From the NCBI RefSeq assembly GCF_004364775.1, contig NZ_SOAL01000009.1, positions 124,001-188,000 on the forward strand: a stretch of DNA of 64,000 nucleotides, written 5' to 3'. Position numbers and translations under genes: made by a program. Shown here piece after piece: positions 1-64,000 of the stretch (its first letter is position 1; every line of letters starts with the position of its first letter). The notes under the pieces are model-generated. The model searched no databases. It had not been told where the DNA came from and worked only from the letters and a program-made list of their open reading frames with translations. The DNA is from Comamonas sp. JUb58. GTDB lineage: Bacteria > Pseudomonadota > Gammaproteobacteria > Burkholderiales > Burkholderiaceae_C.

Positions 1-702
1 AGCTCTGACCGCTACACGATGGCCACCTTGGCGCGCTACGGCATCACCATTGCCGGCACGGTGAGTGCGCTGTCCCTGCTGGGGCTGCGCTGGAGCCAGC
101 TGCAGTGGATGGCCGCCGCGCTGACCGTGGGTCTGGGTTTTGGTCTGCAGGAGATTTTTGCCAACTTCGTCTCGGGGCTGATCCTGCTGGTGGAGCGGCC
201 CTTCCGGGTCGGCGATGTGATCACCATCAACCAGCACACCGGCACGGTCACCCGCATCCGCACCCGCGCCACCACCGTGCTGGATTTTGACAACCAGGAA
301 ATCGTCATCCCGAACAAGACCTTCATCACCGGCCAGGTGACGAACTGGACCTTGAGCGACGATGTGACCCGCCTGATCATCGATGTCTCAGTCGCGCACG
401 GCAGCGACCCGGCCGAGGTGCAGCGCATGCTGCTGGCGATTGCGGCCGAGCACCCTAAAGTGCTGCGCGAGCCCGAGGCCAACTGCTGGTTCATGGCGCT
501 CGAAGGCCAGGGCCAGAAGTTCGAGCTGCGCGTCTATGTGGGTGCGGTGGACGACCGCCTGCCGGTGCGCAACGACCTCAACCGCAGCATCAATGCGCGC
601 CTCAAGGCGGCCGGCATTGCGGTGGCCTTCCCGCAGATGGACATCCATGTGCGCGACCTGCCGCCAGCCCCGGCTGCAGCGCAGGAGGCGCAGGGCGCTT
701 AA
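1..702 (+). CDS. Mechanosensitive ion channel, MscS/MscK family (C-terminal part, cut by window start)
   Basis: This is the pore and cytoplasmic vestibule of a small-conductance mechanosensitive channel, which opens under membrane tension to release solutes on osmotic downshock. The frame is open to base 1, so the N-terminus lies outside the window. The pore helix with its Gly/Ala packing pattern (GLGFGLQEIFANFVSG, about residues 45-60) is followed by the beta domain ERPFRVGDVITI and the IPNKTF motif. The sequence resembles the C-terminal third of E. coli MscK, so the full protein is probably a large multi-TM member. Its stop codon overlaps the stop of the convergent LysR gene within the palindrome TTAA. 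Confidence 0.93.
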   Translation, partial: SSDRYTMATLARYGITIAGTVSALSLLGLRWSQLQWMAAALTVGLGFGLQEIFANFVSGLILLVERPFRVGDVITINQHTGTVTRIRTRATTVLDFDNQEIVIPNKTFITGQVTNWTLSDDVTRLIIDVSVAHGSDPAEVQRMLLAIAAEHPKVLREPEANCWFMALEGQGQKFELRVYVGAVDDRLPVRNDLNRSINARLKAAGIAVAFPQMDIHVRDLPPAPAAAQEAQGA

Positions 703-1637
703 GGGGTTTGGGACGCTGCCTGCACCAGCGCCACAAAGCGCTTGGCGGCCAGGCCCATCGGGTGCTCCTTGGACCAGACCACATCCACATAGAGCTGGGC
801 GCCATTGCTGAGGTTGGCAAACTCCATCGCTACCAGCGCGCCCGACTGCAGCAGCGGCGCCACCAGCGGCTGGGGCAGCCAGCCCCAGCCAATGCCGGCG
901 CTGACCATCTGCAAGGCGGCCACATGGTTGTCGGTGCGCCAGACATCGCGGGCATAGACCAGCCGCTCATGGTCCAGCGACCAGTCACGGCTGGCAACGA
1001 TGATCTGCCGGGTGTTGGTCAGGTGGTGCTCGCGCAGCTGGGGCCTGGCCGGCTCGCCCGGTAGCGGCGCCTGGTGCAGCGACAGCATCAGCGGGTGGCT
1101 GGGGGCGATCACCGCCAGCAGGGTCTCGGTCGCCACTTCCTGAAAACCTTCGCGGCCATCGAGGCTGGGCCGCTCAAACACCAGCGCCAGCTGCGCGCGG
1201 CCACTGTGCAGCATGGTCAGCGCATCGGCCTGCGGGGCGGTGAGCACCTCAACCGCCAGCTGTGGGTATTCCTGCGCCAAGGCGGCCAGCGGTGCGGCCC
1301 AGGGGGCCGAGAGCAGCTCGGGCGCGATGGCCAAGGTCAGCCGCGATTCCAGCCCTTGCTCCAGCGCCAGCGCATGGGCATTGAGCTGCTGCAGTTGCGC
1401 GGCCAGCAAGCGTGCCTGCGGCTCCAGTGCCAGCGCGGCGGGCAGCGGCCGGGGCTCGCGGCCTTCGCGGGCAAACAGTGGCATCTGCAGCTCGGCCTCC
1501 AGCTGGGCGATCTGCATGCTGACGGCCGAGGGCACCTTGCCCAGCGCCCGGGCGGCGGCCGAGAAGCTGCCATGGTCGAGCACGGCCAGCAAGGTCTGGA
1601 TGGTGTCGGAGTCGAAGGGGGCAAAGGCGCTGCGCAT
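699..1637 (-). CDS. LysR-family transcriptional regulator, divergent from the PACE efflux gene
   Basis: A 312-residue LysR-type regulator. The N-terminal winged helix-turn-helix is at about residues 10-68 (FSAAARALGKVPSAVSMQIAQLE), followed by a periplasmic-binding-fold effector domain. It faces the PACE transporter gene across 68 bases that contain a dyad beginning ATGTGTCA and ending TGACACAT. In Acinetobacter the LysR protein AceR sits divergently from aceI and activates it; the same arrangement suggests this protein controls the neighbouring efflux gene. That role is inferred from position, and the inducer is unknown. Confidence 0.9.
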   Translation of the reverse strand: MRSAFAPFDSDTIQTLLAVLDHGSFSAAARALGKVPSAVSMQIAQLEAELQMPLFAREGREPRPLPAALALEPQARLLAAQLQQLNAHALALEQGLESRLTLAIAPELLSAPWAAPLAALAQEYPQLAVEVLTAPQADALTMLHSGRAQLALVFERPSLDGREGFQEVATETLLAVIAPSHPLMLSLHQAPLPGEPARPQLREHHLTNTRQIIVASRDWSLDHERLVYARDVWRTDNHVAALQMVSAGIGWGWLPQPLVAPLLQSGALVAMEFANLSNGAQLYVDVVWSKEHPMGLAAKRFVALVQAASQTP

Positions 1638-1705
1638 TGATGTGTCAGTTTTTCTGAAAGATTCTGACTTATGTTATCAGTTCATGACACATAAGATAGC
1701 GCCCC
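1638..1705. promoter_or_regulatory. Divergent promoter region with LysR-type dyad
   Basis: This short AT-rich gap separates the LysR start from the PACE start. ATGTGTCA (1640-1647) is the exact reverse complement of TGACACAT (1685-1692). An inner imperfect dyad, CTGAC...TTATCAG, lies at about 1664-1680. Such nested dyads fit LysR activator and autoregulation sites (T-N11-A type). The role is inferred. Confidence 0.5.
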
Positions 1706-2161
1706 ATGTCAGTTCAAAAAATACAAAACAGCCCTTGGTCCCTGCAGGGGCCCATGCGGCGCGTGGTCTATGTGGCCTTGTACGAAGCGATTGCGATTGT
1801 GGCCGCCACGGCAGGCCTGTCGGCCTTGTCCGGCCAGGGTGCTGCGCACTCCGGTGTCGTGGCTGCTGCCTCGTCGGCCATCGCGATCATGTGGAATGTG
1901 GTCTGGAACCATCTGTTCGAGCGCTGGGAAGCCACCCAGCCCACCCGTGGGCGCGGCCTGGGCCGCCGCATTGCGCATGCACTGGGCATGGAAGGCGGCC
2001 TCGTCTTCATGCTCGTGCCTTTGTTTGCCTGGTGGTTCAATGTCAGCCTCTGGGATGCGCTGGTGATGGACATCGGCCTGCTGCTGTTCTTCCTGGTCTA
2101 CACCTTTGTGTTCAATTGGTCGTTCGACCGCCTGTTCGGCCTGCCGCAATCGGCGCAGTAG
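1706..2161 (+). CDS. PACE-family multidrug/biocide efflux transporter (AceI-like)
   Basis: A 151-residue inner-membrane protein with four predicted helices arranged as two bacterial transmembrane pair domains. The first, at about residues 20-75, contains YEAIAIV and WNVVWNHLFERWE. The second, at about residues 88-145, contains EGGLVFMLVPLFAWW and VFNWSFDRLFGLP. These repeats define the PACE family, which exports chlorhexidine, acriflavine or short diamines with protons. Glu27 in the first helix corresponds to the essential helix-1 glutamate of AceI (Glu15). A later ATG at 1754 is a possible alternative start. The LysR gene beside it is the likely activator. Confidence 0.9.
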   Translation: MSVQKIQNSPWSLQGPMRRVVYVALYEAIAIVAATAGLSALSGQGAAHSGVVAAASSAIAIMWNVVWNHLFERWEATQPTRGRGLGRRIAHALGMEGGLVFMLVPLFAWWFNVSLWDALVMDIGLLLFFLVYTFVFNWSFDRLFGLPQSAQ

Positions 2162-2178
2162 CCCAGCCATGAAAGCAC

Positions 2179-2210
2179 AACGGGGCGCCGTGTCTCCACG
2201 ACGCCCCGTT
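2179..2210. terminator. Bidirectional intrinsic terminator between PACE gene and gltS
   Basis: A 14-bp stem with a single mismatch (AACGGGGCGCCGTG against CACGACGCCCCGTT) and a TCTC loop is followed by a short T-rich run. It lies between two convergent genes and can serve both. Confidence 0.75.
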
Positions 2211-2225
2211 TCTATTTGGCCGCGC

Positions 2226-3452
2226 TTAGCGAATCCAGGCAATCATCAGCTGCAGCACAAAGGCGTTGATGATGTCGATAAAGAACGCGCCCACCAGCGG
2301 CACGATCAAGAAGGCCTTGTGCGAGGGGCCGTACTGGCTGGTGATGGCCTGCATGTTGGCGACGGCGGTGGGCGTGGCGCCCATGCCAAAGCCGCAGTGG
2401 CCGGCAGCCAGTACAGCGGCATCGTAGTTGCGGCCCATGGTGCGGAAGGTGACGAACACGGCAAACAGTGCCAGAGCCACGGTCTGCACGGCCAGGATGA
2501 ACATCAGCGGCCCGGCCAGATCGGCCAGCTCCCAGAGCTTGAGCGACAGCAGCGCAATGGCCAGGTAGATCGACAGGCCGGCGTTGCCGAACACATCGAT
2601 GGCGCGGTCAAACACCTTGAAGCCAAAACCATAGTCCAGCACATTGCGGATCACCACGCCGCCGCCCAGCGCCCAGACAAAGGTGGGCAGCTGCAGCTTG
2701 GTGCCCTGGGTGGCGCTGGTCATGAACTCGGCAAAGGCCAGACAGCCGGCAAACAGCGCCAGGGTCTCGATGGCGGCCTCGGCCGTGATCAGGCGCGGGG
2801 CGGTATTGGGGGTTTCAAAGTTGGCAGGCTCCTGACCTTCGCTGGCGCTGGCTGCCGGGTGGGCCAGGCCGCGTGGCTGGGCCAATTGGTGGCGGGTGAT
2901 CAGGCGCTTGGCCAGTGGGCCGCCCAACAGGCCGCCAATGACCAGGCCAAAGGTGGCGCAGGCGATCCCCAAGGCGGTGGCGCCGCTCAGGCCGTATTGG
3001 TTCTCCAGCACCGAGCCCCAGGCACCAGCGGTACCGTGGCCGCCCAGCAAGGTGATCGAGCCCGCGACCAGGCCAATCAGCGGGTCCAGCCCCAGCAGGG
3101 TGGCCAGGCCCACGCCCACGCCGTTTTGCACAAAGATAAAGGCGACGATCACGCCCAGAAACACCACCAGGCCCATGCCGCCCTCGCGCAGCTTGGCAAA
3201 GTTGGCGCTCAGCCCGATCGACGAGAAGAACACCAGCATGAAGGTGGTCTGCATGCCGGTGGCAAAGGCCAGGGTCAGGCCGGTGGCCTGGTGCAGCGCA
3301 AAGATGATGGCCGCCACCACCAGGCCGCCAGAGACCGGCTCGGGGATGTTGAAGTCGCGCAGAAAACGGATATGCCGCGTCAGCAACTTGCCCAGCAAGA
3401 GCACGAGCACGGCAAAGATCAGGGTGTAGTAAGCACTGAAACTCAGATGCAA
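2226..3452 (-). CDS. gltS: Sodium/glutamate symporter GltS
   Basis: A 408-residue inner-membrane Na+/glutamate permease with about ten to twelve helices. Conserved GltS stretches are IPEPVSGGLV, the SITLLGGHGTAGAW loop, FGLVIGGLLGGP, MGRNYDAAVLAAGHCGFGMG and VPLVGAFFIDIINA. The first half and second half each carry a GGHG-like re-entrant region, typical of the ESS family. I place the start at a TTG (3450-3452) because GAGGAG lies about 7 bases upstream and the resulting N-terminus, MHLSFSAYYTL, aligns with E. coli GltS. The longer in-frame TTG at 3467 lies upstream of this ribosome-binding site. Confidence 0.93.
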   Translation of the reverse strand: MHLSFSAYYTLIFAVLVLLLGKLLTRHIRFLRDFNIPEPVSGGLVVAAIIFALHQATGLTLAFATGMQTTFMLVFFSSIGLSANFAKLREGGMGLVVFLGVIVAFIFVQNGVGVGLATLLGLDPLIGLVAGSITLLGGHGTAGAWGSVLENQYGLSGATALGIACATFGLVIGGLLGGPLAKRLITRHQLAQPRGLAHPAASASEGQEPANFETPNTAPRLITAEAAIETLALFAGCLAFAEFMTSATQGTKLQLPTFVWALGGGVVIRNVLDYGFGFKVFDRAIDVFGNAGLSIYLAIALLSLKLWELADLAGPLMFILAVQTVALALFAVFVTFRTMGRNYDAAVLAAGHCGFGMGATPTAVANMQAITSQYGPSHKAFLIVPLVGAFFIDIINAFVLQLMIAWIR

Positions 3453-3662
3453 GGGAATTCTCCTCAAATAGCAGGCCTTGACCTGGTTGAAAACAGAAAG
3501 CCGGTGTTAGCTATCGATTGGTGTTTTTTGCCGGCAAAGTGCTGCAATATGGGTGAAGGCCGAAGCATCGTTTGATTGAATAAGGCTATAACCAACCGTG
3601 CTGAGTGGTGTTTATGGCTATGGACAAGTTCCCCTGCCTGTGCTTTAGCAGCCTGCCTGGCT

Positions 3663-3668
3663 TAAAAT
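3663..3668 (+). promoter_or_regulatory. Candidate -10 element for metH
   Basis: TAAAAT sits about 11 bases before the base of the SAH riboswitch, the distance expected if transcription begins just ahead of the aptamer. No convincing -35 hexamer is visible. Confidence 0.35.
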
Positions 3669-3678
3669 GCGGGGCCTT

Positions 3679-3786
3679 GTCCCAAGGAGCGCTGCAGCAG
3701 GCCGGTGGTACCCCCATCACAGGCCTGTCAGGCTTGGGGCAGGTCGACGGGCATGCATGGCATCGCCCGCATCAACGGCGCTCACC
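3679..3786 (+). ncRNA. S-adenosylhomocysteine (SAH) riboswitch upstream of metH
   Basis: The conserved SAH aptamer elements are present in order. P1 is GTCCCAAG (3679-3686) pairing with CTTGGGGC (3733-3740). The core GGAGCGCTGC starts immediately inside P1. After a variable hairpin comes the downstream segment AACGGCGCTCAC (3774-3785). GAGCGC (3687-3692) is exactly complementary to GCGCTC (3778-3783), the long-range pairing of this class. Known SAH riboswitches are ON switches in front of ahcY and metH in beta- and gamma-proteobacteria, so rising SAH should increase expression. The metH ribosome-binding site AGGTGA lies about 30 bases downstream. Confidence 0.88.
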
Positions 3787-3825
3787 TGTTCTGTCTCTGT
3801 TTTCTGGTTGTCACAGGTGAGCCCC

Positions 3826-6579
<2,754 letters not shown>

Positions 6580-6588
6580 TTACAAACG

Positions 6589-6673
6589 ATAGGCTGTAAA
6601 ACGGAAATACAAACCAAGACTTGTATTTTTGAAATACAGCCTATATTTTGTAAATCACAAATACAGCGTATAG
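6589..6673. promoter_or_regulatory. hipB: Candidate HipB operator array upstream of hipBA
   Basis: The AT-rich gap before hipB contains several related sites. ATAGGCTGTA (6589-6598) is the inverse of TACAGCCTAT (6635-6644). A third, direct copy reads AAATACAGCGTATAG (6659-6673). GTATTT-TTG-AAATAC (6623-6637) is a perfect dyad. HipB autorepresses its operon by binding several spaced palindromes, so this arrangement fits autoregulation. Binding is inferred. Confidence 0.6.
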
Positions 6674-6706
6674 TGTGTTTTTCTGCTGTTTGCAGAGGAG
6701 CGCGCC

Positions 6707-6982
6707 ATGGAAGAATTCACCGTGAGCACGACGGCACAGCTGCCGACGCTGCTCAAAGCCTTTCGCAAGACGGCCAAGCTGAGCCAGGCGGATGTGGCCA
6801 TACGTCTGGGGGTCACCCAGCAGACGGTCTCGGCCATGGAGCGCAATGCCGAGTCAGTCAGCGCTGAGCGCTTGATGAAGCTGATGGGCATCCTGGGCGT
6901 AGATCTGGTATTGCGCGCCCGCCCGGCCGCGTCTCCGTCTCCGGACATCGGCCGTGAACTGCAGACATTGGATAGCTGGTAA
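6707..6982 (+). CDS. hipB: HipB-type antitoxin, XRE-family DNA-binding protein
   Basis: A 91-residue helix-turn-helix protein. The HTH spans about residues 14-68, with the recognition portion LSQADVAIRLGVTQQTVSAME. A short flexible tail ends in Trp, as in E. coli HipB. HipB dimers bind operator DNA and hold HipA inactive. It lies 3 bases ahead of hipA and behind an operator-like array, so the pair is one autoregulated operon. The ribosome-binding site AGAGGAG is visible upstream. Confidence 0.92.
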   Translation: MEEFTVSTTAQLPTLLKAFRKTAKLSQADVAIRLGVTQQTVSAMERNAESVSAERLMKLMGILGVDLVLRARPAASPSPDIGRELQTLDSW

Positions 6983-6985
6983 GCC

Positions 6986-8335
6986 ATGCGCAGCGTTGGC
7001 CATAACAAAGCCCTGGGCCTGTGGATGAACGGCCACCGTGTCGGGACATGGCGCATCGAGGCGGGCAGCGATGTTCTGCAGTACGACGACGCCTGGGTGC
7101 GTGATGTGGCTCTGCGCCGGCCCTTGTCCTTGTCACTGCCCTTCACACCGGGAAATGGTCCGCACAAAGGCGAGGCGGTGCGCTTCTATTTCCAGAATCT
7201 GCTGCCGGACAACGAGCAGATTTTGGAGCGCATCGCGCGCCGCTACAAAGTGGGTGCTACAGACCCCAATGCGCTGTTGCGGGAAATTGGCAGAGACTGC
7301 GTTGGCGCATTGCAGATCCTGCCCGCTGGTGAGGCGCCCCCCGAAGAGCCAGAGATGCAGTACGAGGTGCTGAGTGAGGCGGACGTGGCGCGCCTGGTGC
7401 GTGCGGTGGTGAGCCCGACGCAGTCCGGCGATGGGGGTCTGGACGACGACGATTTCCGGATCTCGATTGCCGGGGCGCAGGAGAAAACCGCGCTGCTTTA
7501 CTGGGCCGGCCAATGGTGCAGGCCCCTGGGTGCAACACCGACTTCACACATCCTGAAATTGCCGCTGGGACTGATTGGCAATATGCAGATCGACATGCGC
7601 CACTCGGTAGAGAACGAATGGCTGTGCTCAAAGCTGGTGGCGGCCTTCGGGATTCCGATTGCGCCCTGCGACATGTTGCGCTTTGAAGACCAGAAGGTGC
7701 TGGCCGTTGAACGCTTTGACCGGAGCGTATGGAAGGAGAAAGTTCTGGTGCGGATCCCGCAGGAGGACATGTGCCAGGCCAGTGGTGTCTCGCCCATTCT
7801 CAAATACGAGAGTGATGGCGGGCCCGGCGTCGACACCATCATGAATTTACTGATGAGATCCAGAAATCCAGCGACAGACCGGTTCCAGTTCTTCATGGCA
7901 CAGCTGTTGTTTTGGATGCTGTGCGCGACCGACGGCCATGCCAAGAATTTCAGCATCTTTTTGCGCCCCCAGGGCGTGTTCGAGATGACGCCGCTGTATG
8001 ACGTGATCTCGGCCTATCCCATTTTGGGCGCCGGCCCGGGCAAGCTGTCGCACCACAAGGCACGCATGGCCATGGCCGTGCGCTCCAAGAATGCGCACTG
8101 GCACATGAACAAGATCATGCGCCGCCACTGGGAGGCTGTTGGCGAGCGCTATGGCATCCGCTCGCCCCAAGGCTTGGATGTGCGAGCAATCATCGACCAG
8201 GTGGTGGAGATGACTCCGGACGTGATTGCCCGCGTGAAGACCCAGCTGCCCTCTGACTTTCCGGAGGCGGTGTCAACGGCCATCTTTAAAGGCCTGCAAG
8301 ACGCTGCGAACCGCCTGGGCAAGGTGCATGACTGA
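6986..8335 (+). CDS. hipA: HipA toxin, Ser/Thr kinase of a type II toxin-antitoxin system
   Basis: A full-length (449 aa) HipA kinase. In E. coli, HipA phosphorylates glutamyl-tRNA synthetase, halting translation and causing persistence. Visible landmarks are the N-terminal domain (FYFQNLLPDN, about residues 67-75), the phosphorylation loop RISIAGAQEKTAL (Ser160 region, equivalent to the E. coli Ser150 loop), the ATP-binding lysine in HILKLP (Lys191), DMCQASG, and the catalytic ATDGHAKNFSIF (Asp316). All active-site residues appear intact, so the toxin should be functional. Its sequence is close to the E. coli protein along its length. The pair is visibly less GC-rich than metH beside it, which may reflect horizontal acquisition. 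Confidence 0.95.
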   Translation: MRSVGHNKALGLWMNGHRVGTWRIEAGSDVLQYDDAWVRDVALRRPLSLSLPFTPGNGPHKGEAVRFYFQNLLPDNEQILERIARRYKVGATDPNALLREIGRDCVGALQILPAGEAPPEEPEMQYEVLSEADVARLVRAVVSPTQSGDGGLDDDDFRISIAGAQEKTALLYWAGQWCRPLGATPTSHILKLPLGLIGNMQIDMRHSVENEWLCSKLVAAFGIPIAPCDMLRFEDQKVLAVERFDRSVWKEKVLVRIPQEDMCQASGVSPILKYESDGGPGVDTIMNLLMRSRNPATDRFQFFMAQLLFWMLCATDGHAKNFSIFLRPQGVFEMTPLYDVISAYPILGAGPGKLSHHKARMAMAVRSKNAHWHMNKIMRRHWEAVGERYGIRSPQGLDVRAIIDQVVEMTPDVIARVKTQLPSDFPEAVSTAIFKGLQDAANRLGKVHD

Positions 8336-8381
8336 GCTGCCATGTTGAGCCACGGCAGTACTTGCCCCAGCACCGCACCGC

Positions 8382-8987
8382 TCAACCCGCCAAAACCGCC
8401 TCCAGATGCGCACGCAGCGAAGTAGCGCGCTCCGGCACCCGGGGCAGCGCTGCCTGGGCGATGGATTGAGCCAGCGCAACCTCAGCCAGCAGGGCGGCGA
8501 CCCGGGCCCAGGTGAGCAGGTGGGCGGGGTGCCGCTCTGTGTCCTGTGCAGCCTGCCGGGCGGTGGCTAAAAACGATGCGGGGTAGTCGCTGAAGGGTGC
8601 AAAAAAGGCCTGGGACTGCCGTTGCCATTCCGACACCAGAAAGGCCACCGATTCGGCCGCATCCTGTGCGCTGGCGCCGTAGGCAAACTCGGCGTCTTCG
8701 GCGTTGCGAAAACCGGCGATGACCGAGCCGCGCCAGGCGCAGTCATGGTCGCGCATGGTTTGTGGCGCGGGCAGGGTGCCGCCGGCCACATCACCCAGCG
8801 CCAACAGATGGGCCCCCAGGTTGACCTGGAACACCGCGCTGCGCGGGCGGTGCTGGATCTCGACGATGTGCACCACGCCACCGTCCAGCACACGCCGGGC
8901 GATATCACCCTGGCGGACAAAGCCATCGGCAAGAAGCAGCGGGAAGAACTGCGCACGCAGTTCGCTGGTGGTAGTTTTACGGTCCAT
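8382..8987 (-). CDS. DUF4304-like hypothetical protein
   Basis: A 201-residue soluble protein with no signal peptide or membrane segment. The N-terminal half (FVRQGDIARRV, then VVHIVEIQHRPRSAVFQVNLGAHL at about residues 40-64) matches the pattern of DUF4304 proteins, whose function is unknown. The C-terminal third is alanine-rich and helical. It converges on hipA with a 46-base gap. I cannot assign a role. Confidence 0.65.
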   Translation of the reverse strand: MDRKTTTSELRAQFFPLLLADGFVRQGDIARRVLDGGVVHIVEIQHRPRSAVFQVNLGAHLLALGDVAGGTLPAPQTMRDHDCAWRGSVIAGFRNAEDAEFAYGASAQDAAESVAFLVSEWQRQSQAFFAPFSDYPASFLATARQAAQDTERHPAHLLTWARVAALLAEVALAQSIAQAALPRVPERATSLRAHLEAVLAG

Positions 8988-9230
8988 GGCAGAGGGCTGG
9001 TGGGTGATCGGGTGGAAGGCGAGCAGACCTGGGGGCCGCCGCGCTTCCCAGCTTATAAAAGATTTTGGATTGCTTGCTTTGTCGTCGATCGCTACATGCG
9101 AAATCTACATATCGATTGAATGAAATCGTCGTTGCCTGACGACGCTATGCATTTCTACACTGGGCCTTCAGTCAAGGTTTCGCCAGCAAGGGCATGGTGC
9201 CCTAGCGTGGAGATCTCAGAAAGCATAGCT

Positions 9231-10055
9231 ATGAAAAACAACGCATGGACGATGGTGGCGACCGCTGCAGTGGCGGCACTGGCATCGGGGGCGGTGTGGG
9301 CGGATCGCCTGCAGGACATCAAGCAGGCAGGGGTGCTGCGCGTGGCAGCTTTTGATGCCAATCCACCGTTTGGTTTTGTCGATCCCAAGACCCGCAAGAT
9401 CGTGGGCCTGGATGTGGACTATGCGCAGGCCTTTGCGCAGCGCCTGGGGGTCAAGCTGCAGCTGGTGCCGACCAACCCGGCCAACCGCGTGCCGCTGCTG
9501 CTGTCGAACAAGGTCGATCTGGTGCTGGCCAATTTCACGATCACCGACGAGCGTGCCAAGCAGGTGGGCTTCAGCGTTCCCTACTTTGCCTCGGGCACGC
9601 AGTTCATCGCCGCCAAGGGTACCTTGACCTCGCCCGAGCAGCTGAACCAGCTGCGCATTGGCGTGGACAAGGGCACCACCAACGAAATCGTGCTGCGCGA
9701 GAAGCACCCGCAGGCCACCTTGGTGGCCTATGACGACACCCCGTTTGCGTTCACTGCGCTGCGCAATGGCAATGTGCAGGCCATCTCGCAAGACGGCCCC
9801 AAGCTGGTCGGCCTGCTGGCCACCATCAAGGACAAGAAGGAGCGCGACAAGTGGGAGGTGCCGGCGTTCACGATCTCCAGTGACTACATTGGTGTGGGCA
9901 TTCCGAAGGGAGAGGCGGCGCTGACCGACTTCGTCAACACCGCCTTGAAGGAGCTGGAGGCCAGCGGCCAGGCCGGCAAGATTTACGACACCTGGTTCGG
10001 GCCGCAAAGCGCGACGCCGCTGGTGCGCAACTTCAAGATCGGCGACAAACAATAA
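9231..10055 (+). CDS. Amino-acid ABC transporter, periplasmic substrate-binding protein (SBP_bac_3)
   Basis: A 274-residue family-3 solute-binding protein for polar amino acids. A Sec signal peptide covers about residues 1-24 (hydrophobic TMVATAAVAALASGAVWA, cleavage after AWA-type motif). The mature domain begins ADRLQDIKQAGVLRVAAFDANPPFGF, followed by the conserved GLDVDYAQAFAQRLG. I chose ATG 9231 because it starts directly at the signal peptide; an in-frame ATG at 9120 would add a non-signal extension. The two permease genes follow. No ATPase gene is nearby. Confidence 0.92.
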   Translation: MKNNAWTMVATAAVAALASGAVWADRLQDIKQAGVLRVAAFDANPPFGFVDPKTRKIVGLDVDYAQAFAQRLGVKLQLVPTNPANRVPLLLSNKVDLVLANFTITDERAKQVGFSVPYFASGTQFIAAKGTLTSPEQLNQLRIGVDKGTTNEIVLREKHPQATLVAYDDTPFAFTALRNGNVQAISQDGPKLVGLLATIKDKKERDKWEVPAFTISSDYIGVGIPKGEAALTDFVNTALKELEASGQAGKIYDTWFGPQSATPLVRNFKIGDKQ

Positions 10056-10121
10056 CAGCCTAGATACGGCAGCGCACCGCGTCTGAGAAGGCGTGGGTGC
10101 CTGCTGTTGGCGTTGGCATTC

Positions 10122-10889
10122 ATGCAACTCTTGATGTCCTGGCTGGAGCCGCTGTGGCCGCATCTGGTGGCGGGCAAGTACTGGCGCTGGCTGCTCGATG
10201 GCTGGTGCACCACGGTGCTGGCCTCGCTGCTGGTGATTGCGGCGTCCACGGTGCTGGGCATCGCCTTTGCGGTGGCGCGCAGTGCTGCCTGGGCACCGCT
10301 GCGCTGGCTGGCGCTGGTCTACCTGTCGGTGTTTCGCAATACGCCACTGCTGGTGCAACTGTTCTTTTGGTACTTTGGCGTGCCCAGCCTGCTGCCGCCC
10401 GCATGGATGGCTTGGCTCAACCAGGCGCACAGCCTGGCGCTGGGCCCGCTCAGCCTGGGCTGGCCGTCGCTGGAGTTTCTCTCGGCCTGCATCGGCATGG
10501 TGTTCTATGCCACCGCCTATGTGGGCGAAGAGGTGCGTGCCGGCATCAACAGCGTGCCCGCCAGCCAGAGCCAGGCGGCGCGTTCGCTGGGCATGGGGGG
10601 CTGGCAGCTGCTGCGCCATATCGTGCTGCCCCAGGCGCTGGCGCGCGTGGTGTCGCCGTTGATGGGCCAATACATGAACATCGTCAAGAACACCTCGCTG
10701 GGCATGGCGATTGGCCTGGCCGAGCTCTCGTACCGGGCGCGCCAGGCAGAGGCCGAGACCTTCCAGTCCTTCCAGGTCTATGGCATCACTACCTTGCTCT
10801 ATATCGTGCTGATCATCGGGCTGGAGCTGCTCAGCCAGTACCTGGCCCAGCGCCGCCGCTGGGGCCGGGTAGAGGTACGGCGCGCATGA
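10122..10889 (+). CDS. Amino-acid ABC transporter permease (HisM/GltJ type)
   Basis: A 255-residue inner-membrane permease. It has the FRNTPLLVQLFFWYFGVP signature of polar amino-acid permeases at about residue 70 and the EAA loop ARSLGMGGWQLLRHIVLPQALARVVSPLMG. It forms the channel with the next gene product. The start is uncertain: TTG 10107, ATG 10122 and ATG 10134 are all in frame and none has a strong ribosome-binding site. The stop overlaps the next start (ATGA at 10886-10889). Confidence 0.9.
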   Translation: MQLLMSWLEPLWPHLVAGKYWRWLLDGWCTTVLASLLVIAASTVLGIAFAVARSAAWAPLRWLALVYLSVFRNTPLLVQLFFWYFGVPSLLPPAWMAWLNQAHSLALGPLSLGWPSLEFLSACIGMVFYATAYVGEEVRAGINSVPASQSQAARSLGMGGWQLLRHIVLPQALARVVSPLMGQYMNIVKNTSLGMAIGLAELSYRARQAEAETFQSFQVYGITTLLYIVLIIGLELLSQYLAQRRRWGRVEVRRA

Positions 10890-11575
10890 ACTTTGCTGCA
10901 CTGAGCGATGACTGGCTCTACCTGCTGCTGGGCACCTTTCCCGAAGGGCCACCGGGCGGTGCGCTGCTGAGCCTGATCCTGAGCGCTGTCTCCGGCGTGC
11001 TGTCTGCATTGCTGGGGCTGGCGCTGGGCATTGCGCTGGTGATGGGGCGGGGACTGGCCTTGCAGTGCCTGCGGGTGGTACTGGGCTTTCTGCGTGCCAT
11101 TCCGGTGCTGCTGCTGATCTTCTGGATTTATTTTTTGCTGCCGGTGCTGTTCCGGCTCGATGTGCCGGGCAGCTTCTCGGTGGTGTGTGCGCTGTCGCTG
11201 GTCAGCGGCGCCTACCTGGCCCATGGCGTGGCCGCCGGCCTGCAGGCGATTGCGCCGGGCCAGTGGGATGCCGGTGCTGCGCTGGGCCTGACGCGCTGGC
11301 AGGTGCTGCGCAGCCTCATCCTGCCCCAGGCGCTGGCGGTGATGCTGCCCTCGTTCGTGAACCAGTGGGTGACCCTGATCAAGGACAGCTCGCTGGCCTA
11401 TATCGTCGGCGTGGGCGAGCTGTCCTTTCTGTCCACCCAGGTCAATGCGCGGCTGATGGTGCACCCGGCCGAGGTGTTCCTGCTGGTGGGCGCCATCTAC
11501 TGGCTGATGTGCTCGGCGCTCAACCTGCTGGCCTGGGCGGTGGCGCGGCGCAGCCAGCCGCATTTGGTACGCTGA
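10886..11575 (+). CDS. Amino-acid ABC transporter permease (GltK type)
   Basis: A 229-residue partner permease with five or six helices. FLRAIPVLLLIFWIYFLLP replaces the usual FRGTPLL motif region, and the EAA loop is AALGLTRWQVLRSLILPQALAVMLPSFVNQ. Translation is coupled to the first permease by a 4-base overlap. The unit should import a polar amino acid, possibly glutamate or aspartate by similarity to GltJK, but specificity cannot be read. A terminator follows directly, so no ATP-binding subunit is cotranscribed; it must be supplied from elsewhere. Confidence 0.9.
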   Translation: MNFAALSDDWLYLLLGTFPEGPPGGALLSLILSAVSGVLSALLGLALGIALVMGRGLALQCLRVVLGFLRAIPVLLLIFWIYFLLPVLFRLDVPGSFSVVCALSLVSGAYLAHGVAAGLQAIAPGQWDAGAALGLTRWQVLRSLILPQALAVMLPSFVNQWVTLIKDSSLAYIVGVGELSFLSTQVNARLMVHPAEVFLLVGAIYWLMCSALNLLAWAVARRSQPHLVR

Positions 11576-11599
11576 GTTGGCACGCGGATACGGGCATGA

Positions 11600-11624
11600 A
11601 AAAAGGACGCCAGGCGTCCTTTTT
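11600..11624. terminator. Bidirectional intrinsic terminator
   Basis: AAAAAGGACGC, a CAG loop, then GCGTCCTTTTT form an 11-bp perfect stem with U-tracts on both strands. It separates the ABC permease gene from the convergent phosphodiesterase gene. Confidence 0.9.
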
Positions 11625-11647
11625 GGGTGAGTGCTGCAGCGCCGCGA

Positions 11648-13009
11648 TTACTGGTTCTTCAGCTCGGCGATGTAGGCATCGCGTGCCTTCACACCGGTGG
11701 GGGTGAAGTCGGTGAACACGCCGTCGATGCCCAGGCGGTAGTAGGCCAGGAACTCTTGCACTGGGTCACCCTTGTAGATGCCGGCCAGGCGGCCCGCTTC
11801 GTCGCGGAAGGTGAAGCTGTGCACGATCAGGCCAGCCTTGTGGGCGTTGGCGATCAGGCCCGTGTCCTTGAGGGTGTTGACGTCCTTCAAGCCCGCGCCT
11901 TCCTTGTAGGGCACGACGGAATGGGCCAGGATCTGTGGCTTCCAGGGGCCGATGCCGTCGGCATAGGTCTTGATCTCGGCCAGGCCGGCAGGGGTCTGCA
12001 TGGCGGCAAAGGTGCGGGCATCGCCAGCCAGGGTCCAGCTGAAGGGGCGGCCGCTGATGAAGGTCCATTCATCGGTGGTGATGTAGACCATCGAGCCGTC
12101 CTTCAGGTCGAAGTCATTGCCATCGATCAGCTGCACGCCCTTGGCCTTCATGCCGGCCTTGCGCAGGTACTTCAGGCTCTCGGGGTCAAAGCTCTGGATG
12201 TAGATGGCCGAGTCCTTGCTGTTGAGCTTGTTCTTCTCGAGCAGCGCCATCACCGCATCTTCAAACGGGTGGTTGCCGGTGCCGCAGCCGTTGGCAATCG
12301 CCTGCTGGTTGTTCCAGTAGGGGTTCTTGGTTTCGGCGTAGACGGGGATGGTGCGGCCCAGCGACTTGCTCTTGGCCGCGGCGATGTCGATCACATCCTG
12401 GGCGCTGATCAGCGGCAGCTTGCCGTTCCACTCGGTGGGGCGGTCAGCGCGGTTGTCCAAGGTGGTGCCGGCGATCCAGTCACGCATTTCCTGCATCGTG
12501 AAGTCGCTGATCGACCAGTCGTTGGTGTGGTCTTCGCCATCGACGATCAAGGCCTTGAGCACCGACTTCTGGTTGCCGGGCTCGACCAGGTCGGTCAGAT
12601 ACTTGCTGGGGCCGTTGGCCGGAATGGCGGGGTATTTCACATCGACCAGCACGCCAGGGGTGGTGCGCTTGCGGGCTGCCACGGCGGAGTTGGTCTTGGC
12701 CACATCGGCGATATTGGTGCTGTCGCTCAGCCAGGCGTTGTGGCGTGCCACCAGCTGGCAGTCACGCGTCATGTGCATGTCCAGCTCCAGCATGTCGGCG
12801 CCGGCGTCTGCTGCCTTTTCGTAGGCCATGCGGGTCTGCTCGGGGTACATGCCGGAGTAGCCACGGTGCGCGATCACCTGGGGCTGCTTGCCGTCCAGGG
12901 TCTTGAAGCTGGGATCATCATCGCCGCCGCCACAGGCGGTCAGCAGCAGTGCGCCGCACAGGGCAGAGCCCAGCGCAGCCAGGCGAAATTTGGGTTGGTG
13001 TGTTGTCAT
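11648..13009 (-). CDS. glpQ: Glycerophosphodiester phosphodiesterase, lipoprotein (GlpQ-like)
   Basis: A 453-residue enzyme that hydrolyses glycerophosphodiesters to glycerol-3-phosphate and an alcohol. The N-terminus (residues 1-30) is a lipoprotein signal ending in the lipobox LLTAC, so it should be anchored to a membrane outside the cytoplasm. The GDPD barrel starts with IAHRGYSGMYPEQT (catalytic His and Arg) and ELDMHMTRD (metal-binding Glu and Asp), followed by LVARHN with the second histidine. ATG 13009 begins the signal peptide; the longer in-frame start at 13084 would place 25 non-signal residues in front. A Pho-box-like sequence lies about 57 bases upstream. Confidence 0.93.
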   Translation of the reverse strand: MTTHQPKFRLAALGSALCGALLLTACGGGDDDPSFKTLDGKQPQVIAHRGYSGMYPEQTRMAYEKAADAGADMLELDMHMTRDCQLVARHNAWLSDSTNIADVAKTNSAVAARKRTTPGVLVDVKYPAIPANGPSKYLTDLVEPGNQKSVLKALIVDGEDHTNDWSISDFTMQEMRDWIAGTTLDNRADRPTEWNGKLPLISAQDVIDIAAAKSKSLGRTIPVYAETKNPYWNNQQAIANGCGTGNHPFEDAVMALLEKNKLNSKDSAIYIQSFDPESLKYLRKAGMKAKGVQLIDGNDFDLKDGSMVYITTDEWTFISGRPFSWTLAGDARTFAAMQTPAGLAEIKTYADGIGPWKPQILAHSVVPYKEGAGLKDVNTLKDTGLIANAHKAGLIVHSFTFRDEAGRLAGIYKGDPVQEFLAYYRLGIDGVFTDFTPTGVKARDAYIAELKNQ

Positions 13010-13066
13010 CGTCCGTTGTCCCCAGGGTTGGTGAATCAGCAAGTGGATGGATGCTGCGGGGTCGGT

Positions 13067-13084
13067 ATGACGGCGCTGTGACAA
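13067..13084 (-). promoter_or_regulatory. glpQ: Candidate Pho box upstream of glpQ
   Basis: On the minus strand the sequence is TTGTCAC-AGCG-CCGTCAT. PhoB sites are two direct 7-mers of consensus CTGTCAT separated by 4 bases. The two half-sites match at 5 and 6 of 7 positions with the exact spacing. Control of a phosphodiesterase by phosphate starvation would make sense, but binding is inferred. Confidence 0.5.
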
Positions 13085-13283
13085 TGTAAAGCGCGCGTCT
13101 ACGGCTCACAACAGGCGAGGTCTGCGGGCCCCTTGTCGGCCGTTGAAAGCTTCTGTAGAGCACCTCTGCACCGGTTGCCGCAGGCATCTGCATCCAGCGC
13201 ACCAGCGTAGTGCAAGCCCGGTGGCGGGCCCAGTGTTTTCGATGCTGCAGCGCGGCAACTGTGGTGTTCTGTCCAATCGCCGA

Positions 13284-13553
13284 TCAGGCGCGGCCCAGCC
13301 ACCAGACCAGGCCCAGCGCCAGCGCCGCAGGCACGGCAAAGTTGACGAGCAGGATGGGCAGCTCTTGCGCGACCGTGTAGCCGGCCTTGTGCACGCCGAC
13401 CCACATATTGACCAGCGCCACGCCCAGCCAGACAGGAATAAAGTATTTGGCGGCCAGCATGATGCTGGCCGCATCGGCGCCCCAGAGCGTGCCCAGCAGG
13501 GCAAAGACGGCCAACAGCAGCAGGCCGGTCAGCATGACCAAAATCATATGCAT
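13284..13553 (-). CDS. Small hypothetical membrane protein
   Basis: An 89-residue protein with three predicted helices: residues 3-25 (MILVMLTGLLLLAVFALLGTLWG), about 35-55 and about 67-86. No signal for export beyond these helices. An AAGGAG ribosome-binding site precedes ATG 13553, supporting it as a real gene. It lies downstream of the SDR gene on the same strand with a 44-base gap and is probably cotranscribed with it. I do not recognise the family. Confidence 0.72.
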   Translation of the reverse strand: MHMILVMLTGLLLLAVFALLGTLWGADAASIMLAAKYFIPVWLGVALVNMWVGVHKAGYTVAQELPILLVNFAVPAALALGLVWWLGRA

Positions 13554-13597
13554 GGGCAACTCCTTGTAGTGGTCGGAGGGCGCGGCCCTCCGCGGGC

Positions 13598-14377
13598 TTA
13601 TTTTGTCGTATAGCCGCCGTTGATCAGAATCGTCTGCCCGGTGATCCACCAGCCATCGCTCACCAGGTGGCGCACAAAGGGCACCACGTCTTCGATGTCG
13701 GTCAGGCCCGTCTGGCTGAACGGCGACAGCGCGGCGGCGCTCTTGTGGTAGGCCTGGGCATCGGCGCTTTCCTGGCCGTAGAAGAAGGGCGTGTCCATGG
13801 GGCCGGGGCCCACGGCGGTGACCGAGATGCCCCGCGCGCCCAGCTCCTTGGCCGCTGCGCGGGTGTAGTGCTCCACAGGCGCCTTGGTGCCCGCGTAGGA
13901 CGCATAAAACGGCGTGAACGCGCCCAGCAGCGAGGTGACCAGGGTGCAGATTTTGCCGCCGTCGTTCACATGCTTGCCGGCCTCTTTCAGAAAGAAGAAC
14001 GCAGCCTTGTTGTTGACCGCATCCATCTCGTCAAACTCGGCCTCGCTGATCTCGGACATCGGCTTTTTCAGCACCTTGCCGACGGTATTGATGGCGATGT
14101 CGGGGCGGCCCACAGCGGCCACCGCATCGGCAAACAGCCTCTCGACCGCTGCAGCGCTGGTCAGATCGCCTTGCAGGATGACCGCCTTGGCGCCGACCTT
14201 TTGCACCGCTGCCAGGGTCTGCTCTGCATCGGCCTTGCTCGCAGCGCTGTTGTAGTGGATGGCGACGGCCTTGGCGCCATGATGAACGAGGTCGGTGGCC
14301 AGCAGGCCGCCGAGGTTCTTGGCACCACCGGCGATCAGAACGGTTTTGCCTTGGATGCTGTGCTTGGGGTTGGACAT
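13598..14377 (-). CDS. Short-chain dehydrogenase/reductase (SDR)
   Basis: A 259-residue classical SDR. The Rossmann cofactor motif is IAGGAKNLGGLLA (about residues 15-27; GxxxGxG is modified to GGAKNLG). The catalytic Tyr-x-x-x-Lys is in YASYAGTKAPVEHYT, and the C-terminus ends in ITGQTILINGGYTTK. HYNSA after the second strand suggests NADP(H) preference. The substrate is unknown. An AAGGAG site precedes the ATG. The divergent LysR gene across 116 bases is its likely regulator. Confidence 0.92.
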   Translation of the reverse strand: MSNPKHSIQGKTVLIAGGAKNLGGLLATDLVHHGAKAVAIHYNSAASKADAEQTLAAVQKVGAKAVILQGDLTSAAAVERLFADAVAAVGRPDIAINTVGKVLKKPMSEISEAEFDEMDAVNNKAAFFFLKEAGKHVNDGGKICTLVTSLLGAFTPFYASYAGTKAPVEHYTRAAAKELGARGISVTAVGPGPMDTPFFYGQESADAQAYHKSAAALSPFSQTGLTDIEDVVPFVRHLVSDGWWITGQTILINGGYTTK

Positions 14378-14493
14378 GAAAAGCTCCTTGGGATGGGCTG
14401 TTCAGCGTAATTGGTCATAAAACAAAGATAAATATAGAATTTATTCCATGTTTATCCATGATTTACTAACAATGGCTGCGATGCAGGTTTGGC

Positions 14494-15429
14494 ATGGACC
14501 GCATTGACCTGCTGCGCATCTTTTTGCGCGTGGCCGCCACCGGCAGCTTTTCCCAGGCCGCTGACCAGCTGGCACTGCCCCGGCCCACGGTGTCGCTGGC
14601 AGTGCAGCAGCTGGAGGCCCGGCTGGGCACGCGCCTGCTCCACCGCACCACGCGCAAGGTGGCGCTGACCCTGGATGGCCAGGCGCTGGTCGACAGTGCC
14701 AGCAGCCTGGTCGATGAGATGCAGGACCTGGAGCAGCGCTTTCGCCCGCAGGCGCACGCGGTGGCAGGGCGCTTGCGCATCGATGTGCCCAGCCGCGTGG
14801 CGCGGCTGATCGTCGCGCCCGCCTTGCCGGCGCTGCTGGCGCAGCACCCGGGGCTGGAGGTGGATTTAGGCTCCAGCGACCGGGCGGTGGACCTGGTGCA
14901 GGAGCACATCGACTGCGTCCTGCGCGTGGGCCCGCTGGCCGACAGCTCGCTGGTGGCCAAGGCACTGGGCAGCATGGAATTGATCAACTGCGCCAGCCCC
15001 GCCTACCTGGCCCGGCATGGCCGTCCGCAAAGCCCGGCGGAGTTGGCCGGCCACCAGAGCGTGCACTACAACTCGCCCACCACCGGGCGCGCTGCCGCCT
15101 GGGAATGGCTGGAGGGCGGGGCCGAACACAGCATGGTGCTGCCCGGCGCCGTGGGTGCCAACCATGTGGAGAGCTATATCGCCTGCGCGCTGGCCGGCCT
15201 GGGGCTGATCCAGATACCGCGCTACGACGTGCAAGCCCATCTGCAATCAGGCGAGCTGGTCGAGGTGCTGCAAACCTACCCACCGCCTGCGCTGCCGGTG
15301 CATGTGCTCTACCTGCACCGCGCGCATCTGTCGCGCCGGGTAAGGGTGTTCATCGACTGGATCGAGCAGCTGCTGGTGCAGGCCAGGGCGATTGCGCCGG
15401 GCACGGCGGCTGCCGCGTTGCCGCCATGA
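14494..15429 (+). CDS. LysR-family transcriptional regulator divergent from SDR
   Basis: A 311-residue LysR regulator of the group with N-terminus MDRIDLLRIFLRVAATGSFS. The HTH is at about residues 18-60 (LALPRPTVSLAVQQLEARLG, LLHRTTRKVALT). The effector domain carries VGPLADSSLVAKALG, common in this subgroup of repressors beside oxidoreductases. Its position back-to-back with the SDR gene suggests control of that gene. A terminator hairpin begins at its stop codon. Confidence 0.92.
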   Translation: MDRIDLLRIFLRVAATGSFSQAADQLALPRPTVSLAVQQLEARLGTRLLHRTTRKVALTLDGQALVDSASSLVDEMQDLEQRFRPQAHAVAGRLRIDVPSRVARLIVAPALPALLAQHPGLEVDLGSSDRAVDLVQEHIDCVLRVGPLADSSLVAKALGSMELINCASPAYLARHGRPQSPAELAGHQSVHYNSPTTGRAAAWEWLEGGAEHSMVLPGAVGANHVESYIACALAGLGLIQIPRYDVQAHLQSGELVEVLQTYPPPALPVHVLYLHRAHLSRRVRVFIDWIEQLLVQARAIAPGTAAAALPP

Positions 15430-15431
15430 CA

Positions 15432-15467
15432 AAGAGCCTCTCACGCCATGGGCGTTGAGAGGCTCTT
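15432..15467 (+). terminator. Intrinsic terminator after LysR gene
   Basis: A long stem (AAGAGCCTCTCACGCC against GGCGTTGAGAGGCTCTT, one bulged base) closes on an ATG loop. The U-tract is short. It lies between convergent genes. Confidence 0.65.
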
Positions 15468-15538
15468 GCGGGGGAGCGGGGTTGATCCAACCTGAAGGGC
15501 GCCGGCTAGGACAGCCGGGTCTTCAGGATGCGATGCGC

Positions 15539-15889
15539 TCAGTAACTGCCACCGCCGTAGCCGCCATTGCCATAGCCCACATCGGAGCGGCCGCTGGAGC
15601 GATAGCCGGAATCTCCATAGCCACCAGAGCTTCGGGATTCTTCACGCGGACGGGCCAGGTTGACGACGATCTGGCGTCCGTCCACGGACATGCCATTGAG
15701 AGCATTGATCGCCGCCTGGGCCACTTCGGCAGAGGCCATTTCGACAAAGCCGAAGCCCTTGGAGCGGCCGGTTTCGCGGTCCATCATGACCTTGGCCGAG
15801 TTCACAGAGCCGAATTCGGAGAAGTTGTCCTTGAGGCTGGAATCGGTCACCGAGTAGGGCAGGTTGCCCACATAAATTTTGTTGCTCAT
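15539..15889 (-). CDS. RNA-binding protein with single RRM and Gly-rich tail
   Basis: A 116-residue RNA recognition motif protein. RNP2 is IYVGNL (residues 5-10) and RNP1 is KGFGFVEM (44-51). Residues 85-116 form a Gly/Ser/Tyr-rich tail. Proteins of this type in beta-proteobacteria and cyanobacteria bind single-stranded RNA and are often cold-induced. ATG 15889 gives the canonical MSNKIYVGNLPY start and has AAAGG upstream; the longer frame adds an unrelated leader. Confidence 0.93.
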   Translation of the reverse strand: MSNKIYVGNLPYSVTDSSLKDNFSEFGSVNSAKVMMDRETGRSKGFGFVEMASAEVAQAAINALNGMSVDGRQIVVNLARPREESRSSGGYGDSGYRSSGRSDVGYGNGGYGGGSY

Positions 15890-15999
15890 GTCAGAGCCTT
15901 TCTTAAAAAGATTGCGCCACACAGCGCAGGGGGTGGAATGCAAACACCGGGATCGGCGTTGCATCGCAAAGGGGGAATGAAGGGATTGCTACCGGGCCG

Positions 16000-16239
16000 T
16001 CAACAGACGGGCGGCTCGGGCATGGACGATTGGAGCCAGCCTTGGGTCACGGCAAAGATGCGTGCCGCTTCCGCAGTGGCGAATGTCTTGTCAAAGCGGA
16101 ACACCCGGCAATAGCTGCCGTTGCCTTGTGATCGCTGAACGGAGAACGACGCGCCGAAGCGGCCGTTGGGGGTCTGGTGGGTCGAGGGTGAAACGACGTA
16201 CTTCCCGATGGAAATAAAAGTCTTGGAAATGGGGATCAA
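16000..16239 (-). CDS. Small hypothetical protein
   Basis: A 79-residue soluble protein with a compact alpha/beta pattern (YVVSPSTHQTPNGRFGASFS, then CRVFRFDKTFATAEAARIFA). The second part looks like a strand plus a helix with an aromatic/acidic face. The frame has no ATG; a stop precedes a TTG at 16239, which is the only plausible start. Coding style matches neighbouring genes. I do not recognise the family and assign no function. Confidence 0.55.
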   Translation of the reverse strand: MIPISKTFISIGKYVVSPSTHQTPNGRFGASFSVQRSQGNGSYCRVFRFDKTFATAEAARIFAVTQGWLQSSMPEPPVC

Positions 16240-16460
16240 TCAGGGTCACAGGCTTTGGCCGCCTGTGTGAGCGGGGAGGTCATCAGTTGACTGCTGCTCT
16301 ACAGATCAACCAGGCGAATGTCGCCAGGAACGCGGCTGTAGCACTGCTGGCCAGCTGCGGTAAAGAGAGGCTGGCCCACGGGGCGCTGCCTCTCCAACCG
16401 ATCCACTATATAGCATTGGTTATAAAAAAGCCAATTTTTATTGTTTTATTACATAAAGCA

Positions 16461-16490
16461 GGCGCAGCGGCAGGCTCCACCCGCTGCGCC
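16461..16490 (-). terminator. Candidate terminator hairpin after ankyrin gene
   Basis: GGCGCAGCGG (16461-16470) is the exact complement of CCGCTGCGCC (16481-16490), with a 10-base loop. On the minus strand it follows the ankyrin gene by 8 bases and leads into AT-rich sequence, although a clean U-tract is absent. Confidence 0.45.
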
Positions 16491-16498
16491 GGGCTGCA

Positions 16499-17170
16499 TC
16501 AGCGCGCGCCAGCGGCCGTCAGCGTCTCCACCATCGCGCTGTAGCCGCGCTGGCGGGCATGGGCCAGCGGCGTTACGCCTTCCTTGTCGGCCAGGTTCAC
16601 ATCGGCCTTGGCGTCGATCAGCAGCTGCAGGATCTGCTGGTGGCGTGGGCCGCCATCGCTCAGGATGATGGCCTCCATCAGCGCCGTCCAGCCCAGGCGG
16701 TTGACATGGTTGACATCGACACCGGCGTTGATGAGGGTGCGCACCGTCTCGACATGGCCGCGTTCTGCCGCCGGGATCAGCGCCGTGCCGCCATAGCGGT
16801 TGGTGCTGCGCAGGTCAGCGCCATGGGCCAGCGTCATCTGCAGGATCTCTTGGTGGCCGCGTGCGCCGGCATAGAGGTAGGGGCTGTCTTCGATGTTGTC
16901 CTTGGCATTCACATCGGCACCGGCCTCGATCAAGGCCTTGGCCGCTGCCACCTGGTTGCTCTGTGTCGCCACCAGCAGCGGCGTGCGGCCCTGGGCATCG
17001 CGCGCATCGATGGCGCTGGCGCCCCCGTTTTGCAGCAGTTGCTGGATGCGGCTGCCGTTGTTGGCAGCCGCGGCCTGGTGCAGGGCGAGCGTGGTCATGT
17101 TCTGTGCGTGGGCAGCGAGCTGCGTCAGTTGAAAGGCCAGGCCAAGGCAGAGGCTGAGCAAGGGGCGCAT
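16499..17170 (-). CDS. Exported ankyrin-repeat protein
   Basis: A 223-residue protein. A Sec signal peptide covers about residues 1-23 (LLSLCLGLAFQLTQLAAHAQ). At least five ankyrin repeats follow, with the TPLLVATQSNQVAAAKALIEAGADVNAKD, TALIPAAERGHVETVRTLINAGVDVN and VTPLAHARQRGYSAMVETL units cut here for length. Ankyrin arrays mediate protein-protein contacts; periplasmic versions occur beside catalases and in envelope stress functions, but no partner is evident. ATG 17170 begins the signal peptide. Confidence 0.85.
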   Translation of the reverse strand: MRPLLSLCLGLAFQLTQLAAHAQNMTTLALHQAAAANNGSRIQQLLQNGGASAIDARDAQGRTPLLVATQSNQVAAAKALIEAGADVNAKDNIEDSPYLYAGARGHQEILQMTLAHGADLRSTNRYGGTALIPAAERGHVETVRTLINAGVDVNHVNRLGWTALMEAIILSDGGPRHQQILQLLIDAKADVNLADKEGVTPLAHARQRGYSAMVETLTAAGAR

Positions 17171-17335
17171 GGGGGTCTCCTTACAGCGGGGGATGGCAGC
17201 CGAGTCCATCCCTTCCATTTCATATACTCCCAAAACCATAGCTGGTCTTGAAGGATTTACGGGTGCGAAAGGCCATTCTTGCACAGGAATGCCGAGTGCC
17301 AATGGAGATGGGAGACAAGGGGAGTGCAGAGACGA

Positions 17336-18502
17336 ATGGATGGGAATAACGAGCGAAAGCAGCAGCGCGGCCATGTGGCGCTGCTGCTGCTGGGCGGGCT
17401 GGTCTTGCTGGCGCTGGGGGTGCTGCTGTTCTGGCTGTGGCTGCCGCTGCTGATCGCAGTGGCAGCAGGTGGCCTAGTGTTTGTGCTGCTGTCGCAGGTG
17501 GGCCGTATCGGCTGGATGCTGGAAGGGCGGCGCGCGCTGCGCGATCCAGGCTTGCTGATGGAGGACGGGCGGCTGCGCACGCCGGTGTGGCTGCCGTTTT
17601 ACGCGATGCTGGCAGCCCTGGTGGCCACGGCCTGCGGCTGGATGGTCTTGTTCCTGCTGCCCGACAGCCTGCACCCGGCCGAGATGCTGCAGATGGGCAC
17701 GGGCCTGGCCGGCGCCATCGTGGTGCTGGTGGCAGTGTGGCTGCTGGGGCAGCTCAGCACCGGCTGGTCGCTGCTGCGCCAGGGCGAGGCCTGGAATGCG
17801 CGCCGCATGTCGCCTGAATGGTGGGTCTGGGCGACGATCGCGTTTGTGCCGGCCATGCTGGCAATCGGCCTGCTGGCGCCAGACCGGGCCGGGCTGCAGG
17901 CCTGGGGCCTGCAATGGCGCGGGTATGACAGCCAGCCGCTGCGCATCCAGCTGGCGCCCGCCAGCAACCCCGAGCAGGCGCGACTGCGCGATGCCGCCTT
18001 GCTGGAGCTGGTGCAGCCCTTGCTGGTACAGGGCAGCCGCCGCATCCGTGCCAGCATGCGCAGCCGCCACGGCACAAGCAATTGGACCGCCGCCCTGCCG
18101 GCGCGCTACCGGCTGCGGGGGGATGTGCTCGACATCCAATTGTCAGGCCGCCTGGACCCGGAGGGGCTGCAGCGATATGCACAGCAACTGCAGCAACTGG
18201 GCGCGGGCGACCCCAGCGCCCTGCGCTGGTTGGTGGCGGCGCAATGCCTGCCAGCCCCCAGTGCGATAGCGGCCCTCAGCGCGGCCGCGCGGCGCGCGCA
18301 GTGGGCACAGGTGCAGGCCTGCGCGCAGCAGCGCAGCCAGGCCTTGCAAGCGCTGGGCGCGCAGCTGCAAGGGCAGATCCAGCAGGTGGATCTACTGCCG
18401 CCGGCGCACTACCGGCCCTGGCCCCAGCGCGGTGGCTGGCAGGCGGTGGCCTTGCCCTCGGGGCCAGAGGCTTTGAACGAATTGCCGCTGCTGGCGCATT
18501 GA
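17336..18502 (+). CDS. Hypothetical membrane protein
   Basis: A 388-residue protein. Two adjacent N-terminal helices (about residues 10-53, VALLLLGGLVLLALGVLLFW and PLLIAVAAGGLVFVLLSQV) are followed by three more between about 85 and 185. The C-terminal 200 residues are soluble and Gln/Ala-rich with helical character (QRYAQQLQQLGAG). A GGGGAG ribosome-binding site precedes ATG 17336. It is divergent from the ankyrin gene. I find no recognisable domain. Confidence 0.72.
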   Translation: MDGNNERKQQRGHVALLLLGGLVLLALGVLLFWLWLPLLIAVAAGGLVFVLLSQVGRIGWMLEGRRALRDPGLLMEDGRLRTPVWLPFYAMLAALVATACGWMVLFLLPDSLHPAEMLQMGTGLAGAIVVLVAVWLLGQLSTGWSLLRQGEAWNARRMSPEWWVWATIAFVPAMLAIGLLAPDRAGLQAWGLQWRGYDSQPLRIQLAPASNPEQARLRDAALLELVQPLLVQGSRRIRASMRSRHGTSNWTAALPARYRLRGDVLDIQLSGRLDPEGLQRYAQQLQQLGAGDPSALRWLVAAQCLPAPSAIAALSAAARRAQWAQVQACAQQRSQALQALGAQLQGQIQQVDLLPPAHYRPWPQRGGWQAVALPSGPEALNELPLLAH

Positions 18503-18521
18503 GGCTGGGCGCGGCGGCTTT

Positions 18522-19148
18522 TTACAGCGCCAGATCCGTCCACTGCCCCGGCTCCAGGCCATCGAGCGTGTAGGGGCCAATGGCCATGCGCACCAGGCGC
18601 AGCGTAGGGTGGCCGACGGCGGCTGTCATGCGCCGCACCTGGCGGTTGCGGCCTTCGCGGATGATGAGCTCAATCCAGCAATCGGGCACGCTCTGGCGTA
18701 CGCGGATCGGCGGATTGCGCGCCCACATCGCGGGCTGCGGATCGAGCATGCGCACCTGGGCGGGCAGGGTCTTGCCGTCTTTCAGGTCCACGCCATCGCG
18801 CAACTGCTGCAAGGCCGCTGCATCGGGAATGCCTTCGACCTGCACCCAGTAGGTCTTGGCCATCTTGTGGCGCGGGTCGGCAATGCGGGCCTGCAGCTGG
18901 CCATCATTGGTCAGCAGCAGCAGGCCTTCGCTGTCGCCATCGAGCCGGCCCGCGACATAGACGCCGGGCACATCGATAAAGTCCTTGAGGCCTTGCCAGC
19001 GCCCCTCGGGCGTGAACTGGCTGACGACGCCATAGGGCTTGTGAAAACCCAAGAGCCGTGGCGGCCCGGCCGGGACTGCGGGCCTGGAGGGCTTGAGAAA
19101 TTTGACCGGCCCGCCGCTCTTGCGCGGCCGCATGCGTGGCTCGGGCAT
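18522..19148 (-). CDS. rluE: 23S rRNA pseudouridine synthase, RluE-type
   Basis: A 208-residue member of the RsuA/RluB/E/F family, which isomerises a specific uridine in rRNA; RluE acts on U2457 of 23S rRNA. Family marks are LLGFHKPYGVVSQFTP (residues about 32-47), the catalytic GRLDGDSEGLLLLTNDG with Asp in RLD, and HKMAKTYWVQVEG. There is no S4 domain, consistent with RluE. It is the last gene of a dctA-gntR-rluE unit; its start overlaps the gntR stop by one base. Confidence 0.92.
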   Translation of the reverse strand: MPEPRMRPRKSGGPVKFLKPSRPAVPAGPPRLLGFHKPYGVVSQFTPEGRWQGLKDFIDVPGVYVAGRLDGDSEGLLLLTNDGQLQARIADPRHKMAKTYWVQVEGIPDAAALQQLRDGVDLKDGKTLPAQVRMLDPQPAMWARNPPIRVRQSVPDCWIELIIREGRNRQVRRMTAAVGHPTLRLVRMAIGPYTLDGLEPGQWTDLAL

Positions 19149-19834
19149 CAGCGCTGCACGGGGCTCAGGGTTGCACGCAGGCGCTCGCCGGGCGCGGTCT
19201 CCGGGGGCGGGGGCGTGGTCTCCAGCGCCTCTTCCACATTGCCGATATGGGCCAGCATCAGTGCGCGGGCCTGCTCGGCATCGCCCCGTTCCAGCGCTTC
19301 GACAATGCTGGCGTGGTCGGCGCAGGACTGCTCGGCGCTGTGGTCGGACTGGTAGAGCGTCGCGGCCAGGGTGGTGCGGGCGGTCAGGTCGCGCAAGGTA
19401 TCGGCCAGCAGGCGGTGGCCCATGTTCTCGGCCAGGCAGACATGGAAATCGGCCAGCAGAAAGGCGCGCGTGGCGGCATCGGCCCCCTGGATCGCGCGCT
19501 GCTCCTCATCGATATGCAGGCGCAGCTGGCGGATCACCTGCTGCATCGGCCGGCCCGAGGTCTCCAGAATGCCGGCCTCGATGATGCGGCGGGCGGCAAA
19601 GGCGTCGCGCGCCTCCTCGGCACTGGGCTGCACCACATACCAGCCCCGGCGCGGCTGCACCTGTACAAAGCCGCGCGCCTGCAGCTGCATCAGCGCCTCA
19701 CGCACCAAGGTGCGGCTGACCGAGAAGTTGTCTGCCAGCGCTTGTTCTCCCAAGCGTTCGCCCGGCGACAGCTTCTGCGCGAGGATGGCTTCGACGACGC
19801 GTTCGGCGATGGTGGTGGGGCTGACAGCAGTCAT
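19148..19834 (-). CDS. GntR-family regulator (FadR/FCD subfamily)
   Basis: A 228-residue regulator. The GntR winged helix is at about residues 5-70 (GERLGEQALADNFSVSRTLVREALMQL). The C-terminal FCD domain carries the metal-binding pattern Asp/His (FHVCLAENMGH, DHASIVEALERGD). FCD regulators usually sense organic acids. It starts 4 bases after dctA stops and must be cotranscribed. Three TTGTAT(A/G)CAA sites upstream of dctA match the GntR operator pattern, so it probably controls its own operon. ATG 19834 is preferred; the longer frame overlaps dctA. Confidence 0.93.
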   Translation of the reverse strand: MTAVSPTTIAERVVEAILAQKLSPGERLGEQALADNFSVSRTLVREALMQLQARGFVQVQPRRGWYVVQPSAEEARDAFAARRIIEAGILETSGRPMQQVIRQLRLHIDEEQRAIQGADAATRAFLLADFHVCLAENMGHRLLADTLRDLTARTTLAATLYQSDHSAEQSCADHASIVEALERGDAEQARALMLAHIGNVEEALETTPPPPETAPGERLRATLSPVQR

Positions 19835-19838
19835 GGGC

Positions 19839-21146
19839 TCAGGCGTGGGGTGTGGACAGCTCCGATTGTGCCGTGTCTTGCGGCAGCTTCTCGCCATTGA
19901 GCACCTTATGGGCCCGTTCGCGGTCGATATCGCCTTCCCAGGACGCAATCGCCACGGTGGCCACGCAGTTGCCGATCAGGTTGCCCAGCGCACGGGCAAT
20001 GCCCATGAACCAGTCCACCGACAGCACCAGCACCAGGCCAATCGCCGGGATCGCGGGGATCGCATGCAAGGTGGCAGCCAGCACCACGATCGCCGAGCCC
20101 GGCACGCCATGCGCACCCTTGGAGGTGACCAGGGCAATCGCCAGGATGGTCAGCAGATCGGTCATCGAGATCGGCGTATTGGTGGCCTGTGCGATGAAGA
20201 CCGCCGCCAAGGTGATGTAGATCGAGAACGCATCCAGGTTGAAGGAGTAGCCGGTGGGGATCACCAGGCCGACGGTGGAGTCGCGGATGCCCAGGTGGCG
20301 CAGCTTGGCCATGATCTGGGGCAGCACGCTGTCGGACGAGGTGGTGGCAAACACGATCATCAGCTCTTCACGCAGGTAGCGCAGCAGCTTGATGAGGCTG
20401 AAGCCCGAGACACGCATCGCAAAGCCCAGCACCACAAAGACGAAGAAGGCGACGGCCACATAGAACAGCAGCACCAGCATGCCCAGCTGCTTGAGCGAGC
20501 CCACACCATACTGGCCGACGGTAAAGGCAATCGCGCCCAGCACGCCCAGCGGCGCCAGCTTGATGATGATGCCCATCACCTTGAACAGCACATGCGACAT
20601 GGTGTCGATCACCAGGCTGACCGGCGCGCCGCGCTCGCCCAGCATGGTCAGACCGCAGCCAAACAGCACGGCAAACAGCAGCACCTGCAGCACATCGCCG
20701 GTGGCAAAGGCCTGCACCACGGTGGTGGGGATCAGCTTCATCAGGAAGTCGACCGTGCCGCCGCTGGTCAGCTTGTCGGCATTGCTGGCGTAAGCGCTCA
20801 TCGCCGAGGCATCGAGCTTGCTCGGGTCCACGTTCATGCCTGCACCAGGTTGGAACACAAAGGCCAGCACCAGGCCCAAGGCCAGTGCAATGGTGGTGAG
20901 CACCTCGAAGTAGATCAGCGCCTTGACGCCGACCCGGCCCACGCGCTTGAGGTCGCCCGCGCCGGCAATGCCATGCACCACCACGCAGAACACCAGCACC
21001 GGGATGATCATCTTGATGAGCTTGATGAAACCATCGCCCAAAGGTTTGAGTTTGACGGCCCATTCCGGTGCCATCAGGCCGATGATGACCCCGATGATGA
21101 GAGCCACCACCACCTGCCCGAACAGCGATCTGACAAAGCGACGCAT
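19839..21146 (-). CDS. dctA: C4-dicarboxylate transporter DctA
   Basis: A 435-residue Na+/H+-coupled symporter of the DAACS (SLC1-like) family for succinate, fumarate, malate or orotate. Conserved elements include FIKLIKMIIPVLVFCVVVHGIAG, FATTSSDSVLPQIMAKL (serine-rich hairpin), VIPTGYSFNLDAFSIYITLA and TSKGAHGVPGSAIVVLAATL. I place the start at ATG 21146 because AAAAGGA lies 6-7 bases upstream; the ATG at 21152 would overlap that site. It leads an operon with a GntR regulator, behind a 224-base gap with repeated operator-like palindromes. Confidence 0.95.
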   Translation of the reverse strand: MRRFVRSLFGQVVVALIIGVIIGLMAPEWAVKLKPLGDGFIKLIKMIIPVLVFCVVVHGIAGAGDLKRVGRVGVKALIYFEVLTTIALALGLVLAFVFQPGAGMNVDPSKLDASAMSAYASNADKLTSGGTVDFLMKLIPTTVVQAFATGDVLQVLLFAVLFGCGLTMLGERGAPVSLVIDTMSHVLFKVMGIIIKLAPLGVLGAIAFTVGQYGVGSLKQLGMLVLLFYVAVAFFVFVVLGFAMRVSGFSLIKLLRYLREELMIVFATTSSDSVLPQIMAKLRHLGIRDSTVGLVIPTGYSFNLDAFSIYITLAAVFIAQATNTPISMTDLLTILAIALVTSKGAHGVPGSAIVVLAATLHAIPAIPAIGLVLVLSVDWFMGIARALGNLIGNCVATVAIASWEGDIDRERAHKVLNGEKLPQDTAQSELSTPHA

Positions 21147-21163
21147 ACGCATTCCTTTTGTGT

Positions 21164-21195
21164 TTGTATACAAGTTATAAATCTCTTGTATGCAA
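21164..21195. promoter_or_regulatory. dctA: Two GntR-type operator palindromes before dctA
   Basis: TTGTATACAA (21164-21173) is a perfect palindrome, and TTGTATGCAA (21186-21195) repeats it 22 bases (two helical turns) away. FadR-type GntR proteins bind sites of form GT-N-AC in such palindromes. They lie 18-49 bases upstream of the dctA start, where they could block the promoter. The regulator is probably the GntR encoded just after dctA. Confidence 0.65.
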
Positions 21196-21311
21196 AAATG
21201 TACCCAAGCACAAAGCATTCGGTGAACAGGGATTACCCGTGAGTGTTCACCGACTTGTGCGACCTCGGAGACATAAGCAAAAAGCCTGCCATGCAAGATG
21301 CAAGACAGGCT

Positions 21312-21321
21312 TTGTATGCAA
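21312..21321. promoter_or_regulatory. Third TTGTATGCAA site between ridA and dctA
   Basis: An identical copy of the 21186 site lies 126 bases further upstream, before the ridA stop codon. A remote operator of this kind could support looping with the proximal pair. Confidence 0.45.
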
Positions 21322-21370
21322 GGAATGCAGCTTTCTGCAACGGCCCCGGGCGGGGGCCATGCAGGGGCTA

Positions 21371-21736
21371 TCAGGCCTTTTCGACGGCGGCGACCACCAC
21401 CACTTCGATCTTGTAATCGGGGTTGCCCAAGGTGGCCTGCACGGTGGCGCGGGGCGGCGTATGGCCGGGGGCCACCCAAGCGTCCCAGACGCTGTTCATC
21501 TGGCCGATTTCGCTGATGTCGGTCAGGTAGATCTGGCACTGCAGAATGCTGGCCTTGCTCGATCCGGCCTCACCCAGCAGGCGGTCGATATGGCCCAGCA
21601 CTTCCTGGGTCTGGGTGACGATATCGGCACCGGGGTTGTTCTCGGGGATCTGGCCAGCCAGGTAGACGGTACCGTTGTGGATGGCGGTTTCGGACAGGCG
21701 GGCGCCGACGTGGCGGCGGTCGATGGCAGAGGTCAT
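21371..21736 (-). CDS. RidA/YjgF-family protein (reactive enamine/imine deaminase)
   Basis: A 121-residue member of the Rid superfamily. RidA hydrolyses reactive 2-aminoacrylate-type enamines released by PLP enzymes such as threonine dehydratase. Typical stretches are VYLAGQIPENN, ILQCQIYLTDISEIGQMN and PPRATVQATLGNPDYKIEVVVVA, with the Arg of PPRATV being the substrate-binding arginine. It may be a RidA relative rather than RidA itself. A threonine dehydratase gene lies 0.9 kb away on the other strand, a sensible partner. Confidence 0.9.
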   Translation of the reverse strand: MTSAIDRRHVGARLSETAIHNGTVYLAGQIPENNPGADIVTQTQEVLGHIDRLLGEAGSSKASILQCQIYLTDISEIGQMNSVWDAWVAPGHTPPRATVQATLGNPDYKIEVVVVAAVEKA

Positions 21737-21859
21737 GCTCGTCTTTCGGTAACGGAGGGGGATACGCAAAAATCATAGCGCATCACAGGGGCGGTGCGCA
21801 GGCACAAGGCTGTTGCGGCACAATGGCCCTCTTCGCCGTTGCAGCCTCTGCCGCCCACC

Positions 21860-22525
21860 ATGACCGACCGTTTTTCCGATGCGCTCCAAGCGCTGAACCA
21901 GCCCGTTTGGGATGCCTGCATCCACCACCGCTTCATTGACGAGATGCGGGCCGGCAGCCTGGACGATGCGGTGCTGCGCCGCTACCTGGTGCAGGACTAC
22001 CAGTTCATCAACCAGTTTGTGGCGCTGCTGGGTGCGGCCATCGCCAGTGCCGATAGCTTTGCGCCGCGCGTGCGCCTGGCGCAGTTTGCGGCCATGATCA
22101 CCAGCGACGAGAACACCTATTTCCAGCGCAGCTTTGACGAGCTGCAAGTGCCTGCGCAGGAGCGCGAGACGCCGCCGCTTACGCTGCCTACCGTGCAGTT
22201 CCAGGCGCTGATGGGCCAGGCCGCGCGCAGCCAGAAATACGCCAACTGCCTGGCCGTGCTCTGTGTGGCCGAAGGCCTGTACCTGGATGGCTTTGACCAG
22301 CCCGGCCAGACCCTGCCGCCACGCTTTGTGCATGCCGAATGGATCAGCCTGCATGCCAACGACTTCTTCCGCGATTTTGTCGGTTGGCTGCGCGCCGAGC
22401 TCGACCGCATGGGCGAGAGCATCGACCCCGATGCACGCGCCGAGGCGGCCGATTATTTCAGCCGCGCAGTGGTGCTGGAGCAGGCCTTTTTTGACCATGT
22501 CTACCAGCCGCCCAGCGCCGACTGA
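21860..22525 (+). CDS. TenA/thiaminase II-like protein
   Basis: A 221-residue all-helical protein of the TenA (heme-oxygenase-like) family. Visible marks are LNQPVWDACIHHRFIDEMRAG near the N-terminus, LRRYLVQDYQFINQF, and a C-terminal VVLEQAFFDHVYQ, matching the usual TenA W..H..F...L..G....F..Y..QDY..L pattern. TenA salvages thiamine pyrimidine from aminopyrimidine precursors. No TPP riboswitch is visible upstream. The catalytic cysteine is not obvious in my reading, so it may belong to a TenA subgroup with other chemistry. Confidence 0.8.
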   Translation: MTDRFSDALQALNQPVWDACIHHRFIDEMRAGSLDDAVLRRYLVQDYQFINQFVALLGAAIASADSFAPRVRLAQFAAMITSDENTYFQRSFDELQVPAQERETPPLTLPTVQFQALMGQAARSQKYANCLAVLCVAEGLYLDGFDQPGQTLPPRFVHAEWISLHANDFFRDFVGWLRAELDRMGESIDPDARAEAADYFSRAVVLEQAFFDHVYQPPSAD

Positions 22526-22626
22526 GCGCAGCAACCGCCACCAACCCCTCAACACCTCGAGACAAAGCTCCCCACCACAGCCAGCCCCTGGCCGGGCGGC
22601 ACCCACTCCCTACAGCGAGTCATCCC

Positions 22627-23826
22627 ATGCTCAGCATTCAAGACATCCGCGACGCCGCGCAGCGCATCCAAGGCAAGGTCGAACGCACACCCTGCCTGTA
22701 CTCCCACACCCTGTCCCAGATCGTGGGCGCCAAGGTCTACCTCAAGTTTGAGAATCTGCAGTTCACGGCCGCCTTCAAGGAGCGCGGTGCCTGCAACAAG
22801 CTGATGCAGCTCGATGCCGAGCAGCGTGCACGGGGCGTGATTGCGATGAGCGCGGGCAACCATGCCCAGGGCGTGGCCTACCATGCGCAGCAGTTGGGTG
22901 TGCGGGCGGTGATCGTGATGCCGCGCTTCACGCCGGGCGTCAAGGTCGAGCGCACGCGCAGCTTTGGTGCCGAGGTGGTGCTGCATGGCGACACCCTGGA
23001 AGAGGCCCGCGCCCATGCCTATGCGATGGCCGAGGACCAGAAGCTGGTGTTTGTGCACCCCTTTGACGATGCCGACATTGCAGCCGGCCAGGGCACCTTG
23101 GCGCTGGAGATGCTGGAAGACCAGCCCGATCTGGACACCTTGCTGGTGGCGGTGGGCGGCGGTGGCCTGATCGCCGGCATGGCTACCGCGGCCAAGGCCG
23201 TCAAGCCCGGCATCCAGGTGGTGGGCGTGCAGACCTCGCGCTTTCCCAGCATGGTCAATGCGGTGCAGCACCAGGACCTGCCCGTCGGCGTATCGACGAT
23301 GGCCGAAGGCATTGCCGTGGCCACGGCCGGCATGATCACGCGCGAGATCGTGGCCCGCGCCGTTGATGACCTGGTGCTGGTCGAAGAAAGCGATATCGAG
23401 CAGGCCGTGCTGATGCTGCTGGAGATTGAAAAGACCCTGGTCGAAGGGGCCGGCTCGGTGGGCCTGGCCGCGCTGCTGCGCTACCCCGAGCGCTTCCGGG
23501 GCCAGAAGGTGGGCCTGGTGCTGTCGGGTGGCAATATCGATCCGCTGCTGCTGGCCTCCATCATCCAGCGCGGCATGGTGCGCTCGGGCCGGCTGGCGCG
23601 CCTGCGCATCAGCTCGCGCGATGTGCCCGGCATGCTCGCACGCATCACGGCCATCGTGGCCGAGGCGGGTGCCAATATCGAAGAAGTGCACCACCAGCGC
23701 GCCTTCACCAAGCTGGCCGCGCAAAACACCGAGATCGACATCGTGCTGCAGACCCGCAGCAAGGCACATATCGACGAGGTGGTGGAGAAGCTGCGCGCCG
23801 TCGGCATGCAAGTCGATCTGGCCTGA
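22627..23826 (+). CDS. Threonine ammonia-lyase (threonine dehydratase) with ACT domain
   Basis: A 399-residue PLP enzyme converting threonine to 2-oxobutanoate and ammonia. The PLP lysine is Lys51 in FTAAFKERGACNKL. The phosphate loop is VAVGGGGLIAGMATAAK (about residue 180). A C-terminal ACT domain (VPGMLARITAIVAEAGANIEEV, about residue 330 onward) is typical of the roughly 400-residue catabolic/IlvA2 type rather than the 500-residue biosynthetic form with two ACT repeats. It is preceded by tenA with a 101-base gap. Confidence 0.93.
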   Translation: MLSIQDIRDAAQRIQGKVERTPCLYSHTLSQIVGAKVYLKFENLQFTAAFKERGACNKLMQLDAEQRARGVIAMSAGNHAQGVAYHAQQLGVRAVIVMPRFTPGVKVERTRSFGAEVVLHGDTLEEARAHAYAMAEDQKLVFVHPFDDADIAAGQGTLALEMLEDQPDLDTLLVAVGGGGLIAGMATAAKAVKPGIQVVGVQTSRFPSMVNAVQHQDLPVGVSTMAEGIAVATAGMITREIVARAVDDLVLVEESDIEQAVLMLLEIEKTLVEGAGSVGLAALLRYPERFRGQKVGLVLSGGNIDPLLLASIIQRGMVRSGRLARLRISSRDVPGMLARITAIVAEAGANIEEVHHQRAFTKLAAQNTEIDIVLQTRSKAHIDEVVEKLRAVGMQVDLA

Positions 23827-23864
23827 GCAACCAGGCATCATGCCGGCCCGGCCGCAGGGCCGGT

Positions 23865-23878
23865 TTGATGCACATCAG
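23865..23878 (+). promoter_or_regulatory. FNR/ANR-type box upstream of narK1
   Basis: TTGAT-GCAC-ATCAG matches the FNR consensus TTGAT-N4-ATCAA at 9 of 10 positions. A weak -10, TGTAGT (23901-23906), would place the start near 23913, putting the box centre at about -41.5, the class II activation position. It implies anaerobic induction of the whole nar operon. Confidence 0.75.
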
Positions 23879-23911
23879 GCGCTGCCGAGAAAAGCGGCGG
23901 TGTAGTTCTTC

Positions 23912-23942
23912 AGAACGATGGCAGGGCGCAGGCCATCGTTCT
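23912..23942 (+). promoter_or_regulatory. Inverted repeat at the predicted narK1 transcript start
   Basis: AGAACGATGG (23912-23921) and CCATCGTTCT (23933-23942) are perfect 10-bp inverted repeats with an 11-base spacer. They begin where transcription is expected to start, so they would form a 5' hairpin in the leader, or serve as an operator. A TACCCCT heptamer (NarL-type TACYYMT) lies on the minus strand at 24003-24009. Confidence 0.45.
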
Positions 23943-24032
23943 TCCGGCGCGGCCTGATGCGCTAACCGGTGGATGGTGCGCTGCGCGCTGGCGCAGGACA
24001 GTAGGGGTAGACCAACAACATCTGCCCCCACC

Positions 24033-25301
24033 ATGGATTCCGCCACTGCCCCTCCCGCTGTCTCGCGTCAGGCCTGGAGTGTGCTCGCCGTCAGCACCCT
24101 GGCCTTCACGGTCTGTTTCATGGTGTGGATGATGTTCGGCGTCATCGGCATCCCGCTCAAGCAGCAACTGGGCCTGAACGCGACCGAGTTCGGCCTGCTC
24201 ACCGCCATGCCGGTGCTCTCGGGCTCGCTGGTGCGGGTGCCGCTGGGCATCTGGACCGACCGCTTTGGCGGCCGCAATGTGATGACCCTGTTGATGGCGG
24301 TCACCGTGCCGGCCGTCTGGCTCATGGCATACGCCACGCAGTACTGGCAGTTTCTCGTTATCGGCCTGTTTGTCGGCCTGGCGGGGGGCTCGTTCTCGGT
24401 CGGCACGCCCTATGTGGCGCGCTGGTTCCCCAAGCAGCGCCAAGGCATGGCCATGGGCGTCTATGGCGCGGGCAATTCGGGCTCGGCCGTCAACAAGTTT
24501 CTGGCCCCGGTCCTGTTGGTGGCGGGCGGCTGGGCACTGGTGCCCCAGGTCTATGCGGCCATTCTGGCCTGCACTGTGGTGCTGTTCTGGCTGTTCAGCG
24601 CGCACGACCCGCGCCACCTGGTGGCCAGCAATGCTCGCTTTGTCGACCAGCTGCAGGCCTTGAAGGACCCGCGCGTGCTCAAGTACTGCCAGTACTACAG
24701 CATCGTCTTTGGTGGCTATGTGGCGCTGGCGCTGTGGATGGTGCAGTACTACGTGGGCGAGTACGGCCTGGACATCCGCGTGGCCGCCTTGCTGGCGGCC
24801 TGCTTCTCGCTGCCCGGCGGCGTGCTGCGCGCCATTGGCGGTGTGCTGTCCGACAAATACGGCGCCCACAAGGTCACCTGGTGGGTGATGTGGGTGAGCT
24901 GGATCTGCCTGTTCCTGCTGAGCTACCCGCAGACCGATTTCACCATTGCCACCGTCAACGGCCCCAAGACCTTCCACCTGAGCCTGAACGTCTACAGCTT
25001 CACCGCGCTGATGGGCGTGCTGGGCGTGGCCTTTGCGTTCGGCAAGGCCAGCGTCTTCAAGTACATCGGCAATGACTACCCCGACAACATCGGTGCCATC
25101 AGCGGCATTGTGGGCCTGGCCGGCGGCCTGGGCGGCTTTGTGCTGCCCATCCTGTTTGGCCTGCTGCTCGATCTGACGGGCGTGCGCTCCAGCGCTTTCA
25201 TGCTGCTTTATGGCGTGGTCTGGGTCTCGCTGATCTGGATGTACTGGACCGAGGTGCGCCGCGCCGATGTGATGGGCGCTGCCGCTGGCCGCAAGGCCTG
25301 A
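24033..25301 (+). CDS. narK1: Nitrate transporter NarK1 (MFS, nitrate/proton symporter type)
   Basis: A 422-residue major facilitator with 12 predicted helices. MFS motif A appears as RVPLGIWTDRFGGR (about residue 70), and the nitrate-porter signatures include GLAGGSFSVGTPYVARWF and IGNDYPDNIGAISGIVGLAGGLGG. The shorter NarK1 type is thought to bring nitrate in with protons when no nitrite is yet available for exchange. ATG 24033 is the first residue before the first helix. It is first in the nar operon, behind an FNR box. Confidence 0.93.
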   Translation: MDSATAPPAVSRQAWSVLAVSTLAFTVCFMVWMMFGVIGIPLKQQLGLNATEFGLLTAMPVLSGSLVRVPLGIWTDRFGGRNVMTLLMAVTVPAVWLMAYATQYWQFLVIGLFVGLAGGSFSVGTPYVARWFPKQRQGMAMGVYGAGNSGSAVNKFLAPVLLVAGGWALVPQVYAAILACTVVLFWLFSAHDPRHLVASNARFVDQLQALKDPRVLKYCQYYSIVFGGYVALALWMVQYYVGEYGLDIRVAALLAACFSLPGGVLRAIGGVLSDKYGAHKVTWWVMWVSWICLFLLSYPQTDFTIATVNGPKTFHLSLNVYSFTALMGVLGVAFAFGKASVFKYIGNDYPDNIGAISGIVGLAGGLGGFVLPILFGLLLDLTGVRSSAFMLLYGVVWVSLIWMYWTEVRRADVMGAAAGRKA

Positions 25302-25335
25302 CAGCCGCCATCGATTTCCCCTGGAAGGACTCTCC

Positions 25336-26772
25336 ATGAAAACCAACACCCCCTCTGCGCCGCGCCGCGGCAGCACCTTGAAGATCTGGACCCCGGAAGA
25401 CAAGGCCTTCTGGGAGAAGGAAGGCGAGGCCATCGCCAAGCTCAACCTCTGGATCTCCGTGCCGGCCCTGTTCCTGGCCTTTGCCGTCTGGCAGGTCTGG
25501 AGCGTGGTGGCCGTCAGCCTTCCGGGCCTGGGCTTTCAGTACTCCACCAACCAGCTGTTCTGGCTGGCGGCTGCGCCTGCGCTGTCGGGTGCCACCTTGC
25601 GCATCTTCTACTCCTTCATGGTGCCGCTGGTGGGCGGCCGGCGCTGGACGGCGATCTCCACCGCCAGCCTGCTGATCCCTGCGATCGGCATCGGCATCGC
25701 CGTGCAGGACCCCGCCACGCCGTACCCGACCATGCTGATCCTGGCCTTGCTGTGCGGCCTGGGCGGGGGCAATTTCAGCTCCAGCATGGCCAACATCAGC
25801 TACTTCTTCCCCAAGGACCGCAAGGGCTCGGCGCTGGGCGTGAATGCCGGCCTGGGCAACCTGGGCGTGTCGGTGGTGCAGTTCCTGAGCCCCATCGTCG
25901 TCACCGTGGGCCTGCTGGGTATCTTTGGCGGTGAGCCGCAAACCATCATCCAGGGTGGTGTGCAGGTCAAGGTCTGGATGCAGAACGCCGCCTTCATCTG
26001 GGTGCCCTGGATTGCGCTGACCTCGGTCGTGGCCTGGTTCACGATGAATGACGTGGCCGATGCCAAGGCCTCGGTGGCCGCGCAGGCTGCCATCTTTGTG
26101 CAGCCCCACAACTGGATCATGTGTGTGCTCTACCTGGGCACCTTTGGCTCCTTCATCGGCTTTGCCGCCGGCTTTCCGCTGCTCATCAAGGGCCTGTTCC
26201 CCGAGGTCAATCCGCTGGCCTACGCCTGGCTGGGCCCGCTGGTGGGCGCGCTGGTGCGCCCCTTTGGTGGCTGGCTGGCCGACAAGGTCGGTGGCGGCGT
26301 GGTCACGTTCTGGAACTTTCTGGTGATGGCGCTGGCCGTGCTGGGCGTGCTGTGGTTTCTGCCCAAGGGCACGGGCAGCTACGCGCTGGCCTTTGGGCCG
26401 CAGGCGGGCAGCTTCACCGGCTTCTTCCTGATGTTCCTGGTGCTGTTTGTCACCACCGGCATCGGCAACGGATCGACCTTCCGCATGATCCCCGTGATCT
26501 TCAACCAGCTGGCCACGCAAGGAGCCGGCAAGGATGCGGCCTCGCAGGCCGCCGCCCTCAAGGAAGGCAATGTGCTGGGCGCCGCCGCCGTCGGCTTTGC
26601 CGGTGCGCTGGGCGCCTACGGGGGCTTTTTCATTCCCAAGAGCTATGGCAGCTCGATCGCATCCACCGGCGGGCCCGAGGCCGCGCTGTGGGTCTTTTCT
26701 GCCTTCTATTTGCTGTGCGCCGTGGTGACCTGGTGGTGCTATGCCCGCCGCAACGCCGCGATGCCCTGCTAA
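25336..26772 (+). CDS. narK2: Nitrate/nitrite antiporter NarK2 (MFS)
   Basis: A 478-residue MFS transporter with the signatures of the NarK nitrate/nitrite exchangers: GGGNFSSSMANISYFFPKD in helix 5 and TTGIGNGSTFRMIPVIF in helix 11. The N-terminal TPEDKAFWEKEGEAIAKLNLWIS leader is typical of NarK2. It lies 34 bases after narK1 with GGAAGGA in front. Export of toxic nitrite in exchange for nitrate is its expected role during steady nitrate respiration. Confidence 0.95.
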   Translation: MKTNTPSAPRRGSTLKIWTPEDKAFWEKEGEAIAKLNLWISVPALFLAFAVWQVWSVVAVSLPGLGFQYSTNQLFWLAAAPALSGATLRIFYSFMVPLVGGRRWTAISTASLLIPAIGIGIAVQDPATPYPTMLILALLCGLGGGNFSSSMANISYFFPKDRKGSALGVNAGLGNLGVSVVQFLSPIVVTVGLLGIFGGEPQTIIQGGVQVKVWMQNAAFIWVPWIALTSVVAWFTMNDVADAKASVAAQAAIFVQPHNWIMCVLYLGTFGSFIGFAAGFPLLIKGLFPEVNPLAYAWLGPLVGALVRPFGGWLADKVGGGVVTFWNFLVMALAVLGVLWFLPKGTGSYALAFGPQAGSFTGFFLMFLVLFVTTGIGNGSTFRMIPVIFNQLATQGAGKDAASQAAALKEGNVLGAAAVGFAGALGAYGGFFIPKSYGSSIASTGGPEAALWVFSAFYLLCAVVTWWCYARRNAAMPC

Positions 26773-26811
26773 AGGTCCCCGGACCTGGACCCCACGAGAA
26801 AGAGAACTGTT

Positions 26812-29800
26812 ATGAGCCATTTCCTCGACCGACTCACCCACTTTCGCCTGCCCAAGGAGAGCTTTGCCGGCGGCCATGGCCGTACCACCGGCGAAGACCG
26901 CACCTGGGAAGATGCCTACCGCGCCCGCTGGGCGCATGACAAGATCGTGCGCAGCACGCATGGCGTCAACTGCACGGGCTCCTGCTCCTGGAAGATCTAT
27001 GTCAAAGGCGGCATCGTCACCTGGGAAACCCAGCAGACCGACTACCCCCGCACCCGCTGGGACATGCCTAACCATGAACCGCGTGGCTGCGCCCGGGGCG
27101 CCAGCTACAGCTGGTATCTGTACAGCGCCAACCGGGTCAAATACCCGATGGTGCGCGGTCGCTTGCTGGAGCGCTGGCGCGCTGCGCTCAAGGTCGCCAG
27201 GACGCCGGTCGATGCCTGGGCCTTGATTGCGCAGGACGATGCTGCACGCCGCGACTACCAGCAGGTGCGTGGCTTGGGCGGCTTTGTGCGCTCCACCTGG
27301 GACGAGGTCAACCAGCTGGTGGCCGCTGCCAATGTCTACACCATCAAGCAGCACGGGCCGGACCGCATCATCGGCTTCTCGCCCATCCCGGCGATGAGCA
27401 TGGTCAGCTACGCGGCCGGCAGCCGCTACCTGAGCCTGATTGGCGGCGTCTGCATGAGCTTTTACGACTGGTACTGCGACCTGCCGCCGGCCAGCCCCCA
27501 GGTCTGGGGCGAGCAGACCGACGTGCCCGAATCGGCCGATTGGTACAACAGCAGCTACATCATTGCCTGGGGCTCGAATGTGCCGCAGACGCGCACGCCC
27601 GATGCCCACTTCTTCACCGAGGTGCGCTACAAGGGCGCCAAGACGGTGGCCGTCACGCCCGACTACAGCGAGGTGGCCAAGCTCTCCGATGTCTGGCTGC
27701 ACCCCAAGCAGGGCACCGATGCGGCGCTGGCGATGGCCATGGGCCATGTGGCGTTCAAGGAGTTCTACTTCGACAAGCGCAGCGAATACTTTGACGACTA
27801 CGCACGCCGCTTCACCGACCTGCCGATGCTGGTGCTGCTCGAGAGCAAGACCCTGGCTGATGGCAGCGTGGTGCAGGTGCCTGGCCGCTACCTGCGCGCC
27901 AACGATTTCAACGGCAAGCTCGGCCAGGACAACAACCCCGAGTGGAAGACCATGGCCTTTGACAGCCAGGGCCGTGCCGTGCTGCCCCATGGCTCCATCG
28001 GCTTTCGCTGGGGTGCCGAGGGGCGCGACGACGCGGGCAAGTGGAACCTGGAGTCCAAGGAAGCGCGCCATGGCGACGAGGTCACCCTCAAGCTCTCGGT
28101 GCTGGAAGATGGCAGCCAGGCCCATGAGATTGTGGATGTGGGCTTTCCCTACTTTGGCGGCATTGCCACGCCGCATTTCACGGCCAATGAGCAGCAAGGC
28201 GATGTGAGCCGCGCCAAGGTGCCGGCCGTGCGCCTGCGCCTGGGCAGCGATGGCGAATACCAAGAGGCCCTGGTGGCCACCGTGTTCGACCTGCAGGCTG
28301 CGCAATACGGCATCAACCGGGGGCTGGGCAGCGGCGCTTCCAGCTACGACGACGATGCCGCCTACACGCCCGCGTGGGCCGAGAGCATCACCGGCGTGCC
28401 GCGCGAGCAGATCACGATGGTGGCGCGTGAGTTTGCCGCCAATGCCGACAAGACCAAGGGCAAGTCCATGGTCATCATCGGTGCGGCGATGAACCACTGG
28501 TACCACTGCGACATGAACTACCGGGGCGTCATCAACCTGCTGATGCTCTGCGGCTGTGTGGGCCAAAGCGGCGGCGGCTGGTCGCACTATGTGGGCCAGG
28601 AAAAGCTGCGCCCACAGACCGGCTGGACCGCGCTGGCCTTTGCGCTGGACTGGGCACGCCCACCACGCCAGCAGAACTCGACCAGCTTCTTCTACGCCCA
28701 CACCGACCAGTGGCGCTATGAGAAGCTCGGCCTTGAAGAGATCGTCAGCCCGCTGGCCGACCGCAGCCAGTACGGCGGCAGCATGATCGACTACAACGTG
28801 CGCGCCGAGCGCATGGGCTGGCTGCCCAGCGCGCCGCAGCTCAAGACCAACCCCTTGTCGATAGCGGCCGCTGCCGATGCCGCCAACCTGGCGCCGCGTG
28901 ACTATGTGGCCCAGGGCCTCAAAAGCGGCAGCCTGACGATGAGCTGCGAAGACCCCGATGCGCCCGAGAACTGGCCGCGCAACCTGTTTGTGTGGCGCAG
29001 CAACCTGCTGGGCTCCAGCGGCAAGGGCCATGAGTACTTCTGCAAGCACCTGCTGGGCACCGACAACGGCGTGCAGGGCAAGGACCTGGGCCCGGATGAC
29101 GCCAAGCCCGAAGAGGTGACCTGGCATGCCGATGCGCCCCAGGGCAAGCTCGATCTGCTGGTCACCCTGGACTTCCGCATGAGCACCACCTGTCTGTACT
29201 CGGACATCGTGCTGCCCACGGCCAGCTGGTACGAGAAGAACGACCTCAACACCAGCGACATGCACCCCTTCATCCACCCGCTGTCGGCAGCGGTCGATCC
29301 GGTGTGGGAATCGCGCTCGGACTGGGAAATCTACAAGGGCTTTGCCAAGTCCTTCAGCGAGGTCTGCGTGGGCCACCTGGGCGTGGAGCGCGACACCGTG
29401 CTGACCCCGCTGATGCATGACACCCCCGCCGAGCTGGCCCAGCCCTATGGCGTGGCCGAGTGGAAGAAGGGCGAGTGCGAGCTGATCCCGGGCAAGACCG
29501 CGCCGCAGGTGACCGTGGTGGAGCGTGACTACCCCAACACCTACAAGCGCTTTACCGCACTGGGCCCGCTGATGGACAAGCTGGGCAATGGCGGCAAGGG
29601 CATTGGCTGGCAGACCGGCACCGAGGTCGAGCAGCTGGGCCAGTTGAATGGCCTGACCACCGAGCCCGGCGTGACCGAAGGGCGCCCGCGCATCGTCAGC
29701 GACATCGATGCCTGCGAAGTCATCCTGCAGCTGGCCCCCGAGACCAACGGCCATGTGGCGGTGAAGGCCTGGGAGGCGCTGGAGAAGTTCACCGGCCGCG

Positions 29801-30618
29801 AGCACAAGCACCTGGCGATCTACCGCGAGGACGAGAAGATCCGCTACCGCGACATCCAGGCGCAGCCGCGCAAGATCATCAGCTCGCCCACCTGGAGCGG
29901 CATCGAGAGCGAGACGGTCAGCTACAACGCCGGCTACACCAATGTGCATGAGCTGATCCCATGGCGCACCCTCACCGGCCGCCAGCAGTTCTACCAGGAC
30001 CACCCCTGGATGGTGGCCTTTGGCGAGGGTTTCTCCAGCTACCGTCCACCGGTGGACATGAAGGCCACGGCCGGCATGCAGGGCATCCAGCCCAATGGCC
30101 ACCCCGAGATCCAGCTGAACTTCATCACGCCGCATCAGAAATGGGGCATCCACAGCACCTATACCGACAACCTGTTGATGCTCACGCTCAACCGGGGCGG
30201 GCCGGTGGCCTGGATCAGCGAGGAGGACGCCCTGCGCGCCGGCATCGAGGACAACGACTGGATGGAGATGTTCAACCTCAACGGCGCAGTGGCCGTGCGG
30301 GCGGTCGTCAGCCAGCGGGTCAAGCCCGGCATGGTGATGATGTACCACGCGCAGGAGAAGATCATCAACACGCCCGGCAGCGAGATCACTGGCGTGCGCG
30401 GCGGTATCCACAACTCGGTCACGCGGATTGTGCTCAAACCCACGCACATGATCGGCGGCTACGCGCAGTACAGCTACGGCTTCAACTACTACGGCACCAT
30501 CGGCACCAACCGCGACGAGTTCGTTGTGGTGCGCAAGATGGCCAAGGTGGACTGGCTGGACACGCCGCGCGATGACCACCTGGCCGCCGCCTACCAGGCC
30601 CAGGGCGAGAACCCCTGA
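26812..30618 (+). CDS. narG: Respiratory nitrate reductase alpha subunit NarG
   Basis: The 1,268-residue catalytic subunit of membrane-bound nitrate reductase, reducing nitrate to nitrite on the cytoplasmic face with bis-MGD molybdenum. The FS0 cluster motif has His50, Cys54 and Cys58 (HGVNCTGSC) and Cys93 (RGCARG). The molybdenum-ligand aspartate lies in WYCDLPPASPQ (Asp223). Long stretches are nearly identical to E. coli NarG. Length is normal for the family. There is no Tat peptide, as expected for NarG, though the N-terminus keeps the vestigial leader. A cupin gene separates it from narH. Confidence 0.98.
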   Translation: MSHFLDRLTHFRLPKESFAGGHGRTTGEDRTWEDAYRARWAHDKIVRSTHGVNCTGSCSWKIYVKGGIVTWETQQTDYPRTRWDMPNHEPRGCARGASYSWYLYSANRVKYPMVRGRLLERWRAALKVARTPVDAWALIAQDDAARRDYQQVRGLGGFVRSTWDEVNQLVAAANVYTIKQHGPDRIIGFSPIPAMSMVSYAAGSRYLSLIGGVCMSFYDWYCDLPPASPQVWGEQTDVPESADWYNSSYIIAWGSNVPQTRTPDAHFFTEVRYKGAKTVAVTPDYSEVAKLSDVWLHPKQGTDAALAMAMGHVAFKEFYFDKRSEYFDDYARRFTDLPMLVLLESKTLADGSVVQVPGRYLRANDFNGKLGQDNNPEWKTMAFDSQGRAVLPHGSIGFRWGAEGRDDAGKWNLESKEARHGDEVTLKLSVLEDGSQAHEIVDVGFPYFGGIATPHFTANEQQGDVSRAKVPAVRLRLGSDGEYQEALVATVFDLQAAQYGINRGLGSGASSYDDDAAYTPAWAESITGVPREQITMVAREFAANADKTKGKSMVIIGAAMNHWYHCDMNYRGVINLLMLCGCVGQSGGGWSHYVGQEKLRPQTGWTALAFALDWARPPRQQNSTSFFYAHTDQWRYEKLGLEEIVSPLADRSQYGGSMIDYNVRAERMGWLPSAPQLKTNPLSIAAAADAANLAPRDYVAQGLKSGSLTMSCEDPDAPENWPRNLFVWRSNLLGSSGKGHEYFCKHLLGTDNGVQGKDLGPDDAKPEEVTWHADAPQGKLDLLVTLDFRMSTTCLYSDIVLPTASWYEKNDLNTSDMHPFIHPLSAAVDPVWESRSDWEIYKGFAKSFSEVCVGHLGVERDTVLTPLMHDTPAELAQPYGVAEWKKGECELIPGKTAPQVTVVERDYPNTYKRFTALGPLMDKLGNGGKGIGWQTGTEVEQLGQLNGLTTEPGVTEGRPRIVSDIDACEVILQLAPETNGHVAVKAWEALEKFTGREHKHLAIYREDEKIRYRDIQAQPRKIISSPTWSGIESETVSYNAGYTNVHELIPWRTLTGRQQFYQDHPWMVAFGEGFSSYRPPVDMKATAGMQGIQPNGHPEIQLNFITPHQKWGIHSTYTDNLLMLTLNRGGPVAWISEEDALRAGIEDNDWMEMFNLNGAVAVRAVVSQRVKPGMVMMYHAQEKIINTPGSEITGVRGGIHNSVTRIVLKPTHMIGGYAQYSYGFNYYGTIGTNRDEFVVVRKMAKVDWLDTPRDDHLAAAYQAQGENP

Positions 30619-30643
30619 GCGCCACGCAGAAGGAGTCCCCGCC

Positions 30644-31003
30644 ATGGCACTGATCCACACCCCTGCTGGCGCCATCTTCTCGGCGCGGCCCCTGGCGGCC
30701 GCGCTGGGCGAGGCGAGCTCGTACACCTTGGTGCGCGATCCCGATCTGCAGATCTTCCGCCTGGTGCTGCAGGCCGGCCAGCGTCTGCACAGCCACCAGG
30801 TGCCCGAGCGCATGGTGATCCAGTGCATCGAAGGTCGCTTCGTCTTCGAGACCATGGGCCGCCAGCTGGCCATGGCGCCTGGTGACTTCTGCCATATCGC
30901 CGCGGGCGAGCCCCACGCTGTGCATGCCCAGGAGGCCGCATCTGCCCTGGTCATGCTTTTCGCACCGACCCCCACACCAACCCCCACGGAGAACCCAACA
31001 TGA
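30644..31003 (+). CDS. Small cupin-domain protein inserted between narG and narH
   Basis: A 119-residue single-domain cupin. Motif 1 is LHSHQVPERMVIQCIEG (two histidines and a glutamate, about residues 46-62), and motif 2 is MAPGDFCHIAAGEPHAVHA with a histidine (about residues 78-96), giving a likely metal site. A GAAGGAG ribosome-binding site lies before ATG 30644, and its stop overlaps narH (ATGA), so it is translated as part of the operon. E. coli and Pseudomonas nar operons have narH directly after narG. The role is unknown; metal or ligand sensing, or help in maturing the enzyme, are only guesses. Confidence 0.88.
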   Translation: MALIHTPAGAIFSARPLAAALGEASSYTLVRDPDLQIFRLVLQAGQRLHSHQVPERMVIQCIEGRFVFETMGRQLAMAPGDFCHIAAGEPHAVHAQEAASALVMLFAPTPTPTPTENPT

Positions 31004-32523
31004 AGGTTCGCGCACAAATCGGCATGGTCCTGAACCTGGACAAATGCATCGGCTGCCATACCTGCAGCGTCACCTGCAAGAACGTCTGGACCAACCGCCC
31101 CGGCGTCGAGTACGCCTGGTTCAACAACGTCGAGACCAAACCGGGCATCGGCTACCCCAAGGAATGGGAAAACCAGGACCGCTGGAACGGCGGCTGGGTC
31201 CGCAAGGCCGATGGATCCATCGCGCCACGCCAGGGCGGCAAATGGCAGCTGTTGATGAAGATCTTTGCCAACCCCAACCTGCCCGAGATCGACGACTACT
31301 ACGAGCCCTTTACCTTCGACTACGAGCACCTGCAAACCGCCAAGGAGATGAAGGCCGCGCCCACGGCCCGGCCGCGCAGCCTGATCACCGGCCAGCGCAT
31401 GGACAAGATCGTCTGGGGCCCAAACTGGGAAGAGATCCTGGGTGGCGAGTTCAGCAAGCGCAGCAAGGATGTGAACTTTGACGAGGTGCAAAAGGACATC
31501 TACGGCCAGTTCGAGAACACCTTCATGATGTACCTGCCGCGCCTGTGCGAGCACTGCCTCAACCCCGCCTGCGTGGCCAGCTGCCCCAGCGGCTCGATCT
31601 ACAAGCGCGAGGAAGACGGCATTGTGCTGATCGACCAGGACAAGTGCCGTGGCTGGCGCATGTGCGTCTCGGGCTGCCCCTACAAGAAGATCTACTACAA
31701 CTGGAAAAGCGGCAAGGCCGAGAAGTGCATCTTCTGCTACCCACGCATCGAAGCGGGCCAGCCCACGGTCTGCTCCGAAACCTGCGTTGGCCGCATCCGC
31801 TATCTGGGCGTGCTGCTGTATGACGCAGACCGCATCGAAGAAGCGGCCAGCATCACCCAGGACAGGGACCTGTACCAGGCCCAGCTCGACATCTTCCTCG
31901 ACCCCAACGACCCGGCGGTGATCGCCCAGGCGCGGGCCGATGGCATCCCCGAGGCCTGGCTGATCGCAGCCCGCAACAGCCCCGTCTACAAGATGGCGGT
32001 GGACTGGCAGGTGGCCCTGCCGCTGCACCCCGAGTACCGCACCTTGCCGATGGTCTGGTATGTGCCGCCGCTGTCGCCCATCACCGCCGCCGCCCAGGCC
32101 GGCCATGTGAGCGCCAACGGCGAGCTGCCCGATGTGAACCAGTTGCGCATCCCCGTCAAGTACCTGGCCAACCTGCTCACCGCAGGCGACACGGTGCCGG
32201 TGGTGCGTGCGCTGGAGCGCATGCTGGCCATGCGCGCCTACCAGCGCGGCAAGCATGTCGATGGCGTGCCTAACGAGGCCGCTCTGCAGCAGGCCGAGCT
32301 GACGGTGGCCGAGGCCGAGGAGATGTACCGGATCATGGCCATTGCCAATTACGAGGACCGCTTTGTGATCCCCACCACGCACCGCGAATACGCCGAGAAC
32401 GCCTTCAATGTGCGCGGCGGCTGCGGCTTCTCGTTTGGCAACGGTTGCAGCGAAGGCGTGACCGACACCAGCCTGTTCGGCAGCGAGAAAAAACGCACCA
32501 TCCCGATCCAGGCCAGCCTGTGA
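31000..32523 (+). CDS. narH: Respiratory nitrate reductase beta subunit NarH
   Basis: A 507-residue electron-transfer subunit carrying one [3Fe-4S] and three [4Fe-4S] clusters between NarI hemes and NarG. Four cysteine groups are visible: CIGCHTCSVTC (from Cys16), LCEHCLNPACVASCP, CRGWRMCVSGCP (Trp in place of the second Cys marks the [3Fe-4S] site) and CIFCYPR with CSETC. Its start overlaps the cupin stop. Length and motifs are those of an intact NarH. Confidence 0.98.
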   Translation: MKVRAQIGMVLNLDKCIGCHTCSVTCKNVWTNRPGVEYAWFNNVETKPGIGYPKEWENQDRWNGGWVRKADGSIAPRQGGKWQLLMKIFANPNLPEIDDYYEPFTFDYEHLQTAKEMKAAPTARPRSLITGQRMDKIVWGPNWEEILGGEFSKRSKDVNFDEVQKDIYGQFENTFMMYLPRLCEHCLNPACVASCPSGSIYKREEDGIVLIDQDKCRGWRMCVSGCPYKKIYYNWKSGKAEKCIFCYPRIEAGQPTVCSETCVGRIRYLGVLLYDADRIEEAASITQDRDLYQAQLDIFLDPNDPAVIAQARADGIPEAWLIAARNSPVYKMAVDWQVALPLHPEYRTLPMVWYVPPLSPITAAAQAGHVSANGELPDVNQLRIPVKYLANLLTAGDTVPVVRALERMLAMRAYQRGKHVDGVPNEAALQQAELTVAEAEEMYRIMAIANYEDRFVIPTTHREYAENAFNVRGGCGFSFGNGCSEGVTDTSLFGSEKKRTIPIQASL

Positions 32524-32534
32524 GGAGAGACAAC

Positions 32535-33221
32535 ATGAAAGACAGCATCAGCTTTAGCTTGCGCGCACTGGCCCACCTGCTGCGCTACCCCGACGCCGAC
32601 ATGCGCGGCCACCTGGTCGACATCCACACGGCACTCAACGCCGAGAACGCCTTGGGCCATGTGCGCCGCAGCGAGCTGGACGCATTGATGGACCGCCTGC
32701 TGGCCGAAGGCATGGATGCCGAAGCCATCTATGTGGACCTGTTTGACCGGGGCCGTGGCACCGCGCTGCACCTGTTCGAGCATGTGCATGGCGACTCGCG
32801 CGACCGGGGCCCGGCGATGGTGGACCTGGTCCAGACCTATGAGCAGGCTGGCCTGCTGCTCGACCCTGCCGAGCTGCCCGACCACATGACGGTGCTGCTG
32901 GAGTTCGCCTCCACCCAGCCGACCTTGGAGGCGCGCGCCTTTATCGGTGAGTTTGCGCACATCCTGCAATCCATCGCCGCTGCACTGAGCCGCCGGCACA
33001 GCGACTACGCCGCCGTCGTGTCGGCCGTGCTCGATCTGGCCGGCCAGCCGGTGGTGGCCGACCCCCCCGCTGCACCGCTGCCCGCCGACGAGCCGCTGGA
33101 CGCAAGCTGGGAAGAGCCCGCCGCCTTTGGCGGCTGCAACAGCCAGGGCCAGGCTGCGCCGGGCAGTGCCCAACCCATCCACATCACACGGCGCCAGCCA
33201 CCCGCTGGCGCGGCCCGCTGA
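32535..33221 (+). CDS. narJ: Nitrate reductase assembly chaperone NarJ
   Basis: A 228-residue TorD-family chaperone that binds the NarG N-terminus and allows molybdenum cofactor insertion before membrane docking. The core is LRALAHLLRYPDADM, then YVDLFDRGRGTALHLFEHVHGDSRDRG, the conserved Leu-Phe-Glu-His region of NarJ. A GAGGAGAG site precedes ATG 32535. The C-terminal 40 residues are Pro/Ala-rich and probably disordered. Confidence 0.96.
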   Translation: MKDSISFSLRALAHLLRYPDADMRGHLVDIHTALNAENALGHVRRSELDALMDRLLAEGMDAEAIYVDLFDRGRGTALHLFEHVHGDSRDRGPAMVDLVQTYEQAGLLLDPAELPDHMTVLLEFASTQPTLEARAFIGEFAHILQSIAAALSRRHSDYAAVVSAVLDLAGQPVVADPPAAPLPADEPLDASWEEPAAFGGCNSQGQAAPGSAQPIHITRRQPPAGAAR

Positions 33222-33238
33222 ACCCCGAGGAGACCGCC

Positions 33239-33961
33239 ATGCCCATTGCATTGCACAACTTCCTGTTTAACGTCTATCCCTACATCTGCCTGGCCGTCTT
33301 TCTGATGGGCAGCCTGGCGCGCTTTGACCGCGACCAGTACACCTGGAAGAGCGACTCCTCGCAGATGCTGCGCGCCGGCCAGCTGCGCTGGGGCAGCAAC
33401 CTGTTCCATATCGGCATTCTGTTCCTGCTGTTCGGCCACACGGTGGGCCTGCTCACACCGCATTTCATGTATGAGTGGCTGATCACCGCACCGCAAAAGC
33501 AGATGCTGGCCATCATCTCCGGCGGCACCGCCGGCCTGGTCTGCTTTATCGGCCTGAGCCTGCTGCTGCACCGCCGCATTGCCGATCCCCGCATCCGCCG
33601 CACCAGCCACCGCACTGACCTGGCCATCCTCATCATCCTGTGGGTGCAGCTGGTGCTGGGCCTGGCTACCTTGCCCGCCTCGTTCTCGCACCGGGTCGAT
33701 GCCCATGCGATGCTGGTGCTGGCCGACTGGGCCCAGCGCATCGTCACCTTCCGCCCCGACGCGGCAGGCCTGGTGGGGCTGGACTGGCAGTTCAAGGTGC
33801 ACATGGTGCTGGGCATGACGATCTTCCTGCTCTTCCCCTTCAGCCGCCTGGTGCATGTCTGGAGCGGGCTGGCCTCGGTCGCCTACCTGGCACGCCCCTA
33901 CCAGCTGGTGCGTGCGCGCCGTCTGAACCTGCCCAACAAACAGCAAGGAGGCCGCCCATGA
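33239..33961 (+). CDS. narI: Respiratory nitrate reductase gamma subunit NarI
   Basis: A 240-residue membrane cytochrome b that oxidises quinol and passes electrons through two b hemes to NarH. Five helices are predicted. Heme-ligand histidines are His57 and His67 in NLFHIGILFLLFGHTVG and two near the C-terminus in FKVHMVLG and SRLVHVWS. A GAGGAG site lies before the ATG. The stop overlaps the start of the next gene by 4 bases. Confidence 0.97.
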   Translation: MPIALHNFLFNVYPYICLAVFLMGSLARFDRDQYTWKSDSSQMLRAGQLRWGSNLFHIGILFLLFGHTVGLLTPHFMYEWLITAPQKQMLAIISGGTAGLVCFIGLSLLLHRRIADPRIRRTSHRTDLAILIILWVQLVLGLATLPASFSHRVDAHAMLVLADWAQRIVTFRPDAAGLVGLDWQFKVHMVLGMTIFLLFPFSRLVHVWSGLASVAYLARPYQLVRARRLNLPNKQQGGRP

Positions 33962-34854
33962 ACGCCGACCTGCACACCCCCACCGGTGGCTGCGGCAGCG
34001 CAGCCTGCAGCTGCCAGGACAGCCCCGCCGCCCCCAGCCTGCCCCGCATCGAAGCGCCACTCGGCGCACCGCGCGGTGCGCTGGCCGCTGCCCAGGTCAA
34101 CGGCATTGCGCTGTGCGATGCCGACGAGCTGCTGGACCCGATGGAGCTGCGCCAGCGCGCCTGCACCGAGCTGCTGCGCCAGGCCGCCCAGGCCCAGGGC
34201 CTGCTCGCTGCTGACGACCCCGTGCCGAGCGCCGGCGCCATCAGCGAAGCGGCCGGCAGCGCCATCGAGCAGCTGCTGGACGCCGAGCTGCAACTGCCCG
34301 AGCCCGACGACAACGCCGGCCGCCGCCACTACCAGGCCCACGCAGCCCGCTACGCCCGGGGCGAGCGCGTACGGGCACGCCATGTGCTCTTCGCCGTGAC
34401 GCCCGGTGTTGACATCAACGCCTTGCGCCAGCGCGCCGAGGCCTGCCTGCTGGATGTGCGCAGCGCCACTCCGCAAGAGCAGGCCACCGGCGACCGCTTT
34501 GCCGCCGCTGCCAGCGCCAGCAGCAACTGCCCCAGCGGCGCGCAGGGCGGCCAGCTGGGCTGGCTGCGCATCGAAGACTGCGCCCCCGAATTTGCCCGCG
34601 AGCTTTTCGGCCATGCCGAGGTGGGGGTGTTGCCGCGCTTGGTGCACAGCCGTTTTGGTCTGCATGTGGTGGAGGTGCAGGAGCGCGAGGCGGGCACCGT
34701 GCCGCCTTATGAGCAGGTGCGGGCCGCTGTGTTGCAGCAGTTGCGGCAGCAGAGTTTTGCGACGGGGTTGTCGCAGTATTTGCGGGTGTTGGCTGGACGG
34801 GCGCTGGTGGTGGGGGTGGATTTGGAGGGGGCGGAGACGCCTTTGGTGCAGTAG
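33958..34854 (+). CDS. PpiC/NifM-type peptidyl-prolyl cis-trans isomerase of the nar operon
   Basis: A 298-residue parvulin-like protein. The parvulin domain is at about residues 140-260 (RARHVLFAVTPGVD, GGQLGWLRIEDCAPEF, VHSRFGLHVVEVQEREAG). The N-terminus has a cysteine-rich patch, CGSAACSC (residues 11-18). A PpiC-type gene also follows narI in Pseudomonas aeruginosa, suggesting a role in folding or maturing nitrate reductase. Its start overlaps narI. From about 34620 onward the codons switch from C-ending to G/T-ending; the protein domain stays intact across the change. Confidence 0.9.
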   Translation: MNADLHTPTGGCGSAACSCQDSPAAPSLPRIEAPLGAPRGALAAAQVNGIALCDADELLDPMELRQRACTELLRQAAQAQGLLAADDPVPSAGAISEAAGSAIEQLLDAELQLPEPDDNAGRRHYQAHAARYARGERVRARHVLFAVTPGVDINALRQRAEACLLDVRSATPQEQATGDRFAAAASASSNCPSGAQGGQLGWLRIEDCAPEFARELFGHAEVGVLPRLVHSRFGLHVVEVQEREAGTVPPYEQVRAAVLQQLRQQSFATGLSQYLRVLAGRALVVGVDLEGAETPLVQ

Positions 34855-35021
34855 CTCTTTTGTTTGTTTGCTCTGTGCTGCAAGGCTATTGTTTTGGCAA
34901 CTGTGGTTGCTTTGATGACAGAGGCCGGGAGCGTCCAAGTAAGAGATGCTGACGGACTCAGCTGCCGTTTTATCTCTATTTTTCTGTCGAAGGACAGAGG
35001 CCGGATTTCGTCCGGCGGCCG
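34855..35021. other. Gene-free spacer after nar operon
   Basis: AT-richer sequence with no credible gene, no clear U-tract terminator and no recognisable regulatory site. It leads into the repeat array. Confidence 0.5.
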
Positions 35022-35273
35022 ACTCACTTTTCTTGCTCGCACAAGAAAAGTAAGCAAAAGAAGTGCGCCCCTGCTGTCTGCGACCCCTTCGCTGCGCTGC
35101 GGGGCAACCTGTGCTGAGACGTTTGCGGGCTGCGCCGTGGAACTCACTACGCGCTAAAGCGCTCCGTTCAAACAGCCACGGCGAGTCAGTTCACGAAGCA
35201 TGCGCGCTGTGGCGCGCATGCCAGCCCGCAAACGCCCCACCACAGGCGCATACAGAAGGGGGTGTAGTCCTCT
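35022..35273 (-). repeat. Dispersed repeat element, copy A (inverted)
   Basis: About 250 bases that are, with scattered mismatches, the reverse complement of 35769-36014. The outer end is a hairpin, CTTTTCTTG...CAAGAAAAG (35027-35050). Internal dyads include GCGCTAAAGCGC and a GCATGCGCGC...GCGCGCATGC hairpin. No open frame looks like a gene. The structure is that of a non-coding, possibly mobilised repeat. Confidence 0.75.
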
Positions 35274-35404
35274 CCCATGCCGAGCGCAGCGATGGCATTG
35301 CGGCTGCTGGACCCGTCTTCCCCCTTCTAGCCGTGCCGAGAAGCACAGACCCAGGGGTGGGCGTGTGCCGAAGGACACACGCTTCGTGAACATACTTGCC
35401 GCAT

Positions 35405-35645
35405 CTGTTTGAACGGAGCGCTTTAGCGCGTAGTGAGTTATGCGGCACGCCCCTGAGTCGAGCATCGCAGGTTGCCCCAGTGCCGCAGGCACTGGGGACA
35501 CGGATAGCAGGGGCGTGTTTCTTTGCTTACTTTCTTGCACGAGCAAGAAAGTGAGTCGCCTGCCGGGCGAAAACCGGCCTCAGGCCTGAAGGCCAAAGCA
35601 GGAGCCTGCATGGCTAAGAGCGATGGAATGCCGACCATCGCACGG
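35405..35645 (+). repeat. Dispersed repeat element, copy B
   Basis: This shares CTGTTTGAACGGAGCGCTTTAG (trimmed) with copies A and C, then diverges for about 80 bases. From 35506 to 35645 it is a direct repeat of 35964-36103 with about seven substitutions in 140 bases. The hairpin CTTTCTTGC-ACGA-GCAAGAAAG (35530-35551) is identical in both. A shorter hairpin GGCCTCAGGCC lies beyond. Confidence 0.75.
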
Positions 35646-35768
35646 TATTGCCGAGTTAATGGAGAAGCGTTGGCCACAGTGTCTGGTTTCTACTTCTTCT
35701 TTTGTTGAAGGACAGCAGGGGAAGAGGGGGCCAGCAGCCCCAAGCTGTCATCGCTGCGCTCGGCATCG

Positions 35769-36103
35769 GGGGCATTCCCCCTTCTGTATGCGCCTGTGGT
35801 GGGGCGTTTGCGGGCTGGCATGCGCGCCTAAGCGCGCATGCTTCGTGGACTGACTCGCCGTGGCTGTCTGAACGGAGCGCTTTAGCGCGCAGTGAGTTCC
35901 ACGGCGCAGCCCGCAAACGTCACGCCGCAGGTTGCCCCGTAGCGCAGCGGAGGGGTCGCAGACAGCAGGGGCGTGTTTCTTTGCTTACTTTCTTGCACGA
36001 GCAAGAAAGTGAGTCGCCTGCCGGGCGAAAACCGGCCTCCGGCCTGAAGGCCAAAGCAGGAGCCTACATGGCAAAGAGCAATGGAACGCCGACCATCACT
36101 CGG
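35769..36103 (+). repeat. Dispersed repeat element, copy C
   Basis: The longest copy. Its first 245 bases invert copy A and its last 140 bases repeat copy B directly. It contains the nested dyads GCATGCGCGCCTAAGCGCGCATGC and GAGCGCTTTAGCGCGC (written in part). It ends 40 bases before the DUF3079 gene. No transposase is present, so any movement would need an enzyme in trans, or the copies arose by recombination. Confidence 0.75.
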
Positions 36104-36144
36104 TCCCATAACCCACCCGCTGCAAGCATAAAAAAGCACACAAC

Positions 36145-36363
36145 TCAGCGATCGGCATCAACGCCACCCGCGCCAACATCATCCTCAGCAGGCTGAGAAG
36201 CCAAAGGATCCCACTCTGCCCAATCGGGCCCAAACAACTCCACCGGATGCGCCGACCGCTCCGACCCATTGCCGCAAGCCATCGACGACGCAGCGCAATA
36301 ACGGTCACACCCCCAGCAAGTCCGCTCAGGATGCGCAGGATGGATAGGAAAACGTTTGGCCAT
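36145..36363 (-). CDS. DUF3079-family small cysteine-rich protein
   Basis: A 72-residue protein, MAKRFPIHPAHPERTCWGCD at the start, followed by RYCAASSMACGNGSERSAHPVELFG. The CWGCDRYC...ACGNG cysteines and HPVELFG are the conserved core of DUF3079, an uncharacterised proteobacterial family. Three to four cysteines suggest a small metal-binding fold. It is oriented against the neighbouring operons and lies between the repeat array and the hemerythrin-narXL unit. The role is unknown. Confidence 0.82.
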   Translation of the reverse strand: MAKRFPIHPAHPERTCWGCDRYCAASSMACGNGSERSAHPVELFGPDWAEWDPLASQPAEDDVGAGGVDADR

Positions 36364-36429
36364 AAGCAGCTAACAGGGCAAAGATGTAGCGGTACCGCAC
36401 CACTGTGCGCCTGTGCCAGGCCGCAGGAT

Positions 36430-36443
36430 TTGACCTGGATCAT
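36430..36443 (+). promoter_or_regulatory. FNR-like site before hemerythrin-narXL
   Basis: TTGAC-CTGG-ATCAT matches TTGAT-N4-ATCAA at 8 of 10 positions. Its centre is only about 50 bases from the chosen start codon and no good -10 follows, so this is a weak candidate. Confidence 0.4.
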
Positions 36444-36487
36444 GGTTGGCGTACACCGCAACGCACAGCCAGCGATGGGCAGCGAAA

Positions 36488-37054
36488 ATGGAGGCTGTGA
36501 CACAGCTCCTGAACACCCCACCCACAGCAGGCTTTGACGAGCCGTTTGGCATGCTGCAGGCCTGCCATGGCCGGGTGGCGCGTAGCCTGGATCTGTTGGG
36601 TCGGCTGGGTGCTTACTTGGCTGAGCAGGGCGGCGACGATACGCAGGGCCAGGCGCGCGATGCGGCGGCCGATGTGCAGCGCTACTTTGACCTGGCTGCG
36701 CCCTTGCACCACCAGGATGAAGAGCTGCATGTGCTGCCCGCGTTGCGGGCTGCTGGGCAGCGGGCGCTGGCAGACCAGCTGCAGGCCGAACACCGGCAGA
36801 TGGAGGCGCTGTGGCCGGCGATTCGGGCAGATCTGCAGGCGGTGCAAGCTGGGCATGCCCCGGCGGGCACCGCGCTGGTGGCGGCACGGGGCCGCTGGGC
36901 GGATTTTGCAGCGGTGTATACGCGCCATATCGCCGCAGAAGAGACGCAGGCCTATCCCAGCGCACAAACGACGTTGGAGCCACCCGTGCAGGCGGCTATG
37001 GGGCGCGAGATGGCGCAGCGGCGCGGTGTGCGTTACCCAGAGGTGGGGCCATGA
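36488..37054 (+). CDS. Hemerythrin HHE-domain protein, first gene of the narXL operon
   Basis: A 188-residue four-helix protein with the histidine/carboxylate pattern of a di-iron hemerythrin: HGRVARSLDLL (about residue 26), HHQDEELHVLPAL (about residue 78), HRQMEALW and YTRHIAAEETQAYP (about residue 150). Such proteins bind oxygen or nitric oxide or protect iron centres. Its stop overlaps narX by 4 bases, so it is cotranscribed with the nitrate two-component system. ATG 36488 is preferred over a TTG at 36446. Confidence 0.88.
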   Translation: MEAVTQLLNTPPTAGFDEPFGMLQACHGRVARSLDLLGRLGAYLAEQGGDDTQGQARDAAADVQRYFDLAAPLHHQDEELHVLPALRAAGQRALADQLQAEHRQMEALWPAIRADLQAVQAGHAPAGTALVAARGRWADFAAVYTRHIAAEETQAYPSAQTTLEPPVQAAMGREMAQRRGVRYPEVGP

Positions 37055-39012
37055 AGGCGGAGCAACAGCACGCACGGCAGCGGCCTCTGGCCGTCAAGAT
37101 CGGTGCCATTGGCTGCGCGCTGCTGCTGATGGCGCTGGTCGCGATTGGGCTGACCTTGCGGCTGACCTGGTCGCTTGAAGGCGGCGCTGCGGCCGTGAAC
37201 GAAGCGGGGCGCCTGCGCATGCAGACCTGGCAGCTGGCACAGGCCTTGCCGGAGGCGAGCTCGCAGCGGCTGGCCCTGCTGATCGGCCAGCTCGATGCCA
37301 GCCTGGCCTTGCTGGAAAAAGGCGATGCCGCCCGGCCGCTGTCCGTGCCGCGCGATGCGGCCTCGCGTGCGGCCTTGGCAGCCGTGCAGCAGCGCTGGCA
37401 GCGGGTGCGTGGGGCCTGGCAGCAACCGATGCGCGGCAACCATGCGGTGCAGGCCGAGGTTACGGCCCAGCAGGCGCAGAGCTTTGTGGGCGAGGTGGAC
37501 CATCTGGTAGGCCGTATCGAGCAGCAGCTCGCGCGCTGGACGACCTGGCTCAACACGGCCCAGTTCGTGATGATGGCGCTGGCCATTGCCGCCGCGTTGG
37601 CGCTGATGTATGCGGCGCAGCTGCTGGTGTTTGGGCCACTGGCGCGGCTGCAGACAGCCCTGGCTCAGGTGGAGGCGGGCGACCTGTCGGTGCGGGTGCC
37701 AGCCGATGGTGGCGATGAGTTTGGCGCGGTGGCCCGGGGCTTCAACCGCATGGCCCTGCGTCTGCAGGATCTGTATGCCAGCCTGGAGCGCCGCGTGCAG
37801 CAAAAGACCGAACACCTGCAGGCCGAGCGTGCCCGTTTGGCGGTGCTCTATGACGGTGCCGCGCTGGTGGCGCGGGCCGATTCGCTGCCGGTGCTGGCCC
37901 AGGGCTTTGCGGCCCAGATGCGCAAGACCGCGCAGGCCGATGCGGTGGCGCTGCGCTGGTCGGATGAGGACAACCGCCGCTATGTGCTGCTTGCCTCTGA
38001 AGGGCTGCCCGAGGAGATGGTGGATGCCGAGCACTGCGTGCCCACCGGTGACTGCTTTTGCGGCCAGCCCCAGGCCCAGGCGCAGACCCAGCTGGTGGCG
38101 TTGCAGGACTGGCGCAGCGGCGTGCCTGCAGGGGCCAGCCGTGTGGATGCCGGGCAGTGCCGGCGGGCGGGCTTTGTCAGCGTGCTGAGCGTGCCGGTGC
38201 GGCTGCATGAGCGCATGGTGGGCGAGGTGGACCTGTTCTTTCGCCATGCGACCATGTTGGCGCCCGATGACCGTGCATTGCTCGATGCGCTGGCGAGCCA
38301 CCTGGCCGGTGGCATGGAGGGTCTGCGCGCCGATGCCTTGCAGCGCGAGGCGGCGGTGGCCGATGAGCGCGGCCTGCTGGCGCGTGAGCTGCATGACTCC
38401 ATCGCGCAGAGCCTGGCATTTTTGAAGATACAGGCGGGGCTGTTGCGCCGCGATATAGCGCGGGTGCCGGCCGAAGGCGCCCGCGTGCAGGCAACCCTGG
38501 CTGAGCTGGATACCGGCATCCGCGAGAGCCTGTCCGACGTGCGTGAGCTGCTGCTGCACTTTCGCACCCGCACTAATGCCGAGGACATCGTGCCTGCGCT
38601 GCGCACCACCTTGACCAAGTTCGAGCACCAGACCGGTTTGCCCGCGCATCTGCAGATCGCCGGCGAAGGCATGGCGCTGCCGCCCGATGTACAGGTGCAG
38701 GTGCTGCATGTGGTGCAGGAGGCGCTGTCCAATGTGCGCAAGCATGCGCAGGCCAGCCAGGTGTGGGTGGAGGTGGAGCAAGGCCCACAGTGGGCGGTGG
38801 AGGTGCGCGACGATGGCCAGGGCATGGCGCAGGCCGCTCCGGCGCTGGATGAAACCCATGTGGGTCTGCGCATCATGCGCGAGCGCGCGGCAGGCATTGG
38901 TGCCCGCTTGGAGATCGAATCCGTTGCGGGCGCGGGCACTTGTGTGCGCTTGAGCCTGCCACCGTTGCAGCCCGCGGCCGCTGCACCGCTTACGCTCAGG
39001 AGCCCCGCATGA
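37051..39012 (+). CDS. narX: Nitrate/nitrite sensor histidine kinase NarX
   Basis: A 653-residue sensor. Order: first helix (about 16-36), periplasmic domain with the P-box-like NEAGRLRMQTWQLAQ that binds nitrate in NarX/NarQ, second helix (about 170-195), HAMP (PLARLQTALAQVEAGDLSVRVP), a central module with Cys329, Cys335 and Cys337 (HCVPTGDCFCGQ), then HisKA_3 with His448 (LARELHDSIAQSLAFLKIQ) and an ATPase domain (DDGQGM, GLRIMRERA). It phosphorylates NarL when nitrate is present. Translation is coupled to both neighbours. Confidence 0.95.
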   Translation: MKAEQQHARQRPLAVKIGAIGCALLLMALVAIGLTLRLTWSLEGGAAAVNEAGRLRMQTWQLAQALPEASSQRLALLIGQLDASLALLEKGDAARPLSVPRDAASRAALAAVQQRWQRVRGAWQQPMRGNHAVQAEVTAQQAQSFVGEVDHLVGRIEQQLARWTTWLNTAQFVMMALAIAAALALMYAAQLLVFGPLARLQTALAQVEAGDLSVRVPADGGDEFGAVARGFNRMALRLQDLYASLERRVQQKTEHLQAERARLAVLYDGAALVARADSLPVLAQGFAAQMRKTAQADAVALRWSDEDNRRYVLLASEGLPEEMVDAEHCVPTGDCFCGQPQAQAQTQLVALQDWRSGVPAGASRVDAGQCRRAGFVSVLSVPVRLHERMVGEVDLFFRHATMLAPDDRALLDALASHLAGGMEGLRADALQREAAVADERGLLARELHDSIAQSLAFLKIQAGLLRRDIARVPAEGARVQATLAELDTGIRESLSDVRELLLHFRTRTNAEDIVPALRTTLTKFEHQTGLPAHLQIAGEGMALPPDVQVQVLHVVQEALSNVRKHAQASQVWVEVEQGPQWAVEVRDDGQGMAQAAPALDETHVGLRIMRERAAGIGARLEIESVAGAGTCVRLSLPPLQPAAAAPLTLRSPA

Positions 39013-39719
39013 ATGCTGCACCAACGCCTACCCTTGCTGTTGCACCGATTCGGCTGCTCGTCGTGGACGACCACCCGCTTTTCCGGCGTGGCGTGATCGC
39101 GCTACTGGCCGCCCAGCCGCAGTTGCAGGTGGTGGCAGAAGCGGGCGATGCCGGTGAGGCGCTGCGCCATGCCGCGCAGCTGCAGCCCGATGTGGTGCTG
39201 CTGGACCACCATATGCCGGGCGTGAGCGGTGTAGACCTGCTGCCCGGCCTGCGCGACGCCGCGCCCGCTGCGCGGGTGCTGATGCTTACCGCCAGTGAAG
39301 ATGCGGACACCTTGGCGCTGGCGTTGCAGCGTGGCGCCCATGGCTATCTGCTGAAGACGGCGGACAGTGAGGTGCTGGTGGCCGCCATCGAGCGCGCCTT
39401 GCGCGGCCAATCGACGGTGAGCATGGAGATGACGGACAAGCTGGTGAACGCCTTGCAAACCCGGCCAGCGGAGCCGGCTGCGGCACCCGCCGCGGTGCCC
39501 GAGCCGGCCGACCCGTTGGAGCAGCTGTCGCCGCGCGAGCTGGAGATCCTGCGCGAGATCGCCGCCGGTGCCAGCAACAAGGAGATCGCGCGCAGCCTGG
39601 CCATTGCCGAGACCACGGTGAAGATCCATGTGCAGCACATTCTGCGCAAGCTGGGTCTTTCATCGCGGGTGCAGGCCGCCGTGCTGCTGACCGAAGGACG
39701 CGGTCGTACAGGGGCCTGA
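39009..39719 (+). CDS. narL: Nitrate response regulator NarL
   Basis: A 236-residue response regulator. The receiver has the acidic pair Asp20/Asp21, phospho-acceptor Asp66 (VVLLDHHMPG) and the conserved Lys in GYLLKTAD. An Ala/Pro linker (about 150-165) leads to a LuxR-type HTH (LSPRELEILREIAAGASNKEIARSLAIAETTVK, shown in two parts in the sequence). NarL-P activates nar genes with FNR. The start overlaps narX, and the stop abuts the stop of the convergent MocR gene. Confidence 0.95.
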   Translation: MNAAPTPTLAVAPIRLLVVDDHPLFRRGVIALLAAQPQLQVVAEAGDAGEALRHAAQLQPDVVLLDHHMPGVSGVDLLPGLRDAAPAARVLMLTASEDADTLALALQRGAHGYLLKTADSEVLVAAIERALRGQSTVSMEMTDKLVNALQTRPAEPAAAPAAVPEPADPLEQLSPRELEILREIAAGASNKEIARSLAIAETTVKIHVQHILRKLGLSSRVQAAVLLTEGRGRTGA

Positions 39720-41237
39720 TCAAGCGCCCCGGTGGCGCTCCAGCAGCAGGGCCAGGGTGTGCCAGGCCGCCGGTTGCTCGGCCATCGCTACCGAGATGCG
39801 CAGCAAGGTCGACGGCGCCTGGCGCGGCGAGAACAGCACCCCGGGCGCCAGCAGCAAGCCGTGCTCGCTGGCCTGGCGCGCCAGCAGTTCCGAATCCATG
39901 CCGCAGTCCACCCAGGCGAAGGTGCCGGCGACCGGCTCATGCACGGCGTGGCAGCCCAGCGCTTCAAGCTGGCGCAGGCAACGGTGGCGGGCCTTGTCCA
40001 CCCGCTCGCGCAGCCGGTCCACATGCTTGCGGTAGCTGCCATCGGCCAGGATGCGGTGCACGATCTGCTCGCTGGGCAGGGCGGAGGTGAGGCCGCCCAG
40101 CAGCTTCAGATCGGTCAGCTGGTGGATGAACTCCGGCCGCGCCGCCACATAGCCCACGCGCAAGCCGCCTGACAGCGTTTTGGAATAGCCGCCCACCAGC
40201 AGCACGCGCTGCAGCCGGTCCATGGCGGCCAGGCGCAAGGGCATATTGCCCAGGTACTCGGAATAGGTGTCGTCCTCGACCAGCAAAAAATCATACCGCT
40301 CGGCAATGCGCAGCACCTCATGGGCCACACCGGCCGACAGGCTGAGCCCGGTGGGGTTGTGCACAGCGGTGTTCAGGATGAAGAGCTTGGGCTGGTGCTG
40401 CGCGGCCAGTGCCTGCAGCGCCTGCACATCGGGGCCGCCGGGTAGGCGCGGCACCCCCACCACATTCACCCCCATGGTGTTGAGGCGGCCAAAGATCAGG
40501 AACCAGCCCGGGTCCTCCACCAGCACGGTGTCGCCCGGCTGCAGAAAGCAGCGCACGATCAGGTCCAGCCCCTGGGTGACGCCGCTCACCGTCATCAGCT
40601 GGGTCTCGGGGTGGGCGGGTACTTCCTGCGCCTGCAAGGTCGACGCGATCTGGCGGCGCAGCGGCGCCAGGCCCTGGGGCAGGCCATAGCCCAGCAGGCT
40701 GCGTTCTGCCCGCACACCCTGCTTCAGGATGGCGCGCAGCGCGCCGCTGATCAGGCCCTCGTCCATCCAGCTGGCCGGCAGACAACCGGCGCTGCCGGTG
40801 TGGCCGGAGCCATCGGCATCCTCGCGGAAGATGCCGCGCAGCAGGTAGGCGGTGTCAAAGGCCGCGCCCTGGGCCAGGCTGGCGGCAGGCGCTGCGGCTG
40901 CCTCGGCCAGCGCGCGCTGGGCACAGACAAAAAAGCCCGCGCCTCGGCGCGATTGCACCAGGCCCTGGGCCGCCAGCCGGTCATAGGCCTGCACAACGGT
41001 GTCGCGGCTCACCCCTGCCTGCTCGGCCAGCGCCCGCACCGATGGCAGGCGCATGCCAGCGCGCAGCCCGTGGTTGCGGATGCGGTCGCTGAAATGCGCC
41101 ACCAGCTGCTCGACCAGGGAGGCGCTGCCGGTGCGCACCGGCTGCCATCCCCAGGCGGCCGCTGCCAGCGGAGGGGCGCCGAGGCCGGAGGCAGTGGTAT
41201 CGGCAATATCGGCAGCGGGCGAAAGTGTCTGGGTCAT
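39720..41237 (-). CDS. MocR/PdxR-family regulator (GntR HTH fused to aminotransferase fold)
   Basis: A 505-residue fusion. The GntR winged helix is at about residues 45-105 (LRAGMRLPSVRALAEQAGVSRDTVVQAYDRL). The rest is a type I aminotransferase fold with the PLP lysine in GGYSKTLSGGLRVGYVA. MocR proteins use PLP-ligand adducts as effectors and do not usually catalyse transamination. It is divergent from a LysE-type exporter across 109 bases with palindromes, so it probably regulates amino-acid export. Confidence 0.92.
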   Translation of the reverse strand: MTQTLSPAADIADTTASGLGAPPLAAAAWGWQPVRTGSASLVEQLVAHFSDRIRNHGLRAGMRLPSVRALAEQAGVSRDTVVQAYDRLAAQGLVQSRRGAGFFVCAQRALAEAAAAPAASLAQGAAFDTAYLLRGIFREDADGSGHTGSAGCLPASWMDEGLISGALRAILKQGVRAERSLLGYGLPQGLAPLRRQIASTLQAQEVPAHPETQLMTVSGVTQGLDLIVRCFLQPGDTVLVEDPGWFLIFGRLNTMGVNVVGVPRLPGGPDVQALQALAAQHQPKLFILNTAVHNPTGLSLSAGVAHEVLRIAERYDFLLVEDDTYSEYLGNMPLRLAAMDRLQRVLLVGGYSKTLSGGLRVGYVAARPEFIHQLTDLKLLGGLTSALPSEQIVHRILADGSYRKHVDRLRERVDKARHRCLRQLEALGCHAVHEPVAGTFAWVDCGMDSELLARQASEHGLLLAPGVLFSPRQAPSTLLRISVAMAEQPAAWHTLALLLERHRGA

Positions 41238-41273
41238 AAGAGCAGGCCAATTCTTGAAGTGGCCAGATAAAGT

Positions 41274-41283
41274 GTACCGGTAC
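41274..41283. promoter_or_regulatory. Palindrome in the MocR/LysE divergent promoter
   Basis: GTACCGGTAC is a perfect 10-bp palindrome, followed by another GTAC at 41285-41288. GGCCA...TGGCC (about 41245-41263) flanks it on the MocR side. These are candidate operators for the MocR regulator. Confidence 0.4.
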
Positions 41284-41346
41284 TGTACTGCATTGAGGCC
41301 TTAGCATGGCAGCAGCTTTTCTTTTCTCCATTTTTCGCACCTTGCC

Positions 41347-41958
41347 ATGTCTGTTCTGCCCGAAACCTCCGCCTTTGTGTTGCCTCTGGCCCTGTTTGCC
41401 TTTGTCAGCTCGGTCACGCCAGGCCCCAACAATGTGATGCTGACGGCCTCGGGCGCCAGCTTTGGCTACCGCCGCACGGTGCCGCACATGCTGGGCATCA
41501 GCCTGGGGGTGGTGGCCATGCTGCTGCTGGTGGGGCTGGGCCTGGGCGTAGCCTTTGAGCGCGAGCCGCGCCTCTACACCTGGCTCAAGTACCTGGGCGC
41601 CGCCTACCTGCTGTGGCTGGCCTGGAAGATCGCCCGCTCCGGCCAGGCAGGAGCCGGGCAAGCCGGTGCGCAACCCTTTGGCTTTTGGCAGGCTGCTGCC
41701 TTCCAGTGGGTCAACCCCAAGGCCTGGATCATGGCCATCGGCATTGTGGCGACCTATACCCCGCGCGATGGCTATGCCGCCAACCTGCTGCTTGCCGCCT
41801 TGGTGCTGGGGTTGGTGAACTACCCCAGCGTCAGTGTCTGGACCTTGTTTGGCAGCGCAGTGGGCCGGGCGCTGCGCACGCCCCGGGCACTGCAGCGCTT
41901 CAACTGGTGCATGGCGGCGCTGCTGGTGCTGTCGCTGTATCCGGTGTTGGAAGGCTGA
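41347..41958 (+). CDS. LysE/RhtB-family amino-acid exporter
   Basis: A 203-residue membrane protein with five or six helices. The family signature is VTPGPNNVMLTASGASFGYRR at residues 20-40, and FQWVNPKAWIMAIG is the conserved central loop. These exporters discharge lysine, threonine, homoserine or related compounds. The substrate is unknown. Divergence from a MocR regulator supports ligand-controlled export. Confidence 0.93.
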   Translation: MSVLPETSAFVLPLALFAFVSSVTPGPNNVMLTASGASFGYRRTVPHMLGISLGVVAMLLLVGLGLGVAFEREPRLYTWLKYLGAAYLLWLAWKIARSGQAGAGQAGAQPFGFWQAAAFQWVNPKAWIMAIGIVATYTPRDGYAANLLLAALVLGLVNYPSVSVWTLFGSAVGRALRTPRALQRFNWCMAALLVLSLYPVLEG

Positions 41959-42059
41959 TCGCTGGCCAGGCTCAGGGTTTCTGCCCGGCATGCAGTCGGG
42001 GGCCCGCTGGCTACAATGGTCCTCAGCTTTTTTGGCAGCCTTTGCATTGGAGAGAACCC

Positions 42060-42206
42060 ATGTCCAGCCCGCACACCGACGCCGATACCGAACACCCACC
42101 GATGGATACCGTGGAAGCCATTGTTCCGCTGATGCCGGTGGTGCTGCCCGTGGTGGGAGCGCTGATGATGTTCCTGCTGGCCTTTATTGCCGTGCACATG
42201 GCCTGA
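42060..42206 (+). CDS. Small single-pass membrane protein (48 aa)
   Basis: The protein starts with a polar, acidic head (SSPHTDADTEHPPMDTVEAI) and ends in one hydrophobic helix (LMPVVLPVVGALMMFLLAFI). A GGAGAG ribosome-binding site 6 bases upstream and a strong terminator 35 bases downstream make it a self-contained transcription unit. Similar short proteins seem common in Comamonadaceae; the function is unknown. Confidence 0.75.
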   Translation: MSSPHTDADTEHPPMDTVEAIVPLMPVVLPVVGALMMFLLAFIAVHMA

Positions 42207-42241
42207 GCGCTGCGCGCAAAGAGCGCAAGCCCCTGTTACTG

Positions 42242-42264
42242 AACCCGCCGCTGGCGGGTTTTTT
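42242..42264 (+). terminator. Intrinsic terminator after the 48-aa gene
   Basis: AACCCGCC, loop GCT, GGCGGGTT, then TTTT: an 8-bp perfect stem with a U-tract. Confidence 0.92.
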
Positions 42265-42575
42265 GTTGCCTGCTGCTGGCTGGCCATGGCTGGCGTGGCC
42301 CCGCGCCACCTGCGCGACAGGCGCTTTGCCAAAGAAACCGGTATCAATACAGTTATGCATTTTGTCATGCATCAAATGCATAGATGTGGCAACTGAAAAT
42401 CACCGTTTTGGGGGCCGACTGCTAAAATCGCCGATCCAGCGTAGGCATTTTTGCGCACAGGCATTGCGCCTTGTCCGACGCTGTGGAGACGGTTTTTCAA
42501 AAATGGGTTGCTGTCGGCCAAGGAGCTTGTCGCAGCGGTTTTTGATGAACCGTTTACAACTTTGAAAGCCTTCCC
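42265..42575 (+). promoter_or_regulatory. pckG: pckG upstream region with ATGCAT dyad
   Basis: No gene is visible in these 311 bases. ATGCATTT (42355-42362) and AAATGCAT (42374-42381) form a perfect inverted repeat centred on CATGCA, giving three ATGCAT units. A TAAAAT hexamer lies at about 42422-42427 and could be the -10. The transcript leader would be long (about 140 bases) and contains repeated GGTTTTT stretches that I cannot assign to a known riboswitch. Confidence 0.45.
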
Positions 42576-44444
42576 ATGAACGCAAACATCCAGGCCGGTG
42601 TCGCCATTCAGGCCCCCGACTACGTCAAGAACCCCAAGCTCATCGCCTGGGTGGCCGATATGGCCGCACTGTGCAAGCCCGATTCCGTCTACTGGTGCGA
42701 TGGCAGCCAGGAAGAATACGACCGCCTCTGCCAGCAACTGGTCGATGCCGGCACCTTCAAGAAGCTCAACCCCGCCAAGCGCCCTGGCAGCTTTCTGGCC
42801 TGGTCCGATCCATCGGACGTGGCACGTGTCGAAGACCGCACCTACATCTGCTCGGCCAAGAAAGAGGACGCCGGCCCCACCAACAACTGGATGGAACCTG
42901 CCGAGATGCGTTCGACTCTACAGCCGCTGTTTGACGGTTGTATGAAGGGCCGCACCATGTATGTGGTGCCGTTCTCGATGGGTCCGCTGGGCTCGCCGAT
43001 TGCCCACGTGGGCATCGAGCTGTCCGACAGCGCCTATGTCGCCGTCAACATGAAGATCATGACCCGCATGGGCCGTGCCGTGTACGACGTGATCGGCAGC
43101 GATGGTGCCTTTGTGCCCTGCGTGCACACCATCGGCGCGCCCCTGCAAGCCGGTGAAAAGGACACCACCAGCTGGCCTTGCAACAAGACCAAGTACATCG
43201 TGCACTACCCTGAGACGCGCGAAATCTGGTCCTATGGTTCGGGCTACGGCGGCAATGCGCTGCTGGGCAAGAAGTGTTTTGCACTGCGCATCGCTTCGAC
43301 CATGGGCCGCGACCAGGGTTGGCTGGCCGAGCATATGCTGATTCTGGGCGTGCAAAACCCCCAGGGCAAAAAGTACCATGTGGCAGCCGCTTTCCCCAGC
43401 GCCTGCGGCAAGACCAATTTCTCGATGCTGGTGCCGCCCACCGGCTTCGAAGGCTGGAAAGTCACCACCATCGGTGACGACATTGCCTGGATCAAGCCCC
43501 AGGCTGACGGATCGCTGCGCGCGATCAACCCCGAAGCCGGCTACTTTGGCGTTGCCCCAGGCACCAACTACCACACCAACCCCAACTGCATGGCCAGTTT
43601 GGACAAGAACGTGATCTTCACCAACGTCGCGCTGACCGATGACGGCGATGTGTGGTGGGAAGGCATGGAAAAGGACAGCGGCCAACTGCCAGACCACCTG
43701 ATCGACTGGCAAGGCAAGGACTGGACGCCCCAGATCGCCAAGGAAACCGGCGCCAAGGCCGCCCACCCCAATGCCCGCTTCACCGTGGCTGCCACCAACA
43801 ACCCGGCACTGGACGAAGCCTGGGACGACCCCAAGGGCGTGAAGATCGATGCCTTCATCTTTGGTGGCCGCCGCTCGACCACGGTGCCACTGGTGACCGA
43901 AGCGCGCAACTGGAAGGAAGGCGTCTACATGGCTGCCACCATGGGCTCGGAAACCACCGCCGCCGCCTTTGGCGCGCAAGGCGTGGTGCGCCGCGATCCG
44001 TTCGCGATGCTGCCTTTCATGGGCTACAACATGAGCGACTACTTCGCCCACTGGCTGAACCTGGGTGACAAGCTCGAAGCCGCTGGCGCGCAGCTGCCCA
44101 AGATCTACACCACCAACTGGTTCCGCAAGGATGCCGCTGGCAAGTTCGTCTGGCCTGGCTACGGTGAAAACATGCGCGTGCTCAAGTGGATGCTGGACCG
44201 CCTCGAAGGCCAGGTGCAGGGCACGCAGACCGCCTTTGGCGTGGCTCCGCAGTACGCCGAGATCAACTGGACCGGCCTGGACTTCAATGCCGAGCAGTTC
44301 AAGACCGTCACCAATATCGACACCGCCGTCTGGACCGAAGAGCTGGCATCGCACCAGGCCCATTTCGACCACCTGGCCCAGCGCCTGCCCCAGGCGCTGC
44401 TGGACATCAAGGCCGATCTGGAAAAGCGCCTGACCGCTGCTTGA
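42576..44444 (+). CDS. pckG: Phosphoenolpyruvate carboxykinase (GTP)
   Basis: A 622-residue cytosolic enzyme interconverting oxaloacetate and phosphoenolpyruvate with GTP, the entry to gluconeogenesis from C4 acids. The P-loop (kinase-1a) is [13 protein letters not shown] with the reactive cysteine of the GTP class. The metal and substrate region includes [10 protein letters not shown]-like [11 protein letters not shown], and [15 protein letters not shown] is the guanine-side signature. Length is normal. It is flanked by terminators, so it is monocistronic. It fits with dctA-driven growth on dicarboxylates. Confidence 0.98.
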
Positions 44445-44504
44445 TCGGACGCTGGCTAGGTCGCTGGTAGCCCCGCTGCCAGTGGCTGGGATAGCGAAAC
44501 ACAG

Positions 44505-44543
44505 CAAAACCCCGCATGTTTTAGGCATGCGGGGTTTTGTTTT
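44505..44543 (+). terminator. pckG: Intrinsic terminator of pckG
   Basis: CAAAACCCCGCATG and CATGCGGGGTTTTG form a 14-bp perfect stem with a 7-base loop, followed by TTTT. Confidence 0.95.
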
Positions 44544-44747
44544 GGGTGCTTAGCTTGTTGTGAACGCGCTTGGACTCAGGGTCAGTGCATCGACAGAACT
44601 GTGGTTTGTTGCATACAGCCAGCTCGCTGCGGGGCGGAAAAGCGCTTGCCAAGCATCCTCCAAGCACCTGCTGCTTGCGCTGGCTGAGGTGTTTCGCAAT
44701 CCCAAACCACTGATCCGCTTTGGATGAGGTGCAGCCATCAACGACAA
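44544..44747. other. Gene-free spacer between two terminators
   Basis: About 200 bases with no convincing gene. A 55-codon frame from a GTG near 44559 and a 68-codon minus-strand frame exist, but neither has a ribosome-binding site, and both lie between terminators. Confidence 0.5.
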
Positions 44748-44773
44748 AAAAGCCACGGCATGCCGTGGCTTTT
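44748..44773. terminator. Perfect-palindrome terminator downstream of the 145-aa membrane protein
   Basis: AAAAGCCACGGCA and TGCCGTGGCTTTT form a 13+13 palindrome with U-tracts on both strands; it most likely ends the minus-strand gene at 44829. Confidence 0.88.
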
Positions 44774-44828
44774 GAAAAAGCAGATCGTGGCTGCCGGCGC
44801 TGGGGCTCTGGAGGAACCCCGGCGTTGA

Positions 44829-45266
44829 TCAGTAGTTCTTGTGGTAGAACGAAACCGCTGCGTCGCTCATGGCGCGGTTCAGGTCAGCCATCACGCGGCT
44901 GTCTTGCAGGGCCACTTGCCAGGTCTTGTCGTCTTCCATGGCGCGGCGGTGGCCTTCGTCCCAGCTGCGGCGAGCGGCGCGCAGGCTGCTGCTCAGGTTG
45001 CGGGCAGGGGCAGCCAGCAGGGCGATGGCGACAAAGGCGACAGCCCACAGCAGGGCCCAGCCAGCGATCCAGTGGCTACCGCCGGCGACGGAGTCCACCA
45101 GGCGGGTAGCAACCACCAGCACGGCGGAAACCAGGGCGGCCAGCATCAGCGATGCGCCAACACCCTTGGTGCCGAAGGTGGTCTTGAGATGTTCAGCAGC
45201 ACGTTCCACACGCAGAACGCCCGTGTGCTCGGTAGCCATGTCAGTGTGTACAAAACTGTTGGTCAT
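44829..45266 (-). CDS. Hypothetical membrane protein with two helices
   Basis: A 145-residue protein. Residues 1-35 are soluble, two helices lie at about 38-58 (ASLMLAALVSAVLVVATRLV) and 66-86 (IAGWALLWAVAFVAIALLAA), and a charged C-terminal tail of about 55 residues faces the cytoplasm (SWDEGHRRAMEDDKTW). The architecture recalls small envelope proteins of the YqjD/phage-holin-like sort, but I cannot assign it. It diverges from a LysR gene. Confidence 0.78.
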   Translation of the reverse strand: MTNSFVHTDMATEHTGVLRVERAAEHLKTTFGTKGVGASLMLAALVSAVLVVATRLVDSVAGGSHWIAGWALLWAVAFVAIALLAAPARNLSSSLRAARRSWDEGHRRAMEDDKTWQVALQDSRVMADLNRAMSDAAVSFYHKNY

Positions 45267-45412
45267 GATGGATGTCTTTGGTATTAATGCTTCTTTGAAG
45301 CGATGAACGAAGTATAGGGTTTACCCTAGACGTTCTCAAATTTATCTTTTGAATCTGTATCATTCATGCCAGTGATGTATTGCGGGTCGTCCATCGCTGC
45401 AAAGGATTGAAA

Positions 45413-46390
45413 ATGCTGCCCCATCAATTTAGGCACCTGGATCTGAACCTGTTGCGAGTATTCGACGAGGTGATGAATGAGCGCAGCCTGACCCGGGCGG
45501 CCGACAAGCTGGCCATCACCCAACCGGCGGTCAGCAATGCGATGCGGCGCCTGCGCGATGCACTGAATGATGAGTTGCTGGTGCGCAGCGGCCAGGGCGT
45601 GGAGCCCACGCCGCTGGCCAATGCGCTGTGGCCGGTGGTGCGCGAATCGCTGGCGCGCCTGCAGTCCAGCTTTGCCCCCGAGCGCTTTGACCCCGCGAAT
45701 GCCACCCAGGCCTTTGTCGTGGCCATGGCCGATGCGACCGCCGCCACCTTGCTGCCCAGCCTGATGCACATTCTGGAAACCGAGTCGCCAGGCGTCTCCG
45801 TACATGTGCAACCACTCACTACCCGTGATCCGCGCGAGGAGCTGGAGGCCGAGACCGCCGACCTGGCCGTGGGCTATTTCCCCTTTGTGCTGGCCGAGAT
45901 GACCGCGCGCGCCCAGTCGGGTGACCTGGTGGATTTCGAGAGCCGGCGCCTCTATGACGGTGAGTACATTTGCGTGATGCGCAAGGACCATCCGTTGAGT
46001 GAGGGCTTGCTGACTTTGGAGCGCTACTGCGATGCGCGCCACATGCTGGTGAGCTTTTCTGGCCAGCCCTTTGGCTTTCTGGATGAGGCGCTGGCGTCGA
46101 TCGGCCGCAAGCGCCGCGTGGTGCTGACGGTGAACCAGTACTTCACCGCCGCGCGCGTGGTGGCGCGCACCGATTTGATCACCGTGCTGCCGCGCCACTT
46201 TGTGCCTGCGACCGGCATTGCCGATCTGCTGGCCTTCCAACCGCTGCCGCTGCGCGTGGAAGCCGTGCATGTGGATGCGCTCTGGCGCAGCCGCAGCGGG
46301 CATATTCCGCCCTCGGCGCTGGAATGGATGCTGCATGCGCTGGAGCGCTCGGCCCGGGCGGCTTTTCCTGACCTGGAATTACCGATGTAG
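45413..46390 (+). CDS. LysR-family transcriptional regulator (NodD/PcpR-like group)
   Basis: A 325-residue LysR protein of the group starting HLDLNLLRVFDEVMNERSLT. The HTH is at about residues 22-66 (AADKLAITQPAVSNAMRRLRDAL). The effector domain contains LAVGYFPFVLAEM. AAAGGA lies 7 bases before ATG 45413; the longer frame from 45380 lacks this. It is divergent from the 145-residue membrane protein. The target is unknown. Confidence 0.92.
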   Translation: MLPHQFRHLDLNLLRVFDEVMNERSLTRAADKLAITQPAVSNAMRRLRDALNDELLVRSGQGVEPTPLANALWPVVRESLARLQSSFAPERFDPANATQAFVVAMADATAATLLPSLMHILETESPGVSVHVQPLTTRDPREELEAETADLAVGYFPFVLAEMTARAQSGDLVDFESRRLYDGEYICVMRKDHPLSEGLLTLERYCDARHMLVSFSGQPFGFLDEALASIGRKRRVVLTVNQYFTAARVVARTDLITVLPRHFVPATGIADLLAFQPLPLRVEAVHVDALWRSRSGHIPPSALEWMLHALERSARAAFPDLELPM

Positions 46391-46431
46391 CGGGCTGCAA
46401 GGCGCCAAAGCCCATGGTAGGCTTGGCGACC

Positions 46432-47277
46432 ATGCACCTGCAAATCCTGTCCGACCTGCACCTGGAGACCCATCCCCATTTCCGCGCCCAGCCCGCGCCC
46501 GGCGCCGAGCTGCTGATCCTGGCCGGCGACATTGGCTCCTACCAAAGCGGCTCGATGCTGGACGATGCGGATTTTGGCCTGGGCCAGTTCAGTCCGCAGC
46601 AGGCGGGTGGCCATTGGCCCGAGCCGGTGATCCTGGTGCCCGGCAACCATGAGTTTGACAACCAGGATTTCGACACTGCCCGCCAGCGCCTGCGCGCCAG
46701 CTGCGAAAAGCTCGGCATCACCATGCTGGACTGCGAAACCCTGGTCATCGACGGCGTGCGCTTTATCGGCACCACGCTCTGGTCCGACTACGACGCCATT
46801 GCGCTGCACAACGGCGTGACCGAGCTGGGTGCGCTGATGAAGCAGCGCGAGAAGGCCTTCAAGGCCGCCAACTTCTACCTGATCAAGGCCCAGACCGAGC
46901 GCAACGGCCAGCCCTTTCTGGCCGCCGAGATGCGCGACGAAGCGCTGCGCTGCCAGGAATGGCTGCGCGCCGCACTGGCCGAGCCCTTTGACGGCAAGAC
47001 CGTCGTCATCACCCACTTCGCGCCCAGCCTGCGCAGCGCCGATCCGCGCTATGGGCTGACCCCGGGCACCGCCGGCTTTTGCAATGTGCTGGACGAGCTG
47101 CTGCCCTATGCCGACCTCTGGATCCACGGCCACCTGCATGCGCCCAGCGACTATGTGGCTAAAGGCCAGCACAGCGATGGCCGCCCCTGGCAATGCCGGG
47201 TCCTGGCCAATCCGCTGGGCTATGCGCGCAAGGGCGAGCAGGAAACCTTCAACCCGCATTGCCTGGTGCGGGTGTAA
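46432..47277 (+). CDS. Metallophosphoesterase (calcineurin-like)
   Basis: A 281-residue binuclear metallophosphoesterase. The five blocks are present: SDLHLE (residues 7-12), AGDIGS, GNHEF, TTLWSDY region with THFAPS, and HGHLH. The substrate may be a cyclic nucleotide, dinucleotide or phosphodiester and cannot be told from the sequence. ATG 46432 starts exactly at the first strand; ATG 46414 would add six residues. Confidence 0.92.
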   Translation: MHLQILSDLHLETHPHFRAQPAPGAELLILAGDIGSYQSGSMLDDADFGLGQFSPQQAGGHWPEPVILVPGNHEFDNQDFDTARQRLRASCEKLGITMLDCETLVIDGVRFIGTTLWSDYDAIALHNGVTELGALMKQREKAFKAANFYLIKAQTERNGQPFLAAEMRDEALRCQEWLRAALAEPFDGKTVVITHFAPSLRSADPRYGLTPGTAGFCNVLDELLPYADLWIHGHLHAPSDYVAKGQHSDGRPWQCRVLANPLGYARKGEQETFNPHCLVRV

Positions 47278-47299
47278 ATCTCAGCCTTTCAGGCACGGT

Positions 47300-48901
47300 T
47301 CATCGGGCCACCACGTCAAAGCGCGGCTCCATGTCATCGTCATCTTTGCCATCGTCGGGCAGCAACTCAAAGGCTTTGAAGACCGCATGTTCAATGCGCT
47401 CAGTGAGATCTTCGTCGTTGAAGATAGCGGGGTACGTTTTGCGCAGCTTGCCGCTGACCTGCATGTTCCTCACCAGCGATTGGATGATCGTTGCATAGTC
47501 TTCATCGCGGCCCTCGATGATTTCCTTGAGGCGGTTGCATGCGGTCTCGTAACGCAGTAAGTACAAGGCTTCGTCCTTGAGGCCGTGCAGGATCGAGTGA
47601 CGGATGACATCGATCAAGTACTCAGACTGGAAGCTGAGGTCCGCATAGCGCCAAGTGGCTATGCCACGGCGCCATTCGGCTACATGCAGGTTGGACTTGA
47701 CACCATCTTCGTATTGCACGGTTGCGCCAAAGCTGCACACCGGATTCATCGTCGCCATCAGCGGCCGTGACAGATGTTCCAAGGCGGTGTCGTAGGCCGC
47801 GCGCCTTGCGGCGCTCTCGCTGATCACCGCCGAGACTGGCAAGATGACCGGCGCTGGTAGAAAGCCATCGCGCCGAAGGATGTCATTGATCAGAAAGCGT
47901 GAGAGGCGACCATTGCCGTCGCCCAGCGGGTGGATGTAGACAAAGCCAAAGGACAGCGCCGCTGCTCGCAGCAGCGGATTTTGTCCACGGGTGCGTTGCT
48001 CGAATGCACGCAACCCCTCCATCATCTCCGCCACGTTTTCATAGTGTGGCGCCAGGTAATCAATGACGGGCTCGAAGAGCGAGTTGGTGTGCCCGACAAA
48101 AACCGGGGACTGGCGAATGCCTAGCTTGGCGCCTACCATCTTGTCACCCATGATGGCCTGCTGAATGATCAGCATTCCCTCTTCCGTCAGCGCGGATTCG
48201 ATCTTGCCGCAGTGCGTGCTCATGGCGCGTGCCAAGCGGCGGATACGATCCTCCTCCTTACCCTCGGACTCAATCGCAAAACTGGCCTTGCTCTCTTTGA
48301 TGGTCAGCCAGTTGACGGCGCGCTCAATGGTCTCCAGCCCGAACTGATCCACCATGTTGTCGATCTCAGCGCGCAGTGGCGCCGGATCAGCCCGGCGTTG
48401 TTCGCTGAAATCGACCATCGGGCAGAAAGCGCGGGTGCCCGGCAGGTTGTTGTTGATGCGCCAGCGGCGCACCCTATCAGGAACCGTGGCGCTGAGGTAC
48501 TGAGAAGGGTCAAGCAAGTTGACGTAGTTTCCGCTGGCGTCACCCACCGCATCCAGCATGGAATCGCTAAGCCATTCATAGAGGAAGCCGCAGCGGCGCG
48601 CGTACGCACCCGTGGGTTCTTCCAGTGCCCAACTGGCGAGAGGATTGGGTCCAGTCACCTCGAACAGGCGATGCATAAAATCCAGCTCAACGCCCTCGTA
48701 CTTGAGCGCAAATGTCAGGTGTGCTCTCAGCGTTGGATCCGGTCTGTAATTTGATGGGTAGGTCTCCACCCTGAAACCGTTCGATATCGCGCTGGAGCGT
48801 GTGGAGCCGATGACACTGCGAATCCGAAAGGGCTGCACTGGCGCCACGTCATAGGCCTCCGACAACCACTTATATCCAGCGTATTCTTCTCCATTTTGCA
48901 T
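47300..48901 (-). CDS. Fic-domain protein (probable AMP transferase with internal inhibitory motif)
   Basis: A 533-residue Fic protein. The active-site loop HPLGDGNGRLSR (about residues 320-331) keeps the catalytic His, the phosphate-binding Asn and both Arg residues. An N-terminal ASFAIESEGKEE at about 210 matches the (S/T)xxxE inhibitory helix of class II Fic proteins. A C-terminal winged-helix-like region follows. Fic enzymes transfer AMP or related groups to hydroxyls of target proteins. The gene is less GC-rich than its neighbours, suggesting acquisition. No separate antitoxin gene is adjacent. Confidence 0.9.
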   Translation of the reverse strand: MQNGEEYAGYKWLSEAYDVAPVQPFRIRSVIGSTRSSAISNGFRVETYPSNYRPDPTLRAHLTFALKYEGVELDFMHRLFEVTGPNPLASWALEEPTGAYARRCGFLYEWLSDSMLDAVGDASGNYVNLLDPSQYLSATVPDRVRRWRINNNLPGTRAFCPMVDFSEQRRADPAPLRAEIDNMVDQFGLETIERAVNWLTIKESKASFAIESEGKEEDRIRRLARAMSTHCGKIESALTEEGMLIIQQAIMGDKMVGAKLGIRQSPVFVGHTNSLFEPVIDYLAPHYENVAEMMEGLRAFEQRTRGQNPLLRAAALSFGFVYIHPLGDGNGRLSRFLINDILRRDGFLPAPVILPVSAVISESAARRAAYDTALEHLSRPLMATMNPVCSFGATVQYEDGVKSNLHVAEWRRGIATWRYADLSFQSEYLIDVIRHSILHGLKDEALYLLRYETACNRLKEIIEGRDEDYATIIQSLVRNMQVSGKLRKTYPAIFNDEDLTERIEHAVFKAFELLPDDGKDDDDMEPRFDVVAR

Positions 48902-49032
48902 ACGGAGCCTCTAAAACAGTTATTTTCACCATTTTCTGCAGCAAAACGCTTACGGTCAACGACAGAGTTAGAACCTATGTTCTGTGGATAAGGTTGAAAA
49001 CCAAGGGTTTTTACCTAAATTCTTCGCCCGGC
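48902..49032. other. AT-rich spacer upstream of Fic gene
   Basis: This AT-rich stretch must contain the fic promoter on the minus strand. I see no repeat, RNA gene or clear hexamer pair in it. Confidence 0.4.
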
Positions 49033-49046
49033 CTGATACACATCAA
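49033..49046 (+). promoter_or_regulatory. FNR/ANR-type box upstream of universal stress gene
   Basis: CTGAT-ACAC-ATCAA matches the FNR consensus at 9 of 10 positions. TATAAG (49067-49072) would be the -10, placing the box near -40, the class II position. An 11-base direct repeat, CTGATACACAT, recurs at 49073-49083, exactly 40 bases downstream. Confidence 0.72.
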
Positions 49047-49201
49047 TGTGCGTTTGACGGTGAATCTATAAGCTGATACACATGATTTAAGCCTGCAAAG
49101 CGCTTTGCCGATACCGGAAGCGGTTTTGTCAGGCCATCAGTCCAGCGTTGGTCATGGCACCGGTGTTGGGTCCCTCACCCCTTTTTTGAAGGAGTACAGG
49201 C

Positions 49202-49624
49202 ATGCGTATTTTGTTGGCCGTTGACGGCAGCCCCTACACCCAAAAGATGCTGGATTACCTGGCAGCGCACGCGGAGTGGCTGACGCCCAACCACCATTAC
49301 ACGGCGCTCACCGTGCAGCCGCTGCTGCCACCCCGGGCCGCCAAGGCCCTGGGCAAGGCGCTGGTGGACGACTACCACTCCGAAGAGGCGCAGAAGGTGC
49401 TGGTGCCGGTGCAGGAGTTTCTGGCTGCCCACCAGGTGAAGGCGGTGGCCGAGAGCGCGGTCGGCCCCATCTCGCAGACCATTGCCGAGACGGCCGATAA
49501 CGGCGGCTATGACCTGCTGATCATGGGCACCCGGGGCCATGGCGCATTGGCCAAGCTGGTGCTGGGCTCGGTGGCCACCCAGGTGCTGGCAGAGAGCAAG
49601 GTGCCGGTGCTGCTGGTGCGATAA
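49202..49624 (+). CDS. Universal stress protein, UspA family
   Basis: A 140-residue single-domain USP with the ATP-binding pattern GTRGHGALAKLVLGSVATQVL (GxxG-9x-G-S) at about residues 109-129. AAGGAG precedes the ATG. In denitrifying proteobacteria such proteins are induced by FNR/ANR and help survival without oxygen; the FNR-type box upstream supports the same here. Confidence 0.94.
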   Translation: MRILLAVDGSPYTQKMLDYLAAHAEWLTPNHHYTALTVQPLLPPRAAKALGKALVDDYHSEEAQKVLVPVQEFLAAHQVKAVAESAVGPISQTIAETADNGGYDLLIMGTRGHGALAKLVLGSVATQVLAESKVPVLLVR

Positions 49625-49764
49625 GCCGGCCACGCCAGATGACGCTGTTGTCATCTGCTATTCACAATATAGCAATACTTGGCGTGGATACTTCGCCATT
49701 GACAGTTTTTACTGATGAGGGAGGGGTGGAACCACCGGTGCAATGAACACAGGGGTACATCCGG

Positions 49765-49803
49765 AAACTGCTTGCATCCTTTGGGGTGCAGGCAGTTTTT
49801 TTT
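49765..49803. terminator. Terminator between universal stress gene and argP-like gene
   Basis: AAACTGCTTGCA and TGCAGGCAGTTT pair with one G-T wobble around a 10-base loop and are followed by eight T. The 140-base gap before it shows only a small GGTGGAACCACC hairpin. Confidence 0.85.
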
Positions 49804-50746
49804 ATGCCTTCACGGTGGCGCGCGCGGCTGCGGTGGGCGGCGCCAGGCTGCTCTTGGCGCTTTGCACCATCGCGTCGCTCAGTGCGCTCAGCAAGGCGGA
49901 CTGCAGGTTCCAGCAGTGCCAGTACAGGTCAACGCGCAGCACCTGGGCCTCGGCCACATTGACCAGGCGGCCATCGGCCAGATAAGGGCGGGCCAGCAGC
50001 TCGGGCACCACGCCCACGCCCCAGCCGGCGGCCACGGCACGCACCTGGGCTTCGGAGTTGGGCACAAAGAGCTGGTGCAGGCCAACGGTCTTGAGCCCCA
50101 TCGCGCGGGCGACAAACACGCGCTGCATGTCGTCCTTGCGGTTGTAGCTGAGAAACGGCAGGTGCTTGAAGTTGCTGCGGTTGATGCCCTGCGGCACATG
50201 CTGTTCGGCAAAGGCGGGCGATGCCACGGCGATGTAGTGCATGGCGCCCAGCGCCGTCACGCGGCAGCCGCGCAGTGCCTGCGGCATGGTGGTGACGCAG
50301 CCCAGCACCTCACCGGTGCGCAGCAGCTCCAGGGTGTGGTCCTGGTCGTCGGTGATGATCTCCAGCGGCAGCTGCTGGAGCGCAATGTCCTGCAGCGCAT
50401 CGATGGCCCAGGTGGCAATGCTGTCGGCATTGATGGCAATCGAGATGGCCTCGTCATGTGCGCTGCGGCCCATGGCCTGGGGCAGCAGGCTGTGCAGCTC
50501 CTGCTCCAGGTCGGTGCGCAGCAGCCGCAGCTGCTGGGTATGCTTGAGCAGCAGCTGGCCCGCCGCCGTCGGGCGCAGCGGGCGGCTGCGCACCACCAGC
50601 ACCGATCCGATCTGCGCCTCCAGCGCACGCAGCCGCTGCGAGACGGCAGACTGCGTCACATTCAGGCGCACAGCGGCCTTCTCGAAACCGCCTTCTTCAA
50701 TCACGGCGGCCAGGCATTCCAGCGCGACCGGGTCCAGGTTGCTCAT
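49802..50746 (-). CDS. LysR-family regulator, ArgP/LysG type
   Basis: A 314-residue LysR protein close to ArgP (IciA): MSNLDPVALECLAAVIEEGG at the N-terminus and FEKAAVRLNVTQSAVSQRLRALE as HTH. ArgP proteins sense lysine or arginine and drive exporters such as argO/lysE or biosynthetic genes. It diverges from dadA across 87 bases. That could indicate control of amino-acid oxidation rather than export. Exporter genes of the LysE family lie 8 kb away. Confidence 0.88.
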   Translation of the reverse strand: MSNLDPVALECLAAVIEEGGFEKAAVRLNVTQSAVSQRLRALEAQIGSVLVVRSRPLRPTAAGQLLLKHTQQLRLLRTDLEQELHSLLPQAMGRSAHDEAISIAINADSIATWAIDALQDIALQQLPLEIITDDQDHTLELLRTGEVLGCVTTMPQALRGCRVTALGAMHYIAVASPAFAEQHVPQGINRSNFKHLPFLSYNRKDDMQRVFVARAMGLKTVGLHQLFVPNSEAQVRAVAAGWGVGVVPELLARPYLADGRLVNVAEAQVLRVDLYWHCWNLQSALLSALSDAMVQSAKSSLAPPTAAARATVKA

Positions 50747-50833
50747 GGGGCTCCAGTATTAGTAGAACTGATGATTCTTGAAGAAGTTTAATTGCACTTT
50801 ATGTTGCAGCCAAGATGCCAGACACTGAGAGCC

Positions 50834-52168
50834 ATGAAAGTCATCATCCTCGGCGCCGGCATCATCGGCACCAGCACTGCCTGGCATTTGCTGCAACTCG
50901 GCCACGACGTCACCGTCGTTGACCGCCAACCGGACGCGGCGCTGGAGACCAGCTACGCCAATGCCGCGCAGATCTCGGTGAGCTACTGCGAGCCCTGGGC
51001 CAACAAGCATGCCCCGCTGAAGGCGCTCAAGTGGATGTTCGACAAGGAGGCACCGCTGCTGCTGCGCCCCCATGCCGATCCGCAGCAATGGCGCTGGCTC
51101 ACCCAGTTTCTGGCCGAGTGCAATGACCGCTCCTTTGCCCGCAATGTGCAGCAGATCGTTGCGCTGGGTGCCTACAGCCACAACGCCTTGAAGGCCGTGG
51201 TGGCGCAGACCGGCATCCAGTTCAACCGGCTTGAGCGCGGCATTGCTCACTTCTTCACCAGCGATGAAGCGGTGCAGGATGCGCATATGGCCGTCGATCT
51301 GATGCGCCAGTACGGTGTGAACCGCCGCATGGTCAGCACCGAAGAGTTTCTGAAGATCGAGCCCGCCTTCAAGCCCTATGCCGCGCAGATCAAGGGCGGC
51401 ACCTTTACCGAGAGCGATGAAAGCGGCGACGCCCGGGTGTTCACGCAAAAGCTCGCGCAGCTCTGCGCTCAGGGCGGTGTGCAGTTTCTGTACAACCACC
51501 GGGTTGAGCGGCTGAATGTGGCGGGCGGCGCGATCGATTCGGTCACCGTGCGCGCCACCGCAGCGGGCGCTGACAGCAGCCCACGCACGTTGCAGGGCGA
51601 TGCCGTCATCGTCGCCTGCGGCAGCTACACCGCACCGTTGCTGCGCACCGTGGGCCTGAATGTCGCCATCTACCCCGGCAAGGGCTACAGCGCCACCTTG
51701 CCGATCCTCAAGCCCGAGGCGGCGCCCTTTGTCAGCTGCATCGATGATGGCAACAAGCTGGCCATGAGCCGCCTGGGCAACCAGCTGCGCGTGGCCGGTA
51801 CGATCGAGCTCAACGGTTTTGACAGCTCGCTGGACAGCCCGCTGGCCAAGGCGCGCTGCCATATGCTGGCGCGCCGCATCGAGGAGCTGATGCCCGGCGT
51901 CTGCGACACCCGCCTGCCCGAGCAGGGCGGCAACCCGCAGTTCTGGACCGGCCTGCGCCCCGCTACGCCGACCAATATCCCGTTCATCGGCCGCACCAAG
52001 ATCAGCAAGCTCTGGATCAATGCCGGCCACGGCACCCTGGGATGGACCCATGGCGCCGGCAGCGGCAAGGCCATGGCCGAGCTGGTGAGCGGCCGCATGC
52101 CGGACATGCGCTTTGGCTTTTATGGCTTTGAGAGCGACAGCAAGCGCCAGGCTGCCGTCGCTGCGTAA
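50834..52168 (+). CDS. dadA: D-amino acid dehydrogenase, DadA-like
   Basis: A 444-residue FAD enzyme of the DAO family that oxidises D-amino acids to 2-oxo acids and feeds electrons to quinone. The FAD-binding dinucleotide fold is MKVIILGAGIIGTSTAWHLL (Gly8, Gly10, Gly13 region). YANAAQISVSYCEPWANK and the C-terminal GLRPATPTNIPFIG and GHGTLGWTHGAGSGK are hallmarks of DadA. No alanine racemase gene follows. A terminator ends it after about 20 bases. Confidence 0.93.
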   Translation: MKVIILGAGIIGTSTAWHLLQLGHDVTVVDRQPDAALETSYANAAQISVSYCEPWANKHAPLKALKWMFDKEAPLLLRPHADPQQWRWLTQFLAECNDRSFARNVQQIVALGAYSHNALKAVVAQTGIQFNRLERGIAHFFTSDEAVQDAHMAVDLMRQYGVNRRMVSTEEFLKIEPAFKPYAAQIKGGTFTESDESGDARVFTQKLAQLCAQGGVQFLYNHRVERLNVAGGAIDSVTVRATAAGADSSPRTLQGDAVIVACGSYTAPLLRTVGLNVAIYPGKGYSATLPILKPEAAPFVSCIDDGNKLAMSRLGNQLRVAGTIELNGFDSSLDSPLAKARCHMLARRIEELMPGVCDTRLPEQGGNPQFWTGLRPATPTNIPFIGRTKISKLWINAGHGTLGWTHGAGSGKAMAELVSGRMPDMRFGFYGFESDSKRQAAVAA

Positions 52169-52187
52169 CGGGCTCACAGCACCATGA

Positions 52188-52216
52188 AAAAAGGGCCGCA
52201 CACTGTGCGGCCCTTT
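52188..52216. terminator. Terminator between dadA and ilvE
   Basis: AAAGGGCCGCACA and TGTGCGGCCCTTT form a perfect stem with A-rich and T-ending flanks, usable from both sides by these convergent genes. Confidence 0.88.
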
Positions 52217-52235
52217 GGCATTCATAGGACGGAAA

Positions 52236-53336
52236 TTACGCGTCCAGACGCACCAGCCAGCCGTGGCGGTCAGGGGCGCGGCCGTACTGGATGTCGGTCA
52301 GTTCCTTGCGCAGGGCCATCGTGACTTCGCCAGCCGGGGCCGACAGGTCGCCCACCGAGAAGCCTTCGCCCTTGAGCTGGCCGATGGGGGTGATGACGGC
52401 AGCGGTACCGCAGGCAAACACTTCGGTGATGTCACCGGAGGCCACGCCTTGCTTCCACTCGTCAACAGCGATCTTGCGCTCTTCGACCACCATGCCACGG
52501 TCGCGTGCCAGTTGCAGCAGCGAATCGCGCGTGATGCCTTCCAGAATGCTGCCGGACAGCGCAGGGGTGACCAGCTTGTTTTCCTTGCCGTAGACCAGGA
52601 ACACATTCATGCCGCCCAGCTCTTCGAGGTACTTGCCTTCGGCAGGATCGAGGAACAGCACCTGCGAGCAGCCGTTGTCCTGGGCTTGCTGCTGGGGCAG
52701 CAGCGAAGCGGCATAGTTGCCGCCGCACTTGGCGGCGCCGGTGCCGCCCTTGGCCGCGCGGGCAAAGTCGGTGGACAGCCAGATCGCCACCGGTGCCACG
52801 CCCTTGGCAAAGTAGGGGCCTGCGGGGCAGGCGATCACGTAGTAGGTGGCCTTGTGGGCGCTGCGCACGCCCAGGAAGACTTCGTCACCGATCATGAAGG
52901 GGCGCAGGTACAGGCTGGCTTCGTTGCCGCTGGGCACCCAGTCCTTGTCCAGGGCGATGATCTGCTTGAGCGATTCCACAAAGATATCCACAGGCAGCTC
53001 AGGCAGGGCCAGGCGGCGGGCGGAGCGTTGCAGGCGCTCGGCATTGGCTTGAGGGCGGAAGGTCCAGACCGAGCCGTCAGCATGGCGGTAGGCCTTGATG
53101 CCTTCAAAGATTTCCTGGCCGTAGTGCAGCACGGCGGCCGCAGGGTCCAGCGCAATCGGGCCGTAAGGGGTCACGGCCGCATCGCGCCAGCCGCCCTCTT
53201 TGTCCCAGTGCACCGATACCATGTGGTCGGTGAAGTGCAGACCAAAACCCGGGTTGTCCAGAATCTTGGCGCGCTCTTGGGCGCTGCGTGGCTGGCTCGA
53301 TGGGGTGACGGCAAAGGTCAGGGAAGAGGGGGACAC
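52236..53336 (-). CDS. ilvE: Branched-chain amino-acid aminotransferase
   Basis: A 366-residue fold-type IV PLP transaminase that makes leucine, isoleucine and valine from their keto acids with glutamate. Motifs are GLHFTDHMVSVHWDKEGGW near the N-terminus, YGQEIFEGIKAYRH, LYLRPFMIG, and GTAAVITPIGQLKGEG near the C-terminus, all of the long (BCAT2-like) class. The PLP lysine lies in the KGVAPVAIW region. It is monocistronic, with about 240 gene-free bases upstream. Confidence 0.94.
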   Translation of the reverse strand: MSPSSLTFAVTPSSQPRSAQERAKILDNPGFGLHFTDHMVSVHWDKEGGWRDAAVTPYGPIALDPAAAVLHYGQEIFEGIKAYRHADGSVWTFRPQANAERLQRSARRLALPELPVDIFVESLKQIIALDKDWVPSGNEASLYLRPFMIGDEVFLGVRSAHKATYYVIACPAGPYFAKGVAPVAIWLSTDFARAAKGGTGAAKCGGNYAASLLPQQQAQDNGCSQVLFLDPAEGKYLEELGGMNVFLVYGKENKLVTPALSGSILEGITRDSLLQLARDRGMVVEERKIAVDEWKQGVASGDITEVFACGTAAVITPIGQLKGEGFSVGDLSAPAGEVTMALRKELTDIQYGRAPDRHGWLVRLDA

Positions 53337-53575
53337 GGGACTAATCCTTCAGTTGGCAACAGGGACAGCAGCGTCCTGTGGGGGAGCCGCTGCCGATCAT
53401 GGTGGCCGTCCGCCAGCCTGGAGAAGCTCCAGGAAAGTGACGGGCTGCACGCCAAACCCCATAGCATGCCAGTTTTTTGCCCCGGTGGCGCCAAGCGGGC
53501 TGCATTGCCAGGATGGCGAGTCAACCACCTGCAGAGGCAAAGCGCCGCCGCAGGCCGCCGATTTACGGGTTTTTC

Positions 53576-54385
53576 CTAGTGAACCGTGGCCCGCTGGGTC
53601 GCCAAAAAGTCGAGCAGCAGGCCTTCGAAGGCATCGGGGCTCTCCAGCTGGGGCCAGTGGCCAATGCCTTCCAGGCTCTCGTGCCGGGCCTGGGGCAGCA
53701 GGTCGGTCAGCGCCTGCATGCGCTGGGGCGGCATGCAGACGTCCTGGCCGCCGCTCACCAGCAGGCAGCGCTGGCTCAGGTGGGGCAGGCGCTCGGCCAA
53801 GGTGCTGGGGCCGGCCAGCATCTCCAGCATGCGGCCATAGGCCAGCGGCTGGATCTGGGTGATCGCGTGGCGCGCCAGTTGCAGGCCTTCGGGCAAGGCC
53901 TGCTGGCCCGATTGCAGCTGCACCAGCAGCTCGGCAAAGCGCTGCATCTGCACCGGTTCGGTGCTGGCCTGCTGCTGGCACTGGGCCAGCAGTTGCTGGC
54001 GCGTCTGCACCCAGTGCTGCTGGCTGTCCGCCTCCAGCGCCGGGCCGCCGGCCACCAGGGTCAGGCTGCGCACGCGGGTGGGGTGGCGCAGGGCCAGCTC
54101 GGCGGCCACCATGGCCCCCATGCCATGGCCCACGATATGGGCGCGGCCAATCTTCAGTGCTTCCAGCAGGCCATCTGCGGTGGCAGCCAGCGCCTTCAGG
54201 CTGTAGCCGCCATAGGGCGGCGGGTTGGCATGGTAGCCGGGCATGTCCCAGGCGATGGCGCGGTAGCCCTGGCTGGCCAGCAACTCCACCTGTGGGGCAA
54301 AGCCCAGGTGGTCGGTGTCGGCATCGTGCAGCATCAGCACCGTGGGGCCACTGCCCAGCATGGCAAAGTTGGGAATCAAGGACAT
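53576..54385 (-). CDS. Alpha/beta-hydrolase-fold protein with Gly in the nucleophile position
   Basis: A 269-residue alpha/beta-hydrolase fold. LMLHDADTDHLGF near the N-terminus occupies the oxyanion-hole position, and HWPQLESPDAFEGLL near the C-terminus keeps the catalytic-His region. The nucleophile elbow reads VGHGMGAM instead of GHSMGG: residue 88 is Gly (codon GGC at 54122-54124 on the minus strand). Without Ser, Cys or Asp there the classical mechanism is not possible. Either the protein is a non-hydrolytic member or the copy is inactive. The divergent neighbour is a flavin reductase. Confidence 0.85.
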   Translation of the reverse strand: MSLIPNFAMLGSGPTVLMLHDADTDHLGFAPQVELLASQGYRAIAWDMPGYHANPPPYGGYSLKALAATADGLLEALKIGRAHIVGHGMGAMVAAELALRHPTRVRSLTLVAGGPALEADSQQHWVQTRQQLLAQCQQQASTEPVQMQRFAELLVQLQSGQQALPEGLQLARHAITQIQPLAYGRMLEMLAGPSTLAERLPHLSQRCLLVSGGQDVCMPPQRMQALTDLLPQARHESLEGIGHWPQLESPDAFEGLLLDFLATQRATVH

Positions 54386-54495
54386 AGGTTTGCTTCTCGC
54401 CGTGTGTTTCCCCCGCAGATGCGGCCCGCCTGCCTTGTTTTCAAGCACCTACGCGCGTTGGGGCCTCGCCCCCTGGCCGATAATGACCCCTATCC

Positions 54496-55068
54496 ATGCT
54501 TTTGACGGCATGGCATCCGCCCCTGCCGTCTGCCTGCCCCGTGAACCGCTCCCTCCCCCCCGAACACCTGCAATCGCCTGTTTCTGCCTCGTTTTCCGAA
54601 CGCGAGTTTCGCAATGCGCTGGGCCAGTTCGCCACCGGGGTGGCCGTAGTGACGGCGCTGGCGCCCGATGGCAACAAGGTCGGGCTGACGATCAGCTCCT
54701 TCAATTCCGCCTCGCTCACGCCGCCGCTGGTGCTGTGGAGCCTGATGAAGACCGCTACCTCGATGCCGGTGTTCGAGAGCGTCAGCCACTACGCGATCAA
54801 TGTGATGGGTGCGCACCAGAAGGAGCTGGCCTTGCAGTTCAGCCGCAAGGGCATCGACCGCTGGGCGGGCGTGGAGTTTGAGATGGGCGTGACCGGCGTG
54901 CCGCTGCTCGCCGGCGCCATTGCCAGTTTCGAATGCCGCAACGGCCCGCACCATGATGCGGGCGACCATGTCATCCTCGTCGGCGAGGTGGCGCACTGCC
55001 AGCATGTGGTGGGCGTGCCGCCGCTGCTCTACCACGGTGGCAATTTCTACACCGAGCAGCTGATCTAA
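54496..55068 (+). CDS. Flavin reductase family protein (FMN-binding split barrel)
   Basis: A 190-residue protein of the flavin reductase/DIM6-NTAB family. FRNALGQFATGVAVVTALAP (about residues 38-57), the FMN contacts TISSFNSASLTPPLVLWSL and CRNGPHHDAGDHVILVGEV are characteristic. Such proteins supply reduced flavin to monooxygenases. A GTG at 54541 is an alternative start that would remove a proline-rich leader. No monooxygenase gene is nearby. Confidence 0.88.
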   Translation: MLLTAWHPPLPSACPVNRSLPPEHLQSPVSASFSEREFRNALGQFATGVAVVTALAPDGNKVGLTISSFNSASLTPPLVLWSLMKTATSMPVFESVSHYAINVMGAHQKELALQFSRKGIDRWAGVEFEMGVTGVPLLAGAIASFECRNGPHHDAGDHVILVGEVAHCQHVVGVPPLLYHGGNFYTEQLI

Positions 55069-55089
55069 GCCGCCTGCGCTGCAGACAAC

Positions 55090-55115
55090 AAAAAACGACC
55101 CGAGGGTCGTTTTTT
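55090..55115. terminator. Bidirectional terminator between flavin reductase and fpr
   Basis: AAAAAACGACCC and GGGTCGTTTTTT form a perfect stem with A- and T-tracts on both sides. Confidence 0.93.
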
Positions 55116-55133
55116 CATGGGGCGGGGCGCTGC

Positions 55134-55907
55134 TTACTTCTCGACGAAGGCGCGTTCCACCACAAAGTCGCCAGGCGTCGAGGTATTGCCTTCCTTGAAG
55201 CCCTTGGCTTCCAGCAGTTCCTTCAGCTCGGCCAGCATCGCGGGGCTGCCGCAGAGCATGACGCGGTCGGTGTCCGGGTTCAGTTCGGGCAGGCCGATGT
55301 TCTGTGGGAAAGTGCCGGCGGTGATCTGGTTGGAGATACGGCCCTGGTTGCGGAAAGGCTCGCGCGTCACCGTGGGGTAGTACACCAGCTTGTCCTTGAC
55401 GACTTCGCCGAGGAACTCGTGGTTGGGCAGCTCTTCTTCCAGCAGTTGCTGGTAGGCCAGCTCTTCGACCTGGCGCACGCCGTGCACCACGACAACCTTT
55501 TCAAAGTGGTCATAGGTCTCGGGGTCGCGTGCCACCGACAGCCAGGGCGCCAGGCCCGTGCCGGTCCCGATCAGGTACAGGTTCTTGCCAGGCAGCAGGT
55601 AGTCGACCAGCAAGGTGCCCGTGGGCTTCTTGCCGACGATGATGGTGTCACCCACCTGGATGTGCTGGAGCTTGCTGGTGAGCGGGCCGTCATCGACCTT
55701 GATCGACAGGAACTCCAGATGCTCCTCGTAGTTGGGGCTGGCGATGGAATAGGCGCGCAGCAGGTTCTTGCCGTCAACCTTCAGGCCAATCATGGTGAAG
55801 TGGCCGCTGGAGAAACGCAGGGCGGGATCACGGGTGGTCGTGAAAGAGAACAAACGATCGGTCCAGTGGTGAACAGACAGGACACGTTCTTCGAGAAAGG
55901 CGCTCAT
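55134..55907 (-). CDS. fpr: Ferredoxin/flavodoxin--NADP+ reductase
   Basis: A 257-residue FAD enzyme of the bacterial Fpr subclass. The FAD motif is LLRAYSIASPNYEEHLEF (Arg-x-Tyr-Ser), the NADP-binding loop is GTGTGLAPWLSVARD, and CGSPAML lies near the C-terminus, which ends VERAFVEK as in Fpr of Azotobacter and Pseudomonas. It supplies or draws electrons from ferredoxin and supports oxidative-stress responses. The AT-rich 150-base gap behind it holds the promoters for this region. Confidence 0.94.
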   Translation of the reverse strand: MSAFLEERVLSVHHWTDRLFSFTTTRDPALRFSSGHFTMIGLKVDGKNLLRAYSIASPNYEEHLEFLSIKVDDGPLTSKLQHIQVGDTIIVGKKPTGTLLVDYLLPGKNLYLIGTGTGLAPWLSVARDPETYDHFEKVVVVHGVRQVEELAYQQLLEEELPNHEFLGEVVKDKLVYYPTVTREPFRNQGRISNQITAGTFPQNIGLPELNPDTDRVMLCGSPAMLAELKELLEAKGFKEGNTSTPGDFVVERAFVEK

Positions 55908-56064
55908 AGCAGTGCAGTACTCAGTTAGTCTTGTGTATATCTATAAACGCTATTGTTCACTATTCATACAACTTAAACGTCATATGGACATATCGGCGCG
56001 TTGTGAGCGGGGTTTTTCAGCGTTCTTGGGCCTATTTTCGACCTAACGCAATAAGACTGACGAC

Positions 56065-56889
56065 CTAGAAGTTATCCAGGATGTTGGAGATCGAGGTGGC
56101 TGCCAGCAGCACATGGGGCAGCAGTTCGGCCTCGGCCTTGGCCGTGCCCCAGCGCGTGGAAGGGGCGGAGATGGTGATCGCGCCAATGGGCACACCGCCC
56201 CGGCCGGTGATGGCGGCGGCGACCGAGATATCGCCCACCACGGTCTGGTTTTGCACAATCGCATAGCCGTCGCGCTCGGCGTCTTCGATGCGGCGCAGCA
56301 GCTCCTCGGGGTCGGTCATGGTCTGGGCGGTGATCTTGACCAGCGGGGTCGATGCGATCAGGCGCAGGCGCTCGTCCATCGGCAGTTTGGCCATCATGGC
56401 GCGGCCCGAGGCGGTGTAGGCCGCAGGCAGGCGCGAGCCCACGGCAAAGTCCGAGTTGTAGATGTAGCGGCCCGGCACCTTGGCGATGAAGACCACCTCG
56501 TTGCCATCCATCTCCTGCAGGTTCGAGGTCTCGCCCAGGGTGTGGGTCATCTCGATCAGGTAGGGGTAGGCACGCTCGACGATGCGTTGCGAACGCAGGT
56601 AGTTGTAGGACAGGCGCAGCACCTCGGGCGCGAGTGTGTACTGGTTGGAGCCGGGCAGACGCCGGATGTAGCGCAGCTTCTCCAGGGTGAAGATGATGCG
56701 CTGGGTGGCGCTGCGGTCGAGCTGGGCGGCCCGGGCGATCTCGGCCAGCGACATCTCGCGGTGGGTGTCGCGAAAGGCCTCCAGCACCTGAAAGGCCTTG
56801 GCCAGGGAGCCCACAAACAACGAGGATTCGCGGGCGGAGGGTTCAACGCTTGCTACGGGCTCGGCAATGCTGTGTGTGGTTTTAGGCAT
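56065..56889 (-). CDS. IclR-family transcriptional regulator of the hydroxyacid operon
   Basis: A 274-residue IclR protein. The winged helix is at about residues 27-85 (LAEIARAAQLDRSATQRIIFTLEKL) and the effector domain contains GRYIYNSDFAVGSRLPAAYTASGRAMMA and DEERDGYAIVQNQTVVGDISVAAAI-like stretches. It is the last gene of a minus-strand series starting beyond the window end, 29 bases after the FMN oxidase, and probably senses that pathway's substrate. Confidence 0.93.
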   Translation of the reverse strand: MPKTTHSIAEPVASVEPSARESSLFVGSLAKAFQVLEAFRDTHREMSLAEIARAAQLDRSATQRIIFTLEKLRYIRRLPGSNQYTLAPEVLRLSYNYLRSQRIVERAYPYLIEMTHTLGETSNLQEMDGNEVVFIAKVPGRYIYNSDFAVGSRLPAAYTASGRAMMAKLPMDERLRLIASTPLVKITAQTMTDPEELLRRIEDAERDGYAIVQNQTVVGDISVAAAITGRGGVPIGAITISAPSTRWGTAKAEAELLPHVLLAATSISNILDNF

Positions 56890-56918
56890 CGTAAAAAGCG
56901 GCTGTCTCGGGTCACTGT

Positions 56919-58055
56919 CTAATGTTTTTGCAGGAAGCTCGCGTTCAGGCCCGTGGCCTGCGGCGCGCCCAGCAATCGCAGGGTTGTCTCCAGCTCGGTG
57001 CGCAGTATCTCCAGAACCTCGGCCACGCCCTGCGGCCCGCGCGAGGCCAGCCCGTACAGAGGCGCGCGCCCCAGCAAGACGGCATCGGCCCCCAGCGCCC
57101 GGGCTTTGGCGATGTCACTGCCTCGGCGCACCCCGCCATCGACAAAGATATGCATCTTGCCATGAACGGCGTCGGCAATCTGCGGCAATTGCGCCATCGG
57201 TGCGGGTGCGCACTCCAGCTGGCGCCCGCCGTGGTTGCTGACCACAATGCCGTCCGCGCCGGCTTGTAGCGCAAGCCGGGCATCGTCGGCGCTGAGCAGG
57301 CCCTTGACGATGACGGGCCCCTGCCAGTGGCGGCGCACCCAGGCCAGGTCTTCCCAGCGCAGGGCCATGTCCATTTCGCGGCTCATCGCGGCGGCCTGCT
57401 TCTGGATATTGCTCTCCACCCCGGCGCTGCGCGCCAGGTTGACCAGCTGCGGCGAGCCGCCCTGGCGCAGCATGCGCAGGCACCAGCGCGGGTGGCTGAG
57501 CAGGTCGGCCAGCAGCCGGGGCGTCCAGGGCACGGGCATGCGAAAGCCGTTGCGCACATCGTGGTCGCGCTTGCCATGCACCATGGTGTCCACCGTCAGC
57601 ATCAGCGCGCTGAAGCCCGCCGCCTGCGCGCGCGCCATCATGCTCTGCGCAATGCGGCGGTCCTTTTGCACATAGAGCTGCAGCCACAGATCGCCGGGGC
57701 TGGCGGCGCGCACATCTTCCAGGAGCGAGGTGGAGGCGGTCGACATCACAAAGGGCAGGCCGGCGGCATGCGCCGCGCGCGCCAGCACCTGCTCGGCCTG
57801 GGGCCAGTACAGGCCGTTCAGCCCGGTGGGCCCGACAAAGGCCGGCATGGCCTGCTTGCGGCCAAACAGGGTGATGCTGGTATCCACCTGGCTGACATCG
57901 ACCATGGTGCGCGGCAAGAAGGTGACATCGCCCCAGGAAGCGAGGTTGCGTGCCATGCTGCGGCCGTCTTCCGCGCCGCCTTCGAGGTAGTCAAAAGCGA
58001 AGCGGGACAGGCGCCGGCGGGCCAGCGCACGGTAGTCTTTGATGGCGGGCAGCAT
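56919..58055 (-). CDS. FMN-dependent alpha-hydroxy-acid oxidase/dehydrogenase (LldD/mandelate dehydrogenase family)
   Basis: A 378-residue TIM-barrel flavoenzyme oxidising L-2-hydroxy acids to 2-keto acids. FDYLEGGAEDG near the N-terminus, PTGLNGLYWP, the substrate-binding region WLQLYVQKDR, and the active-site SNHGGRQLECAPAP with catalytic His and Arg are all present, as is FVDGGVRRGSDIAKARALGADAVLLGR for FMN phosphate binding. It lies 13 bases downstream of the aldolase gene. The substrate (lactate, glycolate, mandelate or another) cannot be fixed. Confidence 0.93.
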   Translation of the reverse strand: MLPAIKDYRALARRRLSRFAFDYLEGGAEDGRSMARNLASWGDVTFLPRTMVDVSQVDTSITLFGRKQAMPAFVGPTGLNGLYWPQAEQVLARAAHAAGLPFVMSTASTSLLEDVRAASPGDLWLQLYVQKDRRIAQSMMARAQAAGFSALMLTVDTMVHGKRDHDVRNGFRMPVPWTPRLLADLLSHPRWCLRMLRQGGSPQLVNLARSAGVESNIQKQAAAMSREMDMALRWEDLAWVRRHWQGPVIVKGLLSADDARLALQAGADGIVVSNHGGRQLECAPAPMAQLPQIADAVHGKMHIFVDGGVRRGSDIAKARALGADAVLLGRAPLYGLASRGPQGVAEVLEILRTELETTLRLLGAPQATGLNASFLQKH

Positions 58056-58068
58056 GGCGGGTGCTCGC

Positions 58069-58983
58069 TCAGGCCAGCTGGCGCTCGGCCTGCAGCTGGG
58101 CCGTCAGCACCTGGCGCAGGCGGGCAGACAGCTCGGGGTTGCAATCGACCAGCGGGGCCAGCAGGTGCGGGGCCTGCACGCCCACCAGGTCCCAGACCGA
58201 CTTCATCGGGCCGGGGTTGGTCTCGGCAAAGGCCAGGTCCAAGAGGCCGATCAGCTCCTGGTGCAGGGCCAGTGCTTCTTGGGTCTTGCCGCTGCTCAGC
58301 AGCTCGTACATGCGTGTCCATGTCTTGGGCAGCAGGTTGGCGGTCACGATGATGCCGCCCTGGGCGCCGCAGAGCATCTGCGCGGGGAAGATGGTGTCCT
58401 CGCCGCTCAGCACCGCAAAGCTGGCATCCACGCCCTTGACCACCTTGAGGAAGTGGTACATGTCGGTGTTGCAGGCCTTCATGCCGATGATGTTCTCGTG
58501 GCGCGAGAGCTCATGCAGCACTTCGGGCGCGATCGAGATGCGGGTGCGGTAGGGGATCTCATAGATCACCACCGGCAGCGGCGAGGAATCCGCATAGCGC
58601 AGGAAGTAGTCGCGGATGCCTTGCTGCGACGGCGTGGTGTAGTAGGGCGTCAGCACCATCAGCGCATCTGCGCCGGCATCGGCCAGCGCCTGGCCGGAGG
58701 CAATGGCGTCGTGGTAGCCGGGGTCGAGCACACCAGCCAGCACCGGCAGGTCGGCGGACTGGTGCTCGCGCACGGCAGCCACCATGCGGGCCCGCTCGGT
58801 GCGCGACAGCGCGCCGTATTCGCCGGTGCCGCCCAGCGGCACCGTGCCGCTGATGCCGCTGCCCTGCAGGTGGTCCAGCAGCGCGCGCACGGCCTGGGTG
58901 TCGATCTGGCCGTCGGCGGTCACCGGCGTGGCCAGTGCAGGGAAGATGCCGCGGAGTTGCTCAGAGGTGATACGTGTAGTCAT
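58069..58983 (-). CDS. DapA/NAL-family aldolase (dihydrodipicolinate synthase-like)
   Basis: A 304-residue class I aldolase fold. The GTTG-like pyruvate-binding loop is GGTGEYGALSRTERARM (about residues 52-68). The catalytic Tyr is in VIYEIPYRT and the Schiff-base Lys in IIGMKACNTD (about residue 164). GGTGE in place of GTTGE and the catabolic neighbourhood indicate a 2-keto-acid aldolase or dehydratase rather than lysine synthesis. It starts 6 bases after the permease. Confidence 0.9.
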   Translation of the reverse strand: MTTRITSEQLRGIFPALATPVTADGQIDTQAVRALLDHLQGSGISGTVPLGGTGEYGALSRTERARMVAAVREHQSADLPVLAGVLDPGYHDAIASGQALADAGADALMVLTPYYTTPSQQGIRDYFLRYADSSPLPVVIYEIPYRTRISIAPEVLHELSRHENIIGMKACNTDMYHFLKVVKGVDASFAVLSGEDTIFPAQMLCGAQGGIIVTANLLPKTWTRMYELLSSGKTQEALALHQELIGLLDLAFAETNPGPMKSVWDLVGVQAPHLLAPLVDCNPELSARLRQVLTAQLQAERQLA

Positions 58984-58989
58984 GGTTCA

Positions 58990-60753
58990 TCAATTCAAAG
59001 AAGCGGCGGAGCGGCGACGCAGCCAGTCCGCACAGGTGATCAAAATGCCGATGAAGGCGAACAGGCAGGTCGAGACGGCGGCGATCACCGGCGAGATCTG
59101 CAGGGTCACTTCATCCCAGAACTGCTTGGGCAGGGTGGAGCTCAGGCCACCGGAGGCAAACAGCGAGATGGTCAGCTCGTCAAACGAGGTGGCAAAGGCA
59201 AACAGGAAGGACGAGGTCAGACCGGCGGCAATGATCGGGAAGGTCACATAGCGCAAGGTCTGCCAGGGGCGGGCGCCCAGGCTCTGGGCGGCCATGTCCA
59301 GGCGCGTGTCGTAGTTGCGCAGCACGGCCATCATGGTCATCACCACATAGGGGATGGCGATGACGGTATGCCCCAGCACCAGACCCAGCGAGGTGCCCAC
59401 CAGGCCCACCTTGGAGAAGAAATAGAACATGCCGACGGCGATGATCATGCGGGGGATGATCAGCGGCGACAGCACAAAGGCCAGCAGCAAGGCCTTGCCG
59501 CGCATCTGGCTGCGCACCAGCAGGAAGGCCACTGGCGTGCCCACCGCCATGGCCGCCAGCGCGGCAAAGAAGCCCACGACAAAGCTGCGCACCGTGGCGT
59601 TGATCCACAGCGGCGAGGCCAGCATGTCCTGGTAGTGCTGCAGGGTGAAGCCCTGGGGCGGCCAGTTCAGGCCCGACTTGTCGGCGAACGAGATCGGGAT
59701 CATCAGCAGCGCAGGCACGCTGAGGAACACCAGCAGGGCCACAACGCTGGCGCGCAGCACGAAGGAATCCCCCTGCTGCAGATCGCGTTTGCGCGAGCGC
59801 GGCACCAGCGCAATCAGGCGGTCGCTGATGCTGCCCAGCAGGCCCAGCACGGTCTCGGACAGCTGGCGCATGAAGCCGCTGCTGTGGTTACTCTTGTCGG
59901 ACTGCGCACCGGTCATCGTCGACAGGCCCAGCACCTTGTCATAGATCGCAAACACGATCAGCACCACGATCAGCAGCAGCACCGAGATGGCGCCGGCAAA
60001 GCCCCAGTTCATCACCTGCATCACCTGCTCGATGATGAGCTGGGTGATCATGGTTTCTTTGCGGCCACCCAGCAACTGGGGCACGATGAAGAAGCCCACG
60101 GCGGTGACGAAGACCATGATGGCGCCCGCTGCCACGCCGGGCATGGACAGCGGAAAGTAGACACGCCAGAAGGCCGTGCCCGGGCGTGCGCCCAAGGTGA
60201 GCGCGGCGCGCGGCAGGTTGCGGTCGATGTTCTCCATTACCGAGAGCATGGTCAGCACGGCCAGCGGCATCAGCGCATGGACCATGCCCACCAGCACGGC
60301 GCCAAAGCTGTAGAGCATGTTCGAGGGGGCATCCTGCAGGCCCAGCGCCAGCAGCAGCTGGTTGGCCAGGCCGTTGCGGCCCAGCACCACGATCCAGGCA
60401 AAGGCGCGCACCAGAAAGCTGGTCCAGAAGGACAGCAGAATCCAGAACACCCAGCGGCTCTTCTTGTCCTTTTGCAGGGACGAGACCAGGTAGGCAATCG
60501 GGTAGCCGCCAACGATGGACAGCAAGGCCGTGACCAGCGAGATCTTCAAGGTGATCCACATCGTGTCCAGGTAGACCGAGGAGCTGAATAGCTGGCTGTA
60601 GTTGTTCCACTTGAAGCCGCCATCGCTGTAGATGCTCAGCAGCAGCAACTGGCCGACCGGGTAGACCAGCAGCACCAGAAACAGCATGACCAGCGGTGCG
60701 GCCATCATGAGCGGCCTCAGCCAGGCCGCGCGGGGGGTGGCGGCGCTGTTCAT
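58990..60753 (-). CDS. Fused two-domain ABC permease (PotB-PotC type)
   Basis: A 587-residue protein joining two permease modules usually made as separate polypeptides. The first half (about residues 15-290) has EAA loop LTLGARPGTAFWRVYFPLSMPG. The second half (about 325-580) has EAA loop AQSLGARPWQTLRYVTFPIIAAG. A charged linker of about 35 residues (FMRQLSETVLGLLGSISDRL and neighbours) connects them. With the ATPase and binding protein upstream it forms a complete spermidine/putrescine-or-iron class importer for, presumably, an organic acid. Its start overlaps the ATPase stop. Confidence 0.93.
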   Translation of the reverse strand: MNSAATPRAAWLRPLMMAAPLVMLFLVLLVYPVGQLLLLSIYSDGGFKWNNYSQLFSSSVYLDTMWITLKISLVTALLSIVGGYPIAYLVSSLQKDKKSRWVFWILLSFWTSFLVRAFAWIVVLGRNGLANQLLLALGLQDAPSNMLYSFGAVLVGMVHALMPLAVLTMLSVMENIDRNLPRAALTLGARPGTAFWRVYFPLSMPGVAAGAIMVFVTAVGFFIVPQLLGGRKETMITQLIIEQVMQVMNWGFAGAISVLLLIVVLIVFAIYDKVLGLSTMTGAQSDKSNHSSGFMRQLSETVLGLLGSISDRLIALVPRSRKRDLQQGDSFVLRASVVALLVFLSVPALLMIPISFADKSGLNWPPQGFTLQHYQDMLASPLWINATVRSFVVGFFAALAAMAVGTPVAFLLVRSQMRGKALLLAFVLSPLIIPRMIIAVGMFYFFSKVGLVGTSLGLVLGHTVIAIPYVVMTMMAVLRNYDTRLDMAAQSLGARPWQTLRYVTFPIIAAGLTSSFLFAFATSFDELTISLFASGGLSSTLPKQFWDEVTLQISPVIAAVSTCLFAFIGILITCADWLRRRSAASLN

Positions 60754-61844
60754 GCGGGCTCCGGAACGGCGACCGCGTCGCTGCTGGACCAGCCAAACTC
60801 CAGGGTGCTGCCCAGCGCATGGTCATGCTTGGCGATGGAGGTCGGGAAGGACAGCACCACCGGCTCGCTGCTGAGGGCTGGCGCCTTCAGGTAGAGCTTG
60901 GTGAGGCTGCCGGTGATCATCGTGTCGAGCAGCTGGCCGCTGAAGCGTTCGCTGGCGCCTTGGGCCGCAGCGGCGGCCGCCATGTTTTGCGGGCGCACCA
61001 TCACGCAGACCTTGGCGCCGGTGGTCAGCGGCTGGTCGGCCGATGCCAGCAGCTCGGTGCTGGTGCCGTTCAAGGCCACGCGGGCCTGGCCGCCCTGGCT
61101 CGACACCACGGTGCCTTTGAACAGGTTGCTCTCACCCAGAAAATCAGCCACAAAGGGCGTGCGCGGGCGGAAGTACAGGTCCGCCGGCGAGCCCAGCTGC
61201 TCGATGCGGCCGCCGTTCATCAGGCAGATGCGGTCCGACATGGTCATCGCCTCTTCCTGGTCGTGGGTCACATAGACGATGGTGGTGCCGGCCTCACGGT
61301 GGATGCGCTTGATCTCCAGCTGCATGTGCTCGCGCAGCTTCTTGTCCAGGGCGCCCAGCGGCTCGTCCATCAGCACGATGGAGGGCTTGTAGACCAGGCA
61401 GCGCGCCAGCGCAATGCGCTGCTGCTGGCCGCCCGACAGCTCCTTCGGAAAGCGCTGCGCCACATGGGGCAGGTGCACCAGCTCCAGTGCTTCCAGCGCG
61501 CGCTTCATCGCGGTGGCGCGGTCCAGCTTGCGCATCTTCAGCGGAAAGGCGATGTTCTCGGCAATCGTCATGTGCGGGAACAGCGCATAGTTCTGGAACA
61601 CCATGCCGATGTCGCGCTCATAGGGCGCGCCATAGGTCACATCCTTGCCGTTGATCAGCAGCTGGCCGCCATCGGGCACGGACAGGCCGGCGATCATGCT
61701 CAGCAGGGTGGTCTTGCCCGAACCCGAGGGGCCCAGCAAGGTCAGGAACTCGCCCTCAGGCACTTCCAGGTTGGTGGGGTGCAGCGCGACAAAGGAGCCG
61801 TAGCGCTTGGTCAGACCCGCAATCGACAGTTTTATGTTCTTCAT
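60750..61844 (-). CDS. ABC transporter ATP-binding protein (PotA-like)
   Basis: A 364-residue ATPase. Walker A is GPSGSGKTT (about residues 40-48), the signature is LSGGQQQRIALAR, and Walker B is SIVLMDEPLGALD. The TOBE domain occupies about residues 280-355. I place the start at ATG 61844 because GGAG lies 8 bases upstream; upstream ATGs at 61859 and 61874 fall inside a 16-bp palindrome. It energises the fused permease. Confidence 0.94.
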   Translation of the reverse strand: MKNIKLSIAGLTKRYGSFVALHPTNLEVPEGEFLTLLGPSGSGKTTLLSMIAGLSVPDGGQLLINGKDVTYGAPYERDIGMVFQNYALFPHMTIAENIAFPLKMRKLDRATAMKRALEALELVHLPHVAQRFPKELSGGQQQRIALARCLVYKPSIVLMDEPLGALDKKLREHMQLEIKRIHREAGTTIVYVTHDQEEAMTMSDRICLMNGGRIEQLGSPADLYFRPRTPFVADFLGESNLFKGTVVSSQGGQARVALNGTSTELLASADQPLTTGAKVCVMVRPQNMAAAAAAQGASERFSGQLLDTMITGSLTKLYLKAPALSSEPVVLSFPTSIAKHDHALGSTLEFGWSSSDAVAVPEPA

Positions 61845-61858
61845 TTCAATGGACTCCA

Positions 61859-61874
61859 TTGCACCGCGGTGCAA
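61859..61874. promoter_or_regulatory. 16-bp perfect palindrome ahead of the ATPase gene
   Basis: TTGCACCGCGGTGCAA is a perfect palindrome 15 bases before the ATPase start. It could be an operator for the operon's IclR protein giving an internal promoter, or a hairpin lowering translation of the ATPase. Confidence 0.5.
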
Positions 61875-61896
61875 CGAATGAACCTGGAGGTGCCTG

Positions 61897-61930
61897 TGCG
61901 GAGCTCGGCAGGCTGTGCCGCAGCTCCGCA
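61897..61930 (-). other. Intercistronic hairpin between binding protein and ATPase
   Basis: TGCGGAGCT-CGGCA and TGCCG-C-AGCTCCGCA form a 14-bp stem with one bulge and a GGCTG loop in the 113-base gap. There is no U-tract. Such hairpins protect the upstream mRNA from 3' decay, giving more binding protein than membrane components. Confidence 0.6.
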
Positions 61931-61957
61931 GGGTTCGTCATCAGTGGCGGGCCGTGC

Positions 61958-63034
61958 TTACTTCAGCACCCAGCCGTTGAACTTCTCGATCACCGCAGCC
62001 TGGTTGGCCACCCAGTACTTGGCATCGATCTGCACGCCGTTCTTGATGTTGTCGGGATAGGTGGGCGAGTCCTTGGCCAGCTCGGGCTTGATGTACTTGA
62101 AGGCCTCGGGCTGGGTCACGCCGGCGGCAAAGTACTGGCTGAGCGAGCCCATGCGCTGGGGCTCGGACGCGAACTTGATGAACTCGCGGCAGGCATCGGC
62201 ATTGGGCGTGCCCGCCAGGATGGACCAGCTGTCGACGCCCCAGATGTTCTGGTTCCAGACGATGCCGATCTTGGCGCCATCGGCATTGGCCGACTGCGGG
62301 CGTGACACCCAGGTGGCGATCATGTCCACTTCGCCAGACTTGAGCATCTGCTCGACCTGGGCACCGGAGTTCCACCAGACATCGATCTTGGGCTTGATCT
62401 CGTCGAGGGCCTTGAAGGCGCGGTCCAGATCCAGCGGGTACAGCTGCGCGGCTGGCACGCCCGAGGCCATCGCGGCCTGCTCCAGCGTGTCGAACGGGTG
62501 CTTGCGGATACCACGGCGGCCGGGGAAGTCTTTCACGTTCCAGAAATCGGCCCAGGACTTGGGCGCTGCGCGGCCCTTGAAGGCCTCTTCGCGGTAGGCC
62601 AGCACGGTGCTGTAGACATTGGTGCCCACGCCGTAGGGCGACATGTACTGCGCCGGGATGGTCTTGACGAAGGGGTCGTTCTCCAGGCCGTGTTTTTCCA
62701 GCAGCACCTTGCCGCCTTCGGTCAGCAGCAGGATGGCGGGCTGGCTGATCTTGGCCATGTCCCAGGTGTAGTTCTTGGTCTCGACCATGCTGCGGATCTG
62801 CGCCACGGGCTCGGCCGTTGCCTGCACCCCCACCACTTCGATGCCGGTCTTCTGCGTGAAAGGCTTGTAGTACACCGCGCCATAGGCCTTGGTGTAGATG
62901 CCGCCGTCATCACGCACCACGATACGCTTGGACGTGGCACGGGCATAACGCAGTACGGCAGGTGCAGCAATCAGGCCTGCGCCAGCCACGGCCGCCTTCA
63001 GTGCGGTGCGACGGGAGGTAGTGATCTCAGTCAT
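61958..63034 (-). CDS. ABC transporter substrate-binding protein with Tat signal
   Basis: A 358-residue periplasmic family-1 type binding protein (PotD/AfuA class). The N-terminus TTSRRTALKAAVAGAGLIAA holds a twin-arginine motif and hydrophobic core, so it is exported folded by Tat. The mature part starts about residue 32 (KRIVVRDDGGIYTKAYGAVY). Lobe sequences such as LTEGGKVLLEK and YGVGTNVYSTVLAYREEAF are typical. It pairs with the downstream ATPase and fused permease. Confidence 0.93.
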   Translation of the reverse strand: MTEITTSRRTALKAAVAGAGLIAAPAVLRYARATSKRIVVRDDGGIYTKAYGAVYYKPFTQKTGIEVVGVQATAEPVAQIRSMVETKNYTWDMAKISQPAILLLTEGGKVLLEKHGLENDPFVKTIPAQYMSPYGVGTNVYSTVLAYREEAFKGRAAPKSWADFWNVKDFPGRRGIRKHPFDTLEQAAMASGVPAAQLYPLDLDRAFKALDEIKPKIDVWWNSGAQVEQMLKSGEVDMIATWVSRPQSANADGAKIGIVWNQNIWGVDSWSILAGTPNADACREFIKFASEPQRMGSLSQYFAAGVTQPEAFKYIKPELAKDSPTYPDNIKNGVQIDAKYWVANQAAVIEKFNGWVLK

Positions 63035-63084
63035 AAAGTGTCCTTTCGAAGGAAGAGGCAGGGGAAGTCAAGGGAGGGAGGGGA

Positions 63085-64000
63085 TCAGGGACCGGGCGGC
63101 AGCAGGCGCCCGGGGTTGAAGCGCTGCTGCGGATCGATGGCGCGCTTGATCGCATGCATCAGATCGAGCTCGACGGCGGGCTTGAACAGCGCCATCTCGT
63201 CGGTCAGCACCTGGCCGATGCCATGCTCGGCACTGAAGGTGCCGGCCAGCGCGCAGGCCACTTCGTTGACCGCCTGCTTGACGCGGTGCGAGAGCTGGTC
63301 CTGCTCGGCGGGCGTGAGCGCCTGCCACTGCGCAAACTGCAGCTGCGGAATGAAGTGCACATTGCCGTCGCCCAGGTGGGCCACGATGATGATGGGCGCG
63401 CCCGGCACCATGCGGTGCGCCGCAGCCGTGGCCTGGCTGATGAAGGCCGGGATGGCCGACAGCGGCACGGCCGGGTCGGTGTTGATGCCGATGCCGGCCT
63501 TCTTGTTGCCTTCGGAGACGCTGTGGCGCACCTCCCACCAGTCGGCCTGCTGCTTGCCGTTGGTGGCGATGGCTGCATCCAGCAGCATGCCCTCTTCGGC
63601 AGCGGCCGACAGGGTCTCTTCCAGCGCGGCAGCCAGCAGGGCCTCGTCGCAGGTATCGGTCAGCTCCACCAGCACATGCCAGGAGTAGCTGGGGCTCAGC
63701 GGCGCACGGCGGTCGGCCACATGGTTCAGCACAATGTTCAGCTGCACATCGTTGAGCATCTCAAAGGCAGACAGCGAGGCACTGCAGCGGCTCTGGAAAC
63801 GGGCCAGCATGTCGATCGCCGCCTGGGGCGATTCCACCGCCAGCCAGGCCATGACACGCGCCGTGGGCAGCGGATGCAGCTTGAGCGTGGCACCGGTGAT
63901 GATGCCCAGCGTGCCTTCGGAGCCAATGAACAAATGCTTGAGATCGAAACCGGTGTTGTTCTTGCGCAGGCCGTAGAGCCCCTCCCAGATGCGGCCATCG
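63085..64000 (-). CDS. FAD-linked D-2-hydroxyacid dehydrogenase, GlcD/Dld type (cut by window end)
   Basis: The C-terminal 304 residues of an FAD-binding oxidase; the frame is open to base 64000, so the N-terminus lies outside. The sequence enters with WEGLYGLRKNNTGFDLKHLF, then FIGSEGTLGIIT, the end of the PCMH FAD-binding domain. The cap domain carries the conserved HLGDGNVHF and EHGIGQVLTDEM, ending with DPQQRFNPGRLLPPG. Such enzymes oxidise D-lactate, glycolate or D-2-hydroxyglutarate to keto acids. It is the first visible gene of the hydroxyacid operon. Confidence 0.92.
   Translation of the reverse strand, partial: DGRIWEGLYGLRKNNTGFDLKHLFIGSEGTLGIITGATLKLHPLPTARVMAWLAVESPQAAIDMLARFQSRCSASLSAFEMLNDVQLNIVLNHVADRRAPLSPSYSWHVLVELTDTCDEALLAAALEETLSAAAEEGMLLDAAIATNGKQQADWWEVRHSVSEGNKKAGIGINTDPAVPLSAIPAFISQATAAAHRMVPGAPIIIVAHLGDGNVHFIPQLQFAQWQALTPAEQDQLSHRVKQAVNEVACALAGTFSAEHGIGQVLTDEMALFKPAVELDLMHAIKRAIDPQQRFNPGRLLPPGP

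Follow-up and report, generated by a model that had tools for sequence, protein, structure and literature searches.

Divergent structured repeat arms between genes of Comamonas and other Burkholderiales: an intergenic element family with an RNA-like fold

The window, a stretch of 64,000 nucleotides from Comamonas sp. JUb58, contains a repeat array (34993-36045) flanked by two convergent genes. On its left, directly after narI, lies ppiC, which encodes a rotamase (33958..34854, plus strand; gene call and Pfam PF00639), and on its right is the gene for a DUF3079 protein (36145..36363, minus strand; PF11278, E 1.7e-33), past which come a hemerythrin gene and then a narX-like kinase. The original prediction had set three repeat copies between the nar and narXL operons; the region is right and the three copies are present, their exact position being between ppiC and the DUF3079 gene, with the first starting about 30 bases ahead of the predicted boundary. 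Arm A (34993..35265, minus strand, outward direction leftward) scores 230.7 bits with nhmmer and 191.1 bits with a covariance model, arm B (35314..35584, plus strand, outward direction rightward) 203.3 and 148 bits, and arm C (35771..36042, plus strand) 238.8 and 185.1 bits. Motif typing assigns the three, in order, to types A, B and A. The divergent arms A and B are separated by an inner spacer (35266..35313) that includes GCCGAGCGCAGCGATGGC, read from the sequence, and an outer module 3' of arm B (35585..35646, plus strand) recurs 3' of arm C as a member of the same repeat family (36043..36104, plus strand).

Arm C is the inverse of arm A, as predicted: over 206 nt without gaps the two are 93% complementary, and with gaps allowed they match across 328-333 nt at 88% identity. 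The direct repeat described for arms B and C, 140 bases with about seven changes, is real, slightly longer and more diverged; it covers 153 nt at their outer ends with 93% identity, and the module 3' of arm B forms its tail. The end hairpin attributed to every copy, CTTTCTTGC...GCAAGAAAG, is exact in arms B and C, while arm A carries the variant CTTTTCTTG...CAAGAAAAG; genome-wide, the exact pattern TTTCTTGCNNNNGCAAGAAA finds arms B and C only, and its reversed control has no match. An inverted-repeat search places the 3' hairpins at 35023..35054 (minus strand, arm A), 35526..35555 (plus strand, arm B) and 35984..36013 (plus strand, arm C), the last two also found by pattern match. Past the closing stem of arm C the sequence reads TTTCTTT (35976..35982, plus strand), with equivalent pyrimidine tracts at 35518-35524 (plus strand) in arm B and 35056-35063 (minus strand) in arm A.

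The array holds no convincing gene, in keeping with the prediction: the three open reading frames that cross it have no Pfam match at E <= 0.01. No sigma-70-like promoter site was found in it. Terminator-like hits number five, against 1.8 (sd 1.7) in shuffles, and three of the five sit at corresponding positions, one at each arm's pyrimidine tract. Over the array and in 20 loci of the family, no Rfam family reached its gathering score, and sub-threshold resemblances to sbcD RNA (E 3.4) and ar35 (E 0.055) were judged to be chance. The sole Rfam match at gathering threshold in the window is a SAH riboswitch (RF01057, 3678-3790, plus strand, 58.3 bits).

The three repeats are members of a large family of structured intergenic elements, about 275-280 bases long, that appears not to have been described before. 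The host genome itself (5.46 Mb, 60 contigs) has two further loci, with three and two arms, making eight arms at three loci by the covariance model with up to ten candidates scored, and a DNA search matched 19 of 19 genomes of the genus, this one included. Some of these matches are fragments, with a single weak match in one genome (G004) and shorter pieces only in three (G005, G010, G011). Confinement to this locus as a local duplication, the outcome that the original prediction had named as fatal to its own reading, is ruled out by the other loci in the same genome and by the homologues in genus and family genomes. The DNA-only search matched none of 12 genomes from other families. An iterated profile gave 129 arm hits across 58 sequences, of which 106 were used to describe the arm as about 275 nt with a multibranch core, and 41 of the 42 arms selected, all but the shortest (from locus L113), went into covariance model R1, with 196 positions and 45 pairs. 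At E <= 1e-4 this model matches 153 of 299 genomes and 79 of 141 genera of the bacterial family, in a survey that was drawn evenly and scored up to eight candidates per genome, so that copy numbers are lower bounds. At the level of the order 16 of 250 genomes (10 of 120 genera) match, five of the 16 belonging to the family. At the level of the class five of 274 match, of which two are from the genus and three, outside the family, are weak; these weak sequences retain, by eye, the same blocks. The matches listed from a strict pattern scan include Comamonas, Delftia, Acidovorax, Variovorax, Rhodoferax, Hydrogenophaga, Ottowia, Ideonella, Rubrivivax, Rhizobacter, Aquabacterium and others. Other-family members are partly shorter (about 142 nt), being without the inner hairpins and keeping the closing stem and conserved loop. 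Shorter arms whose inner parts are absent also occur at L122 (G005) and L123 (G011), in the two searched genomes of the genus that gave no PF01797 match.

The usual unit is a divergent pair, with a leftward arm, a spacer and a rightward arm, often of two types and sometimes iterated. Among 91 clusters, 45 have exactly this form and 26 are single arms; iterated forms also occur, and arrays range from one to six arms. Where both arms of a pair are complete, the inner spacer is 23 to 134 nt long; spacers fall into at least two unrelated types, one of which is asymmetric and found in either orientation. Three pairs (L084 and L085 in G006, L101 in G001) are separated by about 0.75-1.7 kb, against the usual 100 nt or so; at L084 an open reading frame in the interval resembles LysR by eye, suggestive of gene insertion or capture between arms. 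Outer inverted repeats are present beyond the arms in other genera (18 arrays; 20.5 versus 10.1 in shuffles, 0/200) and more weakly in the genus (38 arrays; 10.6 versus 8.8, 3/200), and they were not used as evidence of mobility because several of the aligned cases are visibly a second, AT-rich repeat module. This module (about ATCAAAAAAGATAGCTGCT...AAGCGCTAGAGGCCAATTT) lies outside the pairs in other genera (flanks of L134, L136 and L146), and a similar AT-rich module serves as the inner spacer within the genus (several of L091-L126), in either orientation.

The members of a pair are not simply copies of one another. Average identity is 62% between the arms of a pair (39 pairs), 70.5% between arms from separate loci in a genome (358 comparisons) and 85.7% between same-orientation arms of one array. 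A plain long palindrome kept for pairing across the arms was therefore rejected, since pair partners are less alike than arms from other loci. In one clade, all 26 inverted pairs take one member from each of two sequence groups; among the remaining 13 pairs, six join different groups or subgroups and seven lie inside one subgroup. Of the 14 pairs or arrays in other genera that could be fully typed by motif, 11 combine type A with type B.

Each arm comprises a multibranch fold of about 200 bases, followed by the pyrimidine tract and hairpins. Across 151 arms the closing stem is followed by about five bases, six columns in which T or C makes up 97-100%, and then the 3' hairpins. The predicted inner dyads are borne out by arm C, which folds as RNA of the outward strand at -157.2 kcal/mol (z = -7.1, 0/200 shuffles as good), against -134.4 kcal/mol (z = -4.2) for the other strand. 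In the alignment of 41 arms, standard pairs fill 94.6% of cells, versus 74.1% (sd 0.7) when shuffled and 29-42% when the structure is slid; double compensatory changes occur in 34 of 45 pairs versus 27.4 in shuffles, and the covariation score is 0.580 versus 0.207. Each measure was reached in 0/500 shuffles. Because this alignment also supplied the structure, the slid comparison is favoured by construction, and the double changes are the stronger sign. The family thus resembles the structured RNAs of Rfam in the strong covariation of a conserved fold, which exceeds both shuffled and slid controls. An internal loop, UGUYUGAnCG...AGnGAGUU (35405-35445 in arm B, with equivalents elsewhere), could form tandem G-A pairs and reads as a kink-turn-like motif.

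The fold also distinguishes the strands. With G-U pairs allowed, the consensus energy of 151 arms is -82.9 outward versus -49.3 inward, and with G-U forbidden it is -48.6 versus -45.5. Among the 38 pairs that the two strands share when G-U is excluded from prediction, the outward strand has 130 G-U cells versus 42 A-C cells, and 103 A-G cells are also present; G-U is ahead in 21 of these pairs and A-C in seven, with 10 ties. By arm, 65 of 151 have more G-U and 12 more A-C, cells from related arms not being independent. The excess holds in the genus (108 versus 33) and is weak elsewhere (22 versus 9). The energy and pair tests omitted L131, L133, L135 and arms spanning 235 model positions or fewer. 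The results point to one folded strand, the outward one, acting as RNA or as single-stranded DNA. RNA is the simplest reading of the asymmetry and is favoured where the original prediction had written "RNA/DNA"; since single-stranded DNA also accommodates G-T, the strand test alone is no proof of RNA.

The same asymmetry bears on the idea that the array works in chromosome architecture as double-stranded DNA or a cruciform, for example as a site for gyrase or a nucleoid protein between convergent genes, as proposed for BIMEs. The convergent location and the alternating inverted arms do resemble BIMEs, but the two strands would be exposed alike in a cruciform, whereas G-U outnumbers A-C by about 3:1 on one strand, and the conserved multibranch fold with its loops exceeds what a binding site needs; an architectural role is accordingly judged distinctly unlikely. 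A pair of trans-acting small RNAs per unit, transcribed divergently from promoters in the spacer, would explain why the outward strand of each arm is the folded one and why two arm types are maintained, and the pyrimidine tract could bind Hfq. This arrangement is very doubtful given the array's lack of a promoter-like site, the spacers of variable length and unrelated types, and the presence of several copies per genome in varied contexts.

Gene context provides a different line of evidence. Where genes were called on both sides (88 clusters), 46 clusters lie between convergent, 38 between codirectional and four between divergent genes; without L133 and L135, duplicates of L082 and of the window, the figures are 46, 36 and four (86 clusters), and the one-sided L131 repeats L114. 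The window itself is tallied as codirectional because the gene caller missed DUF3079. All adjacent gene pairs at the same loci comprise 74 convergent, 170 codirectional and 46 divergent, and once the element gaps are subtracted some 28 of 202 background pairs are convergent. Single arms between codirectional genes are oriented with the genes in three cases and against them in six (a reading of the table, one duplicate dropped).

Array positions are shared between species. Ten locus groups are tied between species through their flanking DNA, most of them on both sides. At 33 of 70 arms the closest match is a paralogue in the same genome and not the orthologous site, including all 14 arms of G001, whose paralogues at different loci are 93-97% identical; at the other 37 the orthologue is the closer match, including all eight arms of JUb58. 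These comparisons show homogenisation in some lineages, not a general one. The recombination that the original prediction had expected is seen against the sister genome G013, where the unit of about 600 bases found in the window (genome G000) is inverted relative to both units (88-89%) while the flanks match at 91.5-95.9%; an inverted unit within matching flanks shows that rearrangement has taken place inside the arrays. At this locus G007 diverges after ppiC, as judged by eye from the printed sequence, and G017 gave no full match to the nar end.

The original prediction took the array for a non-autonomous mobile or structural element family, a description that is supported for dispersal and structure and not supported for current mobility, given the shared sites and the lack of any terminal target duplication seen. 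The direct repeats it had proposed to look for at the element ends show no excess in 35 pairs, the longest shared word averaging 3.49 versus 3.50 for shuffled partners (115/200 at least as high). An empty site with a target duplication was not seen, the only absence compared, that of L117 in G012 and G016, being a decayed remnant at the orthologous site. Direct similarity of the 80-nt flanks is slightly raised (7.7 versus 6.8 for shuffled partners, 0/200, 56 arrays; 8.1 versus 7.0, 1/200, in the genus), an unexplained excess of weak standing; both tests omitted L131, L133 and L135. Phage records gave no blastn match with one arm or one pair as query, and viral contigs none to two strict patterns, absences of limited sensitivity since the queries were single and the patterns recover only 32 and 33 of the 151 known arms. 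Among 72,556 plasmid records, two replicons matched, a 373-kb Comamonas and a 2.48-Mb Variovorax replicon. In the annotated copies, the Variovorax element lies between convergent genes, 51-57 nt from each stop, and that of Comamonas odontotermitis between codirectional genes. Carriage as phage or plasmid cargo was rejected on these grounds, at the sensitivities used.

A link to RAYT transposases was also sought. No arm lies within about 1.5 kb of 30 PF01797 genes (18 in 17 genomes of the genus, 12 in other families), nor in four longer stretches around four of these loci, and the PF01797 search revealed no transposase linked to the arms. Genes of this type, RAYTs as well as ordinary IS200 transposases being counted, are present in 222 of 299 genomes of the family, that is, in 114 of 153 genomes that carry the element and 108 of 146 that do not (odds ratio 1.03, p = 1; the two tables, of the same draw size, were paired by genome). 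A RAYT-driven REP/BIME system was rejected in light of the missing proximity and co-occurrence. One genome (G045, locus L351), with 14 PF01797 matches, seems to carry an expanded IS200-type family.

These results weigh on the view that the family is a selfish, non-autonomous mobile element, whose fold, as RNA or single-stranded DNA, would be needed for copying by a host or foreign enzyme and which would survive harmlessly downstream of genes. Such an element would account for the dispersed copies, the near-identical paralogues across the loci of G001, the arrays of varying arm number, the avoidance of promoters, the inverted ends and the weak flank similarity. Sites common to several species, the terminal-repeat result and decayed remnant, the lack of phage or viral copies at the sensitivities used and the want of association with PF01797 genes all count against it, and it is regarded as rather unlikely.

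REP and BIME sequences are the nearest likeness in layout. In the available portions of PMC2817692 and PMC3733652 these are intergenic, alternating inverted units located 3' of genes at convergent or unidirectional sites, palindromic and with compensatory changes; the REP unit is given as a palindrome of 20-40 bp that is usually present in more than 100 copies per genome. The present family has the extragenic, alternating inverted units, seen in the 45 divergent pairs and the iterated forms, whereas its arms are some 275 nt long with a 45-pair multibranch core, come in two types and number eight at three loci in the JUb58 genome. A high-copy unit of 20-40 bp, a RAYT flanked by cognate units and a correlation with RAYTs were not found, and the family, BIME-like in layout, is set apart by size, copy number and RAYT association. 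MITEs and Correia (NEMIS) elements are likewise short non-coding repeats with inverted ends; the family differs from them in having no target duplication seen, no cognate transposase found, and long, separately structured arms. BRE (Hot et al. 2011, PMC3110155), described in the accessible part of that paper as a tandem intergenic repeat of about 90 bp in Bordetella, Delftia, Acidovorax and other Comamonadaceae, one copy of which lies within an expressed sRNA region, is similarly repeated and intergenic and is a possible relative, the comparison being by description. Sequence-string and topic searches of the open-access literature found no description of the family; the available text of PMC3733652 and of one further paper does not mention Comamonas, Delftia, Acidovorax or Variovorax, and that of PMC2817692 does not mention Comamonas, Delftia or Acidovorax.

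For REP sequences a function as RNA has been argued from convergent and unidirectional location together with G-T pairing (PMC3733652, in the part available), and REP/BIMEs have been tied to Rho-dependent termination, mRNA stabilisation, transcription attenuation and gyrase binding (PMC2817692 and PMC2267715, as far as their accessible text goes). The reading preferred here, held tentatively and at somewhat less than even confidence, is of a mosaic, REP/BIME-like but much larger element in which two back-to-back structured arms may act through RNA at gene 3' ends. Transcription arriving from either flanking gene would pass the first arm as antisense and the second as sense, so that just ahead of the opposite gene a folded RNA would be made, followed by U-rich RNA and hairpins. 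The folded RNA and U-rich stretch would halt or attenuate transcription, perhaps together with Rho, or shield the 3' end of the mRNA, or do both, and a divergent pair would amount to a two-headed insulator between the genes. A role in termination or in mRNA stability is what we infer, and the comparison of ordinary terminators given below lent it no support.

This 3'-end model draws on the covariation, the outward-strand asymmetry, the conserved pyrimidine tract, the placement at 3' gene ends, the persistence at orthologous sites and some homogenisation. Four clusters between divergent genes and the codirectional setting of the Comamonas odontotermitis copy speak against it, as do the want of a sigma-70-like promoter in the array, the 103 A-G cells among the 38 pairs and the 37 arms whose closest match is the orthologue. 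The pyrimidine tract, about five bases past the stem, is unlike that of a canonical intrinsic terminator, which comes directly after, a point against reading the arms as terminators. Gene ends that face an array show no deficit of ordinary terminators (26 of 97 with a gap of at least 60, versus 21 of 93 controls, p = 0.51), and replacement of terminators by the element was rejected on this count. A pure terminator role is disfavoured because ordinary terminators are as frequent beside arrays as at controls and only three of the nine single arms between codirectional genes share their orientation.

A bolder interpretation is that the family constitutes a new class, a two-headed RNA insulator in which two different, separately conserved RNA domains of about 200 nt lie on opposite strands and the fold is made before the opposite gene is reached, spread through Burkholderiales, sparse elsewhere in the class, fixed in position and subject to gene conversion in some lineages. 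This is conceivable, and at present rather improbable.

A large, strongly covarying, RNA-like fold that over half of the genera sampled from a well-studied bacterial family possess, with no Rfam match in the tested loci, is a substantial gap. If the element acts at the ends of convergent genes, it would reveal how opposing transcripts are kept separate in these bacteria, and it would supply a larger relative, with a structure testable by compensatory mutation, for the REP/BIME elements, whose role is still debated.
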